In this document: in pieces, positions 1 to 64,000 of the stretch
How the letters are laid out: every line of letters starts with the position of its first letter
Position numbering within the stretch: the first letter of the stretch is position 1
Source: Asticcacaulis excentricus
GTDB lineage: Bacteria; Pseudomonadota; Alphaproteobacteria; Caulobacterales; Caulobacteraceae
Assembly (NCBI RefSeq): GCF_003966695.1
Contig: NZ_AP018827.1
Coordinates: forward strand, 2,212,501 to 2,276,500
Direction: 5' to 3'
DNA: 64,000 nt
Position numbers and translations under genes: made by a program
Notes under the pieces: generated by a model
Databases searched by the model: none
Told to the model about the DNA's origin: nothing
Seen by the model: only the letters and a program-made list of their open reading frames with translations

Positions 1-2
1 TT

Positions 3-2633
3 ATTGCCCGCACCGGCCCCTATGTGAATGCTGAGCTCACCGCAGGCGGCTTCCCCGGTTGGTTGCTTCGTCAGCGCGCCGAAGCCCGCACCGATGATCC
101 GCTGTTTCTGGCCGCTACCGATGAGTGGATGACGCAGATCAACGCCATCATCGCGCGGCATCAGATCACCAACGGCACCGGCAATATCATCGCCTACCAG
201 CTCGAAAACGAGCTGGGCAAGGTCGAGCCGAAGCACGTGCGTCAGATGGAGCATCTGGCCAAAAAAGCGCGCGCCGACGGCATCACTGTGCCCTTCTTCC
301 ACAATGCGGCCGGGCGTCTGCCAGACTGGACGCCGAAGGATTCGACCGCGCCGTGGGCCAATCCGGGGCCGACGGACATCTATGCCTTTGACGGCTATCC
401 GGGCGGCACCTGTAATGTTCATGCTGATCCGTCAGGCCCCAACAAGGCGCCCGACTGGGGCATATATGGGACGACCCCGCCGCGCATCGGCTCTCTGTCT
501 TCGCCCAAAACGCCCGGTTTTGCGGCGGAACTGGGCGGCGGCTGGTTCGACTACTGGGGCTCGAACGGCACCTATGAATGCACGGCCAAGCGTCAGGGCA
601 AGGGCTATCAGCGCGTCTTTTATGGCACCAACCTGATCAACCGCATCACCATCCACAACGTCTATATGACGTACGGCGGCACCTCGTGGGGCTGGCTGGC
701 CGGACCGGTCGTCTATACCTCTTACGACTACGGCGCGGCCATTTCCGAAGACCGGGGCCTGCGCGAAAAGGCCTATGCGCTGAAGCAGCAGGGCATGTTC
801 GTTCAGGCGGCGGAACAGGTGCTGGCCGAAATGGACAAGGGCCCGGTGCTCAAGCCCTCGAACGACAAGATCAAGGTCTATCACAACATCAATCCGACGC
901 TGAAAACGCACATCCTGTTTGCGGTTCATAACCCGTCCGATGCCCTGACCGACGACAGTGCCACGTTTGAGCTGACGACGAAGGACGGCACCTACACCAT
1001 CCCGGTGCGCGTCAATGGTCAGGACGCCAAGATGCTGCTGGCGTCCTACGCCATGGAGCGTCAGCACCTCGTCTATTCCAACTCGGAAATCCAGACGCAT
1101 TTCCAGAATGGTGAACAGGACATTGCGCTGCTGCATGGCCGTGTCGGGGAGGCGGGGGAAACCGTCCTGCGCTTCTCGCAAGCGCCGAAGGTCGAGCTTC
1201 TGTCCGGTCAGGCGACGACGAAGTTTGATGCCAAAACCGGCGATCTGAAGATCAGCTATACGCATAGTGGCCTGATCCGTCTTCGGATTACGGATGGTGG
1301 CCGTGCGCCGCTGCTGCTCCTGATCGCCGATGAACCGACCAGTTTCAATTTCTGGCGTCAGGAGACGGCGGAAGGCCCCGTTCTACAAATGACGGCGGCA
1401 CTGGTGCGCGAAGCCAAGCTTTCGGGCGGTAAGCTCGACCTCTTGGGCGACACCATGACGGAATCGGCCCTGACGATCTGGGGCCCGAAGTCGGTTGAAA
1501 GCGTCACCTTCAATGGCGAACCGGTCGCCGTAACGGCGCAAAACGACGGCAGCCTGTTCAGCACCCAGCCCCTGCCGCGTCCGGAAAAGGTGACCCTGCC
1601 GGACCTCGCGCAGGTGGCGTGGACGCGCCGCATGGACAGCCCCGAAGCGCAGCCCGGCTTTGACGACAGCCAGTGGGTCAAGGCCGATAACCGCCCGACG
1701 GCAGCTCAGACCTGGACGACCACCGAACGCGGTCAGCCGACGCTGAGCATGAGCGATTACGGCTTCCACCACGGCGATGTCTGGTATCGCGGGCGCGTCA
1801 AAATCACCGATCAGACGGCGGATCAGCTTGAGCTGTTCTACGGCGCAGGCGGTGCCGGCATGATTCAGGTCTGGGTCGATGGCAAATATATCGGCCACCA
1901 CGAACACGATACGGGCCGTCAGTTCCCCGAAACCACCGACAGCGTGAAGTTCAAGCTCGACAAGCTGACGCCCGGTGAGCACGTGATTTCGGTCATGGTG
2001 CGCAACAATTCGCACAACTGGGACCTGATGGCCGATGACGCCCACCGCGAAGCGCGCGGCCTGATCGCCGCATCGCTGACCACGCGCGCTGGTCGCCGTT
2101 TTGCGGTGCCGATCGAATGGCGCATTCAGGGCAATAAGGGCGGCGAACAGATCGCCGACCTCGTCCGCGGTCCTCTGAACAATGGCGGCCTCTATGGCGA
2201 GCGCGAAGGCTGGTATCTGCCGGGTAAGCAGGACGGATGGGAGAGCGCAAGTCAGACTGCTGCCCCGCCGGCGGCGGGCACCTACTGGCTGCGCACGCAG
2301 TTCAAGCTCGACCTGCCCAAGGGGCATGATGTGCAGCTTGGCCTCAGCTTCGGCGATACGACGCAGCCGCGCTCGGACCGTGAAAACCGTGTGCTGATCT
2401 TCGTCAACGGCTGGAATATGGGGCAATTTATCGCCCATATCGGCCCGCAGCGCACCTTTGTCATCCCGCCGGGTATTTTAAACCCCAATGGCGACAATAC
2501 CATCGCTCTGGCCGTCACCACCGATGGCAAGCCGGAAAACGCGCTGGAGCCCGTTCAACTGGTTAACCTGCGTACCGCGCGCACGAGTGTTCCCCTCGAA
2601 ATCATGCCCGCACCCAATAAACTGCAACGCTAA
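3..2633 (+). CDS. GH35 beta-galactosidase, 5'-partial
   Basis: Removes terminal beta-galactose, here probably from the galactan side chains of pectin. The reading frame is open to the left window edge and codes for IARTGPYVNAEL just before the first in-window start-like codon (GTG at 24), so the true start lies upstream. IARTGPY matches the GH35 RPGPY block. The QLENELG stretch carries the expected acid/base Glu of the family, and the ELGGGWFDYWG stretch about 100 residues later carries the probable nucleophile Glu. The rest, about 600 residues, matches the long multi-domain beta-sandwich (jelly-roll) architecture of large GH35 enzymes. Any signal peptide lies outside the window. It ends 27 bp before a GH105 gene on the same strand, which suggests cotranscription. 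The family call is firm; the substrate is inferred from neighbours. Confidence 0.9.
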   Translation: MARTGPYVNAELTAGGFPGWLLRQRAEARTDDPLFLAATDEWMTQINAIIARHQITNGTGNIIAYQLENELGKVEPKHVRQMEHLAKKARADGITVPFFHNAAGRLPDWTPKDSTAPWANPGPTDIYAFDGYPGGTCNVHADPSGPNKAPDWGIYGTTPPRIGSLSSPKTPGFAAELGGGWFDYWGSNGTYECTAKRQGKGYQRVFYGTNLINRITIHNVYMTYGGTSWGWLAGPVVYTSYDYGAAISEDRGLREKAYALKQQGMFVQAAEQVLAEMDKGPVLKPSNDKIKVYHNINPTLKTHILFAVHNPSDALTDDSATFELTTKDGTYTIPVRVNGQDAKMLLASYAMERQHLVYSNSEIQTHFQNGEQDIALLHGRVGEAGETVLRFSQAPKVELLSGQATTKFDAKTGDLKISYTHSGLIRLRITDGGRAPLLLLIADEPTSFNFWRQETAEGPVLQMTAALVREAKLSGGKLDLLGDTMTESALTIWGPKSVESVTFNGEPVAVTAQNDGSLFSTQPLPRPEKVTLPDLAQVAWTRRMDSPEAQPGFDDSQWVKADNRPTAAQTWTTTERGQPTLSMSDYGFHHGDVWYRGRVKITDQTADQLELFYGAGGAGMIQVWVDGKYIGHHEHDTGRQFPETTDSVKFKLDKLTPGEHVISVMVRNNSHNWDLMADDAHREARGLIAASLTTRAGRRFAVPIEWRIQGNKGGEQIADLVRGPLNNGGLYGEREGWYLPGKQDGWESASQTAAPPAAGTYWLRTQFKLDLPKGHDVQLGLSFGDTTQPRSDRENRVLIFVNGWNMGQFIAHIGPQRTFVIPPGILNPNGDNTIALAVTTDGKPENALEPVQLVNLRTARTSVPLEIMPAPNKLQR

Positions 2634-2660
2634 CAGTACCTCTCCCAAGAGTTCTCTCTC

Positions 2661-3857
2661 ATGACCGCTCAGATCCTCAAAAAGCCCGTCAATACGAACA
2701 ATCAGGTCCTCACCCCGACCGACCCGTTCAACATCCATCCGCTGCTGCAACATCAGTCGGCGGCGCTGGATGCCGACCGTGACGATTACCGCCGGGCCAT
2801 CGACCTGCTGATCGATAATCTGATCCATATTGAGGACACGTCGGGTGAGTTTCTGCTGCGCCTGACCGATGGCCGCGTGATCGACACCAAGGCCTGGCAT
2901 GGCTTTGAGTGGACGCAAGGCATCGGCCTTTACGGCATGTACAAGGTCTGGGAGATGACCGGCGACAAAAAAGCCTGGGACATCATGATCAACTGGTTCG
3001 AGGACCGGTTCAAGGAAGGCTCGCCGTCGCGTAATATCAATACGGTCGCGCCCTTCTTGACGCTGGCCTACCTGTTTGAGCGCACCGGTGACCGCCGCTA
3101 TCTGCCCTATCTCGATGTGTGGGCGGAGTGGGTGTATAACGATCTTCCGCGTACGGAAGAAGGTGGCTTCCAGCACATCGTCTATAACAGCGTCAATAAC
3201 CAGCAACTGTGGGATGACACGCTGATGATGTCGGTCGTGCCGCTGGCCAAGATCGGCCTGCTGCTCAACCGTCCGCACTATGTCGAAGAGGCTAAGCGTC
3301 AGTTCCTGATCCATATCAAGTACCTGACCGACCGTAAGACCGGCCTGTGGTTCCACGGCTGGACCTTTGATGGCCGTCACAACTTCGCCAACGCCCTGTG
3401 GGGGCGTGGCAATTCGTGGGTCACCATCGTCATCCCGGAATTTATCGAGCTTCTGAATCTGCCGAAGGATGATGCCTTCCGTATGTTCCTGATCGAAACG
3501 CTGGAAGCGCAGGTCAAGGCGCTGGCGAAGGTTCAGGCCCCGTCGGGCCTGTGGCGCACCATTCTTGACGATGAAACCTCCTACGAAGAGGCCGCGGCCT
3601 CGGCGGGCTTTGCCTATGGCATACTCAAGGCCGTGCGTAAGGGCTATATCTCGCGTGAGTATGAGGCCATCGGCATCAAGGCCGCCAAGGCCGTGCGCGC
3701 CCATATCAACAGCGCGGGTGAGCTGACCCAGGTGTCGTTCGGCACGCCGGTGTTCAACTCCATTCAGGAATATAAAGACATCCCGCTGACTTCGATGCCG
3801 TTTGGTCAGGCCATGGCGCTGCTGACCATGGGCGAGTTCCTGTACCGGTTTATTTAA
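2661..3857 (+). CDS. GH105 (YteR-like) unsaturated rhamnogalacturonyl hydrolase
   Basis: A 398-residue protein with the (alpha/alpha)6-barrel pattern of GH88/GH105. Characteristic stretches are HGFEWTQGIGLYGMYK, QQLWDDTLMMSVVPLAKIG, LWFHGWTFDGRHNFANALWGRGNSW and YEEAAASAGFAYGILKA. Family members hydrate and cleave the delta-4,5-unsaturated uronic acid from oligomers made by pectate or rhamnogalacturonan lyases, using a conserved Asp; the WDDTLMM Asp is a good candidate. No N-terminal signal sequence is visible, so cytoplasmic action on imported oligomers is likely. The gene follows the GH35 gene and is followed by a strong hairpin. A second, diverged GH105 lies at 28411-29589, so the two probably differ in oligomer preference. 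Confidence 0.9.
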   Translation: MTAQILKKPVNTNNQVLTPTDPFNIHPLLQHQSAALDADRDDYRRAIDLLIDNLIHIEDTSGEFLLRLTDGRVIDTKAWHGFEWTQGIGLYGMYKVWEMTGDKKAWDIMINWFEDRFKEGSPSRNINTVAPFLTLAYLFERTGDRRYLPYLDVWAEWVYNDLPRTEEGGFQHIVYNSVNNQQLWDDTLMMSVVPLAKIGLLLNRPHYVEEAKRQFLIHIKYLTDRKTGLWFHGWTFDGRHNFANALWGRGNSWVTIVIPEFIELLNLPKDDAFRMFLIETLEAQVKALAKVQAPSGLWRTILDDETSYEEAAASAGFAYGILKAVRKGYISREYEAIGIKAAKAVRAHINSAGELTQVSFGTPVFNSIQEYKDIPLTSMPFGQAMALLTMGEFLYRFI

Positions 3858-3861
3858 CACG

Positions 3862-3893
3862 CACCTCCCCGGTTCAGGGGAGGTGGATTTTTT
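3862..3893 (+). terminator. Hairpin plus T-run after the GH105 gene
   Basis: CACCTCCCC and GGGGAGGTG pair perfectly around a 6-nt loop and are followed by GATTTTTT. It can serve as an intrinsic terminator. It is also the left part of a longer repeat-like region (3862-3999) with a second CCTCCC/GGGAGG hairpin and a GCCGTC-AA-GACGGC hairpin, related to the repeat at 50831-50977. Confidence 0.7.
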
Positions 3894-3999
3894 GGTGTGA
3901 GCCAAAAAAAGACGGTGGGGTTTAGGTCGGCCTGATCAGCCCCTTCCGTCGCCGTCAAGACGGCGATACCTCCCCCGCTAAGCAAGGGAGGTGGATTTT
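3862..3999. repeat. CCTCCCC-type intergenic palindromic repeat
   Basis: The whole gap between the GH105 gene and the transporter gene is filled by paired motifs: two CCTCCC...GGGAGGTGGATTT hairpins facing the same way, a GACGGTGGGGTTT block, and a GCCGTC/GACGGC hairpin. The same modules recur at 50831-50977 and, reduced to one hairpin, at 52167-52196. No coding potential is seen. The right hairpin also provides purine-rich sequence ahead of the transporter start. Confidence 0.6.
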
Positions 4000-4013
4000 G
4001 GGAGTGAAACGAT

Positions 4014-5627
4014 ATGGCCGAAGTGGCTCAGGTGCGTAAGCCAAGCTGGATCAACTACTGGGGCTGGGGATCGGGCGATATGCTCGGTGCCGGGGCTCAG
4101 GCCGTCATCACCGGCTGGCTGTTTTATTTCTTCACCAACTTCTGCGGTCTGAGCGCCATTGATGCCGGATTTATCCTTGGCCTGCCGCGTCTGCTCGAAG
4201 CCATTACCTGCCCGCTGATCGGCTATATCTCCGACAATCTGCGCCATACCTGGGTGGGGCGTAAAATCGGCCGTCGTAAGATCTTCCTGCTGATCACCAT
4301 ACCGCTGCTGCCGTCCTTTGCGCTGTTGTTCGTGACCGGACAGACCTTCTGGTACTATCTTTTCGTCTTCATCTTCTTCGAACTGCTCTACACCATGTTC
4401 CTCATTCCGTGGGAAACGCTCGCCGCGGAAATGACCAAGGATTACAAAGAAAAGGCCAAGTTCGCCGGCGCGCGGATGATCATTGCGCAGTCTTCCGCCA
4501 TCCTCGCCTCCTACCTGCCGACCTTCATTATCGACAATTTCGGGGGCAAGGATTCGCCGGACACCTTCCTGATCATGGCGACCATTTTTGGCCTTCTGTT
4601 CTCGCTGGTGGTGATTCTGGTGGTTGTCTTCTCGTGGGAGCGTCCGTACACGGAAGATGAAAAGCGGATCCAACCGCAACCCTTCAATGCCGCCGCCGCG
4701 TTGATGATCCCGGTCAACATGTTCCGCGACCTGTTCTCGACGCTGAAACTGCGCGCCTTTCGTCAGCACCTGTCGATCTATCTGGGCGGATACCTGTCGC
4801 AGGACATCTTCAACACCGCCTTCCCGCTGTTTGTGGCGACCGTTCTGGCGGCTGGGGCGACGCTGAGCAAGGGCGAAACCACGACGCTGATTTCGGGCAT
4901 GATGACGCTGATGTACATTGCGCAGCTCGTTTCGGTGATGATCGCCATTCAGGTGGTGATCAAGACGGGGCCGACCCTGGCCTATCGCATCGCCATCAGC
5001 TTTGTGGGCGCCGCGCTGTTGCTGTTCCTCGCCTTCTACTTCACCCAACCCGAAGGCATCGCGGCGGGTCTCGAAGGCCTCAATGGCAATCTGTTTGCCG
5101 CTTTCAGTCACTCCAATTTCGGCGTTGCCTTCTGGCTGATCGTGCCGATCATTCTGGCGGGTCTGGGTCGCGGTACGCTGAATTTTGTGCCGTGGTCGGT
5201 CTATAACTATCTGCCTGACATTGACGAGGCCGTCACCGGTCAACGTCGCGAAGGCATCTTCGCTGGGGTCATGACGTTGGTGCGCAAGGTGGCGCAGTCT
5301 GCGGCCATCGTGGCGACCGGCTGGATCATTAATCAGGGTGGTTATCTGGCGGCACCGAAGGACTCGTCCGTTGTCATCCAGCAGTCTCCGGAAGCTATCC
5401 ACACGATTGTGCTGGTCCTGATCGCCGGTCCGATCGTCGTAATGGTGCTGGGTATGATCATTTCGTGGAGCTTCGGCCTCAATGTCAGATCCCACGGCAT
5501 CCTTGTCCACGAGGTCGAGCGTTTGCGCGCCGGGGAAACCCAGCCGGAATCGGAGGAAAGCCGTCGTGTGGTTGAAGACCTGACCGGCTTCAAGTTTGAA
5601 AAACTTTGGGGCCGCTACAAGCGCTAA
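4014..5627 (+). CDS. GPH-family (MFS_2) sugar:cation symporter
   Basis: A 537-residue polytopic membrane protein of the glycoside-pentoside-hexuronide:cation symporter family. It shows about 12 hydrophobic segments and the N-terminal signature region, including WGWGSGD and GRRKIF after the second or third helix. Such transporters import galactosides, pentosides or (oligo)uronides with H+ or Na+. The position after GH35 and GH105 suggests galactoside or unsaturated-uronide uptake. The start at 4014 has GGGAG about 10 bases upstream. The C-terminal tail of about 60 residues is charged and cytoplasmic. Substrate cannot be read from sequence alone. Transcription probably ends at the split hairpin whose arms lie at 5638 and 5783. 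Confidence 0.85.
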   Translation: MAEVAQVRKPSWINYWGWGSGDMLGAGAQAVITGWLFYFFTNFCGLSAIDAGFILGLPRLLEAITCPLIGYISDNLRHTWVGRKIGRRKIFLLITIPLLPSFALLFVTGQTFWYYLFVFIFFELLYTMFLIPWETLAAEMTKDYKEKAKFAGARMIIAQSSAILASYLPTFIIDNFGGKDSPDTFLIMATIFGLLFSLVVILVVVFSWERPYTEDEKRIQPQPFNAAAALMIPVNMFRDLFSTLKLRAFRQHLSIYLGGYLSQDIFNTAFPLFVATVLAAGATLSKGETTTLISGMMTLMYIAQLVSVMIAIQVVIKTGPTLAYRIAISFVGAALLLFLAFYFTQPEGIAAGLEGLNGNLFAAFSHSNFGVAFWLIVPIILAGLGRGTLNFVPWSVYNYLPDIDEAVTGQRREGIFAGVMTLVRKVAQSAAIVATGWIINQGGYLAAPKDSSVVIQQSPEAIHTIVLVLIAGPIVVMVLGMIISWSFGLNVRSHGILVHEVERLRAGETQPESEESRRVVEDLTGFKFEKLWGRYKR

Positions 5628-5637
5628 GCCGCAAAAC

Positions 5638-5792
5638 AAACCCCCGCTTCGATGATACCAACGCCCGAAGATGCTAGCCGCATCCGGCCGTTGAAGACAC
5701 GAAACTGTCTCATATGTCTCAGGGACATGAGACAGTCTCGAATGGAATACCAAGGGTCATCTTCAATGACCCTTGGTATGAGGCGGGGGTTT
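5638..5792 (+). terminator. Terminator hairpin split by a repeat element
   Basis: AAACCCCCGC (5638-5647) and GCGGGGGTTT (5783-5792) are perfectly complementary but separated by 135 bases, of which 125 are the repeat element at 5655-5779. Taking the element out leaves a 10-bp GC-rich stem with a 9-10 nt loop followed by T residues, a normal terminator for the transporter gene or, on the other strand, for cimA. Confidence 0.65.
5655..5779. repeat. 125-bp structured repeat, copy 1
   Basis: The element begins ATACCAA and ends TTGGTAT (inverted termini). It contains three hairpins: an imperfect CAACG...CGTTG stem, a CTGTCTCAT/ATGAGACAG stem, and a perfect 14-bp stem at the right end (ATACCAAGGGTCAT with ATGACCCTTGGTAT). 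A copy of exactly the same length and orientation lies at 40325-40449. Differences between the copies often keep pairing, for example CTGTCTCAT/ATGAGACAG here against ATGTCTCAT/ATGAGACAT there. No reading frame of note is inside. Confidence 0.8.
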
Positions 5793-5812
5793 TCATTTCC
5801 GGCAGTCGGCGT

Positions 5813-7405
5813 TCAGCGCACCGCCACCTTCTGCTTGAGCAGGAACCACGTCACCGCATCGAACAGGGCGTCGTTTGAGGCATCAATCACGTTCGGGCTG
5901 ACCCCCAGCGTGTGCCAGGCGTGGCCGTCCGTATCGCGGCTTTCGATCACCACGCGGGTCAGGGCTGCGGTGGCGTCCGATGGTGTCAGGATGCGCACCT
6001 TATAGTCCGACAGGTGCATGGCCTTCAGTTCCGGATAGTGCGGCGTCAGGGCCTTGCGCAGCGCCTCATCCAGCGCATTGACCGGGCCATTGCCTTCGGC
6101 CACGGTCATCACGGTTTCCCCGGCGACCGACAGCTTGACAGTGGCCTCGGCCATCGTGTCCTGCGCGCCGGAGGCCTCAACGCGGCATTCGTTCAGCGCG
6201 CGATAGCTGAGGAGTTCGTAATAGCGCGGCAACTGCCCCAGAAGCCCGCGGGCCAGAAGCTCGAACGAGGCGCTGGCGTCTTCATAGGCATAGCCCATCG
6301 CCTCGCGGTCCTTGACGATCTTCACCAGCTCATTGACGCGCTCATCATCGGCGGCGACCGCAATGCCCATCTGCTCCAGACGGTTCAGCACATTGGCGCG
6401 GCCCGCCTTGTCCGAGACTAGGATCAGCCGCGTATTGCCGACCAGCGCCGGGTCGATATGCTCATAGGAGCGGCTGTCGCGCGCCATAGCTGAAACATGC
6501 AGGCCGCCCTTGTGCGCAAAGGCGCTCTTGCCGACATAGGCGGCGTGGCGGTTGGGCACGCGGTTCAGCCGGTCGTCGATCAGACGCGACAGCGAGCCAA
6601 TCTCCTTGAGCTGTTCCATCGACACGCCCGTCTCATAACCCATCTTGAGCATCAGGGTGGGGATCAGGGCGATCAGATTGGCGTTGCCGCAGCGCTCGCC
6701 AATGCCGTTGATCGTGCCCTGAATCTGACGCACCCCGGCCTCAACAGCGGCCAGCGAATTGGCCACGGCCTGCTCGGTATCATTATGGCAGTGGATGCCC
6801 AGACGCGCCTCAGGCAGCCTGGCCTTGACGTCGGAGACGATGCGATACACCTCGGACGGCATCGAGCCGCCATTGGTGTCGCACAGGATGATCCACTCCG
6901 CCCCGGCCTGATAGGCAGCCGTAAGGGCCTCCAGCGCATAAGCGGGATTGGCCTTATAGCCGTCGAAGAAGTGTTCGGCGTCGAAATGCGCCTCACGACC
7001 CTGCGCGATCATGTGGCTGAGCGAATCCCCAATCATTTTCAGGTTTTCGCTGGTCGAAACCTTCAGTGCCGTCTCGACCTGCCAGTCCCAGCTCTTGCCG
7101 ACCAGACAGACGGCCGGCGTGTTGGCGTTGAGAATGTCCTGAAGGCCCGGATCGTTTGAGGCCGAACGCCCGACGCGGCGCGTCATGCCAAAGGCCGAGA
7201 CCTTGGCAAAGCGCGTCTTCGGCACGCGCGCAAAAAAGGCGTCATCCGTGGGGTTGGCCCCCGGCCAGCCGCCTTCGATATAGTCGATGCCAAAGGCGTC
7301 CAGCGCCTCAGCAATCGCCAGCTTGTCGGCAACGGTGAAGTCAATCCCCTGCGCCTGCGATCCGTCGCGCAGGGTGGAGTCATAAAGATAGATACGCTCG
7401 GCCAT
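5813..7405 (-). CDS. cimA: (R)-citramalate synthase
   Basis: A 530-residue member of the alpha-isopropylmalate synthase/homocitrate synthase superfamily, of the CimA branch. It condenses pyruvate with acetyl-CoA to give citramalate, the entry to 2-oxobutyrate and isoleucine without threonine. The N-terminus has the LYDSTLRDGSQ metal- and substrate-binding motif. The TIM-barrel includes ILCDTNGG and GIHCHNDTEQAVANSLAAV (metal-binding HxH region), followed by GTINGIGERCGNANL. The C-terminal third resembles the LeuA-type allosteric dimer domain. The length fits CimA better than LeuA or NifV. It is convergent with the GPH transporter and transcribed in the same direction as the pseF operon, 104 bp downstream of pseF. 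Its role is unrelated to the surrounding catabolic genes. Confidence 0.9.
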   Translation of the reverse strand: MAERIYLYDSTLRDGSQAQGIDFTVADKLAIAEALDAFGIDYIEGGWPGANPTDDAFFARVPKTRFAKVSAFGMTRRVGRSASNDPGLQDILNANTPAVCLVGKSWDWQVETALKVSTSENLKMIGDSLSHMIAQGREAHFDAEHFFDGYKANPAYALEALTAAYQAGAEWIILCDTNGGSMPSEVYRIVSDVKARLPEARLGIHCHNDTEQAVANSLAAVEAGVRQIQGTINGIGERCGNANLIALIPTLMLKMGYETGVSMEQLKEIGSLSRLIDDRLNRVPNRHAAYVGKSAFAHKGGLHVSAMARDSRSYEHIDPALVGNTRLILVSDKAGRANVLNRLEQMGIAVAADDERVNELVKIVKDREAMGYAYEDASASFELLARGLLGQLPRYYELLSYRALNECRVEASGAQDTMAEATVKLSVAGETVMTVAEGNGPVNALDEALRKALTPHYPELKAMHLSDYKVRILTPSDATAALTRVVIESRDTDGHAWHTLGVSPNVIDASNDALFDAVTWFLLKQKVAVR

Positions 7406-7509
7406 GGCTCAGCTATAGCCTGACTTTGGGGGCGTCAATAAAATTCCAGCACCTGAACGGCAATTGCGCCGCCAAGTGTCTGAAATCGCGCTGTTCGTTT
7501 CTGCGATTA

Positions 7510-8202
7510 CTATTTCTCACCGGCTCTGAGGGCTGCGAACATCTGTTCGGCGACCTCCCAGTCTTCGGGTGTGTCGATATCGACGACCTCGGTGCGCGGC
7601 AGGATGACCGGGGCGGAATGAATCGAAAAGACGTCTTCGCCATTCAGCGCCGCCTCCGTCCAGCTCCAGTAGAACTGCGCCGCGTCGTGATAGGCGGGCA
7701 CGAGGTCCTGAGAGCGCGTCATGCGGTGTTCGGGCTGGAACATGGCTACCCCGCCCTCCGGCGTGACATAGAGGGCGCGCTGGATAGGGAAGGCGTAGCT
7801 GGTCACCGAAAAGGCGTGGCGCTTGCCCTGAAGCGCCTCCCAGCCCTCGATCAGGCGTTTGGCGGTCAGAAACGGGGCGGTGGCATAGAGGCAGCACAGG
7901 GCGTCGGGGCGCTCCCCCTGTGCGATCAGCCAGTCGAGGGCGTGGGCCATGACCGCGCCGGTCCCCGCATGGTCGTTGGAAAGTTCCGGCGGGCGCACAA
8001 ACGGCGTTTGCGCCCCGCAGGCGCGCGCCACTTCGGCGATTTCATCATCATCGGTCGATACGATGATGCGTTCAAACAGGCCGGACTCAACGGCCGCGCG
8101 GATCGAATAGCCGATCATGGGCTGCCCGAAGAAGGGCTTGATATTCTTGCGCGGGATGCGCTTTGACCCGCCGCGTGCCGGAATGATACAGACCCGTCTC
8201 AT
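7510..8202 (-). CDS. pseF: Pseudaminic acid cytidylyltransferase
   Basis: A 230-residue CMP-nonulosonate synthetase that activates pseudaminic acid (or a close nonulosonic acid) with CTP to give the CMP-sugar. The N-terminus IIPARGGSKRIPRKNIK is the diagnostic nucleotide-binding motif of the NeuA/PseF/LegF family. STDDDEIA follows around residue 50 and DIDTPEDW near the end. The PseF rather than NeuA assignment is supported by KRIPRKNIKPFFGQPMI and by the PseG homologue in the facing operon. Its ATG overlaps the stop of the upstream PhyH-type gene by 4 bp, so translation is probably coupled. PseB, PseC and PseI are not in the window and must be elsewhere. Confidence 0.88.
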   Translation of the reverse strand: MRRVCIIPARGGSKRIPRKNIKPFFGQPMIGYSIRAAVESGLFERIIVSTDDDEIAEVARACGAQTPFVRPPELSNDHAGTGAVMAHALDWLIAQGERPDALCCLYATAPFLTAKRLIEGWEALQGKRHAFSVTSYAFPIQRALYVTPEGGVAMFQPEHRMTRSQDLVPAYHDAAQFYWSWTEAALNGEDVFSIHSAPVILPRTEVVDIDTPEDWEVAEQMFAALRAGEK

Positions 8203-9128
8203 CGCAGAAAGACCTGATTGATGTAAGCGTCAAATCCGCCGGGATTGTCCATCACCGAGGCCTTCGGCGAATGCGGCGTGGCGTAGAGATTATACTGAAA
8301 CGCCAGCAGCAGACGCGGGCGCGACACGGGCAACAGCCCCTTATGAAAGCCATAGACGTCTTCCAAGAACCACGAGCCGGCGGGCGCGGTCAGCGTCACC
8401 ACCTTGTCGGCCCCGAAGGCCGCTTCGATATCGGCATCCGTCTGGGCCTTGCCCGTTTCGAGGATGGGGGAGCGATGAGAGCCGCGCACGAACACATGCG
8501 GGCCGGATTGGGCGTCGATGTCGGTCAGATAGTAGAAGAGTTTGACATTGCCGACGCAGTCGTAATCGCGATGGAACCGTTGAACGCCCTTGGCCGTGGC
8601 GCGGCCGGGGAAGGACCAAACGGCCCCGATATTGTCGAGAATAGGCCGCGCCCCCAGATACAGCTCGGCAGCCGCCAGAACGTCTGGATGGTTGGCTAAC
8701 GCTAGCGCGTGCGGGGCGCGGATCACCTCTTCGGGCGTGTAATAGCCAATATTGATGTCTTCGGACGGCACCTCATCCCAGCGAAACCGCCCCAGATGCG
8801 GGCGATAGGGGTCGTGGCAGGGCAGGTCGCGGAAATAGGCCGTGAGGTCGCTCAACACCTGCGCATCAATGGGTGGCTGAATGGCGGTAAAACCGTCTTC
8901 GCGCAGCTCCGCACACAGGGACTGCGCCAGAGGTGAGGGCGCAAGGTCGGGTGTACGAGGTTTAAAGTGACGGATGAGGCGGCTTACCCGTTGCCGACCG
9001 CGATAATCGAGCAGTGGCAACAGGTCGTAGGCAATATTGCGCCGGTCAGCGCGGGCGCGCGCGGCAAAATGCCGCCATGAGGGAACCCGCGTTTTCAGGC
9101 GCTCTCGCAATCCCGGCGTCTGAGCCAC
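8199..9128 (-). CDS. Phytanoyl-CoA dioxygenase (PhyH)-type Fe(II)/2-oxoglutarate oxygenase
   Basis: A 309-residue protein with a double-stranded beta-helix of the PhyH family. FHRDYD provides the proximal His and Asp metal ligands and GFHKG, about 90 residues later, the distal His. A following SRPRLLLAFQYN stretch can supply the 2-oxoglutarate-binding Arg. The first 90 residues are basic and not part of the core. Such enzymes hydroxylate acyl chains, sugars or amino acids. It sits between an acyl carrier protein gene and pseF in one operon and starts with GTG. In this context, hydroxylation of an acyl-ACP or of a nonulosonate derivative is plausible, but the substrate is unknown. Confidence 0.78.
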   Translation of the reverse strand: MAQTPGLRERLKTRVPSWRHFAARARADRRNIAYDLLPLLDYRGRQRVSRLIRHFKPRTPDLAPSPLAQSLCAELREDGFTAIQPPIDAQVLSDLTAYFRDLPCHDPYRPHLGRFRWDEVPSEDINIGYYTPEEVIRAPHALALANHPDVLAAAELYLGARPILDNIGAVWSFPGRATAKGVQRFHRDYDCVGNVKLFYYLTDIDAQSGPHVFVRGSHRSPILETGKAQTDADIEAAFGADKVVTLTAPAGSWFLEDVYGFHKGLLPVSRPRLLLAFQYNLYATPHSPKASVMDNPGGFDAYINQVFLR

Positions 9129-9142
9129 GGCGTCCGCCGGTC

Positions 9143-9364
9143 TCAGAGCCCGACCAGAGCGGCCAGATCCTTGATGGTTTGCGCGGCGCGCAGTTGATCA
9201 CCGCTAACCACCGTATTGTAGTTGGCGTCGGCCATGGCCACAAAGGTGATAACGGCCAGGCTGTCCCAGTTGCCAAGCTCTGTCAGGGTTTCCGCACCCG
9301 TCAGACCCGCCGGGTCGATTTCGAGAATTTCCGCCACAGAGGCGATGAAGGCCTGATCGGTCAT
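9143..9364 (-). CDS. Stand-alone acyl carrier protein
   Basis: A 73-residue protein of the usual ACP length with four predicted helices. The phosphopantetheine attachment site is the Ser of GNWDSLA around residue 35. It differs from the housekeeping AcpP signature (DSLD/EL) and resembles dedicated ACPs found in polysaccharide or secondary-metabolite clusters. It is the first gene of the leftward operon acp-phyH-pseF and lies back-to-back with a KAS III-type gene. This arrangement strongly suggests that it carries the acyl intermediate acted on by the enclosed oxygenases and transferases. Confidence 0.85.
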   Translation of the reverse strand: MTDQAFIASVAEILEIDPAGLTGAETLTELGNWDSLAVITFVAMADANYNTVVSGDQLRAAQTIKDLAALVGL

Positions 9365-9554
9365 GAGTTTTTTCCCGCGCCGTAGATATTGAAAACCGTA
9401 GGCTTCGATCCTTGGGTGATCCGCTTAATATTCCCTTAAACGTGGCCCTGTTTGTGCGGGCCCCACAGGCGGCGCGCCCTGTCCCTTAACGCGATCTTAA
9501 CGCAAAGCAGCGGATGACAGGCGCAGTCCATAACACGGGATTCGGGAGCGTTTC
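9365..9554. promoter_or_regulatory. Divergent promoter region of the acyl/nonulosonate module
   Basis: 190 bp without coding potential separates the leftward acp operon from the rightward KAS III operon, so both promoters must lie here. Two similar TTCCCTTAA / GTCCCTTAA stretches are visible near 9430 and 9480. No confident -35/-10 pair or operator was recognised. CGGGAG just before 9555 serves as ribosome binding site for the KAS III gene. Confidence 0.5.
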
Positions 9555-10622
9555 ATGACCGAAGGCAGATTGCAGGGCGTGGCGGTGCGCGGCATCCGGG
9601 CCTGTGTTCCCAAGAGCGGACGGACGCTGGCCGAAGAGGGCCTGATCCCCGATGAGGCCGAGCGCGAACGCCTGATCAAATCCATCGGCGTGCGCTCACG
9701 ACGCATCGCCCCGGAAGGGGTGATGACCTCCGATCTGTGTCAGCGGGCCGCCGAAGGTTTGCTCGATCAGTTGGGCTGGGCGCGCGACAGCATTGACGTG
9801 CTGATCTTTGTCACCCAAAGCGCCGACTATGTGGCCCCAGCCACCGCCTGCGCGCTGCAACACCGGCTGGGTCTGGGCTCGTGTCTGGCCTTTGACGTCA
9901 ATCTGGGCTGTTCGGGCTATACCTACGGCCTGTGGATGGTGGCTTCGCTCCTGAAGACGCTGAGCATTGGCGGGCGTCCGGCGCGGGGTCTGCTGCTGGC
10001 CGGGGACGTCTCGACCTCGCGTCTGTTGAAAGATGATCGCGCCACCGTGCCGCTGTTTGGGGATGCGGGGACCGCCACGGCGCTGGAGGTGGATGCCTCT
10101 GCCCCGGAAATGACCGGCGTGTTTGGCACTGACGGTGCCGGGGCTCCGCACATCATGGTGGAGGCCGGGGGCATCAAACTGCCACTTCTGCCGCAGGACG
10201 GACCGCAGGACGAAGAGACGCAGGCCCGGCTTTACCGCGCCTCGCGCCTCTATCTCAATGGCCCCGAAGTCTTCACCTTCACGCTCAAAAACGTCCCGTC
10301 TCTGGTCAGCCAGATTCTCGCCGCCGCCGGCAGCACGGTCGAGGACATCGAGCATGTGGTCTTCCATCAGGCCAATGTCTTCATGCTGGAACACCTGCGC
10401 AAGAAGGCGGGCCTGCCGGCGGAGAAGGTGCCGATCGCCATGGAAACCTATGGAAACACCTCTTCGGCCTCCATCCCGCTGACCATTGCTGACCGCCTGT
10501 CCGATACCTTCGCCACCCCCACACCGGTTCTGCTGGTCGGTTTTGGGATCGGCTGGTCGTGGGCGGCCCTGAAGCTGCATCTGGGCCCCATGCCGCAGTG
10601 TGTGGTCGATGACTATGACTGA
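9555..10622 (+). CDS. Beta-ketoacyl-ACP synthase III-type enzyme
   Basis: A 355-residue thiolase-fold protein of the FabH/KAS III family. All three catalytic residues are in place: Cys in NLGCSGY (about residue 119), His in FHQAN (about 275) and Asn in YGNTSSAS (about 305). FabH itself condenses acetyl-CoA with malonyl-ACP; relatives in biosynthetic clusters use other starters or make C-C or ester bonds. The low similarity to FabH outside the motifs and the cluster position argue for a dedicated role. It is the first gene of a five-gene rightward operon and overlaps the start of the Rieske gene. It probably partners with the ACP at 9143-9364. Confidence 0.85.
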   Translation: MTEGRLQGVAVRGIRACVPKSGRTLAEEGLIPDEAERERLIKSIGVRSRRIAPEGVMTSDLCQRAAEGLLDQLGWARDSIDVLIFVTQSADYVAPATACALQHRLGLGSCLAFDVNLGCSGYTYGLWMVASLLKTLSIGGRPARGLLLAGDVSTSRLLKDDRATVPLFGDAGTATALEVDASAPEMTGVFGTDGAGAPHIMVEAGGIKLPLLPQDGPQDEETQARLYRASRLYLNGPEVFTFTLKNVPSLVSQILAAAGSTVEDIEHVVFHQANVFMLEHLRKKAGLPAEKVPIAMETYGNTSSASIPLTIADRLSDTFATPTPVLLVGFGIGWSWAALKLHLGPMPQCVVDDYD

Positions 10623-11772
10623 TGTAGCGCCACAGGACATGCCGCAGACGCATGAAACCTGGAGGCAAAGGCTGGGTCTGATCCCGGCGGATCATTATTA
10701 TCGCGAGGACGTCCTATCGGCTGAGATTGAGCGCGTGTTTGCGCGTAGCTGGCTGTGCGTCGGCTTCGTGCAGGATCTGGCTCAGCCCAATGATTTCCTC
10801 ACCTTTCAGGTCGGCCCCCACAGCATCGTCGTGCAAAACTGTGAGGGCGTTTTGCGGGCCTTTCGCAATGTCTGCTCGCACCGCTTTGCCCGCATCCAGT
10901 GTACGCGGTCGGGTAACCGGCCCCTGACCTGTCCCTATCATGGCTGGACCTACGATGCGGCGGGCCGTCCGGCGGGCATCCCGCTGAACCGGCAGAATTT
11001 TGAGTTTAACGACGCTGATAAGGACGCGCTGGCACTCAAAGCCTATGCGCTGGAAACCGTCGGGCATTTCGTCTTTGTGCGGATGAATGCCGAAGGGCCT
11101 GACCTCAAGACCTTTCTGGGCAGCTTTTATGATGACCTGGCCCACGTTTCCGAGGCCTGCCCGGACCGTTTTGAGCACGAAGTGCTCGACTGGTCGGTGA
11201 ACTGGAAGCTCGGCATGGACAATGCCGCCGAAGGCTATCACCTGCCGATGGTGCATTCGGGCAGTTTCAGCCTTATCCTGTCTACCGATCTGACGCTCAG
11301 CACCGATGCAGGCCATAGCCGCTATACCGGTAAGCTGCGCGACCGCTCACGTAAATGGTGGGACAATGTGGCGCGCGCCATAAAGCTTGAGCGCGGTGAT
11401 CTTTACCCGGAATATGCCAGCTTTCTGATCTTCCCCAACATCATCGTCACCTTCTCCTACGGCGCGTTTCTGACGTTTCAGACGTTTGAGCCGACCGGCA
11501 CGGACAGTCTGCGCCTGACGACGACGGGCTGGCTCGGCAAAAACAATGGCCGCGCTGCCCGCGACATGGTGGCCGACAGCCTGCGCGGTTTTACAAAACA
11601 GGTGCGTGACGAAGACCGCGACATCTGTCAGGTGACGCAGGCCGGGATGCGCGATGCGCCGCCGCAGCGGCCGCCGCTTCTGGGGGCCATGGAAGACCGT
11701 ATCGCTGAGTTTCAGCGTACCTATATGCGCCTGATGACGCCTCCCCCTCCTGCTGAAAGAGATATGCCGTGA
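10609..11772 (+). CDS. Rieske [2Fe-2S] ring-hydroxylating-type oxygenase, alpha subunit
   Basis: A protein of about 387 residues. The N-terminal Rieske domain has CSH followed 17-18 residues later by CPYHGW, giving the two Cys and two His ligands. The C-terminal catalytic domain has the mononuclear-iron region NWKLGMDNAAEGYHLPMVHSG (the H-x4-H type pair), typical of aromatic-ring hydroxylating dioxygenases and related monooxygenases. It needs a reductase and often a ferredoxin; neither is encoded nearby. ATG codons at 10609 and 10615 are both possible, each overlapping the KAS III stop. In this operon it probably oxidises an acyl or sugar intermediate rather than an aromatic compound, but this is inference. 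Confidence 0.82.
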   Translation: MTMTDVAPQDMPQTHETWRQRLGLIPADHYYREDVLSAEIERVFARSWLCVGFVQDLAQPNDFLTFQVGPHSIVVQNCEGVLRAFRNVCSHRFARIQCTRSGNRPLTCPYHGWTYDAAGRPAGIPLNRQNFEFNDADKDALALKAYALETVGHFVFVRMNAEGPDLKTFLGSFYDDLAHVSEACPDRFEHEVLDWSVNWKLGMDNAAEGYHLPMVHSGSFSLILSTDLTLSTDAGHSRYTGKLRDRSRKWWDNVARAIKLERGDLYPEYASFLIFPNIIVTFSYGAFLTFQTFEPTGTDSLRLTTTGWLGKNNGRAARDMVADSLRGFTKQVRDEDRDICQVTQAGMRDAPPQRPPLLGAMEDRIAEFQRTYMRLMTPPPPAERDMP

Positions 11773-12533
11773 CGACTTCATTTCATCCGATGGATATGAC
11801 GGGACGGACCGTTCTGGTCACCGGGGCGACCAGTGGCATAGGACAGGCGGCGGCCGTCTATCTGTCTAAGCTTGGGGCGCGCGTGGTGGCCAGTGGCCGC
11901 AACGCCGAACGGCTTGAGGAAACGCTTTCCCTGCTGGAAGGCGAAGGCCATGTCGGCAAGCTGTTCGATCTGGCCGACACCGCGGGTATCGTGCCCTGGC
12001 TGAAGGCCTTATGCGCCGAGGTCGGACCGTTGAACGGTATCGCCCATTGCGCCGGGATACAGGGCACCCTGCCCATACAGGCGGTGACGCCCACCTTTGC
12101 GCACGATGTGCTGATGCAGAATCTGGCGGCTTCGCTGATGCTGGCGCAGGGTTTCCGCCTCAAGGTGTGCCACACGCCGCAGGCTTCGCTGGTGTTTGTC
12201 TCGTCCTCAGCGGCGTTGAAAACCGCGCCGGGCAATGTGGTCTATGCCGCCTCAAAGGGCGGGCTGATCTCGGCCGTCAAGGGGCTGGGGGTCGAGCTGG
12301 TCCGCGACGGCATCCGCGTCAACGCCATTGCCCCGGCCATGGTCGAAACGCCGATGTCGGAGAATTTCAAGAACAAGGTCTCCGAAGAGAAGTTCCAGAA
12401 GATTATCGACATGCAGCCTCTGGGTCTGGGGCGACCTGAGGACGTGGCGGCGTCTATCGCCTTCCTTCTGGCCGATACCTCGCGCTGGATCACCGGCACG
12501 GTGCTGTGCGTTGATGGTGGCTTCACGGCCTGA
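11769..12533 (+). CDS. Short-chain dehydrogenase/reductase
   Basis: A 254-residue classical SDR. TGATSGIGQAAA near the N-terminus is the NAD(P)-binding TGxxxGxG motif. SSSAALKTAPGNVVYAASKGG contains the catalytic Ser and the YxxxK pair. It starts with GTG and overlaps the Rieske gene stop by 4 bp. In this operon it may reduce the 3-keto group created by the KAS III-type enzyme, in the manner of FabG, or oxidise a hydroxyl left by the oxygenases. The direction and substrate cannot be told from sequence. Confidence 0.85.
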   Translation: MTTSFHPMDMTGRTVLVTGATSGIGQAAAVYLSKLGARVVASGRNAERLEETLSLLEGEGHVGKLFDLADTAGIVPWLKALCAEVGPLNGIAHCAGIQGTLPIQAVTPTFAHDVLMQNLAASLMLAQGFRLKVCHTPQASLVFVSSSAALKTAPGNVVYAASKGGLISAVKGLGVELVRDGIRVNAIAPAMVETPMSENFKNKVSEEKFQKIIDMQPLGLGRPEDVAASIAFLLADTSRWITGTVLCVDGGFTA

Positions 12534-12551
12534 CCGGGGGAGGGGGCGCAC

Positions 12552-13538
12552 ATGCATCTGTGGGTGCGTACCGAAGCCTCAGCGCAGATTGGTCTGGGCC
12601 ACTTTATGCGCTGTTTCGCCGTGGCTGAGGCGGCGCGTCATCGCGGTATGGCCGTGACCTTTCTGCTCAACGAGTCCACGGAGGCCATTCGTTCGCGTCT
12701 GGCGCAGATCGGCGCGGGATGCCGACGACTGGAGACAGCGATCGGCAGCCCGCAAGATGCTGCGGCCATACGCGCCAGCGTGCCCACAGGCGAGCTGTTG
12801 CTGGTCGATTCCTACGCGGTGGGGGCTGACTTCTATACCGATCTGTATGCGGATTATCGGCTGGCTGTGTTTGATGATCTGGCGCAGGTGCGACCGCTGA
12901 ACGTGCATCTGGTGATCAATGCCGCCGCTTCGGCATCGCCAGAGATGTATGCCGAAATCGCCCCGGATGCGCAGCTCTGCCTGGGGCCGGACTATGCGCC
13001 CATCCGCCACGAATTCCGGCGCACCTACCCCACATCAGCCCGCGCGCACATCAGCGTTCTGTTTGGCGGATCGGACCCCAAAGGGTTTACCACCCTGTGC
13101 GCCGAGGCCCTGCTTGAGGTCGCGCCGCGCTATGATATCCGCCTGATCGTCGGCCCGGCCAATGGCGATGTCGATGCCCTGCGCCGCCTGTGTGCGGCCC
13201 ATGCGGCTTTGAAACTCTATCTGTCGCCTGACAATGTGGCCGAGGTGTTAAGCGGGGCGTCTCTGGTCGTCACGGCGGCCGGCGGTAGTGTCGGTGAGGT
13301 TGCCGCCATGGGTCTGCCCGCTCTGGTTATGGTGGTGGTCGATAATCAGGCCGCCTTGCTCAGCGCCTCGCCCTATCCGGTTCTGGATGCGCGCGACGGC
13401 TGGCCCGACGGTTTCAAAGACAAGGTAAAGACCCTTCTGTCTGATGTGCTCGGCCGTGTCTCTATGGCGGCCAAAGCTCACGCTCTGGTCGATGGGCGCG
13501 GCGCGGAACGTATAGTGGAGGCCATGACCCGTGTATGA
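12552..13538 (+). CDS. pseG: UDP-2,4-diacetamido-2,4,6-trideoxy-beta-L-altropyranose hydrolase
   Basis: A 328-residue GT-B-fold nucleotide-sugar hydrolase. PseG removes UDP from the bacillosamine-like altropyranose intermediate before condensation with phosphoenolpyruvate by PseI. The N-terminus RTEASAQIGLGHFMRCFAVA matches the PseG start pattern with its glycine-rich IGxGHxxRC motif. FGGSDPKG and the AAGGSVGEVAAMG stretch fit the C-terminal UDP-binding half. It shares an operon with KAS III, Rieske and SDR genes and overlaps the next gene by 8 bp. This is the firmest link between the acyl-chemistry genes and pseudaminate synthesis. Confidence 0.88.
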   Translation: MHLWVRTEASAQIGLGHFMRCFAVAEAARHRGMAVTFLLNESTEAIRSRLAQIGAGCRRLETAIGSPQDAAAIRASVPTGELLLVDSYAVGADFYTDLYADYRLAVFDDLAQVRPLNVHLVINAAASASPEMYAEIAPDAQLCLGPDYAPIRHEFRRTYPTSARAHISVLFGGSDPKGFTTLCAEALLEVAPRYDIRLIVGPANGDVDALRRLCAAHAALKLYLSPDNVAEVLSGASLVVTAAGGSVGEVAAMGLPALVMVVVDNQAALLSASPYPVLDARDGWPDGFKDKVKTLLSDVLGRVSMAAKAHALVDGRGAERIVEAMTRV

Positions 13539-14091
13539 GTTTTTAAGCTACAGGCCGGTGCAACCGGATGACGCCAAGCTGTTGCTGGATTGGCGTACAT
13601 CGGTGCGCATCACGCAATTCATGCTCACCGACGTGCCCTACGATATCGAGCGCCAGCGCGGCTGGATCGAACGCTGCGCCAGCCGTAACGACTATCATCA
13701 CCGCATCATCTGCATCGAAGGCCGCGATGTCGGCTATACCTCGATTACCGTAACCGACCCGGTGAATGGGATAGGCGAGGTGGGGGTCTATGTGGGCGAC
13801 GAAATCGTGCCACCCACCCTGTCGGCCTATAATTTTATAGGCACGCTGAACCACGCCTTCTGCACGCTGGGCCTGCATAAGCTGGTCAATCACATCGTCC
13901 ACTGGAACGACCGCGTGGTGCGGGCGCAGACCTTCAACGGCTATCGCCATGTTGGTGTGCTGAAAAATCACGTCCTAAAAAACGGGGTGCGCCACGACCT
14001 GCATATCTTTGAGCAGGAGGCGGCAGAATGGCGCACCTTCCGTAAAAAATTCCCCGACACCCGCGACTGGGACGGCAACGAGACAGAGTAG
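13531..14091 (+). CDS. GNAT acyltransferase, PseH-like
   Basis: A 186-residue GNAT-fold protein starting with GTG inside the end of pseG. The LLLDWRTSVRITQFM stretch resembles the FxWRN region of PseH, which acetylates the 4-amino group of the UDP-altrosamine intermediate. A C-terminal DWDGNETE tail is extra. The acyl-CoA loop expected in GNATs (Q/RxxGxG/A) is not obvious in the middle region, where GVYVGDEIVPPTLSAYNFIG occupies that place. A second GNAT at 50168-50755 looks more like ordinary PseH. This one may use an acyl-ACP or a larger acyl-CoA made by the adjacent enzymes; that is a hypothesis. Confidence 0.72.
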   Translation: MYEFLSYRPVQPDDAKLLLDWRTSVRITQFMLTDVPYDIERQRGWIERCASRNDYHHRIICIEGRDVGYTSITVTDPVNGIGEVGVYVGDEIVPPTLSAYNFIGTLNHAFCTLGLHKLVNHIVHWNDRVVRAQTFNGYRHVGVLKNHVLKNGVRHDLHIFEQEAAEWRTFRKKFPDTRDWDGNETE

Positions 14092-14105
14092 TCTTAGATC
14101 ATTAT

Positions 14106-14129
14106 GATTCCATCAGGAATCATACCGCT
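14106..14129. repeat. 24-bp mini-hairpin repeat, copy 1
   Basis: GATTCC-ATCA-GGAATC followed by ATACCGCT. It lies between two convergent genes and abuts the stop codon of the leftward lactonase gene. A copy at 21668-21691 has GATTTC-ATCA-GAAATC followed by the same ATACCGCT, so the single difference in each arm keeps the stem paired. Confidence 0.6.
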
Positions 14130-15038
14130 TTAGAGTTCAAGATTCAGACGATAAAGCCGGTTGGCATTGCCCGCGAACATGGCCTTGCGTTCGGCCTCGG
14201 AGACGTCACGGGTCACCGCGTCAAACGACTCCATTATGGTCCTGTAGTCCGAGAACAGCTTATCGGTCGGTACGTCAGAGGCGAACATCACGCGATCCGT
14301 GCCGAAGATGTCGATGACCGTCAGCACCAGAGGTCGGATGGACTCGGTTGTCCAGTGGCGATTGGCAAAGCCCATGCCGGAAATCTTCACCGAGACGTTC
14401 GGCTGGGCGGCTAGCGCCTTCAAGCCCGCTTCCCAGCGGCTCAGATAGCCCTCGCCGTCATTGACTGGCATACCTGCATGATTGAGCATGACGGGAATGT
14501 CGGGGTGCTTTGCCGCCAGAGCCGCCGCTGCCGCCATCTGGTTTTCGTAGATTTGCAGGTCGAAGGACAGGCCGTATTTGGCCAGCAGGGCATAACCGGC
14601 CTGCCATTGCGGGTCCTCCAGAAGGTTGGCGGGCGTATAGCTGAAATAGGGGTCGGGGTGCCAGTTGAGGATGTGGCGGATGCCGCGCACGGCGGAATGC
14701 TGCGTATGGGCTTCCAGCAGGGCTTCGACCTTCGGATCGTTCAGCCCGGCAAAGGCAACAATGGCGGTAGGCAGACCGGTCTGTTCGTGCAGTTTTTGCA
14801 GCCACTGCGTCTCGGCCAGGGCGTCGTCCGGATGTGCACCGGCGTCGATATGCACGGTGCCGCGGACGTCAAAGCCTGTGGCGTCGGTTTGATAATGTGA
14901 GGGGAGGTAGGTCGAAGCGATGGCCTCGGTGGAGCCATTGACGCCGGTATCGTCGAACGGCGCGCTCAGCCAGCCGTAGCGCAGATGGTCTAGGTCCCAC
15001 AGGTGAATATGGGCGTCGATGAAAGGCAGTTTGGTCAT
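14130..15038 (-). CDS. Amidohydrolase-family sugar lactonase (probable L-rhamnono-gamma-lactonase)
   Basis: A 302-residue amidohydrolase_2 (TIM-barrel metal hydrolase). The N-terminal FIDAHIHLWD has the HxH metal motif, VMLNHAGMP carries a later His and MFASDVPTD the catalytic Asp. Relatives hydrolyse L-fucono-, L-rhamnono- and similar lactones. With rhamnose dehydrogenase, rhamnonate dehydratase and the two later enzymes in the same block, the lactonase step (LRA2) of non-phosphorylating L-rhamnose catabolism is the best reading. It has a good GGAGG ribosome site, and 178 bp separates it from the next gene upstream on its strand. L-fuconolactone is the main alternative substrate. Confidence 0.82.
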   Translation of the reverse strand: MTKLPFIDAHIHLWDLDHLRYGWLSAPFDDTGVNGSTEAIASTYLPSHYQTDATGFDVRGTVHIDAGAHPDDALAETQWLQKLHEQTGLPTAIVAFAGLNDPKVEALLEAHTQHSAVRGIRHILNWHPDPYFSYTPANLLEDPQWQAGYALLAKYGLSFDLQIYENQMAAAAALAAKHPDIPVMLNHAGMPVNDGEGYLSRWEAGLKALAAQPNVSVKISGMGFANRHWTTESIRPLVLTVIDIFGTDRVMFASDVPTDKLFSDYRTIMESFDAVTRDVSEAERKAMFAGNANRLYRLNLEL

Positions 15039-15181
15039 GTTTCCTCCGAGCCAGCCGCTCTGGAGGTCTGCAAAGCCTCATCCGTCTGCGATACGCGGCT
15101 AACGTACTCAACTACGCTAGAGCATTCGTCGGCTAAGTCTTTTCGACTCACCATAGCGATTTTTGTGCTTTGTTATAAGAG

Positions 15182-15208
15182 AACGGCGGCCCCGTCAGGC
15201 GCCGCCGT
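15182..15208 (-). terminator. GC-rich hairpin after the ketodeoxy-rhamnonate dehydrogenase gene
   Basis: ACGGCGG and CCGCCGT form a stem just downstream (leftward) of the SDR stop, followed on the minus strand by TTCTCTTATAAC. A possible factor-independent or pausing terminator that separates the SDR-FAH pair from the lactonase gene. The T-run is poor. Confidence 0.4.
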
Positions 15209-15216
15209 CAGATCGT

Positions 15217-15963
15217 TTAGTAGGTCGTGCGGCCACCCGATGTATCGAACACCGAGGCGGTGGTGAAGGAGCACTCTTCCGAGGCCATGAAGCACACCAT
15301 GGCCGCCGATTCATCGACGATGCCCAGACGCCCCATCGGGATTTTCGAGCGCATATAATCGACCTGGCTTTGCGGCAGTTGCGCCAGAATGGGCGACTCG
15401 AAGGTGGCCGGGGTCAGGGCGTTGACGATGACGCCCTTGGTGGCCAGTTCCTTGCCCAGCGACTTGGTGAAGCCGATCACGCCGGCCTTGGAGGCCGAGT
15501 AGGCCGAGGCGTTCGGATTGCCTTCCTTGCCGGCGACCGAAGCGACATTAACGATGCGGCCATAGCCGTTTTCGAGCATGAAGGGGATGATCTCACGGTT
15601 GCAGTAGAACAGGCCGTTGAGATTGATGTCCATGACCTTCAGCCACGACTCGACCGGGAATTCCCACACCGGCACGGTCGCACCGGTAATGCCCGCCGAA
15701 GCGACCAGAATGTCGATCTTGCCCAGGATTTCCGCGGACTTTTTAGCGGCCGCAGAGACTTCCTCGAGCTTGGAGACATCGAGCGCCACAAAACCAGCCG
15801 CGCCGATTTCCGTAGCGGTGGTTTCCAGCAGTTCGGCGTTCAGGTCCCACAGGACGACCTTGCCGCCCTCAGAGATGATGCGTTGAGCGGCGGCCTTACC
15901 GAGACCCCCGGCGGCACCGGTGATGACGGCGCAGCGATCATTAAAACGTCCAGCGTAGGTCAT
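15217..15963 (-). CDS. SDR, probable 2-keto-3-deoxy-L-rhamnonate 4-dehydrogenase
   Basis: A 248-residue classical SDR with TGAAGGLGKAAA (cofactor site; Asp of VVLWDLNAE suggests NAD+ preference) and YSASKAG (YxxxK). Its start codon overlaps the stop of the upstream FAH-family gene, giving a coupled pair. In the diketo-hydrolase route known from Sphingomonas, an SDR (LRA5) oxidises 2-keto-3-deoxy-L-rhamnonate to the 2,4-diketo acid, which a FAH-family hydrolase (LRA6) then cleaves. The gene order here fits that pair exactly. The analogous L-fucose enzyme is very similar, so the exact sugar is inferred from the rhamnonate dehydratase. Confidence 0.8.
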   Translation of the reverse strand: MTYAGRFNDRCAVITGAAGGLGKAAAQRIISEGGKVVLWDLNAELLETTATEIGAAGFVALDVSKLEEVSAAAKKSAEILGKIDILVASAGITGATVPVWEFPVESWLKVMDINLNGLFYCNREIIPFMLENGYGRIVNVASVAGKEGNPNASAYSASKAGVIGFTKSLGKELATKGVIVNALTPATFESPILAQLPQSQVDYMRSKIPMGRLGIVDESAAMVCFMASEECSFTTASVFDTSGGRTTY

Positions 15964-16835
15964 TAGCCGATGATCTCCTGATGTTCGAGCGAGAAGGGCA
16001 CGACGGTCTGGCGCTGTTCGCCGAGGCCGGTGATGCCGAGGTGCATGGTGTCGCCCGCATTGAGGTAGATCGGGTTCGGCTTCTTGCCTTCGCCGACGCC
16101 CGGCGGCGTGCCGGTGATGACCAGATCGCCCGGTTGCAGGGTGATGAAGCGCGAAATGTAGCTGATGCAGTGGGCGACGTTGAAGATCAGGGTCTTCGTA
16201 TTGCCGGTCTGCATACGCTCGCCATTGACGTTGAGGAACATGTCGAGATTATGCACGTCGCCGATCTCTTCCGGCGTGACCAGCCACGGGCCGGTCGGGC
16301 AGAAGGTGTCGCAGCCCTTGCCCTTGACCCACTGCGTGCCGCGCTCCTTTTGGAAGGCGCGCTCGGAAATGTCGTTCACCAGCACGTAACCGGCGACGTG
16401 GCTGAGCGCGTCGGCTTCCTCGACATAGCGGCAGGTCTTGCCGATGATCAGGCCCAGTTCGACTTCCCAGTCCATCTTGGTCGCATCGCGCGGCTTCATC
16501 ACCTCGTCATTGGGGCCGGTGAGCGAGGTCACGGCCTTGGTGAAGAAAATGGGTTCCGGCGGCACGGGCAGGTTCGATTCGGCGGCGTGGTCGGCATAGT
16601 TGAGGCCCACCGCGATGATCTTACCGATCTTGTTGACCGGCACGCCATAACGGACGTCGCCTTCGACGACGGGCAGGGCCGAGACGTCGGTGGCCTTGAG
16701 GCCTTCCAGCTTCGACAGGCGCACCTCTTCGGGGGTGATGTCGGCCACGACCGACGACAGATCACGCAGCTTGCCGTCAGCGTCGATCACGCCGGGCTTT
16801 TCCTGACCCTTGGGGCCAAAACGAACGAGTTTCAT
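15963..16835 (-). CDS. FAH-family 2,4-diketo-3-deoxy-L-rhamnonate hydrolase
   Basis: A 290-residue protein starting MKLVRFGPKGQEKPG; the ATG at 16835 is preferred to an upstream in-frame ATG because AAGGAA lies just ahead of it. It has the fumarylacetoacetate-hydrolase fold signatures GLNYADHAAE, DWEVELGLIIGK (metal-binding Glu and Asp region) and LITGTPPGVGEG. Members with this start pattern cleave 2,4-diketo-3-deoxy sugar acids to pyruvate and L-lactate. It is paired with the SDR at 15217 and preceded by rhamnonate dehydratase, completing the pathway. Misannotation as ureidoglycolate lyase is common for this family. Confidence 0.82.
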   Translation of the reverse strand: MKLVRFGPKGQEKPGVIDADGKLRDLSSVVADITPEEVRLSKLEGLKATDVSALPVVEGDVRYGVPVNKIGKIIAVGLNYADHAAESNLPVPPEPIFFTKAVTSLTGPNDEVMKPRDATKMDWEVELGLIIGKTCRYVEEADALSHVAGYVLVNDISERAFQKERGTQWVKGKGCDTFCPTGPWLVTPEEIGDVHNLDMFLNVNGERMQTGNTKTLIFNVAHCISYISRFITLQPGDLVITGTPPGVGEGKKPNPIYLNAGDTMHLGITGLGEQRQTVVPFSLEHQEIIG

Positions 16836-16857
16836 GGGGAGGTTCCTTAAAAGTATT

Positions 16858-16992
16858 GGCCACGAAAAACACGAAAACACACGAAAAGCGACAAAGGTGC
16901 CTGCTTTTTTAGTCTCTTTGAGCGCCGGAGGCGCTCGAACCCTATGGAACCAGTGGCGTCACAGGAAAGTGGTTTTCGTGCTTTTCGTGGCT
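16858..16992. repeat. Long inverted repeat with CACGAAAA arms
   Basis: The 21-bp arms at 16858-16878 and 16972-16992 are inverted copies with two mismatches (cores CCACGAAAA and TTTTCGTGG). A perfect 7-bp hairpin GAGCGCC-GGA-GGCGCTC sits in the middle at 16920-16936. The whole element fills the gap between the rhamnonate dehydratase and FAH genes, so it would appear in their shared leftward transcript. No coding potential is seen. Confidence 0.7.
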
Positions 16993-16997
16993 AAAGA

Positions 16998-18194
16998 TCA
17001 ATGTTCGTAGGGGCGATAGAGCTTCACTTCGGGGTTCAGGTCCACCCCAAAGCCCGGCTTGTCGAGTGCGGTGACCTTCAGGCGGCCCTTTTCCGGGATC
17101 GGCTCATTGAGCAGTTGCGGATGGAACATCGGCGCCACGTGATCAGCCTTCGGCGCCATCATCAGGAACTCGGCAAACGGCGAGTTGTGACGTGTAATGA
17201 CGAAGTGATAGCTGTATACGGACGATCCGTGCGGCACGACCAGCGCGCCGTGCGCATCGGCCAGGGCCGAAATCTTCAGAAGCTCGGTGACGCCACCGCA
17301 CCAGCCCACATCCGGCTGGATGATGTCGCAGCAGCCCATTTCCAGCAGCATCTTGAAGCCCCAGCGCGTCGATTCGTGCTCACCCGTGGTGACCAGCATC
17401 CCGGCCGGGACGTTCTTCTTCAGTTGCTGATAGCCCCAGTAGTCGTCCGGATTGATGGCTTCTTCGATCCACTTCAGACCGTACTCATGGCACTTGTGCG
17501 CCAGCTTGGTCGCGTAGTTGACGTCGAGCGCCATCCAGCAGTCGTACATCAGCCAGAAGTCTTCACCGACGCGCGAACGCATATCGGCGATCAGCTCGAC
17601 ATTCTTTTTGAGGCCTTCGTCGCCTTCGATGGGGCCGTGATACAGCGGCAGCTTGCCGCCGATAAAGCCCATCTCCTTGGCGAGGTCCGGACGCGCGCCG
17701 GTCGCATAGAATTGCAGTTCGTCGCGTACCGCGCCGCCCAGCATATGATAGACCGGCTCCTGACGCAGCTTGCCCATCAGGTCCCACAGGGCCAGATCGA
17801 CGCCGGAAATCGCATTTACGACAATCCCCTTGCGGCCATAGTATTGCGAGCCGAAATACATCTGATCCCAGATGCGTTCATACTCAAAAGGGTTGCGGCC
17901 TTCGAGGAAGCGGGCAAAGTGCTTTTCGACCATATAGCAGGCGGGCTCACCGCCGGTCGTCACCGCAAAGCCAACCGTGCCGTCATCGGCTTCGATTTCA
18001 ACGACCAGCGTGCCCAGCACATTGATGCCGAAGCTTTTGCGGCTCTGGCGATATTCCGGATAGCGCCCCATCGAGGTCGCAATGTGATTGTCGATCCAGT
18101 GGCCTTCGCCCTGATCGTGGTAATCGGCGCCGCCGCCGCCCTCGCCACCTTTAATGACGTATGCGCGCACCTGCTTGATCTTGGGGTAACCCAT
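16998..18194 (-). CDS. rhmD: L-rhamnonate dehydratase
   Basis: A 398-residue enolase-superfamily acid-sugar dehydratase that converts L-rhamnonate to 2-keto-3-deoxy-L-rhamnonate. The [13 protein letters not shown] start at 18194 is preferred to the ATG at 18275 because the extra 27 residues are not family-like. Metal ligands expected for the superfamily are visible: Asp in LMYDCWM, Glu in [14 protein letters not shown] and Glu in TTGEHEST. The catalytic His lies in [12 protein letters not shown]. The N-terminal [22 protein letters not shown] stretch is the extended capping region typical of RhmD. It is divergent from the iclR-like fragment and the rhamnose dehydrogenase gene. Confidence 0.9.
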
Positions 18195-18268
18195 AATAGA
18201 AGCCTTTTTAACCCTGCGTGTCGAATGCGGTTCCGGGAGGACCGGAAATGATCGGATTGTGGTGAAAT

Positions 18269-18284
18269 TGCTCAATAATGAGCA
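18269..18284. promoter_or_regulatory. Palindromic operator candidate in the rhmD / iclR gap
   Basis: TGCTCA-ATAA-TGAGCA has perfect 6-bp arms and lies between the divergent starts of rhmD (18194) and the IclR-like gene (18386). A second dyad, TAAGCC-AA-GGCTTA, lies about 45 bp to the right. Either could bind the local regulator. The AT-rich stretch between them looks like promoter sequence. Confidence 0.5.
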
Positions 18285-18385
18285 TAAATGCGATTGCCAA
18301 TCTATTTATTCCAATATATGAAATTAAGCCAAGGCTTATCAAGCAAAAAACGTCAAGCGTGAACGCAGAAACGTCGAAACCGGGC

Positions 18386-18667
18386 ATGAACGCAAATCCG
18401 ACGACCACCGAAACCAAACGCGACAAACCTGGCGGGAGCCAGACCCTTGTCCGTGGGCTGATGATCGTAGAGGCGGTGGCGTCAGGGCGGGGTAGTCTAA
18501 GCGAAATTGCCGAAACCGCGGGCCTTGCGCGTTCCACCGCCTATCGTCTGGCCTCTACCCTTGTCGAGCAGGGCTATCTCAGTGTGGCCCCGCGCGACGG
18601 CAGTGGTGGCGGCTACCGGTTGGGGCCCAAATTCATTCGCCTGTCGCACCAGGCGACCCACTTATAA
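18386..18667 (+). pseudogene. IclR-family regulator fragment (HTH domain only)
   Basis: A 93-residue product from the ATG at 18386. The frame stays open further left, to an ATG at 18278. It contains a complete IclR-type winged helix-turn-helix (SLSEIAETAGLARSTAYRLASTLVEQGYL) and the start of the linker (YRLGPKF), then stops. IclR proteins are normally about 250-280 residues, with a C-terminal effector-binding domain of about 170 residues; none of that is present in any frame before the next gene, 56 bp downstream. A 3' deletion that fused the HTH stub to the rhamnose dehydrogenase gene is the simplest reading. A functional effector-less DNA-binding protein is possible. Confidence 0.65.
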
Positions 18668-18723
18668 GTTGGAAGGAAACGGGGGGCGTTTCGCGCTTCC
18701 GGTCAGAGAGAAGAGACAAAAAG

Positions 18724-19503
18724 ATGTTGCTCAAGGACAAGGTATTGCTGGTCACCGGCGGCTCAAAAGGCATTGGTCGCGCTATCGCCATCGGGGCGGC
18801 GCGTCAGGGCGCGAAGGTGGGTATCAACTATGCGGGGGATGAAGCCGCCGCCGAATCAGCGGTGAAGGAAATCCGCACCTTCGGGGGCGAAGCCTTTGCT
18901 CTGCGTGGTGACGTCGCTGACCCGGCTTCGGCGACGGCCTTTGTGGCGGCGGCGGTGGAGGCTTATGGCCGCGTCGATACCTTCGTGAACAATGCCGGAA
19001 TCTGCCCCTTCCACGGCTTCCTCGATATGCCGGTTGATGTGGTGGACCGCACCATCAAGGTGAATCTGAACGGCGCCTACTACATGTGTCAGGCCGCCGC
19101 CAACCAGATGGTCAAGCAGGGCAAGAAGGCCAACGGCTTCGCCGGGTCCATCGTCGCCGTCTCCTCCATCTCGGCGCTGGTCGGCGGTGAGTTCCAGACC
19201 CACTATACGCCGACCAAGGCCGGTGTGCTGTCGCTGATGCAATCGACCGCCATTGCGCTGGGCAAGCATGGCATCCGCTGCAACGCGGTCCTGCCCGGCA
19301 CCATCCTGACCGATATCAACAAGGATGACCTGGCTGATGAGGCCAAGCGCAGCTACATGGAAGGCCGTATTCCGCTGGGCCGTCTGGGGCAACCCGAAGA
19401 TCTGGCCGGGCCGGTCATTTTCCTCGCCTGCGAAGAACTGGCCGGATATGTGACAGGGGCGTCGCTTCTGGTCGATGGCGGGGCCTTCGTCAACCTGCAA
19501 TAA
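18724..19503 (+). CDS. L-rhamnose 1-dehydrogenase (SDR)
   Basis: A 259-residue classical SDR with TGGSKGIGRAIA at the cofactor site, NNAGICPFHGF and YTPTKAG (YxxxK). The NNAGICPFH segment and overall pattern match L-rhamnose 1-dehydrogenases (LRA1) of Azotobacter and Sphingomonas. These oxidise L-rhamnose to rhamnono-lactone, the first step of the non-phosphorylating route. It follows the truncated iclR gene and diverges from rhmD, which performs the third step. Generic glucose 1-dehydrogenase is the usual alternative label, but the context favours rhamnose. Confidence 0.82.
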   Translation: MLLKDKVLLVTGGSKGIGRAIAIGAARQGAKVGINYAGDEAAAESAVKEIRTFGGEAFALRGDVADPASATAFVAAAVEAYGRVDTFVNNAGICPFHGFLDMPVDVVDRTIKVNLNGAYYMCQAAANQMVKQGKKANGFAGSIVAVSSISALVGGEFQTHYTPTKAGVLSLMQSTAIALGKHGIRCNAVLPGTILTDINKDDLADEAKRSYMEGRIPLGRLGQPEDLAGPVIFLACEELAGYVTGASLLVDGGAFVNLQ

Positions 19504-19514
19504 AATCGTTGGCA

Positions 19515-19546
19515 GAAAAGGAAGGAAACCGGTTTCCTTCCTTTTC
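19515..19546. repeat. 32-bp perfect palindrome
   Basis: GAAAAGGAAGGAAACC is followed directly by its exact reverse complement, centred on 19530/19531, 12 bases after the rhamnose dehydrogenase stop. It may act as a terminator, although it has no free loop, or as a binding site; its AACCGGTT core resembles LacI-type operator centres. Confidence 0.7.
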
Positions 19547-19671
19547 ATTTGTCGCTATAGGAAGTCTCATTATGTGGCGAACGATCCCGCAAACCGGGAT
19601 TTCGCCGTGCTGGGATGGAAAGCGCCGCGCCGTCGCGCCCGGGGCTGATTATAAAAACCGGAGCCGCTGCC

Positions 19672-20535
19672 ATGTGCCAGACGTCTTTGTACGCCAAGAT
19701 CTATCACGCCACCCATCCGGACATGATGGCCTATGCGGATACGGATGATCTGCGTGACAAATACCTGATGCAGGGCCTGTTTGCCCCGGACTCGGTGGTC
19801 CTCAACTACACCCATTTCGAACGCTTTGTGGTCGGTGGCGTCGCCCCGGTGTCGCAAAACGTGCGCCTGCCCGATCAGACCGAACCGGCTTCGGCCGCCG
19901 GTCACCCGTTCCTTGAGCGCCGCGAATTGGGCGTGATCAATGTCGGCGGTGGTGCGGGCGTGGTGACCGTCGATGGCGTCGCCTATGATCTGGGTCAAAA
20001 GGACGGCCTGTACGTCCCGATGGGCACAAAGGATGTGGTCTTCGCCTCGAACGATGCGGCCAATCCGGCGCTCTATTATCTGACGTCTACGCCCGCCCAT
20101 GCGCGCTATGAGACGGTCAAGATCTCGATTGATCAGGCCGTGCCGCTCGAGCGCGGTTCGCTGGAACAATCAAACCAGCGCGTCATCTATCAGTACATCG
20201 TGCCGACGACCGCGAAGTCGTGCCAGTTATTGCTGGGCCTGACCATTCTGGCCCCCGGCTCGGTGTGGAACACCATGCCGCCGCACCTGCACGACCGCCG
20301 CTCGGAGGTCTATTTCTACTTCAATCTCGGTGAAAACGACCGCGTCTTCCACTTCATGGGGCAGCCGGACGCCGCACGCCATATCGTCATCCAGAACAAC
20401 GAGGCCGTCGTCTCGCCGCCGTGGTCGATCCACATGGGCGCGGGCACGTCGAACTACGCCTTCATCTGGGCGATGGGCGGCGAAAACCTCGACTATACCG
20501 ACATGAAGGTGCTGGACATCTGTCAGCTCGCTTAG
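19672..20535 (+). CDS. kduI: 5-keto-4-deoxyuronate isomerase
   Basis: A 287-residue cupin-type isomerase that converts 4-deoxy-L-threo-5-hexosulose uronate (from unsaturated galacturonate) to 3-deoxy-D-glycero-2,5-hexodiulosonate. The start [19 protein letters not shown] at 19672 is preferred to the ATG at 19615, which adds 19 non-conserved residues. The zinc site is visible as [16 protein letters not shown] (two His and a Glu), with a fourth His in SIHMGAG. The length agrees with the family (about 280). It precedes kduD, with a terminator and repeats in the 267-bp gap, so the two may be separate units. Confidence 0.92.
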
Positions 20536-20636
20536 AGCGCATTTCGTTCATTTTGAATCGAAATGTTGCTCTAAGTTTTTGTTTTGTCGCGTTTTTTAAC
20601 GCTCAACCGGTATCCACTTGAGCGAAAAACGCTCTA
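20534..20636. repeat. AAGTGG-ACCGGTT-type dyad repeat
   Basis: AGAGCGCATTTCG...CGAAATGTTGCTCT forms one hairpin just after kduI. A second, GAGCG-rich block contains CCGGTATCCACTT, the reverse complement of AAGTGGATACCGG. Its core is shared with the element at 42811-42856 and with dyads common in alphaproteobacterial intergenic DNA. No gene is inside. Confidence 0.55.
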
Positions 20637-20683
20637 GTCTCACCTCCCGATGCTGGCGCATCGAGAGGTGGTTTCAGAACGGT

Positions 20684-20720
20684 CAAAAAATCTCTAGGGG
20701 CGGCCCGTCGAGATTTTTTG
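20684..20720. terminator. Bidirectional-looking terminator between kduI and kduD
   Basis: CAAAAAATCTC and GAGATTTTTTG pair perfectly over 11 bp around a GC-rich 15-nt loop, with the right arm ending in six T residues. Another hairpin, GCGAGGC-TCT-GCCTCGC, follows at about 20733-20749. Confidence 0.65.
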
Positions 20721-20802
20721 CCTTCTTAGTTTGGCGAGGCTCTGCCTCGCGCGCCTCCGCTCTTGCTGAGTAGGGGGAAGGATTGAAAAAGGGAGATATT
20801 TC

Positions 20803-21558
20803 ATGAGCCATCCATTTGATCTGACTGGTAAGGTCGCGCTCGTCACCGGGGCCAATACGGGTCTGGGGCAGGGCATTGCGCTGGCCCTGGCCGAAGCGGG
20901 TGCCGACATCGCCGCCGTGGGCATCGTGCCCGCCGATGAAACCGGCGAGAAGGTCAAGGCGCTGGGCCGCAAGTTCGTCAATATCGACGCCAATCTCGGC
21001 ACGCTGGAGCCCATCGAGCGCGTGGTGAAGACCACGATCGACGAGCTGGGCGGCCTGCACATCCTCGTCAACAACGCTGGTCTGATCCGTCGCGCCGACG
21101 CCGTGGACTTTTCGGAAAAAGACTGGGACGACGTGATGAACGTCAATATCAAGGGCGCCTTCTTCATGGCGCAGGCCGTGGGGCGTCACTTCATCGCCCA
21201 AGGCTATGGCAAGATCATCAATATCGCCTCGATGCTCTCCTTCCAGGGCGGCATCCGCGTTCCGTCCTACACGGCATCGAAGTCCGGTATTGCCGGTATT
21301 ACCCGCCTTCTGGCCAACGAATGGGCGGGCAAGGGCATTACCGTGAACGCCATCGCGCCGGGCTATATGGCCACCGACAATACGGCGCAACTGCGCGCCG
21401 ATGCCGATCGCAACAAGGCCATCCTCGACCGCATTCCGGCCGGTCGCTGGGGTGAGCCGTCTGACCTTGGCGGGGCGGCCGTTTTCCTCGCCGCACCGGC
21501 GTCGGACTATGTCAATGGTGCGATCATCCCGGTGGATGGCGGCTGGCTGGCGCGCTAA
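20803..21558 (+). CDS. kduD: 2-dehydro-3-deoxy-D-gluconate 5-dehydrogenase
   Basis: A 251-residue SDR that reduces the KduI product (a 2,5-diketo-3-deoxy acid) to 2-keto-3-deoxygluconate, the substrate of KdgK at 33905. TGANTGLGQGIAL is the cofactor motif, NNAGLIRRAD is characteristic of KduD, and YTASKSG supplies YxxxK. FLAAPASDYVNGAIIPVDGGWLAR is the family C-terminus. GGGAG precedes the ATG. The pairing with kduI confirms the pectin/uronate assignment of the region. Confidence 0.92.
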   Translation: MSHPFDLTGKVALVTGANTGLGQGIALALAEAGADIAAVGIVPADETGEKVKALGRKFVNIDANLGTLEPIERVVKTTIDELGGLHILVNNAGLIRRADAVDFSEKDWDDVMNVNIKGAFFMAQAVGRHFIAQGYGKIINIASMLSFQGGIRVPSYTASKSGIAGITRLLANEWAGKGITVNAIAPGYMATDNTAQLRADADRNKAILDRIPAGRWGEPSDLGGAAVFLAAPASDYVNGAIIPVDGGWLAR

Positions 21559-21597
21559 GTCATTACGTTTCTAATCGAAACGATAATGACTTAGCGT
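21556..21597. terminator. Long hairpin spanning the kduD stop
   Basis: GCTAAGTCATTA and CGTTTC pair with GAAACG and TAATGACTTAGC, with one bulged A, giving an 18-bp stem that begins at the kduD stop codon. There is no T-run, so it may protect or process the 3' end rather than terminate transcription. Confidence 0.45.
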
Positions 21598-21667
21598 TAG
21601 TTTAGCCCCTCGCCGGGCGGTGGCTTTGCCACCTTGGCCGCCGCCTCAATGGCGGCTTGAGCGGAAC

Positions 21668-21691
21668 GATTTCATCAGAAATCATACCGCT
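21668..21691. repeat. 24-bp mini-hairpin repeat, copy 2
   Basis: GATTTC-ATCA-GAAATC followed by ATACCGCT, the same layout as at 14106-14129 with compensating arm changes. Here it sits inside a slightly longer dyad with GCGG at the left end and CCGC at the right. Confidence 0.6.
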
Positions 21692-21721
21692 CTGATACGG
21701 GCCAACTCGAAAGCTAAAAAG

Positions 21722-21756
21722 AAAAGCCCCTTCCGTGCGAACGGAAGGGGCTTTTT
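21722..21756. terminator. Strong bidirectional terminator between kduD and the isomerase gene
   Basis: AAAAGCCCCTTCCGT and ACGGAAGGGGCTTTT form a 15-bp stem with a GCGA loop, with A and T runs on both sides. It lies between convergent genes and can serve both. Confidence 0.85.
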
Positions 21757-21777
21757 GTATGCCGTTGAGGCCGGGTG

Positions 21778-22416
21778 TTAGCCCACGATGCCCTTGATAT
21801 AGGCCTTGATCTCTTCGTCCTGCGCGTTGGCGAAGAAGTATTCCGAGAACTTCTCACCGGCGACGGCGGCCTTCAGCAGGTCCTGATCGACGGTCTTCAG
21901 CACCGTCAGCATGTCCTTGCACGAGGCGGCCTTGAGATCCTTCAGGATGCCGCGGTTCTTGGCCATGATCTGCGCGCGTTCCTTCGGGTAGCCGAGGCCA
22001 CGTTCACCGTCGAACAGCTTGCGATAGACGTCCTGAAGGTTCAGTTCGGCGGCCCAGCCAAAGCCTTTGGCATAGGGCATGGAGATGGCATTGCCGTCAT
22101 TGATCTGACCGAACAGGAAGGCGTCGGTCGGGTCGATGACCAGACCGCAGAACACGCCCGGCATCGCATTACAGGCAAGCATGGCGCCCATGCCGGTGCC
22201 GCAGCCGGTGACGACGAAATCGGCCGCTTTCGAATTCAGCAGAATACCCGCCAGCAGGCCGTTCATCACATAGGTCAGCGACGCCGAATCATCAGCGCTG
22301 TACATACCATAGTTGAAAACCGTGTGGCCCAGCGGCTCAGCGACCGTCTTCAGGGCGTCGAAAATGATGCCGTTCTTGGCGGCCTGGCTGTTTTCGTTGA
22401 TCAGAGCGATTTTCAT
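21778..22416 (-). CDS. RpiB/LacA/LacB-family sugar isomerase, possible DhuI
   Basis: A 212-residue protein with the RpiB-like Rossmann fold. MKIALINENSQAAKNG lies at the N-terminus and FVVTGCGTGMGAMLACN near residue 70 carries the active-site Cys region; the C-terminal 60 residues are extra. Family members isomerise ribose 5-phosphate or galactose 6-phosphate. Some relatives (DhuI) instead isomerise 4-deoxy-5-ketouronate, the same reaction as the unrelated KduI. Its position between kduD and an oligouronide-type ABC operon favours a sugar-acid role. It is divergent from that operon across 254 bp with one LacI-type half-operator. Function assigned by context only. Confidence 0.7.
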   Translation of the reverse strand: MKIALINENSQAAKNGIIFDALKTVAEPLGHTVFNYGMYSADDSASLTYVMNGLLAGILLNSKAADFVVTGCGTGMGAMLACNAMPGVFCGLVIDPTDAFLFGQINDGNAISMPYAKGFGWAAELNLQDVYRKLFDGERGLGYPKERAQIMAKNRGILKDLKAASCKDMLTVLKTVDQDLLKAAVAGEKFSEYFFANAQDEEIKAYIKGIVG

Positions 22417-22608
22417 AAAAGTCTTCCTGCGTGTTTTTGCGTGAATATGCGCGTGGATGCTTCAATAGCGGGCTAAGCGAGGGACAGCAAGCCGCGAAGC
22501 GGCCCGAAGGTCCGAAAACCGTTTGCACGTCGCCGTGCGCTTCCTATCCTGAGACAGCCCCTTGTCATAGCCGGAATCTTTGCCTGTGTGCATAAACACC
22601 GTTGAAAA

Positions 22609-22622
22609 TGACACCGGTTTCC
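22609..22622. promoter_or_regulatory. LacI-type operator candidate upstream of the ABC operon
   Basis: TGACACCGGTTTCC shares TGACACCGGT with the two better palindromes before the TonB receptor gene (30639 and 30662). It lies 49 bp before the GTG start of the ATPase gene, in the divergent gap with the isomerase gene. Confidence 0.45.
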
Positions 22623-22670
22623 CCTACACATGAAGCCAATCAAGAATAATCAGCTAAAAAGTGGGGAAAC

Positions 22671-23802
<1,132 letters not shown>

Positions 23803-23810
<8 letters not shown>

Positions 23811-24702
23811 CAACAAGTGGATCGGCAGCCTTTACATTACCCCGTTTGTGATCGGCTTTTTGCTGTTCACGGCCTTTCCGTTCGTGGCCTCCTTCGTGCT
23901 CAGCCTGACCGATGCGCGGCTTCAGGATCAGTTGGGGGCGGCCAATTTCGTCGGCCTGTCCAACTATACGGAGATGGCGGCGGACTCGACGTTTCGACAG
24001 TCGCTGGGCGTGACCTTTGCCTACGTCTTTATCACCGTGCCGCTGAAACTGGCCTTTGCCCTGTTCATCGCCGTGGTGCTGAATTTCAAGCTGAAAGGCA
24101 TTGGCCTGTTCCGCACGGCCTTTTACCTGCCCTCGATTCTGGGCGGCAGCGTCGCTATTGCGGTTGTCTGGCGTTTCGTTTTTGCCGGTGACGGCCTGCT
24201 TAATCAGGCGCTGGCGGGTATCGGCATAGGCGGTGTCAACTGGCTGGGGGAGCCCACAACCGCCATGTTCTCCATCGTGCTTTTGCGCCTGTGGCAGTTC
24301 GGCTCGGCCATGGTGGTGTTTCTGGCCGGTCTGAAAGCCATCCCTGAAGACCTCTATGAGGCCGCCGATCTCGATGGGGCCTCGCGCCTCAAACAGTTCT
24401 TCATGATCACCCTGCCGCTCTTGACGCCGGTGCTGTTTTTCAACTTCATCATGCAGATTGTGCAGGCGTTTCAGGAGTTCAACGGCCCCTACATCATCAC
24501 CGCCGGCGGACCGCTCAAATCGAGCTATCTGCTGCCGCTGATGATCTACGAAGAGGCGTTCAAATACTTCAATCTGGGCTATTCCTCGGCTCTGTCCTGG
24601 GTATTGTTTATCATCATCGCCGTCTTCACCGCGGTGGCCTTCTGGTCGCAGAAACACTGGGTGTTTTATGCGCAAGACCGCGACGATAAGGGAGGACACT
24701 GA
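23803..24702 (+). CDS. ABC sugar transporter permease (MalF/UgpA type)
   Basis: A 299-residue inner-membrane permease with six hydrophobic segments. The EAA loop appears as EAADLDGASRLKQFFMITLPLL. The ATG at 23803 overlaps the ATPase gene by 8 bp and gives a typical N-terminus (MYSNKWIGSLYITPF); an upstream in-frame start would add 15 unlikely residues. It pairs with the permease that follows. Confidence 0.9.
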
Positions 24703-24703
24703 G

Positions 24704-25582
24704 ATGGCGTCTTCGCTAAACCCGGCCGATCACGGCTGGCGCAAACATCTGCCGGTGATCAATGCCTTCGTGCGTTATGGCCTGCTGATTCTGGTGGGTT
24801 TCCTGATGATCTATCCGCTGTTGTGGATGATCGGCGGAGCGTTCAAAAACAACGCAGAAATCTTCTCTTCCGTGGGCTTTATTCCCAAAAATCCGACTAC
24901 GGACGGCTTTATCAACGGCTGGAAGACCTCGACCGAATATACGTTCGCGACCTACCTTCTTAACACCATGAAGATCGTGGTGCCGAAGGTGATCGTCACG
25001 GTCATTTCGTCGGTCATCGTCGCCTATGGCTTTGCACGCTTCGCCATCCCCGGCCGCAAGTGGCTGTTTGCGCTGCTGATGGCCACGGTGCTGCTGCCGA
25101 AGTCGGTCCTGCTGATCCCGCAATATCTGATGTTCCGCGAATTCGGCTGGCTCGATACCTATCTGCCGCTATATGCGCCGCAGGCCTTTGCGACCGAAGG
25201 TTTCTTCGTCTTCATGATCATCCAGTTCATGCGCTCCCTGCCGCTCGATATGGAAGAGGCGGCGGTGATGGACGGCTGCAACTCGTTTCAGGTCCTGACC
25301 CTAATCGTCTGCCCGGTCATCCTGCCCGCCATCATTTCGGTCGCCCTGTTTCAGTTCATGTGGTCGATGAACGACTTCATACAGCCGCTGATCTACCTGT
25401 CTTCGGTGGAAAAGTATCCGGTGGCGCTGGCGCTCAAAATGTCGATCGATGTGACCGAAGCGACCTCGTGGAACGAGATTCTGGCCATGTCCACCATCGC
25501 GCTGGCGCCCTCGCTGATCCTCTTCTTCCTGGCGCAGAAATACTTCGTCGAAGGCGTCACCTCCGGCGCGGTGAAGGGGTAG
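24704..25582 (+). CDS. ABC sugar transporter permease (MalG/UgpE type)
   Basis: A 292-residue permease with six hydrophobic segments and the EAA motif EEAAVMDGCNSFQVLTLIVCPVILP. The ATG at 24704 follows GGAGG and immediately succeeds the stop of the first permease. Its short cytoplasmic N-terminus and the final GVTSGAVKG are typical of MalG-like subunits. Confidence 0.9.
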   Translation: MASSLNPADHGWRKHLPVINAFVRYGLLILVGFLMIYPLLWMIGGAFKNNAEIFSSVGFIPKNPTTDGFINGWKTSTEYTFATYLLNTMKIVVPKVIVTVISSVIVAYGFARFAIPGRKWLFALLMATVLLPKSVLLIPQYLMFREFGWLDTYLPLYAPQAFATEGFFVFMIIQFMRSLPLDMEEAAVMDGCNSFQVLTLIVCPVILPAIISVALFQFMWSMNDFIQPLIYLSSVEKYPVALALKMSIDVTEATSWNEILAMSTIALAPSLILFFLAQKYFVEGVTSGAVKG

Positions 25583-25586
25583 GGCG

Positions 25587-26888
25587 ATGGACGCTTACAG
25601 ACTTCACCGCCGGTTCGTCCTGCTGGGCGCGTCTGCCGCCGCGCTCACCGCCTGCTCAAAGCCGCGTCCGGCCCCTTCCACCGGGCGTGAGTTGCGCATG
25701 AGCTGGTGGGGCGGGTCTTCGGCGCACAAGGCGACGCTTGAGGCGCTGCGCCTGTTCGAGGAAAAGCACGGCATCCGCGTGCGCGGCGAATATACGGGCT
25801 TTGCCGGCCATCTGGAGCGGCTGACGACGCAGATCGCCGGGGGGACCGCCCCGGACGTCATGCAGATCAACTGGTACTGGCAGACCCTGTTCTCGCGCGA
25901 CGGGACGGGCTTTTACGACCTGAAAAAGCTGACGGACAAGCTCGACCTCAGCCAGTTCGATGCGCGCACGCTCGGCATGGGCACCAATAAGGGCGTGCTG
26001 AACGCGGTGGCCGTATCGAACGCCGCGCGCCTGTTTTACCTCAACCAGACCACCTACCAGAAGGCGGGTCTCAGCCTGCCCACGACCTGGGACGAGCTCT
26101 TCGCACGCGGCCCGCAGTTCCGCGAAAAACTGGGTACGGGCTATTATCCGCTCGATGGCCTGTTTCTGGAATTTATCGCGCTCGCCCGCACCTATGTGGT
26201 GCAGGGCACGGGTAAGCCCCTGATCAATGCCGAGACGAAATCGCTCAACTGTACGCGGGCCGACATGTACGATTTTGCGGGCCTTTACGCCCGCATGACG
26301 CGCGAACACGTCTGGCCCAGCGCGCAGGTGCGCGCCTCCTATGGCAATGTGGCGCAACAGGAGATGCGGCCGTGGATTAACGGCCAGTTCGCCGGCACCT
26401 TCCAGTGGAACAGCTCGATCGATAAATATAGCGATACGCTGGCCGGCAAGCAGACACTGGCGCTGGCGCCCTATCTGCTGAGGCCGGGGGCCAAGGACGC
26501 CGGGATGATGTATCGTCCCGCCATGATGTTCGCCGTCAATGCCAAAACGGCGTACCCGGACGAAGCGGCGCTTTTGATCGAGTTTCTGCTCAACGACCCG
26601 GCCGGCATCCGCGCCATGGGGCTGAAACGCGGCGTGCCGGTATCCAAGGCGGCGCGCACCCTGCTCGACAAGGAAGGGTTGATCACGCCTATCCAGCAGC
26701 AGAGCGAGGCGCAACTGGCGGCGGCGCAGATCCATGTAGTCGAAAGCCCGTGGTTCGAACATCCGCGCGTGCGCGACGGCTTTCAGGACATATTGGAGGC
26801 GCTGGGCTATGGCCGCCTGAGCGAACGCGAGGCCGGCGACCGCCTCTATGACGACATCAACGCCATCCTGCACCGCGTCGTGCGATGA
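25587..26888 (+). CDS. ABC sugar transporter solute-binding lipoprotein
   Basis: A 433-residue family 1 binding protein. The N-terminus has two Arg, a short hydrophobic stretch and the lipobox LTAC (Cys about residue 23), so it is a periplasmic lipoprotein, possibly exported by Tat. The body shows family features such as GGTAPDVMQINWYW and a C-terminal helical region. It starts 4 bp after the second permease and overlaps the GH28 gene by 4 bp. The coupled GH28 and GH105 genes suggest galacturonide oligomers as ligand. Confidence 0.88.
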   Translation: MDAYRLHRRFVLLGASAAALTACSKPRPAPSTGRELRMSWWGGSSAHKATLEALRLFEEKHGIRVRGEYTGFAGHLERLTTQIAGGTAPDVMQINWYWQTLFSRDGTGFYDLKKLTDKLDLSQFDARTLGMGTNKGVLNAVAVSNAARLFYLNQTTYQKAGLSLPTTWDELFARGPQFREKLGTGYYPLDGLFLEFIALARTYVVQGTGKPLINAETKSLNCTRADMYDFAGLYARMTREHVWPSAQVRASYGNVAQQEMRPWINGQFAGTFQWNSSIDKYSDTLAGKQTLALAPYLLRPGAKDAGMMYRPAMMFAVNAKTAYPDEAALLIEFLLNDPAGIRAMGLKRGVPVSKAARTLLDKEGLITPIQQQSEAQLAAAQIHVVESPWFEHPRVRDGFQDILEALGYGRLSEREAGDRLYDDINAILHRVVR

Positions 26889-28423
26889 CGGGTCTGCGCT
26901 GTCTGGCTGTCCTGCCGACGGCCCTGAGCTTTGAGGTCGATGACGGCTCGATCTGGGCCGCGGATGCCCCGCGCGACGTATGGGTGGATGGCGCGCTGGC
27001 GTTGCGGACAGACCGGAATGTCTTTTCGCTGTATGATCTGCGACCGGACACACAATACGCGGTGCGCGTTGGGGCCGACCGGTTGGTGGTGCGGACCGCC
27101 GCCTGCAAGGCCCTGGTTGATCCGCGCGCCTTCGGGGCCAAAGGCGATGGCGTCAGCGACGATACGGCGGCGCTTCAGGCCGCATTGATGGCCTGCCCGC
27201 CGGGCGGTCTGGTGCGACTAAGCGCCGGGCGCTACCTGACCGCGCCCCTGTTCCTCAAAAGCGATATGGCCGTCGAACTGTGCGACGGTGCAGACGTGCT
27301 GGGTCATCGCGATATAACAAAATGGCCGGTCTTACCGGGTGTACTACCGGACGCCGAGGGGACGGAACGGTCCTGTCTCGGGTCGTGGGAAGGCGAGGCG
27401 GAGGCCTGCCACGCCGCCCTGTTCAACCTGTTGTTTGCGCGCAACGTGCAGCTTTACGGGCGCGGTGTCATCGACGGTCAGGCCGGGTTTGACACCTGGT
27501 GGGAAAAGCCCAAGGCGCGGTTTGTCGGCTGGCGTCCGCGCCTGATCTTTATGGTCGAAAGCGAACAGGTCATACTGCACGGTCTGACCCTGAAAAACAG
27601 CCCGTCATGGACGCTCCACCCGCTGTTGTCGCGTGGTCTGACCTTTGCTGACCTGCGCATCGAGGCCCCGGCCGACAGCCCCAATACGGATGGCCTCAAT
27701 CCGGAAAGCAGCACCGATATTGTCATCAGCGGCGTCGATTTTGCCGTGGGCGACGACTGCATCGCGCTAAAGTCAGGCAAGATCAGCATGGCGAGACGCA
27801 CTGTGCGTCCGACCCGCCGCGTGCGTATTTCCAACTGCCGGATGCGCGACGGTCATGGGGCCGTGGTCATCGGATCGGAGATGGCGTCCGGTGTCTATGA
27901 TGTTTCCGTACAGACCTGTCTGTTTGTAAACACGGATCGCGGTATCCGCCTCAAAACGCGGCGCGGTCGTGGCCGCGAGGCGGTGATACGGGGCCTCAAT
28001 TGTCGCCATATCCGCATGGAGGGCGTCGGCACGGCCTTCGTGATCAACAGCTTCTACTGGTGCGATCCGGACGGCCAAACGGACTATGTGGGCGACCGTA
28101 ACCCGCGCCCGGTCGATGACCGTACGCCCGCCATCGGCGACATCCACCTGAGCCATATCGACGCCACAGGTGTGCGTCACGCGGGCCTCTACGTGCTGGG
28201 CCTGCCGGAGCAGCCGGTGGACGGCCTGACGCTCGACCACATCCGCCTGCGCTTTGACCCGGAGGCGCAGCCCGGTGAACCCGACATGGCCGCTTCGATT
28301 GCGCCCGTGGCGCGTCTCGGCGGCCTGATCGCCAATGTCAGACATCTTCGCACAAACGCGCTGGACATAGACGGCCAGAGCGGCGAAACCCTTACGCTGG
28401 AAAACGTCACATGCTTGACCTGA
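26885..28423 (+). CDS. GH28 polygalacturonase without export signal
   Basis: A 512-residue protein. Residues 1-80 form an all-beta, fibronectin III-like domain; the rest is a right-handed beta-helix beginning at ALVDPRAFGAKGDG. All four GH28 blocks are present: NTDGLNP, GDDCIALKSG (catalytic Asp pair), GHGAVVIGSE and RGIRLKT. No signal peptide is visible, and the gene overlaps a binding-protein gene and a cytoplasmic-type GH105 gene. It is therefore probably an intracellular exo-acting enzyme on imported oligogalacturonides. The alternative is a misplaced start, but the upstream frame is occupied by the binding protein. Confidence 0.9.
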   Translation: MTGLRCLAVLPTALSFEVDDGSIWAADAPRDVWVDGALALRTDRNVFSLYDLRPDTQYAVRVGADRLVVRTAACKALVDPRAFGAKGDGVSDDTAALQAALMACPPGGLVRLSAGRYLTAPLFLKSDMAVELCDGADVLGHRDITKWPVLPGVLPDAEGTERSCLGSWEGEAEACHAALFNLLFARNVQLYGRGVIDGQAGFDTWWEKPKARFVGWRPRLIFMVESEQVILHGLTLKNSPSWTLHPLLSRGLTFADLRIEAPADSPNTDGLNPESSTDIVISGVDFAVGDDCIALKSGKISMARRTVRPTRRVRISNCRMRDGHGAVVIGSEMASGVYDVSVQTCLFVNTDRGIRLKTRRGRGREAVIRGLNCRHIRMEGVGTAFVINSFYWCDPDGQTDYVGDRNPRPVDDRTPAIGDIHLSHIDATGVRHAGLYVLGLPEQPVDGLTLDHIRLRFDPEAQPGEPDMAASIAPVARLGGLIANVRHLRTNALDIDGQSGETLTLENVTCLT

Positions 28424-29589
28424 AACACAACATCCCCGTCGATGTCGCGGCGGCACCGACGCAGCGCCCCTTCGATCTGTCGCCGCAGACAACCGCGTCT
28501 CTGGCGCGCTTTGGCGACTCTGTCCCCGCCTTCATTAGCGGCTATTTCCGCACCTGGGAGCCCTATCGCCCGCACTGGAACTACGAAGACGGCGTGGTGT
28601 GGAAGGGGGCGCTCGACCTCTATCAGGTGACGCAGGATCGCGTGTTTCTTGACTATATTCTGGGTGAGATGCAAACGCGCGTCCTGCCCGATGGCTCCAT
28701 GCCAACCTTCCACCCGCAGGAATACAATATCGACAACGTCAACGGCGGGAAGATCCTGTTTCCGCTCTATGCCATTACGGGTGAGGCCCGCTTCCGCACG
28801 GCGATGGACGTGCAGTTTGCGCAGCTCAAGGACCATCCGCGCACGCAGTCGGGCAATTACTGGCACAAGCAGATCTATCCGCATCAGGTGTGGCTGGACG
28901 GCCTGTTCATGGCCCAGCCGTTCCAGACCGAATACGCTCGCATCACGCAGGACGAAGCCCTGTTTGCCGACACGGTGGCGCAGTTCCGGTTCGTCGATCA
29001 CACCCTGCAAAAGGGTAACGGCCTCTATGCCCACGGCTGGGACGAAAGCCGCACCGAGCGTTGGGCTGATAAACAGACCGGTCTGTCCCAAAACGTCTGG
29101 GGCCGGGCCATGGGCTGGTGGATCGGGGCGCTGGTCGATGTCTATGAAGCCTCCGAAGGGTTCAGCCCGTCCCTGCGCGCCGATATTGCCGATATCACCC
29201 GCCGCACGCTTGAGGCCCTGCTCAAGTTCCGCTCGGACAACGGCCTGTGGTATCAGGTCGTGGATCAGGGCCAGCGCGAAGGCAATTACGAAGAGGCTTC
29301 GGCCTCGCTGATGGTCGCCTATGGCCTGATGAAGGCCGCGCGTCTGGGCATCCTGTCCGAAGCCGCAGGCCGCACGGGCGTCGAGTCGCTGAAAGCCGTC
29401 TGCGCGCGCTTTGTGACCCCGTCGGCGCTGAACGGTGTGTGCGGCGTGGCCGGGCTTGGCAATGTGCCCTATCGTGACGGCTCCTACGCCTACTACCTCT
29501 CCGAAAAAATCACCCCCAATGATCCCAAGGGCGTGGGGGCCCTCATGTGGGCCCTGTCCGAAGGGATACGCACAAAGGACACCCTATGA
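28411..29589 (+). CDS. GH105 unsaturated uronyl hydrolase, second copy
   Basis: A 392-residue (alpha/alpha)6-barrel GH88/GH105 protein that begins inside the end of the GH28 gene (13-bp overlap). Family stretches include WEPYRPHWNYEDGVVWKG, HQVWLDGLFMAQPF (conserved Asp), YAHGWDES, NVWGRAMGWWIGALVD and NYEEASASLMVAYGLMKAA. It is clearly diverged from the copy at 2661-3857. It is closer in layout to YteR/YesR enzymes acting on unsaturated rhamnogalacturonan or galacturonan disaccharides. Product release would feed both the KduI/KduD and the rhamnose routes in this region. Confidence 0.9.
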   Translation: MLDLKHNIPVDVAAAPTQRPFDLSPQTTASLARFGDSVPAFISGYFRTWEPYRPHWNYEDGVVWKGALDLYQVTQDRVFLDYILGEMQTRVLPDGSMPTFHPQEYNIDNVNGGKILFPLYAITGEARFRTAMDVQFAQLKDHPRTQSGNYWHKQIYPHQVWLDGLFMAQPFQTEYARITQDEALFADTVAQFRFVDHTLQKGNGLYAHGWDESRTERWADKQTGLSQNVWGRAMGWWIGALVDVYEASEGFSPSLRADIADITRRTLEALLKFRSDNGLWYQVVDQGQREGNYEEASASLMVAYGLMKAARLGILSEAAGRTGVESLKAVCARFVTPSALNGVCGVAGLGNVPYRDGSYAYYLSEKITPNDPKGVGALMWALSEGIRTKDTL

Positions 29590-30428
29590 GCCTAAAAGAG
29601 ATTGCCCAAAACTTCGTTGCCGCCCGTCGTGGGGCGCGCGCCCTCAGCGACTATCCGGGTCAGATTCCGGCGGTCCTGACGGACTCCTACGCCATTCAGG
29701 AAGAGGCGATCAGGCTGTGGGACCGTCCGGTCATCGGCTGGAAGATCGGCCGTCTGGCGCCAGAGCGTCAGGCCGAACACGGCACCGAGCGCCTGGCCGG
29801 ACCGATTTTTGAGACCGTCTTCAAACCCTCCGAAGGCGAGGTCGAAATCCCGGTTTTTGAGAACGGCTTCGCGGCGGTCGAGGCAGAATTTGTCTTCCGC
29901 ATCGGCGTCGATGCCGAACCGGGCAAGACCGACTATAGCGAGGCCGAGGCCCTGCGTCTGATCGACGCGCTGTTTGCCGGGGTCGAGATGGCCGGCTCGC
30001 CGCTGCCGACGATCAACAAGCTGGGGCCGACCGTCGTGGCATCCGATTTCGGCAATAATTTTGGCCTGATTCTGGGGACGCAACTGGCGGCCTTTGACGC
30101 CTCAAGCACGGTCGAGAGCTTAAGTGAAGCGGTTGTCAAGGGCTATGCCGCCACGACTGAAATCGACGGTCAGGTGGTGGGCGAAGGCGGCCTGTTCACC
30201 ATGCCGGGCGGCCCGCTGAAGGCCATTGGCTGGCTGGCCGGGCATCTGGCGGCGCGCGGGCGTCCGTTGACAAAGGGCCAGTTGATCTCATCGGGGGCGA
30301 CGACCGGTATCCACGACATCCTGCCCGGTCAGTCGTCGGTGGTGACCTATGCGGGTCCGCACCATGAAACGACCCAAATTCGCCTGAAGACCGTCACCCT
30401 GACTGAGGCGCGCCCCGAATTAAGCTGA
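29586..30428 (+). CDS. 2-keto-4-pentenoate hydratase / FAH-superfamily protein (MhpD-like)
   Basis: A 280-residue protein starting at the ATG at 29586, which overlaps the GH105 stop by 4 bp. It resembles the MhpD/HpaH group of the FAH superfamily: a metal-binding Glu pair region (AVEAEFVFRIG), LFAGVEMAGSP, and the end block LISSGATTGIHDILPGQ. Members hydrate 2-hydroxy-2,4-dienoates or decarboxylate related keto acids. As the last gene of the oligouronide operon it must serve an extra step for a keto-deoxy or unsaturated acid; none of the standard pectin steps needs it. Function left open. Confidence 0.75.
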   Translation: MSLKEIAQNFVAARRGARALSDYPGQIPAVLTDSYAIQEEAIRLWDRPVIGWKIGRLAPERQAEHGTERLAGPIFETVFKPSEGEVEIPVFENGFAAVEAEFVFRIGVDAEPGKTDYSEAEALRLIDALFAGVEMAGSPLPTINKLGPTVVASDFGNNFGLILGTQLAAFDASSTVESLSEAVVKGYAATTEIDGQVVGEGGLFTMPGGPLKAIGWLAGHLAARGRPLTKGQLISSGATTGIHDILPGQSSVVTYAGPHHETTQIRLKTVTLTEARPELS

Positions 30429-30766
30429 TTTGTGTGATGCATTTATCACGGTGACGGCACAGAAAGGCCGTCACCATTGATCTTCAGCCTTTGTTAAAGG
30501 GACGGGCGGATTTTCAGAGATAAGCGCCGCAAGTGCGCTGTCAGGCAGGACTGAACCTATGGCAGATTTGTCACCCTTTTAATCAACCTGAACGAAGGCG
30601 CTTGTCTTTTGGGCGCGCCTGTGTCTAGCTGAGGTCACTGACACCGGTTACCATGCGTGTTTGACACCGGTATCATTTCAACAGAAAACCTGCCCTCAAT
30701 GGGCGTCCACTGCCTGATCAGCGCGCCAGTCAAGAGCGTGCAGCGGGCCGAACGGGGAGTTACAAG
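30429..30766. promoter_or_regulatory. Intergenic leader of the TonB receptor gene
   Basis: 338 bp without a gene. The first 100 bases hold a possible hairpin after the hydratase gene (CGGTGACGGCAC...GCCGTCACC near 30450-30475). The right half carries two LacI-type palindromes (30639-30675). A purine-rich ribosome site (GGGGAG) precedes the ATG at 30767. Confidence 0.55.
30639..30675. promoter_or_regulatory. Tandem LacI-type operators before the TonB receptor
   Basis: TGACACCGGTTACCA (30639-30653) and TGACACCGGTATCA (30662-30675) share the core ACCGGT with a central CG, as in LacI-family sites. The second is a near-perfect 14-bp palindrome. Their centres are 23 bp apart, about two helical turns. 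A weaker relative lies before the ABC operon at 22609, which suggests one regulon for outer- and inner-membrane uptake. Confidence 0.6.
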
Positions 30767-33709
30767 ATGAAAACCAAGTCCAACCACAGCCGTACTGCGT
30801 CTGCTATCGCCCGCTATGGCGTATCCGTACTGGCGCTGGTCGCCACGGGCGCAGCCATGCCGGCTCTGGCACAGGAAGCGGCACCCGCCGCTTCTGACAA
30901 TGTCGAAACCGTCGTCGTGACGGGTTTCCGCAACAGCCTTCAGACGGCGATCAACGAGAAAAAGCGCTCGACTGACATGGTCGATGTGATCAAGGCCGAA
31001 GACATCGGTCAGTTTCCGGACCTCAACCTCGCCGAATCCCTGCAACGCATTCCGGGGGTGTCGATTGACCGCGACGGCGGTGAAGGCAAGCAGATCACGG
31101 TCCGTGGCCTGAACTCCGAATTTTCGCGCACGCGCATCAACGGCCTTGAGGCGCTGGCCACCACGGGCTCGAAGGACTCGTCGGGTGGCACCAACCGCGG
31201 CCGCGGCTTTGACTTCAACGTCTTCGCCGCTGACCTCTTCAACTCGCTGACCGTGCGCAAGTCCATGTCGGCCGAAGTCGATGAAGGGTCGCTGGGGGCC
31301 ACGGTCGATCTGCAAACGGCACGTCCCTTCGACTATAAGGGCTTCACCATGGCCTCGTCGGTGCAGTTTGGCTATAACGATAAGTCGGGCAAGACCGAGC
31401 CGCGCGGCACCTTCATGATCTCCAACCGCTGGGCCGATGGCAAGCTGGGGGCGCTGTTGTCGGTCGCCTATGGTGAGCGTACCGTCATCGAAGAAGGCGC
31501 CAATACCACCCGCTGGGAAAATGCCTATGCGGCCTCGAACATCGGGCGCTTCCAGAGCTTCTCGACGGATGGCGGCAAGACCTTTACGGCCATTACGCCC
31601 TGTACCGGTGGGGGCGCGACGCCAAACACGACGCGCGTCTGTAACACCAATTCGGCGCTGGAACCGGCCCTGACCGGCGAAGCGGCCAAGATCTCCAATT
31701 CGCTGCACCCGCGCATCCCGCGCTTCAACCACTTTGAAACCGAGCAGAAGCGTCTCGGCGTCACCGGTTCGTTCCAGATGCGCCCGTTTGACGGTACGCT
31801 GATCTCGCTGGACGGCATGTACGCCAAGTTCGGGGCCAATCGCGACGAGTGGGAAATCGAAGCCATTTCCTTCAGCCGCAGCGGTCAGGGGAACCCTCAG
31901 ACGGACATCTACGACTATACGATCGACGATAAGGGCACCATCACCAAGGCCTCGTTCAATGATGTCGATATCCGTTCGGAACACCGCTTTGATGAGCTGA
32001 CCACCACCTTCACTCAGGGCAACCTGACCTGGGATCAGACCTGGGGTGAGCGCTTCTCGACCAAGCTGATGATCGGTTCGTCGAAATCGGTGCAGGACAC
32101 GCCGGAACAAACGACCTTCACGCTCGAATCCTATGATGTCGATGGCTATTCCTACGACTTCACCGACATGACGGCGCCGAAGTTTAACTACAGCACGAAG
32201 AATGGCTGTACGCCGGATCAGGCCTGTTACTGGACCTATTCGTCCAGCACGGCGAGCGGCGATGCCTCGCTGATCCGTCTGCGTCCGCAGCAGGTAACGA
32301 ATAAATTCACCACCACGCGGCTGGATGCCAAGTTTGACCTCACCGATAATGTGACGATCAAGGCAGGTGTTTCGTCCAAGAAGTACGATTTCAACTCGAC
32401 GGAATCCGGGCGTTATACCACTGACGTCAATGCGCGTAATGAAAATGCCAGTGGCAATATCGTCACGGAAATCAACAGCAATATCGCCAAATACTCCCAG
32501 ACGGTTTCGGTGGCAGGGAACACCTATCTGATCCCCAATCTTGACCTGATCCGCTCGACCTTTGGCTATGACTGTAACTGCGCCAATAGCTGGGGCATCT
32601 TTACCACCAACTCGACCAACTCGTCGTCGCGCACCAATAACCGCGTGGCCAGCGAAACCGACAATGGCTGGTTCCTGCAAGCCGACTTCAGCGGTGAGAT
32701 CGCGGGCCTGCCCTATCGCGGCAATATCGGTACGCGTCAGGTTGAAACCAATCTGGTGGCGACGGGTATCGTCGGGACGGCTAACAACAACTTCCAGCGC
32801 ACGACGGTCGAACGGTCGTACAAGGACAATCTGCCCTCGTTCAACCTGATGATCCAGCCGGTGCCGAGCGTCTATCTGCGCTTTGCCGCGGCCAAGACCA
32901 TGGCCCGTCCGACGCTTCTGTCGATCATTCCGGGCGGCGGTTCGGTGAACACGTCGGCCAAGACCATCACCACGGGTAACCCGGCTCTGGACCCGGTACG
33001 CGCCAATACGCTCGACTTCTCGGCCGAATGGTACGTCGATAAGGACACCCTGTTTACGGTGGCCCTGTTCAAAAAGGACATCAAGTCCTACATCCAGCAG
33101 CGCCAGACCACGGCCAAGCTGTCGGACTACGGCTATAATCCGGCCGACTTCGGTGAAGCGGCGGACGTCACCTATGCGGTCACCACGCCTGTCAACACGC
33201 CGGGCGGTGAGCTGAAAGGCTACGAAATCTCGCTGCAAAAGCCCTTCCACTTCCTGCCGGGCTTCCTGCGTCACACGGGCGGTATCATCAACTACACCAA
33301 TGTCGAGTCGCAGATTAACTACTACACCTCGGCAACGGCCACGACGACGACGCGCGCCAACCTGCTGGGCCTGTCGCCCAAGGCGTGGAACATCACGGCC
33401 TATTACGAAGACGACAAGCTGTCGGGTCGTGTCGCCTTCGCCTATCGTGACGGCTACCTGTCGCAGCTCAATCCGGGTTCGTCGGCCGACTTCTGGGGCA
33501 AGAACGAGACCTTCAATATCGACGCTCAGGTCACCTATCAGATCAACAAGAACCTGACCTTCATCCTGGAAGGGATCAACCTGACCAACGAAGCCGATGA
33601 CCGCTTCATTGCCTACAACACCGTGCAGGGCAATACGGCGCAGGACCTGCTCTATGACTACTCGAAGTCGGGTCGTCAGTACTATCTGGGCCTGCGTTAC
33701 AAGTATTAA
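30767..33709 (+). CDS. TonB-dependent outer-membrane receptor
   Basis: A 980-residue protein with a signal peptide (cleavage likely after MPALA), a TonB box ETVVVTGFR near residue 45, and a plug domain (FPDLNLAESLQRIPGVSIDRDGGE and RGLNSEFSRTRINGLEA). A large beta-barrel follows, ending in the aromatic LRYKY required for outer-membrane assembly. This Caulobacter-type receptor class, with a plug continuing GKQITVRGLN, often imports plant oligosaccharides. With the ABC and hydrolase operon just upstream and kdgK downstream, rhamnogalacturonan or galacturonan fragments are the likely cargo. It is flanked by operators and a terminator, so it is probably a single-gene unit. Confidence 0.92.
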   Translation: MKTKSNHSRTASAIARYGVSVLALVATGAAMPALAQEAAPAASDNVETVVVTGFRNSLQTAINEKKRSTDMVDVIKAEDIGQFPDLNLAESLQRIPGVSIDRDGGEGKQITVRGLNSEFSRTRINGLEALATTGSKDSSGGTNRGRGFDFNVFAADLFNSLTVRKSMSAEVDEGSLGATVDLQTARPFDYKGFTMASSVQFGYNDKSGKTEPRGTFMISNRWADGKLGALLSVAYGERTVIEEGANTTRWENAYAASNIGRFQSFSTDGGKTFTAITPCTGGGATPNTTRVCNTNSALEPALTGEAAKISNSLHPRIPRFNHFETEQKRLGVTGSFQMRPFDGTLISLDGMYAKFGANRDEWEIEAISFSRSGQGNPQTDIYDYTIDDKGTITKASFNDVDIRSEHRFDELTTTFTQGNLTWDQTWGERFSTKLMIGSSKSVQDTPEQTTFTLESYDVDGYSYDFTDMTAPKFNYSTKNGCTPDQACYWTYSSSTASGDASLIRLRPQQVTNKFTTTRLDAKFDLTDNVTIKAGVSSKKYDFNSTESGRYTTDVNARNENASGNIVTEINSNIAKYSQTVSVAGNTYLIPNLDLIRSTFGYDCNCANSWGIFTTNSTNSSSRTNNRVASETDNGWFLQADFSGEIAGLPYRGNIGTRQVETNLVATGIVGTANNNFQRTTVERSYKDNLPSFNLMIQPVPSVYLRFAAAKTMARPTLLSIIPGGGSVNTSAKTITTGNPALDPVRANTLDFSAEWYVDKDTLFTVALFKKDIKSYIQQRQTTAKLSDYGYNPADFGEAADVTYAVTTPVNTPGGELKGYEISLQKPFHFLPGFLRHTGGIINYTNVESQINYYTSATATTTTRANLLGLSPKAWNITAYYEDDKLSGRVAFAYRDGYLSQLNPGSSADFWGKNETFNIDAQVTYQINKNLTFILEGINLTNEADDRFIAYNTVQGNTAQDLLYDYSKSGRQYYLGLRYKY

Positions 33710-33758
33710 GCTGGTCAGAGTGTAAAGTAGCGTAAGCGTTCAACAGCCTTCTGACTTT

Positions 33759-33788
33759 GAGGCGTCGGGTCACCGGCGCCTCTTTTTT
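33759..33788 (+). terminator. Terminator of the TonB receptor gene
   Basis: GAGGCG and CGCCTC close a stem with a GC-rich inner part, followed by six T residues, 50 bp after the stop codon. Confidence 0.85.
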
Positions 33789-33904
33789 ATGGGAAGGCGA
33801 CGCCTCGTCTCTTTCTACGAAGCCAGCCCCAAAAAGCGCTTCACATGGATAGGGATGCGCTCTAAACCCTTCCAGACAAACAAAAACACCAACGGAATGC
33901 TGCC

Positions 33905-34924
33905 ATGACCAAAGCCTTCACCTGTTTCGGGGAACTGCTGATCCGCCTGTCCACCGCCGGCCGTGATCCGCTCTATACCCTGCCGGAGCTGACCCCCTAT
34001 GTGGGCGGGGCGGAGGCCAATGTGGCGGTTGGTCTGGCGCGGCTGGGGCACGCCACGCGCATGATCAGCGTGGTGCCGGACAATGATCTGGGGCAGGCCG
34101 CTGTGGGGCAGTTGCGCTATTTCGGCGTCGATGCCAGCCGGGTACGCACGGCGTCGGGCCGTATGGGGCTCTATTTCCTGACCACCGGCGGCATCCATCG
34201 CCCATCGGACATCCTCTATGACCGCGCCGGTTCGGCCTTTGCCACGGCGGATTTTTCGGCCTTCGACTGGGCGCAACTTCTGGAGGGCTCTGAGTGGCTG
34301 CACGTTTCCGGCGTGACCGCCGCGCTGGGGCTAAATGCCTTTCAGGGTGCCCTGAAGGCCATGCAGGTGGCGCGCACGCTCGGCATAAAAGTCTCGTTTG
34401 ACTGCAATTATCGCCCCAAGCTGTGGGAAGCTTGGGGCGGCGACGCGCCCAGCCTGATCCCGCAACTGATGGCGCAGGCCGATCTGATCTTCGGCGGTTA
34501 CCGCGACATTGAGCTGGTGTTCAAGACGACATTTGCCGGTGAGGCGGGCAGCCACGCCCGCAGCCGTGCCGCCGCCGACCACGCCTTCAGCGCCTTCCCG
34601 GACCTCAAACGCCTGATCTGCACGCGCCGGGAACAGGTCAATGTCGATCACAACCGCCTGGCCGGGCTGATGTACACGCGCAGCGAAACGCTGGAGACCG
34701 AGACCTACGATATTGCGCGCATCATCGACCGCATCGGCGGCGGCGATGCCTTCGCGGCGGGCGTGCTGCACGGTATCCTGAGCGGCAAGTCCGATCAGGA
34801 GGCCCTGAACTACGGCATTGCCGGGGGCTGCCTGAAACACGCCATGCCGGGTGATTTTGCGCTGGCCACCGTGGCGGAGCTGGACGCCTTCCTCAGCGAC
34901 GACGGTTTCGACGTCAAGCGCTGA
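33905..34924 (+). CDS. kdgK: 2-keto-3-deoxygluconate kinase (PfkB family)
   Basis: A 339-residue ribokinase-fold sugar kinase that phosphorylates 2-keto-3-deoxygluconate to KDPG for the Entner-Doudoroff aldolase. PYVGGAEANVAVGLARLG is the PfkB-1 region, SFDCNYRPKLW is typical of KDG kinases, and the PfkB-2 motif appears as DRIGGGDAFAAG with the catalytic Asp. It follows the receptor gene after a terminator. It converges with, and overlaps by 11 bp, the response regulator gene. It completes the kduI-kduD-kdgK chain; the eda aldolase is not in the window. Confidence 0.88.
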   Translation: MTKAFTCFGELLIRLSTAGRDPLYTLPELTPYVGGAEANVAVGLARLGHATRMISVVPDNDLGQAAVGQLRYFGVDASRVRTASGRMGLYFLTTGGIHRPSDILYDRAGSAFATADFSAFDWAQLLEGSEWLHVSGVTAALGLNAFQGALKAMQVARTLGIKVSFDCNYRPKLWEAWGGDAPSLIPQLMAQADLIFGGYRDIELVFKTTFAGEAGSHARSRAAADHAFSAFPDLKRLICTRREQVNVDHNRLAGLMYTRSETLETETYDIARIIDRIGGGDAFAAGVLHGILSGKSDQEALNYGIAGGCLKHAMPGDFALATVAELDAFLSDDGFDVKR

Positions 34925-35318
34925 TGCGGTAGCCGTTCGGCTTTTGGGCGATGGCCTCGGTCACCGCCGCGATCAGTTGGTCCGGATCAAAGGGTTTCAG
35001 CAAAATCTGCGTGACGCCCACAGCGTGCCACTGCGCGCTTTGGTTTTCCATGCCCGTCACGGCAATGACCGGCGTGTCGCGGTTGGGCCCGTCGGACTGG
35101 CGCAAGCTGGCCGTGGTCTGGAGCCCGTCCATGCCCGGCATAATCATGTCCATCAGGATCACATCGAAGTGCTGCACCGCCGCGATGTCCAGCGCTTGCG
35201 CCCCGTTAATGGCCATGACGGCGCGCCAGCCGAGCGGCTGTAAAAACAGCGACGCCAGGCGGCGGTTGATCTCATGATCATCAACGATCAGGACGGTATG
35301 GGACGGAGAGTCTGACAT
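34914..35318 (-). CDS. Single-domain response regulator (CheY-like receiver)
   Basis: A 134-residue receiver domain. VLIVDDHEINRR supplies the acidic pair, LMDMIMPGMDG the phospho-acceptor Asp, AVTGM the conserved Thr, and LLKPFDP the Lys. VDDHEINRR resembles receivers attached to hybrid histidine kinases, so it may take phosphate from a hybrid kinase encoded elsewhere. The ATG at 35318 is chosen over one at 35381, which adds 21 unlikely residues. No kinase or output domain is adjacent. Its 3' end overlaps the kdgK 3' end on the other strand. Confidence 0.82.
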   Translation of the reverse strand: MSDSPSHTVLIVDDHEINRRLASLFLQPLGWRAVMAINGAQALDIAAVQHFDVILMDMIMPGMDGLQTTASLRQSDGPNRDTPVIAVTGMENQSAQWHAVGVTQILLKPFDPDQLIAAVTEAIAQKPNGYRISA

Positions 35319-35382
35319 GGTACGTGTACGGAAGATAACAAAACCCTCCGTACACTCTAACCCAAGAACCTTAAGGATCACT

Positions 35383-37314
35383 CTACTTTACGGTTTCATC
35401 CACCGTGGCGCGCGTCACGGAATGATAAAGCGGCCGCGCCTTCGCATAGACGCGCTTGGCCATATCGACACCCCAACCCTTTTGCGCCATCAGCGCCGTA
35501 TAGAGCGGGCTGACGAAGCGGCGGCGGCCCTGCGAGGTGAGGAAGGTTTCCAGCGCCGGCAGGGCGGGTTCATAGTGGTGCACAATGGCCAGTTTCAGCC
35601 ACGCAAACAGAATTTCCGAATTGCGCGAGCTGGTGAAGCTAAAGGCCGCATCGAGGTCCTTCATCTGCTCCAGCGTCAGGGTGTCCGGCAGGGACTCGAT
35701 GAAATGCTGCCATTCCTGCGTCACCCAGCCCTCGGTGATCAGAGACTTGGCCGGGGTGCCCTTGGTGAAGGCTTCAACCTGTGCTTCGACGCGCGCAAAG
35801 GCTTCGGATTGCGGCTTGACGGCGTTGGACGGCAGGCCGGGCTTGTACAGCCACTCATTCAGTTTCAGGCGATCTTCCGCACCCGGATCACCCTTGATCA
35901 GGGTTTCGCGCAGGTCTTCGACGAAGCCTGCCGTGGTCATGCTCTTGAAGGCATAGCGCGTGAAATAGCCTTTGAGCCACGCATCAAACTTCTTGCGGCC
36001 ATAGGTCTGTTCCAGCAGGCGCAGGAAGGCCGCGCCCTTCTCATACGGAATGTCCGAGAAGCCGTCATCCGGGTCGCGCCCTTTGAGGTCCGTATGCAAC
36101 TGCGTCAGGCCCGGTTCTTTGATGCGGCTCAGGGTGTCCTGAAGGCTGCTGTAACCCAGGCTTTGCAGCATGAGGGCGCGGTCCTTGCCGTACATCTCCT
36201 CCATGATGCGGTTTTCAAAATAGGTGGTGAAGCCTTCGTTGAGCCAGAAATCGTCCCAGGTGGCATTGGTGACGAGATTGCCTGACCACGAATGGGCCAG
36301 TTCGTGCGCGACCAGCGACACCAGCGACTTGTCACCGGCCAGAATGGTCGGCGTGGCAAAGGTCAGGCGCGGATTTTCCATGCCGCCGAAGGGGAAGGAC
36401 GGCGGCAGGATCAGCACGTCGTAACGTCCCCAGCGGTAGGGGCCATAGAGTTTTTCGGCGGCGGCGACGAATTTTTCGAGGTCTTCCAGCTCGGCGGCGG
36501 CGCGGGCAATGGTGGCCTTTTCGGCATAGACGCCGGTGCGGTCGCCGGTCGGGCGGAAGTCGATATCGCCAATGGCCAGCGCGATCAGATAGGGCGGTAT
36601 GGCCTGATCCATCTTGAAGCGGAAAGCGCGCAAGCCCCCGTTCCCCGGCACGGCCTCACCATCCGGCGTCAGCATTTCGGCGCTCATCACGGCTTTGAGC
36701 GGTGTCGGTACACGGATGATGGCGCTGTAGGTTTGCCGCACCATCGGGGAATCCTGCGTCGGAATCCACGTGCGGGTCAGGATCGACTGGCCCTGCGACA
36801 ACAGGAAGGGGTGTTTTTTACCCTCGGTTTGCGACGGGTCGAGCCATTGCAGGGCCTGCGTGTCCGCGGTGGTCTTGTATGTCACCACCACCTTCTGCGC
36901 CCCCTGCGGCAGTTCGATGGTCAGCGGCGCGCCAAAGATGGGGTGGGGCGTGCCCAGCGTGTATTTCAGCGGTTCGCCAGAGGCATCGGTGACGCCTTCG
37001 ATGTCGAGCGCCTTGACGTCCAGCACGACCTGTTTGGCCGTCGGCGCGGTTTCCAGCGTCAGGGCGGCGGTGCCTTTCAGCACCTTGGCGCGGAAGTCAG
37101 CGGTGAGGTCGAGATCGACGTGGCGCACGCGCGCGACGTTCGGTTCGGCGTAGGAGTGGACGTCTTTGGCGCTGCGCACCAGAGCCAGCGGGGCGGAATC
37201 GTCCGAGGCCGGCTCAACCTTCGGCTCACAGGCCGTCAGAAAGGTCGAACCCATCAAAGCCGCCATAAAGCCGATTGCCGTGCGCCGGTCCGGCGCGAAA
37301 CCCTTAGTCCGCAT
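35383..37314 (-). CDS. M1-family zinc aminopeptidase, lipoprotein
   Basis: A 643-residue metallopeptidase of the leukotriene A4 hydrolase/aminopeptidase N clan. The exopeptidase motif appears as FGGMENPRL, the zinc motif as HELAHSW with the downstream Glu in NEGFTTYFE, and the C-terminal third is an armadillo-like helical domain. The start at 37314 (GGAG upstream) gives a twin-arginine-like, hydrophobic N-terminus with lipobox LTAC (Cys about 29), so it is membrane-anchored and periplasmic. It probably trims peptides, and epoxide-hydrolase activity is possible by family. It lies downstream of the helicase gene on the same strand. Confidence 0.88.
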   Translation of the reverse strand: MRTKGFAPDRRTAIGFMAALMGSTFLTACEPKVEPASDDSAPLALVRSAKDVHSYAEPNVARVRHVDLDLTADFRAKVLKGTAALTLETAPTAKQVVLDVKALDIEGVTDASGEPLKYTLGTPHPIFGAPLTIELPQGAQKVVVTYKTTADTQALQWLDPSQTEGKKHPFLLSQGQSILTRTWIPTQDSPMVRQTYSAIIRVPTPLKAVMSAEMLTPDGEAVPGNGGLRAFRFKMDQAIPPYLIALAIGDIDFRPTGDRTGVYAEKATIARAAAELEDLEKFVAAAEKLYGPYRWGRYDVLILPPSFPFGGMENPRLTFATPTILAGDKSLVSLVAHELAHSWSGNLVTNATWDDFWLNEGFTTYFENRIMEEMYGKDRALMLQSLGYSSLQDTLSRIKEPGLTQLHTDLKGRDPDDGFSDIPYEKGAAFLRLLEQTYGRKKFDAWLKGYFTRYAFKSMTTAGFVEDLRETLIKGDPGAEDRLKLNEWLYKPGLPSNAVKPQSEAFARVEAQVEAFTKGTPAKSLITEGWVTQEWQHFIESLPDTLTLEQMKDLDAAFSFTSSRNSEILFAWLKLAIVHHYEPALPALETFLTSQGRRRFVSPLYTALMAQKGWGVDMAKRVYAKARPLYHSVTRATVDETVK

Positions 37315-37337
37315 ATCGCCACTCCATAAAACAGTAC

Positions 37338-37361
37338 CCCCTGAAAAGGTTTCAGGGGGCA
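37338..37361 (-). terminator. Hairpin between helicase and aminopeptidase genes
   Basis: CCCCCTGAAA and TTTCAGGGGG pair around a 3-4 nt loop. On the minus strand it is followed by TACTGTTTTATGG, so it could terminate the helicase transcript weakly or form a 5' leader hairpin just before the aminopeptidase ribosome site. Confidence 0.5.
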
Positions 37362-37452
37362 CCATATGGATTAGTTAAAGCGGAAATATGTCGTCTTCAC
37401 AATGTGGAAAATTCAGCACGGGTGAGACGCGTATCCCGTCTCCCGGCGAATT

Positions 37453-39240
<1,788 letters not shown>

Positions 39241-39753
39241 GACGATGCGCTTTCAATACGGATGCGCGCACACCCGGCAAAATGACCGTCGCACACCATC
39301 CTTCGGCCCGGACGCGCTTTTGTGGCGTAGCGGGCGGTTTCGGATGAGGCCAGCGCGTGTCTTAGCTCTCGGGTTTCATTTTTAAAGATTATCAAGCGCG
39401 AACAGGGTTCGCACATCTGTCATCCGTTAAAACTGGCTTGTCGGGACACATACCAAGGACTATGTCCTGTGTCGCCCGACCTCACGCGGCCAGTCAGGTG
39501 CGGCATTGCACCGCAGCAAACCGCCATATGCGTTGCAATGGTGGAAAAGTCAACCCCCGTAAAGGAAGTCTTCACCGCTACGCCTTAAGGTTCGCGGCAA
39601 TTCCGGTGCGTTGCCAAACGGCGTTCAGTACCCGGCCCCTCTGGGTCATAATTTCGCGTTTTCAATAAACAGTAGCGTTTCGTCATCTCCGGGTGTGGGT
39701 TGTGCGTATGCACGACTGTGCCTGACCACACCTATAAAAAGAACCTTTTATAA
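39241..39753. other. Gene-free 513-bp region with hairpins
   Basis: It separates the divergent helicase and PilZ genes. No ORF with coding character is seen. Visible structures are a hairpin at about 39436-39478 with arms GTCGGGACACA and TGTGTCGCCCGAC, GGTGCGGCATTGCACC at about 39497-39512, and CGCGAAC-AGG-GTTCGC at about 39397. TATAAAAAGAACCTTTTATA lies just before the PilZ start. A long helicase leader or a small RNA is possible. Confidence 0.4.
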
Positions 39754-40260
39754 ATGGCTGTGTACTATCTTAACCCCAACTCCCCGCGAAAGACTCCCAA
39801 CGCCATGCCCGGCTCAGATGGTCGCTCTGCATCGCCTTCCGTGACCTCGCCGCAGGCGGGGGTCGAGGTGATTCAGCCGTTTCAGCAGTTCCTCAACCGC
39901 CGCGCCGAGCCGCGTTTTGACTGCATGGCGTCGGGCGCGCTGCTGCTGCTACCCAGCGGGACCGAGGTAGCGTGTGATATCGTCAACCAGAGTGCTTCTG
40001 GCGCGCAGGTTCTGGTCAAGGACATGCCGCAAAACGCCGGTGATCTGTGGCTGGTGGATGTGGCCGGTCAGATGGTTAAGTTCGGCTCACCGGTGTGGAC
40101 CCAGCCGCACAAGATGGGCCTGCGTTTCAGCTTTGTGCAGAAGCTCGATCCCAACGGAACCCGCCCACCGCGCGTGCCGGAACCCGTATGGAAGGCCTGG
40201 CGTCGCCTCGCCGGACTGGATACGCCGCCGCCGCAGGACGATGTGTTCTTTCTCGACTGA
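39754..40260 (+). CDS. PilZ-domain protein
   Basis: A 168-residue protein. After about 45 polar residues, RRAEPRFDC supplies the RxxxR element and NQSASGAQV the D/NxSxxG element of PilZ domains, which bind cyclic di-GMP. The spacing and following beta-strands (LWLVDVAGQMVKFGSPVWT) fit a stand-alone PilZ protein. It ends with an acidic DDVFFLD tail. No flagellar, cellulose or GGDEF/EAL gene is nearby. A start at the ATG 39805 is possible and would shorten the disordered N-terminus. It is followed by a perfect 12-bp terminator stem. Confidence 0.68.
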   Translation: MAVYYLNPNSPRKTPNAMPGSDGRSASPSVTSPQAGVEVIQPFQQFLNRRAEPRFDCMASGALLLLPSGTEVACDIVNQSASGAQVLVKDMPQNAGDLWLVDVAGQMVKFGSPVWTQPHKMGLRFSFVQKLDPNGTRPPRVPEPVWKAWRRLAGLDTPPPQDDVFFLD

Positions 40261-40281
40261 GGCGTGATTCAAACCCTTGCA

Positions 40282-40320
40282 CACAAAAGGCCCTCAGCCA
40301 GTTGGCGGGGGCCTTTTGTG
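40282..40320 (+). terminator. Terminator of the PilZ gene
   Basis: CACAAAAGGCCC pairs perfectly with GGGCCTTTTGTG around a 15-nt loop. The 125-bp repeat copy 2 begins 5 bp after it. Confidence 0.8.
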
Positions 40321-40324
40321 TATC

Positions 40325-40449
40325 ATACCAACGGCCGAAGATGCTGACCGCATCCGTCCGTTGAGAACTCGAGAATGTCTCATATGTATCAGTGACATGA
40401 GACATTCTCGAATGGCATACCAAGAGTCATTTCCAATGACCCTTGGTAT
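40325..40449. repeat. 125-bp structured repeat, copy 2
   Basis: Same length, orientation and three-hairpin plan as 5655-5779, with ATACCAA and TTGGTAT at the ends. Its middle stem is GAGAATGTCTCAT/ATGAGACATTCTC, 13 bp and perfect. The last base of the element is also the first base of the reverse-strand stop triplet (TCA) of the small gene at 40449-40826. Confidence 0.8.
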
Positions 40450-40826
40450 CAGCCTATGGCGGCTTTCAACGCCGCTTCCTGAGCCGCCGCTGCCTGGGTC
40501 AGGGCGCGCAGGTCTTCAAACAGGGCCGGGTCGATCTTTTTAAAGGCAAAGCACGTCTTGCCCTGCCGTTTCTTTTCAAGAGACGCAGGAACAAGCGCAG
40601 TCAGTTCCGGCAGGCTATAGAGCGGCAGGATGTGATAGGCGACGTAGGATTTTTTGAGCGCCAGCCAGCCAAACCACGCCGGCTCACCGGTGCGCGCTTC
40701 GGCCCACGTCGTTTTCAGCGTCAGGCAGCAGTCGGTATCGGCGGTGACAACCATGCCGGGTGCGGCTTCGATCATCAGCGCGCGCAGGGCCTGAAAGACA
40801 GCGGGAAACGCATCGGAACTTGCCAT
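40449..40826 (-). CDS. Small conserved protein, DUF1801/YdhG-like
   Basis: A 125-residue soluble protein. The central stretch KKSYVAYHILPLYSLPEL and the later QGKTCFAFKKID resemble the DUF1801 (YdhG/iron-chaperone frataxin-like fold) group, where similar Lys-rich, aromatic patterns occur. The C-terminus is Ala-rich and helical. The stop codon abuts the repeat element, so the natural C-terminus may have been altered by its insertion. No function is known, and the assignment is tentative. Confidence 0.6.
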   Translation of the reverse strand: MASSDAFPAVFQALRALMIEAAPGMVVTADTDCCLTLKTTWAEARTGEPAWFGWLALKKSYVAYHILPLYSLPELTALVPASLEKKRQGKTCFAFKKIDPALFEDLRALTQAAAAQEAALKAAIG

Positions 40827-40867
40827 CCACCTGTCTCCTATACCCCAGTTTGCTACACCCCAGCCTG

Positions 40868-42802
40868 CTATACCAGTGAGCGGAACTTCAGCGTACCGGT
40901 GACGGCCTTCAGTTCATCCAGCGCCTCACGCGAATAGCCGCGGTCCACATCGACGATCACATAGCCCAGTTGCTCATTGGTCTTGAGGTGCTGGGCCAGA
41001 ATGTTGAGATTGTACTTGGCGATGATGTTGTTGATCGCCGCCATGACGCCCGGCACGTTCTGATGGATGTGCAGGAAGCGGTGACGCCCTTCGACCTCAG
41101 ACAGTTGCACGTTCGGCATATTGACCGAGAAGGTGGTGTCGCCGCGGCTGATGAAATTCAGCAGACGCTCCGACGCGAACTCACCAATGGCTTCCTGTGC
41201 CTCTTCGGTCGAGCCACCGATATGCGGCGTCAGGATGACATTGGGCAGGCCCATCAGCGGGCTTTCAAACGGATCGTCATTGGTGCGCGGTTCTTCGGGG
41301 AAGACATCGACGGCCGCGCCGTAGATCTTCTTTGTACGGACGGCTTCGGCCAGGGCCTCGATATCGACGATGTGGCCGCGCGACAAATTGATGAACAGCG
41401 CGCCGTCCTTCATCTTGGCAAACTGCGCCTTACCGAAGATGTTCTTGTTTTCGGCGCGCCCATCGACGTGCAGCGACAAAACATCGGCTTCGGCCAGAAC
41501 GGCGTCCAGGGTGCGGTAGCGTTTGGCATTACCCATGGTCAGCTTTTCGGCGACATCGTAATAGATGACGCGCATCCCAAAGGCTTCGGCCAGCACCGAA
41601 AGCTGCGAGCCGATGGCGCCGTAGCCGATGATACCCAGCGTCTTGTTGCGCACCTCGTGCGCGCCGGTGGCCGACTTGTCCCACTTGCCGGTGTGCATCT
41701 GGATCGACTTGTCGTAGATGTTCCGTGTCAGGATGACCGTCAGGCCCATGACCATTTCCACCACCGAGCGGGTGTTGGAATAGGGGGCGTTGAACACGGC
41801 CACGCCCTTTTCGGACGCGGCCTTCAGGTCGATCTGATTGGTGCCGATGCAGAAGGCGCCAATGGCCATCAGCTTGTCGGCGGCGTCGAGCACCTTGCGC
41901 GTCACAGTGGTCTTAGAGCGGATGCCCAGAACGTGCACGCCCTGGATGGCCTCGATCAGGGCGTCTTCGTCCAGCGCGCCTTTCAGCGTCGAAACGTCAT
42001 AGCCTTCGTCGCGGAAATGCTGGATGGCGACCGGGTGAACGTTTTCCAGCAGGAGCATCTTCATGCGCGACCGTGGGAAGGAATAGCGGCCTTCATAGCC
42101 TTCGTTATGCAGCACTTCGTCGAACGACGCGACGACCTGCGTCGCCTCGCTGGCCGTGGTGGCGGCCACCACCTTTTCGCGGCTGACGTTTTCGGTGAAG
42201 GCGTAGAAACGGTCGGCCGCGCCGCCCTGATAGACCTCGTAATCGGTCCAGCCGTCGCCGACCATCACAATGGCCCCGGACAGGTCGGCCCAGCTTCTGA
42301 GCGCCACGATCTTGCCGCCGTCCTTTGACAGCGGATTGTCCTGATCGACGCCGGTGGCCACGCCATCGTCGCCAAAGACCAGACGGTTGGCCAGCACGTG
42401 CTCCGGCTTGATGCCGTATTCGGCCACGACGGGGTCGATAAATTCGTGGAAGCCGCCGGAGATGATGCGGATCTTGCCGGGGTTTTCCTCAAACACCTTG
42501 CGATTGCGTGCAATCGAGGCCGACACCTGGGCCTTCAGGGCTTCAGCCAGCGCCTCAATATCGGCGCGTGACGGTTTCAGGATACTGATACGGCGTTGCA
42601 GGGCCTCACCGAAACCGATCTCGCCCGACATGGCCAGGTCCGTCAGGTCCTTGATCGACTTGAGGTCCGTCAGGCGCGCCGGATCGCTCGAAAACAATTG
42701 TTCGGCCAGCACATCGAGGGCTTCGACCTTCGTGAAGGTCGAGTCGAAATCGAGAACGAGTGTCGCGAGGTTTACGCTTGCGGGAGCCATGTGCATGATC
42801 AT
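40868..42802 (-). CDS. Bifunctional phosphoserine phosphatase / 3-phosphoglycerate dehydrogenase
   Basis: A 644-residue fusion. Residues 1-230 form a HAD phosphatase of the SerB type: VLDFDSTFTK gives the DxDST nucleophile motif, and VGDGWTDYEVY the metal-binding Asp motif. Residues about 245-560 are a D-2-hydroxyacid dehydrogenase of the SerA type: NAD site LGIIGYGAIGSQ, catalytic His in TPHIGGSTEEAQ. The last 75 residues are an ACT domain (VPGVMAAINNIIAKYNLNI) for serine feedback. One polypeptide thus carries steps 1 and 3 of serine synthesis; SerC (step 2) is not nearby. Starts at 42802, 42796 or 42790 are possible. Confidence 0.88.
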   Translation of the reverse strand: MIMHMAPASVNLATLVLDFDSTFTKVEALDVLAEQLFSSDPARLTDLKSIKDLTDLAMSGEIGFGEALQRRISILKPSRADIEALAEALKAQVSASIARNRKVFEENPGKIRIISGGFHEFIDPVVAEYGIKPEHVLANRLVFGDDGVATGVDQDNPLSKDGGKIVALRSWADLSGAIVMVGDGWTDYEVYQGGAADRFYAFTENVSREKVVAATTASEATQVVASFDEVLHNEGYEGRYSFPRSRMKMLLLENVHPVAIQHFRDEGYDVSTLKGALDEDALIEAIQGVHVLGIRSKTTVTRKVLDAADKLMAIGAFCIGTNQIDLKAASEKGVAVFNAPYSNTRSVVEMVMGLTVILTRNIYDKSIQMHTGKWDKSATGAHEVRNKTLGIIGYGAIGSQLSVLAEAFGMRVIYYDVAEKLTMGNAKRYRTLDAVLAEADVLSLHVDGRAENKNIFGKAQFAKMKDGALFINLSRGHIVDIEALAEAVRTKKIYGAAVDVFPEEPRTNDDPFESPLMGLPNVILTPHIGGSTEEAQEAIGEFASERLLNFISRGDTTFSVNMPNVQLSEVEGRHRFLHIHQNVPGVMAAINNIIAKYNLNILAQHLKTNEQLGYVIVDVDRGYSREALDELKAVTGTLKFRSLV

Positions 42803-42810
42803 GTCCGTTG

Positions 42811-42856
42811 GAGCGCATCCCCAAAAGTGGGCACCGGTTTTCGGCTCAGATGCGCG
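42811..42856. repeat. AAGTGG-ACCGGTT dyad element upstream of the SerB-SerA gene
   Basis: GAGCGCATCC...GATGCGCG arms enclose AAAAGTGGGCACCGGTTTTC. This matches a dyad family widespread in alphaproteobacterial intergenic DNA and shares its core with 20534-20636. It lies 9 bp before the gene start and so probably within its promoter or leader. Confidence 0.6.
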
Positions 42857-43080
42857 ATAGTGTAAGGGTATAGACGGGTCGCTGAAGCCACCAAAATTTA
42901 TGCGCGGGATTAGGCCAAAAGCCCCCGCAAGACAACCGCCTTTGTCAGTATTTCCGACGTCTTCGGCTTTTTTTGACCGGGCGGATCGGCTAAGGTGTCA
43001 GTATTGCCGCAGTAATGCCTTGAAACCGGTCAAGGTTGAAACTATCTCCGCCGCTTATGTCCCTTTTTGTGTGATTTCCG

Positions 43081-43983
43081 ATGACCTCCTATCCTTTGCC
43101 GTCGCAGGACTATGCCGCCCGTTTTGTGCTGGACACGCTTCCCGTGCATGGGCGTCTGGTGCGCCTTGATGAAACGCTGAACGCGATTCTTGACGCCCAC
43201 GCCTATCCGGACGCCATTGCGACGCTTTTGGGTGAGGCCTGCGTGCTGGCCGTCATGGTCGGTTCGGCGCTGAAGTTTGAGGGGCGGCTGATCATGCAGG
43301 CGCAGGGGCAGGGCGTGGTGCGCTATGTCGTGGCCGACTATGACACGCGCGGTTCTCTGCGTGGTTTCTGCCGCTTCGATCCGGAGGAGCTGAAGGCGCT
43401 TGAGGCCGAAAATGCCGGCAAGTTTCAGTCTCTGGGCGCGCAGCAACTTTTGGGGCAGGGCACCTTTATCATGACGCTGGAGCCCGACGGCATGGGCGAC
43501 CGCTATCAGGGCGTGACCCCGATTGAGGGCGATTCCCTGTCTTTGTGCGCCGAGCATTATTTTGCGCAGTCCGAGCAGATTCCGACGCAGATCAAGCTGG
43601 CCGTGTCGCGCGAAACAACGCCGAACGGCGAACGCTGGCGCGCCGCCGGGGCGATGATTCAGGCGCTGGCCGGTGACGACAGTCGCGGCGATACGCGCGA
43701 AGCGTTTGAGCATGTGCGCGCCCTATTTGCGACTCTGGGCGAAGAGGAACTGACGGATTTCGAGCTGGAAGCCGATCGCCTGCTCTATCGCCTGTTCCAC
43801 GAAGACGGCGTGCGCCTGTCGCCGCCCAAGCCGATCGCCAAGCTGTGCCGCTGCTCGCAAACCCGCGTCGAGGAGCTGGTGCGCTCCTTCTCGGCCGATG
43901 AGCAATCCGACATGCTGGAGCCGGACGGTCAGGTGCACATCACCTGCGAATACTGCTCGAAGACGTTTTTCGTCGCGCCGTAA
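43081..43983 (+). CDS. hslO: Redox-regulated chaperone Hsp33
   Basis: A 300-residue Hsp33. The N-terminal substrate-binding domain is followed by a C-terminal redox switch with CRC (in AKLCRCSQTR) and CEYC (in ITCEYCSKTF), the four zinc-binding cysteines. Upon oxidative unfolding it holds client proteins. The length matches the family. It is divergent from the SerB-SerA gene and converges with cysH. Confidence 0.93.
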   Translation: MTSYPLPSQDYAARFVLDTLPVHGRLVRLDETLNAILDAHAYPDAIATLLGEACVLAVMVGSALKFEGRLIMQAQGQGVVRYVVADYDTRGSLRGFCRFDPEELKALEAENAGKFQSLGAQQLLGQGTFIMTLEPDGMGDRYQGVTPIEGDSLSLCAEHYFAQSEQIPTQIKLAVSRETTPNGERWRAAGAMIQALAGDDSRGDTREAFEHVRALFATLGEEELTDFELEADRLLYRLFHEDGVRLSPPKPIAKLCRCSQTRVEELVRSFSADEQSDMLEPDGQVHITCEYCSKTFFVAP

Positions 43984-44021
43984 GACGCGCCTCGTTTGTG
44001 GCGAAGGCATAGGGATTTGGC

Positions 44022-44765
44022 TTAAATCCCTTCGCCGTCGTCATAGACATTGAGGTGGATGCCGCATTCGGTCTTGTCCTGACCGGCCCAGCGACCAGAG
44101 CGCGCGTCCTGACCCTCTTCGACCGGCTTGGTGCAGGTGAAGCAGCCAATCGACGGATAGCCCTGCGCCACCAGCGGGTGTTCGGGCAGATTGTGGGCGC
44201 GGATATAGTCGGCCACGTCCTGCGCCGTCCAGTTGGCCAGCGGATTGATCTTGAAGTTACGCCCGTCAAATTCGACGACCGACAGGTTGGCGCGCGTCGC
44301 CGCCTGATGCCGCTTGCGGCCCGAAATCCACGCCGCATAGTCTTTCGTCACCGCCGCCAGCGGCTTCGTCTTGCGGAAGTCGCAGCAGGCGTCCGGGTCG
44401 CTCTGGAACAGGGTGTTTTTGGGATCGAGCGCGCGGATGTCTTCCAGCGCCGGGCGCAGATTGGTGAGGTTGGTCAGCCCCAGGGCCTCGACCAGCTCAT
44501 CGCGGTATTGCAGGGTCTGAAAAAAGTGGCGGTCGGTGTCGAGGAAGATGACCGGCGTGGTGCGGTCGATCTTCGCCACCAGATGCAAAAGCGCCACCGC
44601 ATCGGCCCCGAAGGAGGAGGTGAGGGCGATCTTGCCGGCAAACTCCTGACCGATGGTGTCGCGCAGGATCGACTCGGCGTTCCAGCCTTCGTACTTGGCC
44701 GACAGTTGCCGCGCGTGTTCGTGGTCAGGCGTATCGGCCACCAGATTATTGATCAGCACAGTCAT
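44022..44765 (-). CDS. cysH: Phosphoadenylyl-/adenylyl-sulfate reductase
   Basis: A 247-residue PP-loop reductase that makes sulfite from activated sulfate. SSFGADAVALLHL is the P-loop-like site. A CC pair (DACCDFRK) and a later CxxC (GCFTC) are the [4Fe-4S] ligands of the APS-reductase type, rather than the cluster-free PAPS type. The catalytic Cys lies in ECGIHL near the C-terminus. It is the last gene of the leftward cysG-DUF2849-cysI-DUF934-cysH operon. Confidence 0.9.
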   Translation of the reverse strand: MTVLINNLVADTPDHEHARQLSAKYEGWNAESILRDTIGQEFAGKIALTSSFGADAVALLHLVAKIDRTTPVIFLDTDRHFFQTLQYRDELVEALGLTNLTNLRPALEDIRALDPKNTLFQSDPDACCDFRKTKPLAAVTKDYAAWISGRKRHQAATRANLSVVEFDGRNFKINPLANWTAQDVADYIRAHNLPEHPLVAQGYPSIGCFTCTKPVEEGQDARSGRWAGQDKTECGIHLNVYDDGEGI

Positions 44766-44780
44766 AACGGACTCCGGACC

Positions 44781-45290
44781 TTACGCGGGATGGCGCAGGG
44801 CCCATACGGGTTTCAGACCGTCGGCGGCGGACTGATAGGCATTTGTGTACAGAGAGCGGGCGTACTTTATCGCACCCGCCGGGTCGGCGTCCTTCAGCAG
44901 GAAGCTGTCGAAGCCGCAGCGCATCATCCAGAACAATTGATCGCGCAGCACGTCACCAACGGCGCGGATTTCGCCGTCAAAGCCTAAGTCCTGACGCAGG
45001 ATGCGCGCGGTCGAATAGCCGCGCCCGTCGCGATAGCCCGGAAAGGCCACTTCGATCAGCGCGATCTTGGACAGGAAGGGTGTCAGCAGGCGCACATCGT
45101 CGCCGGGCGCAATGCGTACGCCGTAGCGGCCATTGAGCCCATCCAGTTCATTGACGGCGCGCGCAAAGCTCAACACCGCCTGATCGACGCCGATGGCTTC
45201 GTCGTCGGCCAGCAGGGTCCAGCCATTGGCGCGCACCTCGCCCTGATCGCTGACCAGTTGCGGCGCGTGGGAAGAATTAAGCTGGCTCAT
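44781..45290 (-). CDS. DUF934-family protein of the sulfite-reduction operon
   Basis: A 169-residue protein starting at the ATG 45290 inside the end of cysI (14-bp overlap). It matches the DUF934 family by its features: IALIEVAFPGYRDGRGYSTARILR and GEIRAVGDVLRDQLFWMMRCGFD. Members almost always accompany cysI/cysH in proteobacteria, but the biochemical role is undefined; support of sulfite reductase assembly or electron delivery has been suggested. No cofactor motif other than scattered Cys is seen. Confidence 0.82.
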   Translation of the reverse strand: MSQLNSSHAPQLVSDQGEVRANGWTLLADDEAIGVDQAVLSFARAVNELDGLNGRYGVRIAPGDDVRLLTPFLSKIALIEVAFPGYRDGRGYSTARILRQDLGFDGEIRAVGDVLRDQLFWMMRCGFDSFLLKDADPAGAIKYARSLYTNAYQSAADGLKPVWALRHPA

Positions 45291-46920
45291 GCAAGGCTCC
45301 GGCAAAGGCGTCGCGGCCAAGGCGGCCCACGGTGTCGATGAAGCGCTCGGTCTCATCCGTGCGCAGGTCGAGATAGAGTTTGATCAGGCGTTCCAACGCG
45401 GCGGGCACGGCCTCGGCGCTCAGGCCCTTGCCCGTAATGACGCCCAGCGCGGCCTGCTCATCGGCGCGGCCGCCCAGCAGGATCTGATAGAATTCCTCGC
45501 CCTGCTTATCGACGCCCAGAATGCCGATATGGCCGACATGGTGGTGACCGCAGGCATTAATGCAGCCGGAAATCTTGATCTGAAGATCGCCGATCTTGTC
45601 GGTCAGCTCGGCATCGGCAAAGCGCTGCGAAATGTCCTGCGCCAGCGGGATCGAACGCGCATTGGCCAGCGAGCAGTAGTCGAGACCGGGGCATGCGATC
45701 ATGTCGGTGATCTTGCCGACATTGGCAGAAGACAGACCGTTCTGATCCAGCAGACGATAGAGGTCATACAGGTCGGCTTTGGCGACGTGCGGCAGGATGA
45801 CGTTCTGCTCATGGCTGACGCGCAATTCGCCGTAAGCGAAGCGATCGGCGGCATCGGCCATCACATCCATCTGCGCCGAAGAGGCATCGCCCGGCGGCAG
45901 GCCGGTCGGTTTCAGCGAAATCGTCACCGACACATGGTCGTCGCGGCGGTGGGCCAGCGTATTGTTGCGCACCCAGCGGGCAAAACCGGCATCGGCGGCC
46001 TTGGCGCGGTCCAGAGCGGCAGCGTCAAACGCCTTGTCGGCATAGGCCGGCTGCGGGAAGAAGCTCTTGATGCGCGCGATTTCGGCGTGCGGCGCGTCGA
46101 TCTGCGCCTGATCGAGCGTCGCCCATTCTTCCTCGACCTGACGCGCATATTCCTGCGGCCCCAGCGCCGAGACGAGGATCTTGATACGCGCCTTGTAGAT
46201 ATTATCGCGGCGGCCATACCGGTTATAGACGCGCAACGCGGCTTCGAGATAGCTGAGCAGCTTTTCGCCGGGCAGGCCCGACCTGATCAGGTGCCCCAGA
46301 TGCGGGGTACGACCCATGCCGCCGCCGACATAGACATCAAAGCCCTTGTCGGTCAGTTGCAGCCCAATGTCGTGCACGCGGATGGCGGCGCGGTCGCGGG
46401 TGGCGCCGGTAATGGCGATCTTAAACTTGCGCGGCAGGAAGGTGAATTCCGGGTGGAAGGTGGACCACTGACGGATCAGCTCGGCCCACGGGCGCGGATC
46501 GTCGATCTCATCCCTGGCCGCCCCGGCAAACTGATCGGTGGTGGTGTTGCGGATGCAGTTGCCCGACGTCTGGATGGCGTGCATTTCGACGGCGGCCAGG
46601 TCTTCGAGAATCTGCGGCGTGTCGGCCAGTTTGATCCAGTTGAACTGGATATTCTGGCGCGTGGTGAAGTGGCCGAAATCGCGGTCATAGGTGCGCGCAA
46701 TATGGGCGAAGGTGCGCATCTGACGCGACGACAGCACGCCATAGGGCACGGCGATACGCAGCATATAGGCGTGCAGTTGCAGGTAGAGGCCGTTCATCAG
46801 GCGCAGCGGCTTGAACTGATCCTCGCTCAGCTCGCCCTTCAGGCGACGTTCGACCTGATCTTTGAATTCGGCGTTGCGGGCGGCGACCATGGCGTGGTCG
46901 AACTGGTCATACTGATACAT
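45277..46920 (-). CDS. cysI: Sulfite/nitrite reductase hemoprotein (siroheme, [4Fe-4S])
   Basis: A 547-residue siroheme reductase. The start MYQYDQFDHAMVAARNAEF at 46920 is preferred over a longer in-frame ORF. Two ferredoxin-like half-domains lead to a C-terminal cluster site: CPGLDYC (C-x5-C) and CINACGHHHVGH (C-x3-C), the siroheme/[4Fe-4S] ligands. It reduces sulfite to sulfide with six electrons. There is no CysJ flavoprotein next to it, so ferredoxin or the DUF934/DUF2849 partners may be involved in electron supply. Operon context favours sulfite over nitrite. Confidence 0.9.
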   Translation of the reverse strand: MYQYDQFDHAMVAARNAEFKDQVERRLKGELSEDQFKPLRLMNGLYLQLHAYMLRIAVPYGVLSSRQMRTFAHIARTYDRDFGHFTTRQNIQFNWIKLADTPQILEDLAAVEMHAIQTSGNCIRNTTTDQFAGAARDEIDDPRPWAELIRQWSTFHPEFTFLPRKFKIAITGATRDRAAIRVHDIGLQLTDKGFDVYVGGGMGRTPHLGHLIRSGLPGEKLLSYLEAALRVYNRYGRRDNIYKARIKILVSALGPQEYARQVEEEWATLDQAQIDAPHAEIARIKSFFPQPAYADKAFDAAALDRAKAADAGFARWVRNNTLAHRRDDHVSVTISLKPTGLPPGDASSAQMDVMADAADRFAYGELRVSHEQNVILPHVAKADLYDLYRLLDQNGLSSANVGKITDMIACPGLDYCSLANARSIPLAQDISQRFADAELTDKIGDLQIKISGCINACGHHHVGHIGILGVDKQGEEFYQILLGGRADEQAALGVITGKGLSAEAVPAALERLIKLYLDLRTDETERFIDTVGRLGRDAFAGALHEPA

Positions 46921-46921
46921 G

Positions 46922-47233
46922 TTAGAAAACCTCTCCGCGCTGGTGCTGACGGGCGGTGTCGAAGGCGGTCTGACCCGCGGTAGGGCCATTGGCGCGCACG
47001 TGCTCACGCACATATTCGCGCTTGACCAGGGTATTCTCATCGAGGAGCGGCACAAGGTAGGGCGCGACCACTTCGGTTTCGCGCGCCTTCCAGTCTTCCA
47101 GCAGCGCGGCCGCCGCCTCGTCCTCAAGGCGGGTGGCCAGCGCCGCGTCTTCGGTCCAGCCCGACAGGTCCGGGCCTCCGGCGTACCACAGCACCAGACC
47201 ATCGGTCAGGCGATTGGCGGTCAGGAGTTTCAT
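46922..47233 (-). CDS. DUF2849-family protein
   Basis: A 103-residue protein (MKLLTANRLTDGLVLWYAG...). Its ATG overlaps the cysG stop by 4 bp and its stop lies 1-2 bp before cysI. The VVAPYLVPLLDENTLVKREYVREHVRANGP stretch is characteristic of DUF2849. These small proteins occur almost only between cysG and cysI in alphaproteobacteria; no activity is known. An assembly or sulfite-handling role is a guess. Confidence 0.82.
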   Translation of the reverse strand: MKLLTANRLTDGLVLWYAGGPDLSGWTEDAALATRLEDEAAAALLEDWKARETEVVAPYLVPLLDENTLVKREYVREHVRANGPTAGQTAFDTARQHQRGEVF

Positions 47234-48627
47234 GTAATCCTCGCAGGTTCGGCGACGGCAGGGTGCGCGGCCGTCGGCTGATAAAGAGCGGCGACTTCGC
47301 CGATAATGAGCAGGGCCGGCCCCTTGGGCGGATCAGCGCGCAGGGTTTCCGGCAGATCAGACAGACAGGTCAGTCTGCGAACTTCGTCGGGCCGCGTACC
47401 GTTTTCTACCACCAGAACCGGCGTATCGGCGGCGCGCCCATGCTGGGTCAGCTTTTCGGAAATGGTCTGGGCGGTGTGGATGCCCATATAGACGACCAGC
47501 GTATGGTTGTGCGCCGCCAGCCGTTCCCAGTCGAGCGCCAGCGGATTGTGCTCGAAATCCCCATCCTTAGCGTGTCCGGTGATGAAGCTCACGCTTTGCG
47601 CATGGTCGCGGTGGGTGAGGGGCACGGCGGTTGAGGCCGCGCAGCCCAGCGCCGCCGTGATGCCTGGCGTGATATGGACTTCGATCCCCGCCGCTTTCAG
47701 CGCTTCGACCTCTTCGCCGCCGCGTCCGAAGACGAACGGATCGCCGCCTTTGAGGCGCACAACGCGCTTGCCCAGCCGCGCCTGTTCGACCAGCAGGCTG
47801 TGGATTTGATCCTGCGGCACCGAATGGTTGGAGCGCGCCTTCCCGACATAGAAGCGTTCGGCGTCGCGGCGCGCCATGTCCATAATGCCGTCGCCGACCA
47901 GCCGGTCATAGACGATGACATCGGCCTCGCTGAGGAGGCGCAGCGCTTTCAGCGTCAGAAGCTCCGGATCGCCGGGACCGGCCCCGACCAGATGCACGAC
48001 GCCCTGACGCGGTTGCGGGTTACGCGCGGCAGCGAGCGCTATGTCTACGGCCTGATCAATGCGGCCTTCGCGCGCCAGCCGCGCCGCGTCGGACTCCAGC
48101 ACGTCTTCCCAGAAGCGGCGGCGCTCATCGACGTGGGGCAATAGTGCGCGCAGGTGCGGGCTGAGGCGCAGAGCAAACTCGGCCAGTTGCGCTTCGGACG
48201 GCGGCACCGCCGCCTCGATGCGGCGGCGGGTTTCGCGAGCCAGAACCGGAGCTGTGCCGCCGGTGGCCACACCGATCGACAGCGGACCGCGGTCGATAAT
48301 GGCCGGGACGTGGAAGTCACCCAGATCAGGATTATCGACGACATTGAGCGGCTTATGCGCCGCGCGTACCAGCGTCGCCCCCTGTTCGGCCTTCGCGCGA
48401 TCCTCGAACGCCACGATGACAAAGGTGGCGTCGCTCAGGTCTTCGACCGTCGGCCAGCGGCGTTCGGGCGCCACGCCCTCATAGGCCGTCTCATCGTCCG
48501 GCGTATAGACGCTTAAGCTCGCCGGGGTGCGCCGCAGCAGGGTCAGCTTGCGCGCAAGCCAGTCGCCCGTCCCGATCAGGACGACGCGCCGGCCTTCGAG
48601 CGGCCAGGAGAGCGGCAATGCGAGCAT
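47230..48627 (-). CDS. cysG: Siroheme synthase (multifunctional)
   Basis: A 465-residue fusion. Residues 1 to about 210 are precorrin-2 dehydrogenase/sirohydrochlorin ferrochelatase (Rossmann VVLIGTGDWLARKL). Residues 215-465 are uroporphyrinogen-III methyltransferase: GAGPGDPELLTLKALR, VRLKGGDPFVFGRGGEE and VVYMG. It makes the siroheme needed by CysI from uroporphyrinogen III. It is the first gene of the sulfate-assimilation operon. The N-terminal half lacks the canonical GxGxxA glycine pattern (GTGDWLA), so its redox site is slightly atypical. Confidence 0.92.
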   Translation of the reverse strand: MLALPLSWPLEGRRVVLIGTGDWLARKLTLLRRTPASLSVYTPDDETAYEGVAPERRWPTVEDLSDATFVIVAFEDRAKAEQGATLVRAAHKPLNVVDNPDLGDFHVPAIIDRGPLSIGVATGGTAPVLARETRRRIEAAVPPSEAQLAEFALRLSPHLRALLPHVDERRRFWEDVLESDAARLAREGRIDQAVDIALAAARNPQPRQGVVHLVGAGPGDPELLTLKALRLLSEADVIVYDRLVGDGIMDMARRDAERFYVGKARSNHSVPQDQIHSLLVEQARLGKRVVRLKGGDPFVFGRGGEEVEALKAAGIEVHITPGITAALGCAASTAVPLTHRDHAQSVSFITGHAKDGDFEHNPLALDWERLAAHNHTLVVYMGIHTAQTISEKLTQHGRAADTPVLVVENGTRPDEVRRLTCLSDLPETLRADPPKGPALLIIGEVAALYQPTAAHPAVAEPARIT

Positions 48628-48742
48628 AAGGAGGGTCCGCGGCGGTTCAGAAGATGAGGGTCTGGTGCCTCTTTGAAGAGGCTTTTAGTCCCCACCCGCC
48701 GCGAAGGAAAGCGATGCTTTGTGCAGACTGGGTTTAGGGCGG
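48628..48742 (-). promoter_or_regulatory. Leader/promoter region of the cys operon
   Basis: 115 bp between the KAP gene stop and cysG. It contains a perfect hairpin GCCTCTT-TG-AAGAGGC (about 48670-48685) and an AAGGAGG ribosome site for cysG. The hairpin could be a pause or attenuator structure, or the KAP gene terminator. No known riboswitch pattern was recognised. Confidence 0.4.
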
Positions 48743-50053
48743 CTAAAGGGAGCGATGTATCTGCATCTCCCACCTGAGATAATTGCGTTCAAGATATTTA
48801 TTAAAGCTACCATTTTCTCTTTGATAAATATCGAACGCACTCATCACTTGAGTAAGATCGGATTCGCTCATTACGTTAATTAAAAATGTTTTCCATCCGC
48901 CGCTAGTTGGTTTAGGGTAGAACTCGTCAACAATGACGCTAGCTTCAACTGGATCAAGTGCTGTGCGCATTATTTTTTCGTAATTTTTAATGTCAAAAAA
49001 TCTTATTGCAGTAATAATTGCTAGGTAAGAGTTTAGTGAGCTAGTGTACGTTTGAGAATTTATAATTGAAATTGATTGTATGTATTTTTGAAATGATCTT
49101 ATTGATACGTTTTTATTTTGAAAATAATTTATAATTTGCGAAATGTCGCTTCTAATGATCAGATTGTTTCTTATATGTGAAAGATACGAATCGATTGGAA
49201 CGACTCCTCTTGGATGATTGGAATCCGGAAGATTTGTGAAAATCGTAAAAAATTTTTCTAGATATGTATCTGAATTTATACCATTTCCGTAAGCATACGA
49301 AACTGAATTTTTTAACTGAAGAATGTGCACGCCGAACACGAAATGAATACTGGGAACTGAACAAAAATGTTTTATTCTCTCCAGTAGTTTAAGAGCATAA
49401 TCCGGGCGGCACCTGTCGAGTTCATCAATTATAAAAATTAATGGTTTTGGATTAATGGGATGTCCATCTTCATTTTTCGGTCCATCATAAAGCTTATCGG
49501 GCAACTGACTTAGGGCTTCCCGGAAAGCTTGAAATTCATTTTTTGTCTCTTCGTACTTATCAATTAATTCGCCTACTTCTTTAGCCGCATAGTCAGCGAG
49601 GCCATCTGCGACATCATCTTTGACGCTGTCAATGAGCGAGCCATCAACTGCATTCAGAGTGACTAGCTTAGTGCCAACTTTGACGAAGCCCTTCGCCAGA
49701 GCAAAGGCAACTTTCTTCGCCTTTTCGCTAATCGCAGTTTTAATCCCCTGATCTTTAGCCAAAGCTACAATTTCCCCTGCCAACGGGATAAAGGGATCGT
49801 CGTAATAGTCATTGGCAAAGGCGTCGAATTCAATGACCGGGAAGCCCTCGTTTCGAAGGTGTCCCGCCCACATTTTCAGGAAGGTGGTTTTGCCTTCACC
49901 CCATTGCGCATCAATGGCCAGAGTGATGGGGAAATTCGTGTTGGCGAGCAGGTTTGTCAGGCGTTCGCCAAAGGCTTCATGGCGGAAAATATCCTTCTCA
50001 GGCGTGAAGCCTTCATTCGCGCCTATATCCAGGCTGAAATCGTAAAGCGGCAT
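48743..50053 (-). CDS. KAP-family P-loop NTPase, AT-rich
   Basis: A 436-residue KAP ATPase. Walker A is AQWGEGKTTF, Walker B is IFIIDELDRCRPDYA with the family-typical D-E-L-D-R-C, and a long insert separates them. The usual KAP transmembrane pair is not visible. KAP NTPases are found in phage-defence and mobile contexts, and some are membrane signalling proteins. The C-terminal half (48780-49450) is far more AT-rich than the rest of the window, while the N-terminal part is closer to average, which suggests transfer with a mosaic origin. It has a good GGAG ribosome site and no visible partner gene. Its function is unknown. Confidence 0.85.
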   Translation of the reverse strand: MPLYDFSLDIGANEGFTPEKDIFRHEAFGERLTNLLANTNFPITLAIDAQWGEGKTTFLKMWAGHLRNEGFPVIEFDAFANDYYDDPFIPLAGEIVALAKDQGIKTAISEKAKKVAFALAKGFVKVGTKLVTLNAVDGSLIDSVKDDVADGLADYAAKEVGELIDKYEETKNEFQAFREALSQLPDKLYDGPKNEDGHPINPKPLIFIIDELDRCRPDYALKLLERIKHFCSVPSIHFVFGVHILQLKNSVSYAYGNGINSDTYLEKFFTIFTNLPDSNHPRGVVPIDSYLSHIRNNLIIRSDISQIINYFQNKNVSIRSFQKYIQSISIINSQTYTSSLNSYLAIITAIRFFDIKNYEKIMRTALDPVEASVIVDEFYPKPTSGGWKTFLINVMSESDLTQVMSAFDIYQRENGSFNKYLERNYLRWEMQIHRSL

Positions 50054-50167
50054 CAGCGATCTCCTTTAGATTGCACGATGTTACGACGATTCTCATAGGG
50101 TTGAATTGGCTAAAGCGCTGCGAACGCGATATTAACCGCACCATGTTATTCTCACAGGGTTCCGTCT

Positions 50168-50755
50168 GTGAAAGATGTAGTGCTCATGTTGGCGTCACCT
50201 TCTCTGGCCACCCTGCGGCCGCTGGCTTCCGAAGACCGCGAGCGCCTGTTTGACTGGCGCAACCGCGAAGAGGTGCGCCGGTACATGTACACCGACACCC
50301 TGATCCCCTGTGAGCGGCATGAGGCGTGGTTTGAGGCCTTAAGCGGCAATGAGACGCGGCGCTATTTCATTATCGAATGGGACGGGCAGCCGGTCGGGCT
50401 GGCCAATTTCGTCGATATCGACCGGGTGTCGCAAAAGGCGGCCTGGGCCTTCTATCTGGCCGAAACCACAGCGCGCGGTAAAGGCCTGGGCGCGTGGGTC
50501 GAATTTCAGATGATCGAGCACGCTTTCAACGTCCTCAACCTCGAAAAGCTGTGGTGTGAGGTGCTGGAAAGCAATGGCGCCGTGTGGAAGCTGCACCAAT
50601 CCTTTGGCTTTCAGACCGAAGCGCATTTCCGCCGCCACGTGGTCAAATCCGACGGGCCGCACGATGTGATCGGGCTGGGGCTGTTGCGCGCCGACTGGGC
50701 CGCGGTGCGCGACGATTGCCGGGCGCGGCTTCTGAGTCATGGATACACGGTTTAA
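50168..50755 (+). CDS. GNAT acetyltransferase, PseH-like
   Basis: A 195-residue GNAT that resembles PseH (UDP-4-amino-4,6-dideoxy-N-acetyl-beta-L-altrosamine N-acetyltransferase). FDWRNREEVRRYMYTD fits the PseH FxWRN-x-x-x-x-x-x-M block. ARGKGLGAWVEFQMIEHAFN is the acetyl-CoA loop with RGKGLG, and EVLESNGAVWKLHQSFGFQ is the typical end motif. It is more canonical than the protein at 13531, so this may be the ordinary acetyltransferase of the pseudaminate pathway. Start GTG at 50168 or ATG at 50186. It is divergent from the KAP gene. Confidence 0.78.
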   Translation: MKDVVLMLASPSLATLRPLASEDRERLFDWRNREEVRRYMYTDTLIPCERHEAWFEALSGNETRRYFIIEWDGQPVGLANFVDIDRVSQKAAWAFYLAETTARGKGLGAWVEFQMIEHAFNVLNLEKLWCEVLESNGAVWKLHQSFGFQTEAHFRRHVVKSDGPHDVIGLGLLRADWAAVRDDCRARLLSHGYTV

Positions 50756-50830
50756 GCCCCTGTGAAGGGCGCGCGGATGCGCCTATATTATGGGCACATG
50801 ATTTTAGGTGGACACAACATTTCGCTCCGG

Positions 50831-50977
50831 CACCTCCCCTGATTTGGCTTCGCCGAACTTCGTTTCAGGGGAGGGTGGCGCGCAGCGCCGGGTGGGGTTA
50901 AAGCAGGTGGTGTTAACCCCACCGTCTTTGACGCCTAAACGGCGTCAAATCCACCTCCCCTGAAATCAGGGGAGGTG
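50831..50977. repeat. CCTCCCC palindromic repeat, long form
   Basis: The element begins with CACCTCCCC...GGGGAGG and ends with a perfect CACCTCCCCTGA-AA-TCAGGGGAGGTG hairpin. Between them lie GGTGGGGTTAA...TTAACCCCACC arms and GACGCC-TAAAC-GGCGTC. The modules recur at 3862-3999 and 52167-52196. It fills the gap before msrB and has no coding potential. Confidence 0.65.
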
Positions 50978-51035
50978 CTTGAATGAAACGTTCATCTAAA
51001 ACCATTCTAGGGGCACACTGTAAAAGGACATCCGC

Positions 51036-51509
51036 ATGGCCCGTTCCGAACTGGGGTTCGACCTGACCCCGCCTCCGCCCGAAAAGCTGCGCTTGCTGGC
51101 TGAAAAGCTCGATCCCGAAGCGCGGCGCATCCTGCTCGATCACGGCACCGAGCCGCCCTTCTGCGGCAAGTTCGATGAGTATGAGGAGGAGGGGCTGTAC
51201 ACCTGCGCCCTGTGCGCCCTGCCGCTGTTTTCCTCGCGCGCCAAGTTCCATTCGGGATCGGGCTGGCCCAGCTTCTATCAGGGCGTGGGTGAGGGGCATA
51301 TCCGCTATCTGCGCGACGTCTCACACGGCATGGTACGCACGGAAATCCGCTGCGGCCGCTGCGACTCACATCTGGGGCACGTGTTCGAAGACGGCCCGCG
51401 CCCGACCGGCCTGCGTTACTGCCTCAATTCGGTAGCGATGGACTTTGTGCCGGATGGGCAGGCCCTGCCGGACCCGCTGGAACGCGACGATCCGGCGGCG
51501 ATTGGCTGA
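51036..51509 (+). CDS. msrB: Peptide-methionine (R)-S-oxide reductase
   Basis: A 157-residue MsrB that repairs methionine-R-sulfoxide with thioredoxin. Zinc cysteines occur in CALC and CGRC (GRCDSHLGHVF), and RYCLNSVAM provides the catalytic Cys near residue 130. HSGSGWPSF is the substrate-binding block. The first 25 residues (MARSELGFDLTPPPPEK) are a slightly extended N-terminus. AAAGGA lies before the ATG at 51036. Confidence 0.93.
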   Translation: MARSELGFDLTPPPPEKLRLLAEKLDPEARRILLDHGTEPPFCGKFDEYEEEGLYTCALCALPLFSSRAKFHSGSGWPSFYQGVGEGHIRYLRDVSHGMVRTEIRCGRCDSHLGHVFEDGPRPTGLRYCLNSVAMDFVPDGQALPDPLERDDPAAIG

Positions 51510-51532
51510 TTTCTGAAACATTTTTGCGTGTG

Positions 51533-51562
51533 AGCCCGGCCCTCTGGTCGGGCTTCTTTTTT
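51533..51562 (+). terminator. Terminator of msrB
   Basis: AGCCCGGCC pairs with GGTCGGGCT and is followed by TCTTTTTT, 24 bp after the stop codon. Confidence 0.85.
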
Positions 51563-51791
51563 GCCCCTGAAGAGCAAAATTCTTTTATTTCACAATATTA
51601 TGAGATCATTTAATCCGTAAACTGATTAAATTCAGGCGGTAAAAAATCCGTGATTTTGTTCAGGGTCCGGAATATTTTTTGTTGCCAAACCTCTGAATTA
51701 GCGCATTCTTTATGGGCAGTCCCACGGGTTACGGTTGCGCCCTTGAACAAGGCATTCGCCCAAGAACAAGAAAAAATGGAGTGAATTCGTC
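51563..51791. other. Short AT-rich intergenic stretch
   Basis: 229 bp between msrB and a small exported-protein gene. It is AT-rich for this window (ATTCTTTTATTTCACAATAT and similar) and contains the promoter of the next gene. No specific motif was recognised. Confidence 0.4.
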
Positions 51792-52160
51792 ATGATGAAA
51801 TCTGTCTATGGTGCCGCCGCCGCTGCGGCCTTTCTGACCCTCGCCGTGCCGGCCTTTGCCGAATGCGACGCGCAGCAGGAGCGCATGGTGGGTAAGGCGA
51901 TTGCCGACTCGGTGAAGGCCGATGCCGAAAGCGTGTCGGGCCAGGTGCGCAAGGCGGTGGTGGACCTTGATCGCTGCGAAGGCGGCAGCACGCATTTCGA
52001 TACGCAGTTCAGGGTCAAGGCCGCTCTGGCCGATGGCAAGGTGGTGTGGGTCGAAGGCCACGCGCGCGGCGTCAACGATCAGATCGAGTCGATACAGTAC
52101 CGTCAGGCCAGCCCGGAGCTGGTGGCGCTGGTGCGCGGCACGGCTCTGGCCAGCCGGTGA
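51792..52160 (+). CDS. Small exported protein of unknown function
   Basis: A 122-residue protein with a clear Sec signal peptide (hydrophobic AAAAAAFLTLAVPAFA, cleavage likely after AFA). The mature part is about 100 residues with two Cys (one just after the cleavage site, one in DLDRCEGG) that could form a disulfide. The remainder alternates helix and strand. It has no resemblance to a family I can name. It stands alone behind its own AT-rich promoter region and is followed by a repeat hairpin and a terminator. Confidence 0.75.
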   Translation: MMKSVYGAAAAAAFLTLAVPAFAECDAQQERMVGKAIADSVKADAESVSGQVRKAVVDLDRCEGGSTHFDTQFRVKAALADGKVVWVEGHARGVNDQIESIQYRQASPELVALVRGTALASR

Positions 52161-52166
52161 GCCTAA

Positions 52167-52196
52167 AGCGCCTCCCCTGAAATCAGGGGAGGCGCT
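52167..52196. repeat. CCTCCCC palindromic repeat, single hairpin
   Basis: AGCGCCTCCCCTGA-AA-TCAGGGGAGGCGCT: the core of the end hairpin at 50952-50977, with the outer CACC/GGTG pair replaced by the equally paired AGCGC/GCGCT. Confidence 0.65.
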
Positions 52197-52215
52197 AACC
52201 GCATAAGCATCACAA

Positions 52216-52245
52216 AAAAGCGCCCTCGTTTCCGGGGGCGCTTTT
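52216..52245. terminator. Bidirectional terminator between the small exported-protein and aldehyde dehydrogenase genes
   Basis: AAAAGCGCCC and GGGCGCTTTT form a 10-bp stem with A and T runs at both ends, between convergent genes. Confidence 0.85.
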
Positions 52246-52295
52246 AATGTTTCGGGTGTGGGGGCGGCGGCCCCCACGTCCTTTGTCCAGCGAAC

Positions 52296-53729
52296 TTAAC
52301 CCGCGAAGGTATAGGCCGTCTTGACGATGGTGTAGAATTCCTTGGCGTAGGCGCCTTGTTCGCGCGAGCCGTAGGAGGAGGCTTTGCGGCCACCGAACGG
52401 TACGTGGTAATCGACACCAGCGGTCGGCAGGTTGACCATGACCATACCGGCCTGAGCCTTACGTTTGAAGGTTTCAGCGGCCTTCAGCGACGAGGTGCAG
52501 ATACCGGCCGACAGGCCCATTTCGGTGTCGTTGGCGACCTTGATGGCTTCGTCGAGGTCCTTGACGCGGATGACCGAGGCGACCGGCCCGAAGACCTCTT
52601 CCTTGTTGATGGCCATGTCCGGCGTCGTCTTGTCGATCAGGGTCGGGGCGTAATAGTAGCCCGGCGTGCCGAAGGTCAGGTCTTCACCACCGGCGACGAC
52701 CACGCCGCCTTCGGACTTGGCCTTGGCGACAGCGTCCTGCGCGATCTTGAGCTGTTCCTGAGAGGCGATCGGGCCCATCTGCACGCCGTCGGCGCGGCTG
52801 TCGCCGACCTTGATGGCCTTGGCCGCGTCGGCCAGAGCCGAGACGAACTTATCGGCGATGCCTTCCGTCACGATGATGCGCGACGAGGCCGTGCAGCGGT
52901 GACCGGATGAGAAGAAGGACGAGTTCAGCACCGAGTTAACGGCGATATTCAGATCAGCGTCGTCGAGCACGATGACCGGGTTCTTGCCACCCATTTCGCA
53001 CTGGATACGCTTGCCCTTGGCCACGGCGGCGTCGCGCACGCGGGTGCCGGTCGGGACCGAGCCGGTGAAGGTGATGGCGTCGCAGCCGTCGATCATCAGC
53101 GGACCGGCGACCGAACCGCGGGCGAAGACGACGTTCAGCACGCCCTTGGGCAGGCCGGCGCGCGTCAGGATGTCGGCCAGCGCCCAGGCGCAGCCCGGCG
53201 TCAGTTCGGCCGGCTTACACACCACGGTGTTGCCGAAGGCGATGGCCGGGGCCATCTTCCACGCCGGGATGGCGATGGGGAAGTTCCACGGGCAGATCAG
53301 GCCGATGACGCCGACCGGCTCACGGGTGATTTCGACCTTGATGCCCGGACGCACGGAATCGAGCACTTCGCCGTGGGCACGCAGGGCTTCGCCAGCGAAA
53401 TACTTGAAGATGTGACCGGCGCGGGTGACTTCGCCGATACCTTCGGGCAGGGTCTTGCCTTCTTCGCGCGACAACAGCGCGCCCAGCTCGGCCTTGCGGG
53501 CCAGGATTTCCGTACCGGCGGCGTCGAGAATGTCGAAACGCTGCTGCGGAGTCGAATATTGCCAGGTTTCAAAGGCAGCACGCGCGGCGGCGATGGCGGC
53601 GGTTACTTCCGGCTCACCGGCGGTCGAATAGACGCCGATGACATCATTGGTGTCCGACGGGTTGATGTTGTTGAAGGTGGTGCCGGTAACGACCCATTCG
53701 CCGTTGATCAGATTGCCGTAAGTGGTCAA
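52296..53729 (-). CDS. Alpha-ketoglutaric semialdehyde-type aldehyde dehydrogenase
   Basis: A 477-residue ALDH. The PWNFP motif, GSVPTGTRV cofactor loop, catalytic Glu in CEMGGKNPV and catalytic Cys in SGHRCTASS are all present. Its pattern is that of 2,5-dioxopentanoate dehydrogenases in pentose/uronate oxidation. The most likely start is the TTG at 53729 (MTTYGNLINGEWV), preceded by AGGGAGAG; the upstream frame to 53801 is not family-like. A 14-bp LacI-type operator lies about 100 bp upstream, similar to the XylR site of Caulobacter xylose genes. It stands alone on its strand. Confidence 0.85.
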   Translation of the reverse strand: MTTYGNLINGEWVVTGTTFNNINPSDTNDVIGVYSTAGEPEVTAAIAAARAAFETWQYSTPQQRFDILDAAGTEILARKAELGALLSREEGKTLPEGIGEVTRAGHIFKYFAGEALRAHGEVLDSVRPGIKVEITREPVGVIGLICPWNFPIAIPAWKMAPAIAFGNTVVCKPAELTPGCAWALADILTRAGLPKGVLNVVFARGSVAGPLMIDGCDAITFTGSVPTGTRVRDAAVAKGKRIQCEMGGKNPVIVLDDADLNIAVNSVLNSSFFSSGHRCTASSRIIVTEGIADKFVSALADAAKAIKVGDSRADGVQMGPIASQEQLKIAQDAVAKAKSEGGVVVAGGEDLTFGTPGYYYAPTLIDKTTPDMAINKEEVFGPVASVIRVKDLDEAIKVANDTEMGLSAGICTSSLKAAETFKRKAQAGMVMVNLPTAGVDYHVPFGGRKASSYGSREQGAYAKEFYTIVKTAYTFAG

Positions 53730-53826
53730 GGTAGCTCTCCCTGCATGAATAAGGCGTTTGCCCGTGCGACGGAAATAGACCCGGACACGCGCCCGTACCA
53801 ATGCCGAACGGGTATCCGTGAAAATA

Positions 53827-53840
53827 TGTTAGCGCTCACA
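53827..53840. promoter_or_regulatory. XylR-like LacI operator candidate
   Basis: TGTTAGCGCTCACA has arms TGTTAGC and GCTCACA with one mismatch and a central CG. It is about 100 bp upstream of the aldehyde dehydrogenase start and resembles, from memory, the 14-bp site bound by Caulobacter XylR. The rest of the 53730-54100 gap (371 bp) holds the promoter of the aminotransferase gene and no recognisable gene. Confidence 0.5.
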
Positions 53841-54100
53841 CGCCGCTCTTATGCGCAAAAGCCGCGACGGGCTCAAGCGAAATCCGAAGGGCGCGGATCA
53901 CGTCTGCCGCCGCCTTAGCACGGCGCATCGCCCGCGTAAATGTCCGACAAGTGAAGGCGTATACGGTATCCGAATATTTGGCCTGCCGCGCCGCGACGAT
54001 AGGCCGCAGATGAAACGATAGGTAATGCCTTTTGAGGTGCGCCGGGCGTGAGGGGTGATAAGTCTCTGCCTCAACTTATGTGGCTTACCGAAGGTGTCTC

Positions 54101-55258
54101 ATGGCTATTCCCTTTATTGATCTGGGTGCGCAGCGCGAACGCATTGGCGCGTCTATCGAAGACGGGATCAAAAAGGTGCTCAATCATGGCGCCTATATTA
54201 TGGGGCCAGAGGTCCGCACCTTTGAGGCCAATCTGGCGGCCTTCGCCGGATCGAAGCACGCCCTGTCGTGCGCCAATGGCACGGACGCCATCGAGCTGGT
54301 CCTGCTGGGGCTGGGTGTGGGTAAGGGCGATGCGGTGTTTGTCCCGGCCTTCACCTTTGTGGCCACCGCCGAAGTGGTGCCGATGACAGGGGCTGAGCCG
54401 GTCTTTGTCGATATCGACCCGAAAACCTACAATATGGACCCGGTGAAGCTTGAGGCCGCCATCGCCGCCGTCAAGGCCGAAGGGCGTCTGAAACCCGCCG
54501 CGGTCATCGCGGTCGATCTGTTCGGGCAGGCCGCCGACTATCCGGCGATCTCCAAAATCACGCAGGCGCACGGCCTGTTCCTGATTGCCGACTCGGCGCA
54601 GGGCTTTGGTTGTACGATTGATGGCAAGCAGCCGCTGGAATGGGCGCACGCCACCTCGACCAGCTTCTACCCGGCCAAGCCTCTGGGTTGCTATGGCGAC
54701 GGTGGGGCGGTGGTGCTCAATGACGACGCCTTGCTGGAGCGCCTGATCTCGTTCCGGGTGCACGGCGGCGCGACGCCGACCGACGCGGCGACCATGAACT
54801 ACACGCATGAGGCCAAGTATCTGAACGTGCGCATCGGCATGAATTCGCGCCTCGATACAATTCAGGCCGCCGTGCTGATCGAAAAGCTGGCCATCTTTGC
54901 CGAAGAGATCGCGCTGCGTCAGGCCGTCGCCAAGCGCTATAATGAGGCGCTGGACGGCTATGTGACCAGCGTGCCCTATGTGAAGGACGGCTACGTCTCG
55001 ACCTGGGCGCAATATACGATCGAGCATGAAAACCGCGACGGCCTGCAAATTTTTCTTCGTGAAAAAGGCATCCCGACGGCGGTCTATTACCCCATCCCCC
55101 TGCATCAGCAGCCGGGCTATGCGATATTCAAATCCGGCACGGGTGATCTGAGCGTTTCGGAAACCAAGTCGAAGGCGGTGATCAGCCTGCCCTTCAGCCC
55201 CTATCTCACCGCCGAAACGCAAGCCGAAATTGTCGCGGCGGTAAAGGCGTTTAAGTAG
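54101..55258 (+). CDS. DegT/DnrJ/EryC1-family sugar aminotransferase (WbpE-like)
   Basis: A 385-residue PLP-dependent aminotransferase from the ATG at 54101. The substrate/PLP pattern appears as CANGTDAIELVLLGLG, ADSAQGFGC (PLP-binding Asp) and STSFYPAKPLGCYGDGG, with the Schiff-base Lys. The N-terminal IPFIDLGAQRERI matches WbpE/WlbC-like enzymes that transfer an amino group to C3 of a UDP-keto-sugar for lipopolysaccharide or capsule sugars. It is not clearly a PseC. The following small gene may be cotranscribed. Exact substrate unknown. Confidence 0.85.
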   Translation: MAIPFIDLGAQRERIGASIEDGIKKVLNHGAYIMGPEVRTFEANLAAFAGSKHALSCANGTDAIELVLLGLGVGKGDAVFVPAFTFVATAEVVPMTGAEPVFVDIDPKTYNMDPVKLEAAIAAVKAEGRLKPAAVIAVDLFGQAADYPAISKITQAHGLFLIADSAQGFGCTIDGKQPLEWAHATSTSFYPAKPLGCYGDGGAVVLNDDALLERLISFRVHGGATPTDAATMNYTHEAKYLNVRIGMNSRLDTIQAAVLIEKLAIFAEEIALRQAVAKRYNEALDGYVTSVPYVKDGYVSTWAQYTIEHENRDGLQIFLREKGIPTAVYYPIPLHQQPGYAIFKSGTGDLSVSETKSKAVISLPFSPYLTAETQAEIVAAVKAFK

Positions 55259-55291
55259 GACCGTCCCGCTTCTGTAAGAAAGGTTTTTATC

Positions 55292-55537
55292 ATGGATAAT
55301 GACCTGACGAGCGAAGAGACTGAACTCTTTGGTGCCTATGATCTGGCGGCCCAGTTGGCGGTCAGGTGTCGGCATCTGCGCGAGATGGACGTATCGGTCA
55401 GCGAACGCGCTCTGGAGCAGGTTCTGAATACTCTGATGACGGAGCTTTGGGATCAGGGGTTCAGTCAGGCTGAAATCCGCAAGGCCTATGAGCGGGCGCT
55501 GGCGGACATGCCCAGATACGCCGCCGGAAAAGACTAA
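55292..55537 (+). CDS. Small acidic helical protein, unknown
   Basis: An 81-residue, largely alpha-helical, acidic protein starting 33 bp after the aminotransferase gene (AGAAAGG upstream). Heptad-like spacing of hydrophobics occurs in the middle. No Cys and no recognisable motif. The codon choice and ribosome site look real, so it is reported as a probable gene of unknown role. Confidence 0.6.
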   Translation: MDNDLTSEETELFGAYDLAAQLAVRCRHLREMDVSVSERALEQVLNTLMTELWDQGFSQAEIRKAYERALADMPRYAAGKD

Positions 55538-55796
55538 GGTCCGGGAAGGGGCTTGGGTCACCCCTGTCTGAAATGCCACAAGCGATCCTTTCTACCGCTC
55601 TGCAACAGTTCGAAACGCGGTTTGTGAATTTTTTTGCCAGATGACGCAAAATTTGCTCGCTTTTCGGTAAAATTTCGCGCAAAGAGCAAAAATGTCGGAA
55701 AAACTGTGACGCGCAACGTCAAGCCTAAGGGCTGGGCGCTGTGTGCAGATGCGAGTTTTCCAAACCTTTTCAGAGTGCGTTCGGGGTTCAGGCGGT

Positions 55797-57080
55797 ATGA
55801 CGACGGGATCAGTGGCAGCAGCAGCGACGGCAGCACCGGCGCTTCTCAAGCATCAGGTGCTACTGGCGCTTGATAGCGGTCACACGTCGTGGATCATCGT
55901 CTCCACGGCGCTGGTGCTGCTGATGACCCTGCCGGGCCTGGCCCTGTTCTACGGCGGCATGGTGCGCAAGAAGAACGTGCTGGCGACCATGGCGCAGTCG
56001 GTGGCGGCGGCTGTTGTCGTGTCGGTCCTGTGGATCGTGGCCGGTTATTCGCTGTCGTTCGGCCTGAATGGCAATGACGGGCTGAACCGCTTTATCGGCT
56101 CGTTCGATGCGGTCCTGCTCAACGGCGTGACCATGCAGACGGCGTTCGGTCTGGCCCCGCAACTGCCGGAGTTCCTGTGGGTCGCCTATCAGATGACCTT
56201 TGCCATCATCACCCCGGCCCTGATCGCCGGGGCCTTTGCCGAGCGTCTGAAGTTTTCGGCCTTCCTGCTGTTTACGGCCCTGTGGACTCTGCTGGTCTAT
56301 GCGCCGGTGTGTCACTGGGTGTGGGGCGGCGGTTTCCTCGGCAGCATGGGCGTGCTCGATTTCGCCGGCGGGGCGGTGGTGCACGTCAATTCGGGTATTG
56401 CGGGCCTTGTCTGCGCGCTGGTTCTGGGGCCGCGCCGGGGCTTCCCGCGCGACTACATGCCGCCGCACAATCTGGCCTTTACGATGATCGGCGCGTCGCT
56501 GCTGCTGGTCGGCTGGCTGGGTTTTAACGGTGGGTCGGCCTGGACGGCGGATGCGCTGGCCAGCGTGGCCGTGCTCAACACCATCGTTGCCGCCATGACG
56601 GGTGCCGTCGGCTGGACGATTGTCGAATGGTTTGAGCGCAAGCAACCGACCCTGCTCGGCATGATTTCGGGTATTGTGGCGGGCCTTGTCGCCATTACGC
56701 CGGCGGCGGGCTTTGTCGATCCCAAGGGCGCGCTGGCCATCGGCTTTATCGGCGGCATTGCCTGCTTCTTCGGCGCGACGGCCCTCAAAAAAGCCTTCAA
56801 ATACGACGATAGCTTGGACGCCTTTGGCGTGCACGGCGTCGGCGGTCTGGTGGGCGCGGTGCTAACGGCGGTCTTCGCCAATCAAAGCATCAATGCGCTG
56901 GCCAAGGACGCCACCGTACTTAAACAGGTGCTGGGCCTCGTGGTCGTGATCGGCTGGAGCGCGGTGGTCACCTTCCTCATTCTGATGATCTGCAAATTCA
57001 CCACAGGCCTGCGTGTGGACGAGGAGCAGGAGATCGAGGGTCTTGACGCGACACAGCACGGAGAGACCCAGCACGGATAG
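55797..57080 (+). CDS. amtB: Ammonium transporter
   Basis: A 427-residue Amt with 11 membrane segments. PGLALFYGGMVRKKN and the helix pattern of Amt/MEP/Rh are clear, and the conserved pore His appears in FGVHGVGGLVG. Only a short N-terminal extension precedes the first helix. A start at 55797 (GGCGGT just before) is chosen over 55743. The usual partner glnK is absent from the neighbourhood. It is followed, after a 416-bp gap, by gltDB, so the region serves ammonium capture and assimilation. Confidence 0.9.
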   Translation: MTTGSVAAAATAAPALLKHQVLLALDSGHTSWIIVSTALVLLMTLPGLALFYGGMVRKKNVLATMAQSVAAAVVVSVLWIVAGYSLSFGLNGNDGLNRFIGSFDAVLLNGVTMQTAFGLAPQLPEFLWVAYQMTFAIITPALIAGAFAERLKFSAFLLFTALWTLLVYAPVCHWVWGGGFLGSMGVLDFAGGAVVHVNSGIAGLVCALVLGPRRGFPRDYMPPHNLAFTMIGASLLLVGWLGFNGGSAWTADALASVAVLNTIVAAMTGAVGWTIVEWFERKQPTLLGMISGIVAGLVAITPAAGFVDPKGALAIGFIGGIACFFGATALKKAFKYDDSLDAFGVHGVGGLVGAVLTAVFANQSINALAKDATVLKQVLGLVVVIGWSAVVTFLILMICKFTTGLRVDEEQEIEGLDATQHGETQHG

Positions 57081-57496
57081 CCCGGACGCCCGCCAAAGGG
57101 ACAAGGGGCTGAACCGGAACCGGTCAAGGACAGCCCCGCCCGAACCGAGCGGCAAGGACTTACAAAACCGGAACGGAAACGCCCCTCAGGATTTGCCGGG
57201 ATTGCCCCGGCAGACACTGGGGGGTTTGTATGTCTGGACCTTCGGTTTACGCTCCGGAAACGGGGTGATAAAACCGGAAAGAAGGCATGTGAAATAGTAC
57301 GATTTGTAACTACCTCCGCAAAAATCCCACGACCTCGGTTTTTGGTCGCGATTTTGGCGGGAAACGTCGGAAAACATCATTTTCCGCTTTAACTCAGCGG
57401 GCTTTTGCGCTTTAGGGCGTTTTAGCGCGCTGTAACAAGCTAAACTCCATCTTCCGGAAACGGAAGGTTTTTGCACCGAGTTGTGAGGTTGGGCCT
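57081..57496. promoter_or_regulatory. Gene-free region before gltD
   Basis: 416 bp between amtB and gltD. It contains CTTCCGGAAACGGAAG (about 57451-57466), a near dyad, and several GGAAAC/GTTTCC-type words. No coding frame is convincing. It presumably holds the gltDB promoter and regulatory sites. Confidence 0.45.
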
Positions 57497-58938
57497 ATGA
57501 CCTACGAGACGAACCGCTTCGTCGTTGAATACAAGAAGACGCCATCGAAGGCCGAAGCGAAGACCCGCATCACAAATTTCAATGAAATCTACGCCGATTT
57601 CAAACCGGAGCAGGCCAATGCGCAGGCCTCGCGCTGCGCCCAGTGCGGTGTGCCCTTCTGTCAGTCGGGTTGCCCGCTGCAGAACAACATCCCCGACTGG
57701 CTGCGCATGACCGCCGAAGGGCGCTTTGAGGAGGCCTTCCGCCTGTCCTCGGCGACCTCGACCCTGCCGGAAATCTGCGGCCGCATCTGCCCGCAGGACC
57801 GTCTGTGCGAAGGCTCGTGCGTGCTGGAGCAATCGGGCTGGGAAAACGTCACCATCGGCGCGGTCGAGCGCTATGTGAACGATATGGCCTTTGAAGAGGG
57901 CTGGATCGAGCCCATCGTTCCTGCCGTCGAACGCGCAGAGAGCGTCGGCATTATCGGCGCGGGCCCGGCGGGGATCGCGGCGGCTGACCGTCTGCGCACG
58001 CTGGGCTATAAGGTCACCATTTATGACCGTTACGACCGCCCCGGTGGCCTTCTGACCTATGGCATTCCGTCGTTCAAGCTGGAAAAGGACGTCGTTCTGC
58101 GCCGGACCCAGCGTCTGGCCGATTCTGGCGTCGAATTTGTCCTCAACTGCGACATCGGCAATGACGTGTCGTTTGAGGAGCTGCGTCAGAAGCACGACGC
58201 CATTCTGATCGCCACCGGCGTCTATAAGGTGCGCCGTCTGAGCGTGCCGGGCTGCGGCTCAAAGGGTGTCGTGGCGGCGCTCGACTACCTGACCGCCTCC
58301 AACCGCAAGGGCTTTGGCGATGCGGTTGAGGCCTATGACAACGGCACGCTGAACGCCGAAGGCAAGACCGTGGTGGTCATCGGCGGCGGCGACACGGCCA
58401 TGGACTGCGTGCGTACCGCCACCCGTCAGGGCGCCAAGGCCGTGACCTGCGTCTATCGCCGTGACCGCGCCAACATGCCGGGCTCGGATCGCGAAGTGGC
58501 TAATGCCGAGGAAGAAGGCGTCAAGTTCGAATGGCTGTCGGCCCCCAAGGCCGTGCTGGGCGATGCCGAGCACGTGTCGGGCCTGCGCATTCAGCGTATG
58601 CGCCTGACGACGCCGGACGCGCAGGGCCGTCAGGGCATCGAGGACATCCCCGGTGCCGAAAACGACCTGCCCGCCGACCTCATTATCGAGGCGTTGGGCT
58701 TTGAGCCGGAAAACATCCCGGTCCTGTTCAACCAGCCGGGCCTCGAAGTCACCAAGTGGGGCACGATCAAGGTGCAGGCCGGTGAGTTCCAGACCTTTGT
58801 GCCGGGCGTCTTTGCCGCCGGCGACATCGTGCGCGGGGCGTCGCTGGTCGTGTGGGCCGTCCGCGAAGGACAGGACGCCGCCGCCGACATCCACCACTAT
58901 ATTCAGTCAAACGTTTCCGCTTCTCTGGAGGCCGCTCA

Positions 58939-58942
<4 letters not shown>
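57497..58942 (+). CDS. gltD: Glutamate synthase small subunit
   Basis: A 481-residue flavoprotein of the NADPH-GOGAT small subunit. The N-terminal cysteine-rich segment (RCAQCGVPFCQSGCPLQNNIPDW and EICGRICPQDRLCEGSC) binds two [4Fe-4S] clusters. It is followed by the FAD site GIIGAGPAGIAAADRL and the NADPH site VVIGGGDTAMDC. It supplies electrons to GltB to make glutamate from glutamine and 2-oxoglutarate. It overlaps gltB by 4 bp; the gltD-gltB order is the reverse of the enteric one but usual in several alphaproteobacteria. Confidence 0.93.
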
Positions 58943-63459
<4,517 letters not shown>

Positions 63460-63509
63460 GGGGAAAAAGACGCAGGGGCACGGCCCCTGCACCCGTTAGT
63501 TGGAGCATA

Positions 63510-63541
63510 AAAAAGCCGCCTCTGCAAAGGGGCGGCTTTTT
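63510..63541. terminator. Bidirectional terminator between gltB and the Sel1 gene
   Basis: AAAAAGCCGCC pairs with GGCGGCTTTTT around a 10-nt loop, with A and T runs on both sides, between convergent genes. Confidence 0.87.
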
Positions 63542-63580
63542 GACTCGTGCTTAAGGTTGCGTGGACATGCCCCTGCAATC

Positions 63581-64000
63581 TTAACTGCCTGCCTGTAATT
63601 TCGGCTTCAGAACTGCCGCAGCCTCACTTTTCTCATCGGTCGTCATCTGCGGTTCCTGTTGTTTCAGCGCCGCCTCTGCATGCGGATGCCCGGCCATTTG
63701 GGCTACCGTGAACCACACCCAGGCACCCTTTCGATCGACCGGACCGCCCTGACCCGTCATCAACATGACCGCCAGGTTGTACATGGCTTCAGGGTTGCCA
63801 TTCCTCGCCGAGACCTCAAACCATTTGCGGGCGATGGGTTCATCTTTGGGGAGGATCGAATCGCCCTTGGCGAAATAGGTGCCGATATCGTTCTGCGCGG
63901 CTGGATGACCGCGTACAGCAGCTTCCTTGTAATAGAACAATGCCTGTTTCGGATCGGCCTTGACCCCCTGTCCTGTGTCGTAGGCAACGGCCAGCGCATA
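63581..64000 (-). CDS. Sel1-repeat protein, 5'-partial
   Basis: At least 139 residues, open at the right window edge (the N-terminal part is outside). It contains tandem Sel1-like (SLR) repeats: YDTGQGVKADPKQALFYYKEAA, NDIGTYFAKGD...ARKWFEVSARNGNPEAMYNLAVMLMTGQGG. Each has the Ala/Gly pattern of alpha-alpha hairpins. Such proteins mediate protein-protein contacts in the envelope or secretion. The C-terminal 30 residues are non-repeat. A downstream TTG at 63940 is not the true start, because the repeat pattern continues upstream of it. Confidence 0.85.
   Translation of the reverse strand, partial: YALAVAYDTGQGVKADPKQALFYYKEAAVRGHPAAQNDIGTYFAKGDSILPKDEPIARKWFEVSARNGNPEAMYNLAVMLMTGQGGPVDRKGAWVWFTVAQMAGHPHAEAALKQQEPQMTTDEKSEAAAVLKPKLQAGS

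Follow-up and report, generated by a model that had tools for sequence, protein, structure and literature searches.

Background

The N-acyl groups of nonulosonic acids help to shape how flagella and capsules appear to hosts, phages and neighbours. To our knowledge, little is known about the genes that build non-acetyl groups for these sugars.

Acyl-building genes within flagellar sugar islands have already been published. The viosamine island of Pseudomonas syringae (vioA, vioB, vioS, vioR, acp, vioM and vioT) is described, in the sections of the source that concern it, as giving N-(3-hydroxy-1-oxobutyl)viosamine on flagellin; deletion of the reductase gene vioR was analysed by mass spectrometry, and the KAS III-type enzyme and acyl carrier protein (ACP) were assigned via homology (PMC3927599). 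For Acinetobacter baumannii, a passage of PMC9676051 sets psaABCDEF, for Pse5Ac7Ac, against psaABCGHF, for 7-N-[(R)-3-hydroxybutanoyl]pseudaminic acid. Passages on the Aeromonas group II polar and enterobacterial flagellin islands propose a ‘liposugar’ (PMC7874193, PMC4875605), and the gene list for the Pseudomonas aeruginosa PAK flagellin island gives orfF as a 2Fe-2S ferredoxin (PMC4020848). FlmG is introduced in PMC7591256 as a protein with TPR and glycosyltransferase parts that modifies flagellins.

The gene cluster and its closest relatives

The locus considered here lies in a 64,000-nucleotide stretch of the Asticcacaulis excentricus genome (the window). With a probability of about 0.68, it encodes the distal half of a pathway to pseudaminic acid in which a tailor-made N-acyl group takes the place of acetyl. 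The features of the window are as follows.

7510..8202, minus strand: PseF, CMP-pseudaminic acid synthetase (TIGR03584, 318.6 bits; cut-off 205.7)
8199..9128, minus strand: PhyH-type Fe(II)/2-oxoglutarate oxygenase, an optional tailoring enzyme (PF05721, 32.7 bits; cut-off 22)
9143..9364, minus strand: dedicated ACP (PF00550, 34.3 bits; cut-off 20.8; Ser35 in a DSL motif)
9365..9554, no strand: intergenic region separating the divergent operons
9555..10622, plus strand: KAS III-type condensing enzyme (PF08541 and PF08545)
10600..11772, plus strand: Rieske non-haem iron oxygenase (PF00355 and PF00848; start uncertain, GTG at 10600)
11769..12533, plus strand: SDR, by family a probable 3-oxoacyl-ACP reductase (Tyr159-x3-Lys163)
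12552..13538, plus strand: PseG, UDP-sugar hydrolase of the pseudaminate pathway (TIGR03590, 182.3 bits; cut-off 153.55; motif residue His17)
13531..14091, plus strand: PseH-like GNAT, the proposed N-acyltransferase of the custom acyl group (TIGR03585, 53.5 bits; cut-off 93.1)
50168..50755, plus strand: ordinary PseH, a lone gene (TIGR03585, 163.6 bits; cut-off 93.1)

Profile matches and motifs bear out the eight reading frames, two divergent groups and family assignments of a preliminary description of this DNA. The genes overlap by 4, 23, 4 and 8 bases and are otherwise separated by gaps of 14 and 18 bases; the 23-base overlap between the KAS III and Rieske genes hinges on the GTG start and may be shorter. 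A search of the intergenic region for a promoter motif gave nothing above chance. The catalytic roles of the motif residues cited here for KAS, ACP, SDR, Rieske, PhyH and PseG are presumably those known for each family.

The KAS III residues, asserted earlier to be intact, are Cys119, His271 and Asn301, invariant in an 11-row alignment (A1), and the enzyme falls in a 22-row clade with support of 100/100. As a candidate FabH of fatty acid synthesis it was rejected, scoring below both cut-offs (170.2 against 292.1 for TIGR00747, and 208.8 against 249 for NF006829).

As in the viosamine island, where KAS III, ACP and 3-oxoacyl-ACP reductase genes adjoin a gene for an amino-sugar N-acyltransferase in the sections cited above, genes for these three proteins are grouped in the window, the reductase activity being assigned by family only. 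The two differ in that viosamine and VioB are replaced by pseudaminate and a GNAT, with Rieske and PhyH oxygenases added; neither VioA nor VioB was found among the eight cluster genes and two neighbours scanned. The A. baumannii psaABCGHF set, which differs from psaABCDEF by two genes, shares with the proposed product a pseudaminate bearing a non-acetyl N7 acyl group, and is compared by description only; the passage names no KAS III, ACP or oxygenase for it. The Aeromonas islands carry an ACP, a 3-oxoacyl-ACP reductase and an AMP-dependent synthetase between pse genes; the passages list LuxE and LuxC and do not name KAS III, Rieske or PhyH, whereas the ten proteins scanned at 5813-15038 of the window include no AMP-dependent synthetase, LuxE or LuxC. 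Like the pseudaminate genes of the FlmG system, those of A. excentricus are spread over several loci; FlmC, however, is said in the passages of PMC7591256 to lack homology to PseF, while the genome of the window has a true PseF, and the main text of that paper contains no word starting with ‘acyl’. Across the literature searched, the combination of an acyl cassette with pseudaminate genes and two oxygenases was not found.

The remaining pathway genes

PseB, PseC and PseI, previously predicted to lie elsewhere, are encoded side by side about 525 kb from the cluster (G000:C1:1691659-1695176). In a profile search of the same genome they score 509, 460.4 and 499.5 bits, respectively, all above the equivalog cut-offs, as do the PseF and PseG inside the cluster.

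Distribution and related loci

Of 385 genomes sampled from the class, eight have a member of the close KAS III clade (at E 2e-99 or better), and exactly these eight have the GNAT family. A close Rieske match (E 1e-130 or better) is found in seven of them and in no other genome of the sample, and PseG exceeds its cut-off in seven of the eight, against 51 of 385 overall. Fisher tests against the KAS clade, uncorrected for kinship, gave 9e-17 for the GNAT, 3e-14 for Rieske and 3.5e-6 for PseG (6e-5, likewise uncorrected, when PseG is called at E 1e-20, in 76 of 385). Protein distances also correlate (KAS-SDR 0.85; SDR-GNAT r 0.87; SDR-Rieske r 0.91).

Comparison of gene neighbourhoods, suggested in the preliminary description, places the acyl set with pse genes in other bacteria. 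In Asticcacaulis sp. AC466 (L046), PseB, PseC, PseI, PseF, ACP, KAS, Rieske, SDR, PseG and GNAT lie in one stretch, with PseF in the same divergent position as in the window and an AMP-binding protein at L046:14006-15085. Acyl and pse genes are mixed in Shewanella, Psychrobium, a Rhodobacteraceae bacterium and Acetobacter; the order in Shewanella corallii is KAS-SDR-PseG-Rieske-PseI-cytidylyltransferase-ACP-SDR-GNAT, and Psychrobium DT_95 keeps it as PseG-Rieske-PseI-ACP-SDR-GNAT. As a set, these genes form a conserved module.

Related loci were counted as high-scoring at KAS scores of at least 326 bits (n=21), with PseG and PseI called at 60 bits. The GNAT lies within the examined stretch at 19 of these 21 loci and at none of 73 others. 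Rieske is present in 14 of the 21, PhyH relatives (at least 200 bits) in five, and an ACP of at least 40 bits to that of the window in nine; further ACPs may have been missed because the query is a single short sequence.

Sets without pseG or pseF, named earlier as a finding that would count against a shared product, exist in part. Eleven loci have ACP, KAS, SDR and Rieske together with no PseG or PseI nearby; a DesI-like aminotransferase was classified in four of them, and three have PseG elsewhere in the genome (G649, G668, G659). Seven of the 21 high-scoring loci likewise have no PseG or PseI in the examined stretch. The genomes of four of these (L093, L047, L054, L038) have PseG elsewhere and that of L059 has none; L029 and L031 are plasmids, for which the absence covers those stretches only. 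In G308 (the same record as G642), KAS, SDR and GNAT are present and PseG is absent, its KAS falling outside the main clade.

Such partial sets, and the many lipid and polyketide roles known for each of these families, would fit KAS III, ACP, SDR and oxygenases that make an unrelated product beside pse genes by accident. This is very improbable. Four of the families in the class sample combine KAS clade, GNAT and PseG, and the mixed gene sets extend to Shewanellaceae, a Rhodobacteraceae bacterium and Acetobacter. The profile is shared even where GNAT and KAS lie far apart (G422, G517), and the GNAT is tied to the KAS clade as counted above. The shared profile, the linkage and the GNAT as best PseH match give strong support to a single pathway for the acyl and pseudaminate genes. 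The earlier view that all eight genes serve one product is supported in part; PhyH is an optional member of the module.

The proposed acyltransferase

In the established pathway, the amine at C4 of the UDP-sugar ends up as N7 of the nonulosonate. The acyl site, previously given as the 4- or 7-amino group of the nonulosonate, is therefore corrected to the UDP-sugar C4 amine, the later N7.

The cluster GNAT falls below the PseH equivalog cut-off and is accordingly classed as PseH-like, not as PseH; the gene at 50168-50755 passes. This ordinary PseH was missing from the preliminary description, and may act as a competitor of, or a complement to, the module GNAT.

With a lone ordinary PseH far above the cut-off also present in the genome, the module GNAT may have no part in the N7 step here or may share it. 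PseH would then make the N7-acetyl, leaving the GNAT to acylate another amine, a hydroxyl or a second sugar. We consider this unlikely. In 19 of 21 genomes, that of the window being among the exceptions, the module GNAT family supplies the best PseH match, and PseH matches exceed the cut-off in only three of the 21 (the window's own, G633 and G641), in the last two of which the match is the module GNAT itself. The GNAT, moreover, is PseH-like by profile and overlaps PseG by 8 bases.

The oxygenases

The Rieske ligands Cys92, His94, Cys111 and His114, with His214 and His219, are invariant in an eight-row alignment (A3); those of PhyH (His186-x-Asp188, His262 and Arg272) are invariant in a four-row alignment (A6). 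No PhyH was found in the examined stretch of the AC466 locus.

Instead of oxidising the chain before transfer, Rieske and PhyH might act later, on an N-acyl group already attached to the UDP-sugar or to the free or CMP-activated nonulosonate, as animal CMAH acts on CMP-Neu5Ac. According to the passages of PMC8227644, CMAH contains a Rieske domain and places a hydroxyl on the methyl group of sialic acid's acetyl moiety; in the late order, the likeness would lie in an oxygen-dependent change to a nonulosonate N-acyl group. Gene position leaves the order of oxidation unsettled, as the Rieske gene is flanked by KAS and SDR in the window and by PseG and PseI in S. corallii; a weaker Rieske match (E 2.7e-80) also turns up in the genome G602, which has PseG but no member of the KAS clade. 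Against this, Rieske reaches E 1e-130 in none of the 44 PseG genomes lacking the KAS clade, and it accompanies ACP, KAS and SDR in loci that have no PseG or PseI nearby. For both reasons Rieske seems to go with the acyl genes and not with pseudaminate, and the common factor looks like the acyl chain, not the nonulosonate. Its catalytic half is PF00848, in contrast to the beta-lactamase-like C-terminal domain that these passages of PMC8227644 give for CMAH. Late oxidation is thus rather improbable, though less so than a GNAT that acts away from N7.

Proposed pathway

For the favoured reading, oxidation of the chain before transfer to the future N7, we infer all catalytic steps, the length of the chain, its point of attachment, the glycan target and whether oxidation comes before transfer. 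KAS III would condense a short acyl-CoA with malonyl carried by the dedicated ACP; reduction of the 3-oxo group by the SDR would give a 3-hydroxyacyl-ACP, for which 3-hydroxybutanoyl is the precedent. Rieske, with PhyH where present, would add a hydroxyl or other oxidation to the chain, which the PseH-like GNAT would attach at the C4 amine of the UDP-sugar from PseB and PseC. PseG would then take off UDP, PseI supply the three-carbon unit and PseF activate the sugar with CMP. The predicted product is CMP-Pse5Ac7-acyl with an oxidised short hydroxyacyl at N7, probably destined for flagellin, and this form of pseudaminic acid is possibly undescribed so far.

Implications

A broader proposal stands at even odds. 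Oxygen-dependent bacterial enzymes (Rieske, sometimes PhyH) may tailor the nonulosonate N-acyl group as a functional counterpart, by a different route, of animal N-glycolyl sialic acid synthesis; and the ACP/KAS III/SDR/Rieske cassette may be exchangeable among amino sugars by a swap of N-acyltransferase, a PseH-like GNAT for pseudaminate and a VioB/PglD-type enzyme for other 4-amino sugars. A conserved cassette travelling between sugars would make the acyl group predictable from sequence, and its enzymes are candidates for the laboratory synthesis of new N-acylated nonulosonates. If true, an oxygen-dependent step acting on a nonulosonate N-acyl group would parallel that of animal CMAH.

The eight genes and their surroundings

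All eight genes that the preliminary description had assigned to a possible pathway for acylating pseudaminate are present in the window (G000:C1:2212501–2276500). They are as tightly packed as it had said, neighbours nearly touching or overlapping:

7510–8202, minus strand: PseF
8199–9128, minus strand: PhyH-type oxygenase
9143–9364, minus strand: ACP
9555–10622, plus strand: KAS III
10600–11772, plus strand: Rieske oxygenase
11769–12533, plus strand: SDR
12552–13538, plus strand: PseG
13531–14091, plus strand: PseH-like GNAT

PseF and PseG, named initially from the sequence, both exceed equivalog cut-offs. The GNAT is PseH-like, as had been proposed; it scores 53.5 bits against the PseH model, below the equivalog line of 93.1 bits. 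The expected family motif residues are found in each protein, and those of KAS, Rieske and PhyH are invariant across aligned relatives; in these families, such residues are catalytic. The cut-offs of the FabH model rule out an ordinary FabH as the identity of the KAS III. A sigma-54-like promoter in the divergent region (candidate at 9443) was rejected, because the window has five such matches where chance alone predicts 4.9; scans for sigma-70-like and terminator-like elements likewise gave matches at chance level.

The cluster is flanked by two further genes:

5813–7405, same strand as PseF and 104 bases downstream of it: citramalate synthase (TIGR00977, 660 bits; cut-off 450)
14130–15038, neighbour of the cluster: L-fuconolactonase-like amidohydrolase

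Both are excluded as cluster members because Asticcacaulis sp. AC466 has an M24 peptidase after PseF instead. The citramalate synthase, absent from this position in AC466, is probably unrelated to the cluster.

Remaining pathway genes

PseB, PseC and PseI had been predicted to lie elsewhere in the genome, and they do so as an adjacent trio (G000:C1:1691659–1695176), preceded by a gene for a WecG/TagA-type glycosyltransferase. Each of the three scores above the pseudaminate equivalog cut-off and below the cut-offs of the sialate and legionaminate models listed alongside. A further gene of the pathway stands alone within the window:

50168–50755: lone PseH (163.6 bits, over the PseH equivalog cut-off), 36 kb from the PseH-like GNAT

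On one side it has a gene for a KAP-type NTPase, and on the other two small ORFs followed by an aldehyde dehydrogenase gene. A DegT-type aminotransferase is also encoded in the window (54080–55258), scoring 224 bits with the PseC model, whose cut-off is 423.5.

Gene order in related loci

The KAS III of the window is 70% identical to that of AC466; the next relatives reach at most 53%. The window genome, of 3.79 Mb on three contigs, thus probably belongs to Asticcacaulis or a near relative, within Alphaproteobacteria. In AC466, a stretch of about 19 kb holds a WecG-type gene, PseB, PseC and PseI, followed by a pirin, the M24 peptidase and two other unrelated genes. PseF and an ACP then lie on one strand, divergent from KAS, Rieske, SDR, a hydrolase, a second ACP, an AMP-binding protein, a second SDR and KAS, PseG and GNAT. 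This layout is the arrangement of the window set beside the half of the pathway that is distant in the window genome. No PhyH is found in the AC466 stretch examined.

Comparable sets also occur in other genera. Shewanella corallii has the order KAS-SDR-PseG-Rieske-PseI-cytidylyltransferase-ACP-SDR-GNAT in a single direction, with PseG, PseI and GNAT all exceeding equivalog cut-offs. In Psychrobium DT_95, KAS and SDR lie at a contig end, and PseG-Rieske-PseI-ACP-SDR-GNAT follow in this order on another contig. Acetobacter lambici carries PseB, PseC and PseI opposite PseG-ACP-SDR-Rieske-GNAT-KAS-SDR, and plasmid p3 of Azospirillum brasilense Sp7 holds pseI, pseG, GNAT, SDR, Rieske and KAS inside 12 kb.

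Five loci (L032, L041, L042, L044 and L109) contain a second type of KAS III, together with ACPs, a hydrolase, an AMP-binding protein, an SDR and pseI. This is a sister acyl cassette for pseudaminate, and a flagellin gene adjoins it in all five. Many loci between L060 and L125, mostly from Bacteroidota, contain a repeated KAS-ACP-KAS-SDR block with two condensing enzymes and no pse genes nearby.

Neighbourhood counts and phylogeny

In total, 94 distinct loci were compared, namely 80 that a public-genome scan returned, to which plasmid and whole-genome stretches were added and from which three duplicates were removed (L034, L035 and L039, which repeat L093, L052 and L059 and were left out of locus counts, tree and distances). 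Some genomes or species contribute more than one locus, and contig ends cut many stretches. In 21 of the 94, the KAS scores at least 326 bits against that of the window. Within the stretches examined, these 21 loci contain GNAT in 19 cases, SDR in 19, Rieske (80 bits or more) in 14, ACP (40 bits or more) in 9, PhyH in 5, and PseG or PseI in 14. The corresponding stretches of the other 73 contain Rieske at the same threshold in 12 cases and PseG or PseI in 5, with neither GNAT nor PhyH in any. The PhyH of locus L031 (A. thermophilum) proved to lie outside the family of the window protein, the two being 23% identical.

In a tree of 95 KAS proteins, the window sequence falls in a clade of 22 rows with support 100/100. 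L058 lies just below the 326-bit line, yet belongs to this clade; L059 has the GNAT but falls outside it. Pairwise distances, calculated without L057 (a near-copy of L030), correlate at 0.85 for KAS-SDR, 0.67 for KAS-GNAT, 0.87 for SDR-GNAT, 0.91 for SDR-Rieske, 0.89 for KAS-Rieske and 0.54 for KAS-PseG. Such correlations are what co-travelling genes would show, though common descent of the hosts contributes as well.

Distribution across genomes

The order sample comprised 249 genomes; with a KAS III threshold of E 1e-60, only the window genome and one other, at 39 and 42% identity, gave a match. The wider class sample of 385 genomes provided a co-occurrence check like the one suggested beforehand: KAS clade, GNAT, Rieske and PseG share a distribution. 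With the best five first-look candidates per genome scored and the line set at E 2e-99, members of the close KAS clade were found in eight genomes, spread over four families and six genera, and one further genome (G362) reached E 1e-65 or better. For the GNAT family, scored on the best eight candidates per genome with a line of E 1e-30, the genomes are the same eight. Rieske at E 1e-130 or better, again among the best five candidates, is found in seven of them and nowhere else in the 385; the next matches begin at 3e-80, and at E 1e-60 G362, G435, G525 and G602 are also included. PseG exceeds its cut-off in 51 of the 385 genomes, seven of the eight among them. Fisher tests, whose values ignore kinship, give 9e-17 (KAS/GNAT), 3e-14 (Rieske) and 3.5e-6 (PseG).

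Part of this agreement is built in. The GNAT alignment already included the window, G394 and G523, and the Rieske alignment the window, G523, G299, G600 and G422. The informative part is therefore the genomes that the searches added (G299, G308, G422, G517 and G600 for GNAT; G394 and G517 for Rieske), together with the zero matches outside the KAS set at the stated thresholds. In G422 and G517, over 50 kb separate the GNAT and KAS genes, so the link between the two is more than one of neighbourhood.

A whole-genome comparison for PseG covered the genomes of 45 of the 80 scanned loci and four class genomes. At E 1e-40 or better, 19 of the 20 module-side genomes have PseG (the 20 include G644, with its second-type KAS), versus 3 of 29 with distant KAS relatives only. 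The latter figure becomes 4 of 29 at 1.2e-28, and further genomes give weak matches, down to 1e-3; the Fisher value for 19/20 versus 4/29 is 8e-9. An unrelated lipid or polyketide cluster was rejected on the strength of the co-occurrence in the class sample. In 19 of the 21 genomes searched, the best PseH match genome-wide is a member of the module GNAT family; the exceptions are the window genome and G644. This GNAT is therefore the leading candidate for the PseH step in most of these genomes. Matches were assigned to loci by comparing coordinates by eye, with a sequence check for G630, G637 and G641.

One Rhodospirillales MAG (L059/G308/G642) has KAS, SDR and the module GNAT, with no PseG found genome-wide; perhaps the same cassette serves another sugar there.

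Substrates of the oxygenases

The distribution of the Rieske family seems to follow that of the acyl genes, not that of pseudaminate. In the class sample, none of the 44 genomes that have PseG but no KAS of the clade has a Rieske match at E 1e-130 (G602 matches at 2.7e-80). Eleven loci combine more distant Rieske genes with KAS and SDR, with neither PseG nor PseI in the stretch. The preliminary description had named homologous sets without pseG/pseF as evidence against its reading; for these three genes, loci lacking PseG and PseI nearby do exist. Three of the 11 loci sit in genomes with PseG elsewhere (G649, G668 and, at 100 bits, G659). An aminotransferase was classified in four, with DesI as best model in each, below its cut-off, and a NeuD/PglB/VioB-type acyltransferase in two, one over and one under the cut-off.

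Since Rieske follows KAS and SDR, also in loci without PseG or PseI, its most likely substrate is the acyl chain. Oxidation may take place on the ACP or after transfer to the sugar; for the latter, animal CMAH is a Rieske enzyme able to act on a sugar-borne N-acyl group (PMC8227644). PhyH, present in 5 of 21 loci, is an optional extra.

Some loci have an unusual layout, an apparently split Rieske with its Rieske and catalytic domains in two adjoining genes (L029:7554–9169, L038:4158–5764, L049:17278–18683 and L054:7374–9013). This is based on annotation in L029 and deduced from matches in the other three; an unsplit copy lies close to the pair in L029, L038 and L054.

The glycan target

The genome has four flagellin matches. 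Three of these are adjoined by a gene for a 1189-residue TPR-repeat protein (L126:11991–15560, on contig C2). Its last 359 residues, the first part of which still looks TPR-like, match proteins in the KAS locus L048 and also, in L109, L044 and L032, proteins past a flagellin gene that has pseI and the second-type KAS III as neighbours. In Caulobacter, whose flm pathway has been reconstructed in E. coli K-12, the flagellin transferase FlmG combines TPR and glycosyltransferase parts (PMC7591256). The 1189-residue protein resembles it in its TPR repeats; the glycosyltransferase role of its C-terminal part is only presumed here, since this part has no Pfam match, nor any meaningful match among solved structures. 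Flagellin is thus a candidate target, though a polysaccharide may be the target instead.

Precedents and proposed pathway

Flagellar sugar islands with genes for building acyl groups have already been published, and so has pseudaminate bearing a 3-hydroxybutanoyl group. The vioS (KAS III), vioR (reductase), acp and vioB (transferase) genes of Pseudomonas syringae are clustered, and the flagellin sugar bears an N-(3-hydroxy-1-oxobutyl) group; deletion of vioR leads to loss of modified viosamine from flagellin, while the roles of vioS and acp were assigned by homology (PMC3927599). The gene list for P. aeruginosa PAK contains an ACP, a 3-oxoacyl-ACP entry, a reductase, a transferase and an ORF named 2Fe-2S ferredoxin (PMC4020848). 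In Acinetobacter, psaABCDEF is assigned to Pse5Ac7Ac and psaABCGHF to 7-N-(3-hydroxybutanoyl) pseudaminate, so the N7 group seems to vary with two pathway genes (PMC9676051). The sfmABCDE genes of Shewanella oneidensis were rejected as a characterised homologue; they include a reductase, and the published description gives none of the five as a KAS III, Rieske or PhyH (PMC3765264).

Searches of the open-licence literature, a body that leaves most subscription journals outside, yielded no conserved set that joins KAS III, ACP, SDR and Rieske (with or without PhyH) to pseudaminate genes and a PseH-like GNAT. In open-licence PubMed Central, no paper mentioned pseudaminic acid together with phytanoyl-CoA, and two mentioned nonulosonic acids together with Rieske proteins, one of them on CMAH. 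In the simplest reading that combines the vio and psa precedents, a hydroxyacyl group would be built on the ACP and placed, most likely by the GNAT, on the amine that becomes N7 of pseudaminate. The principle behind the module in the window has a tested precedent.
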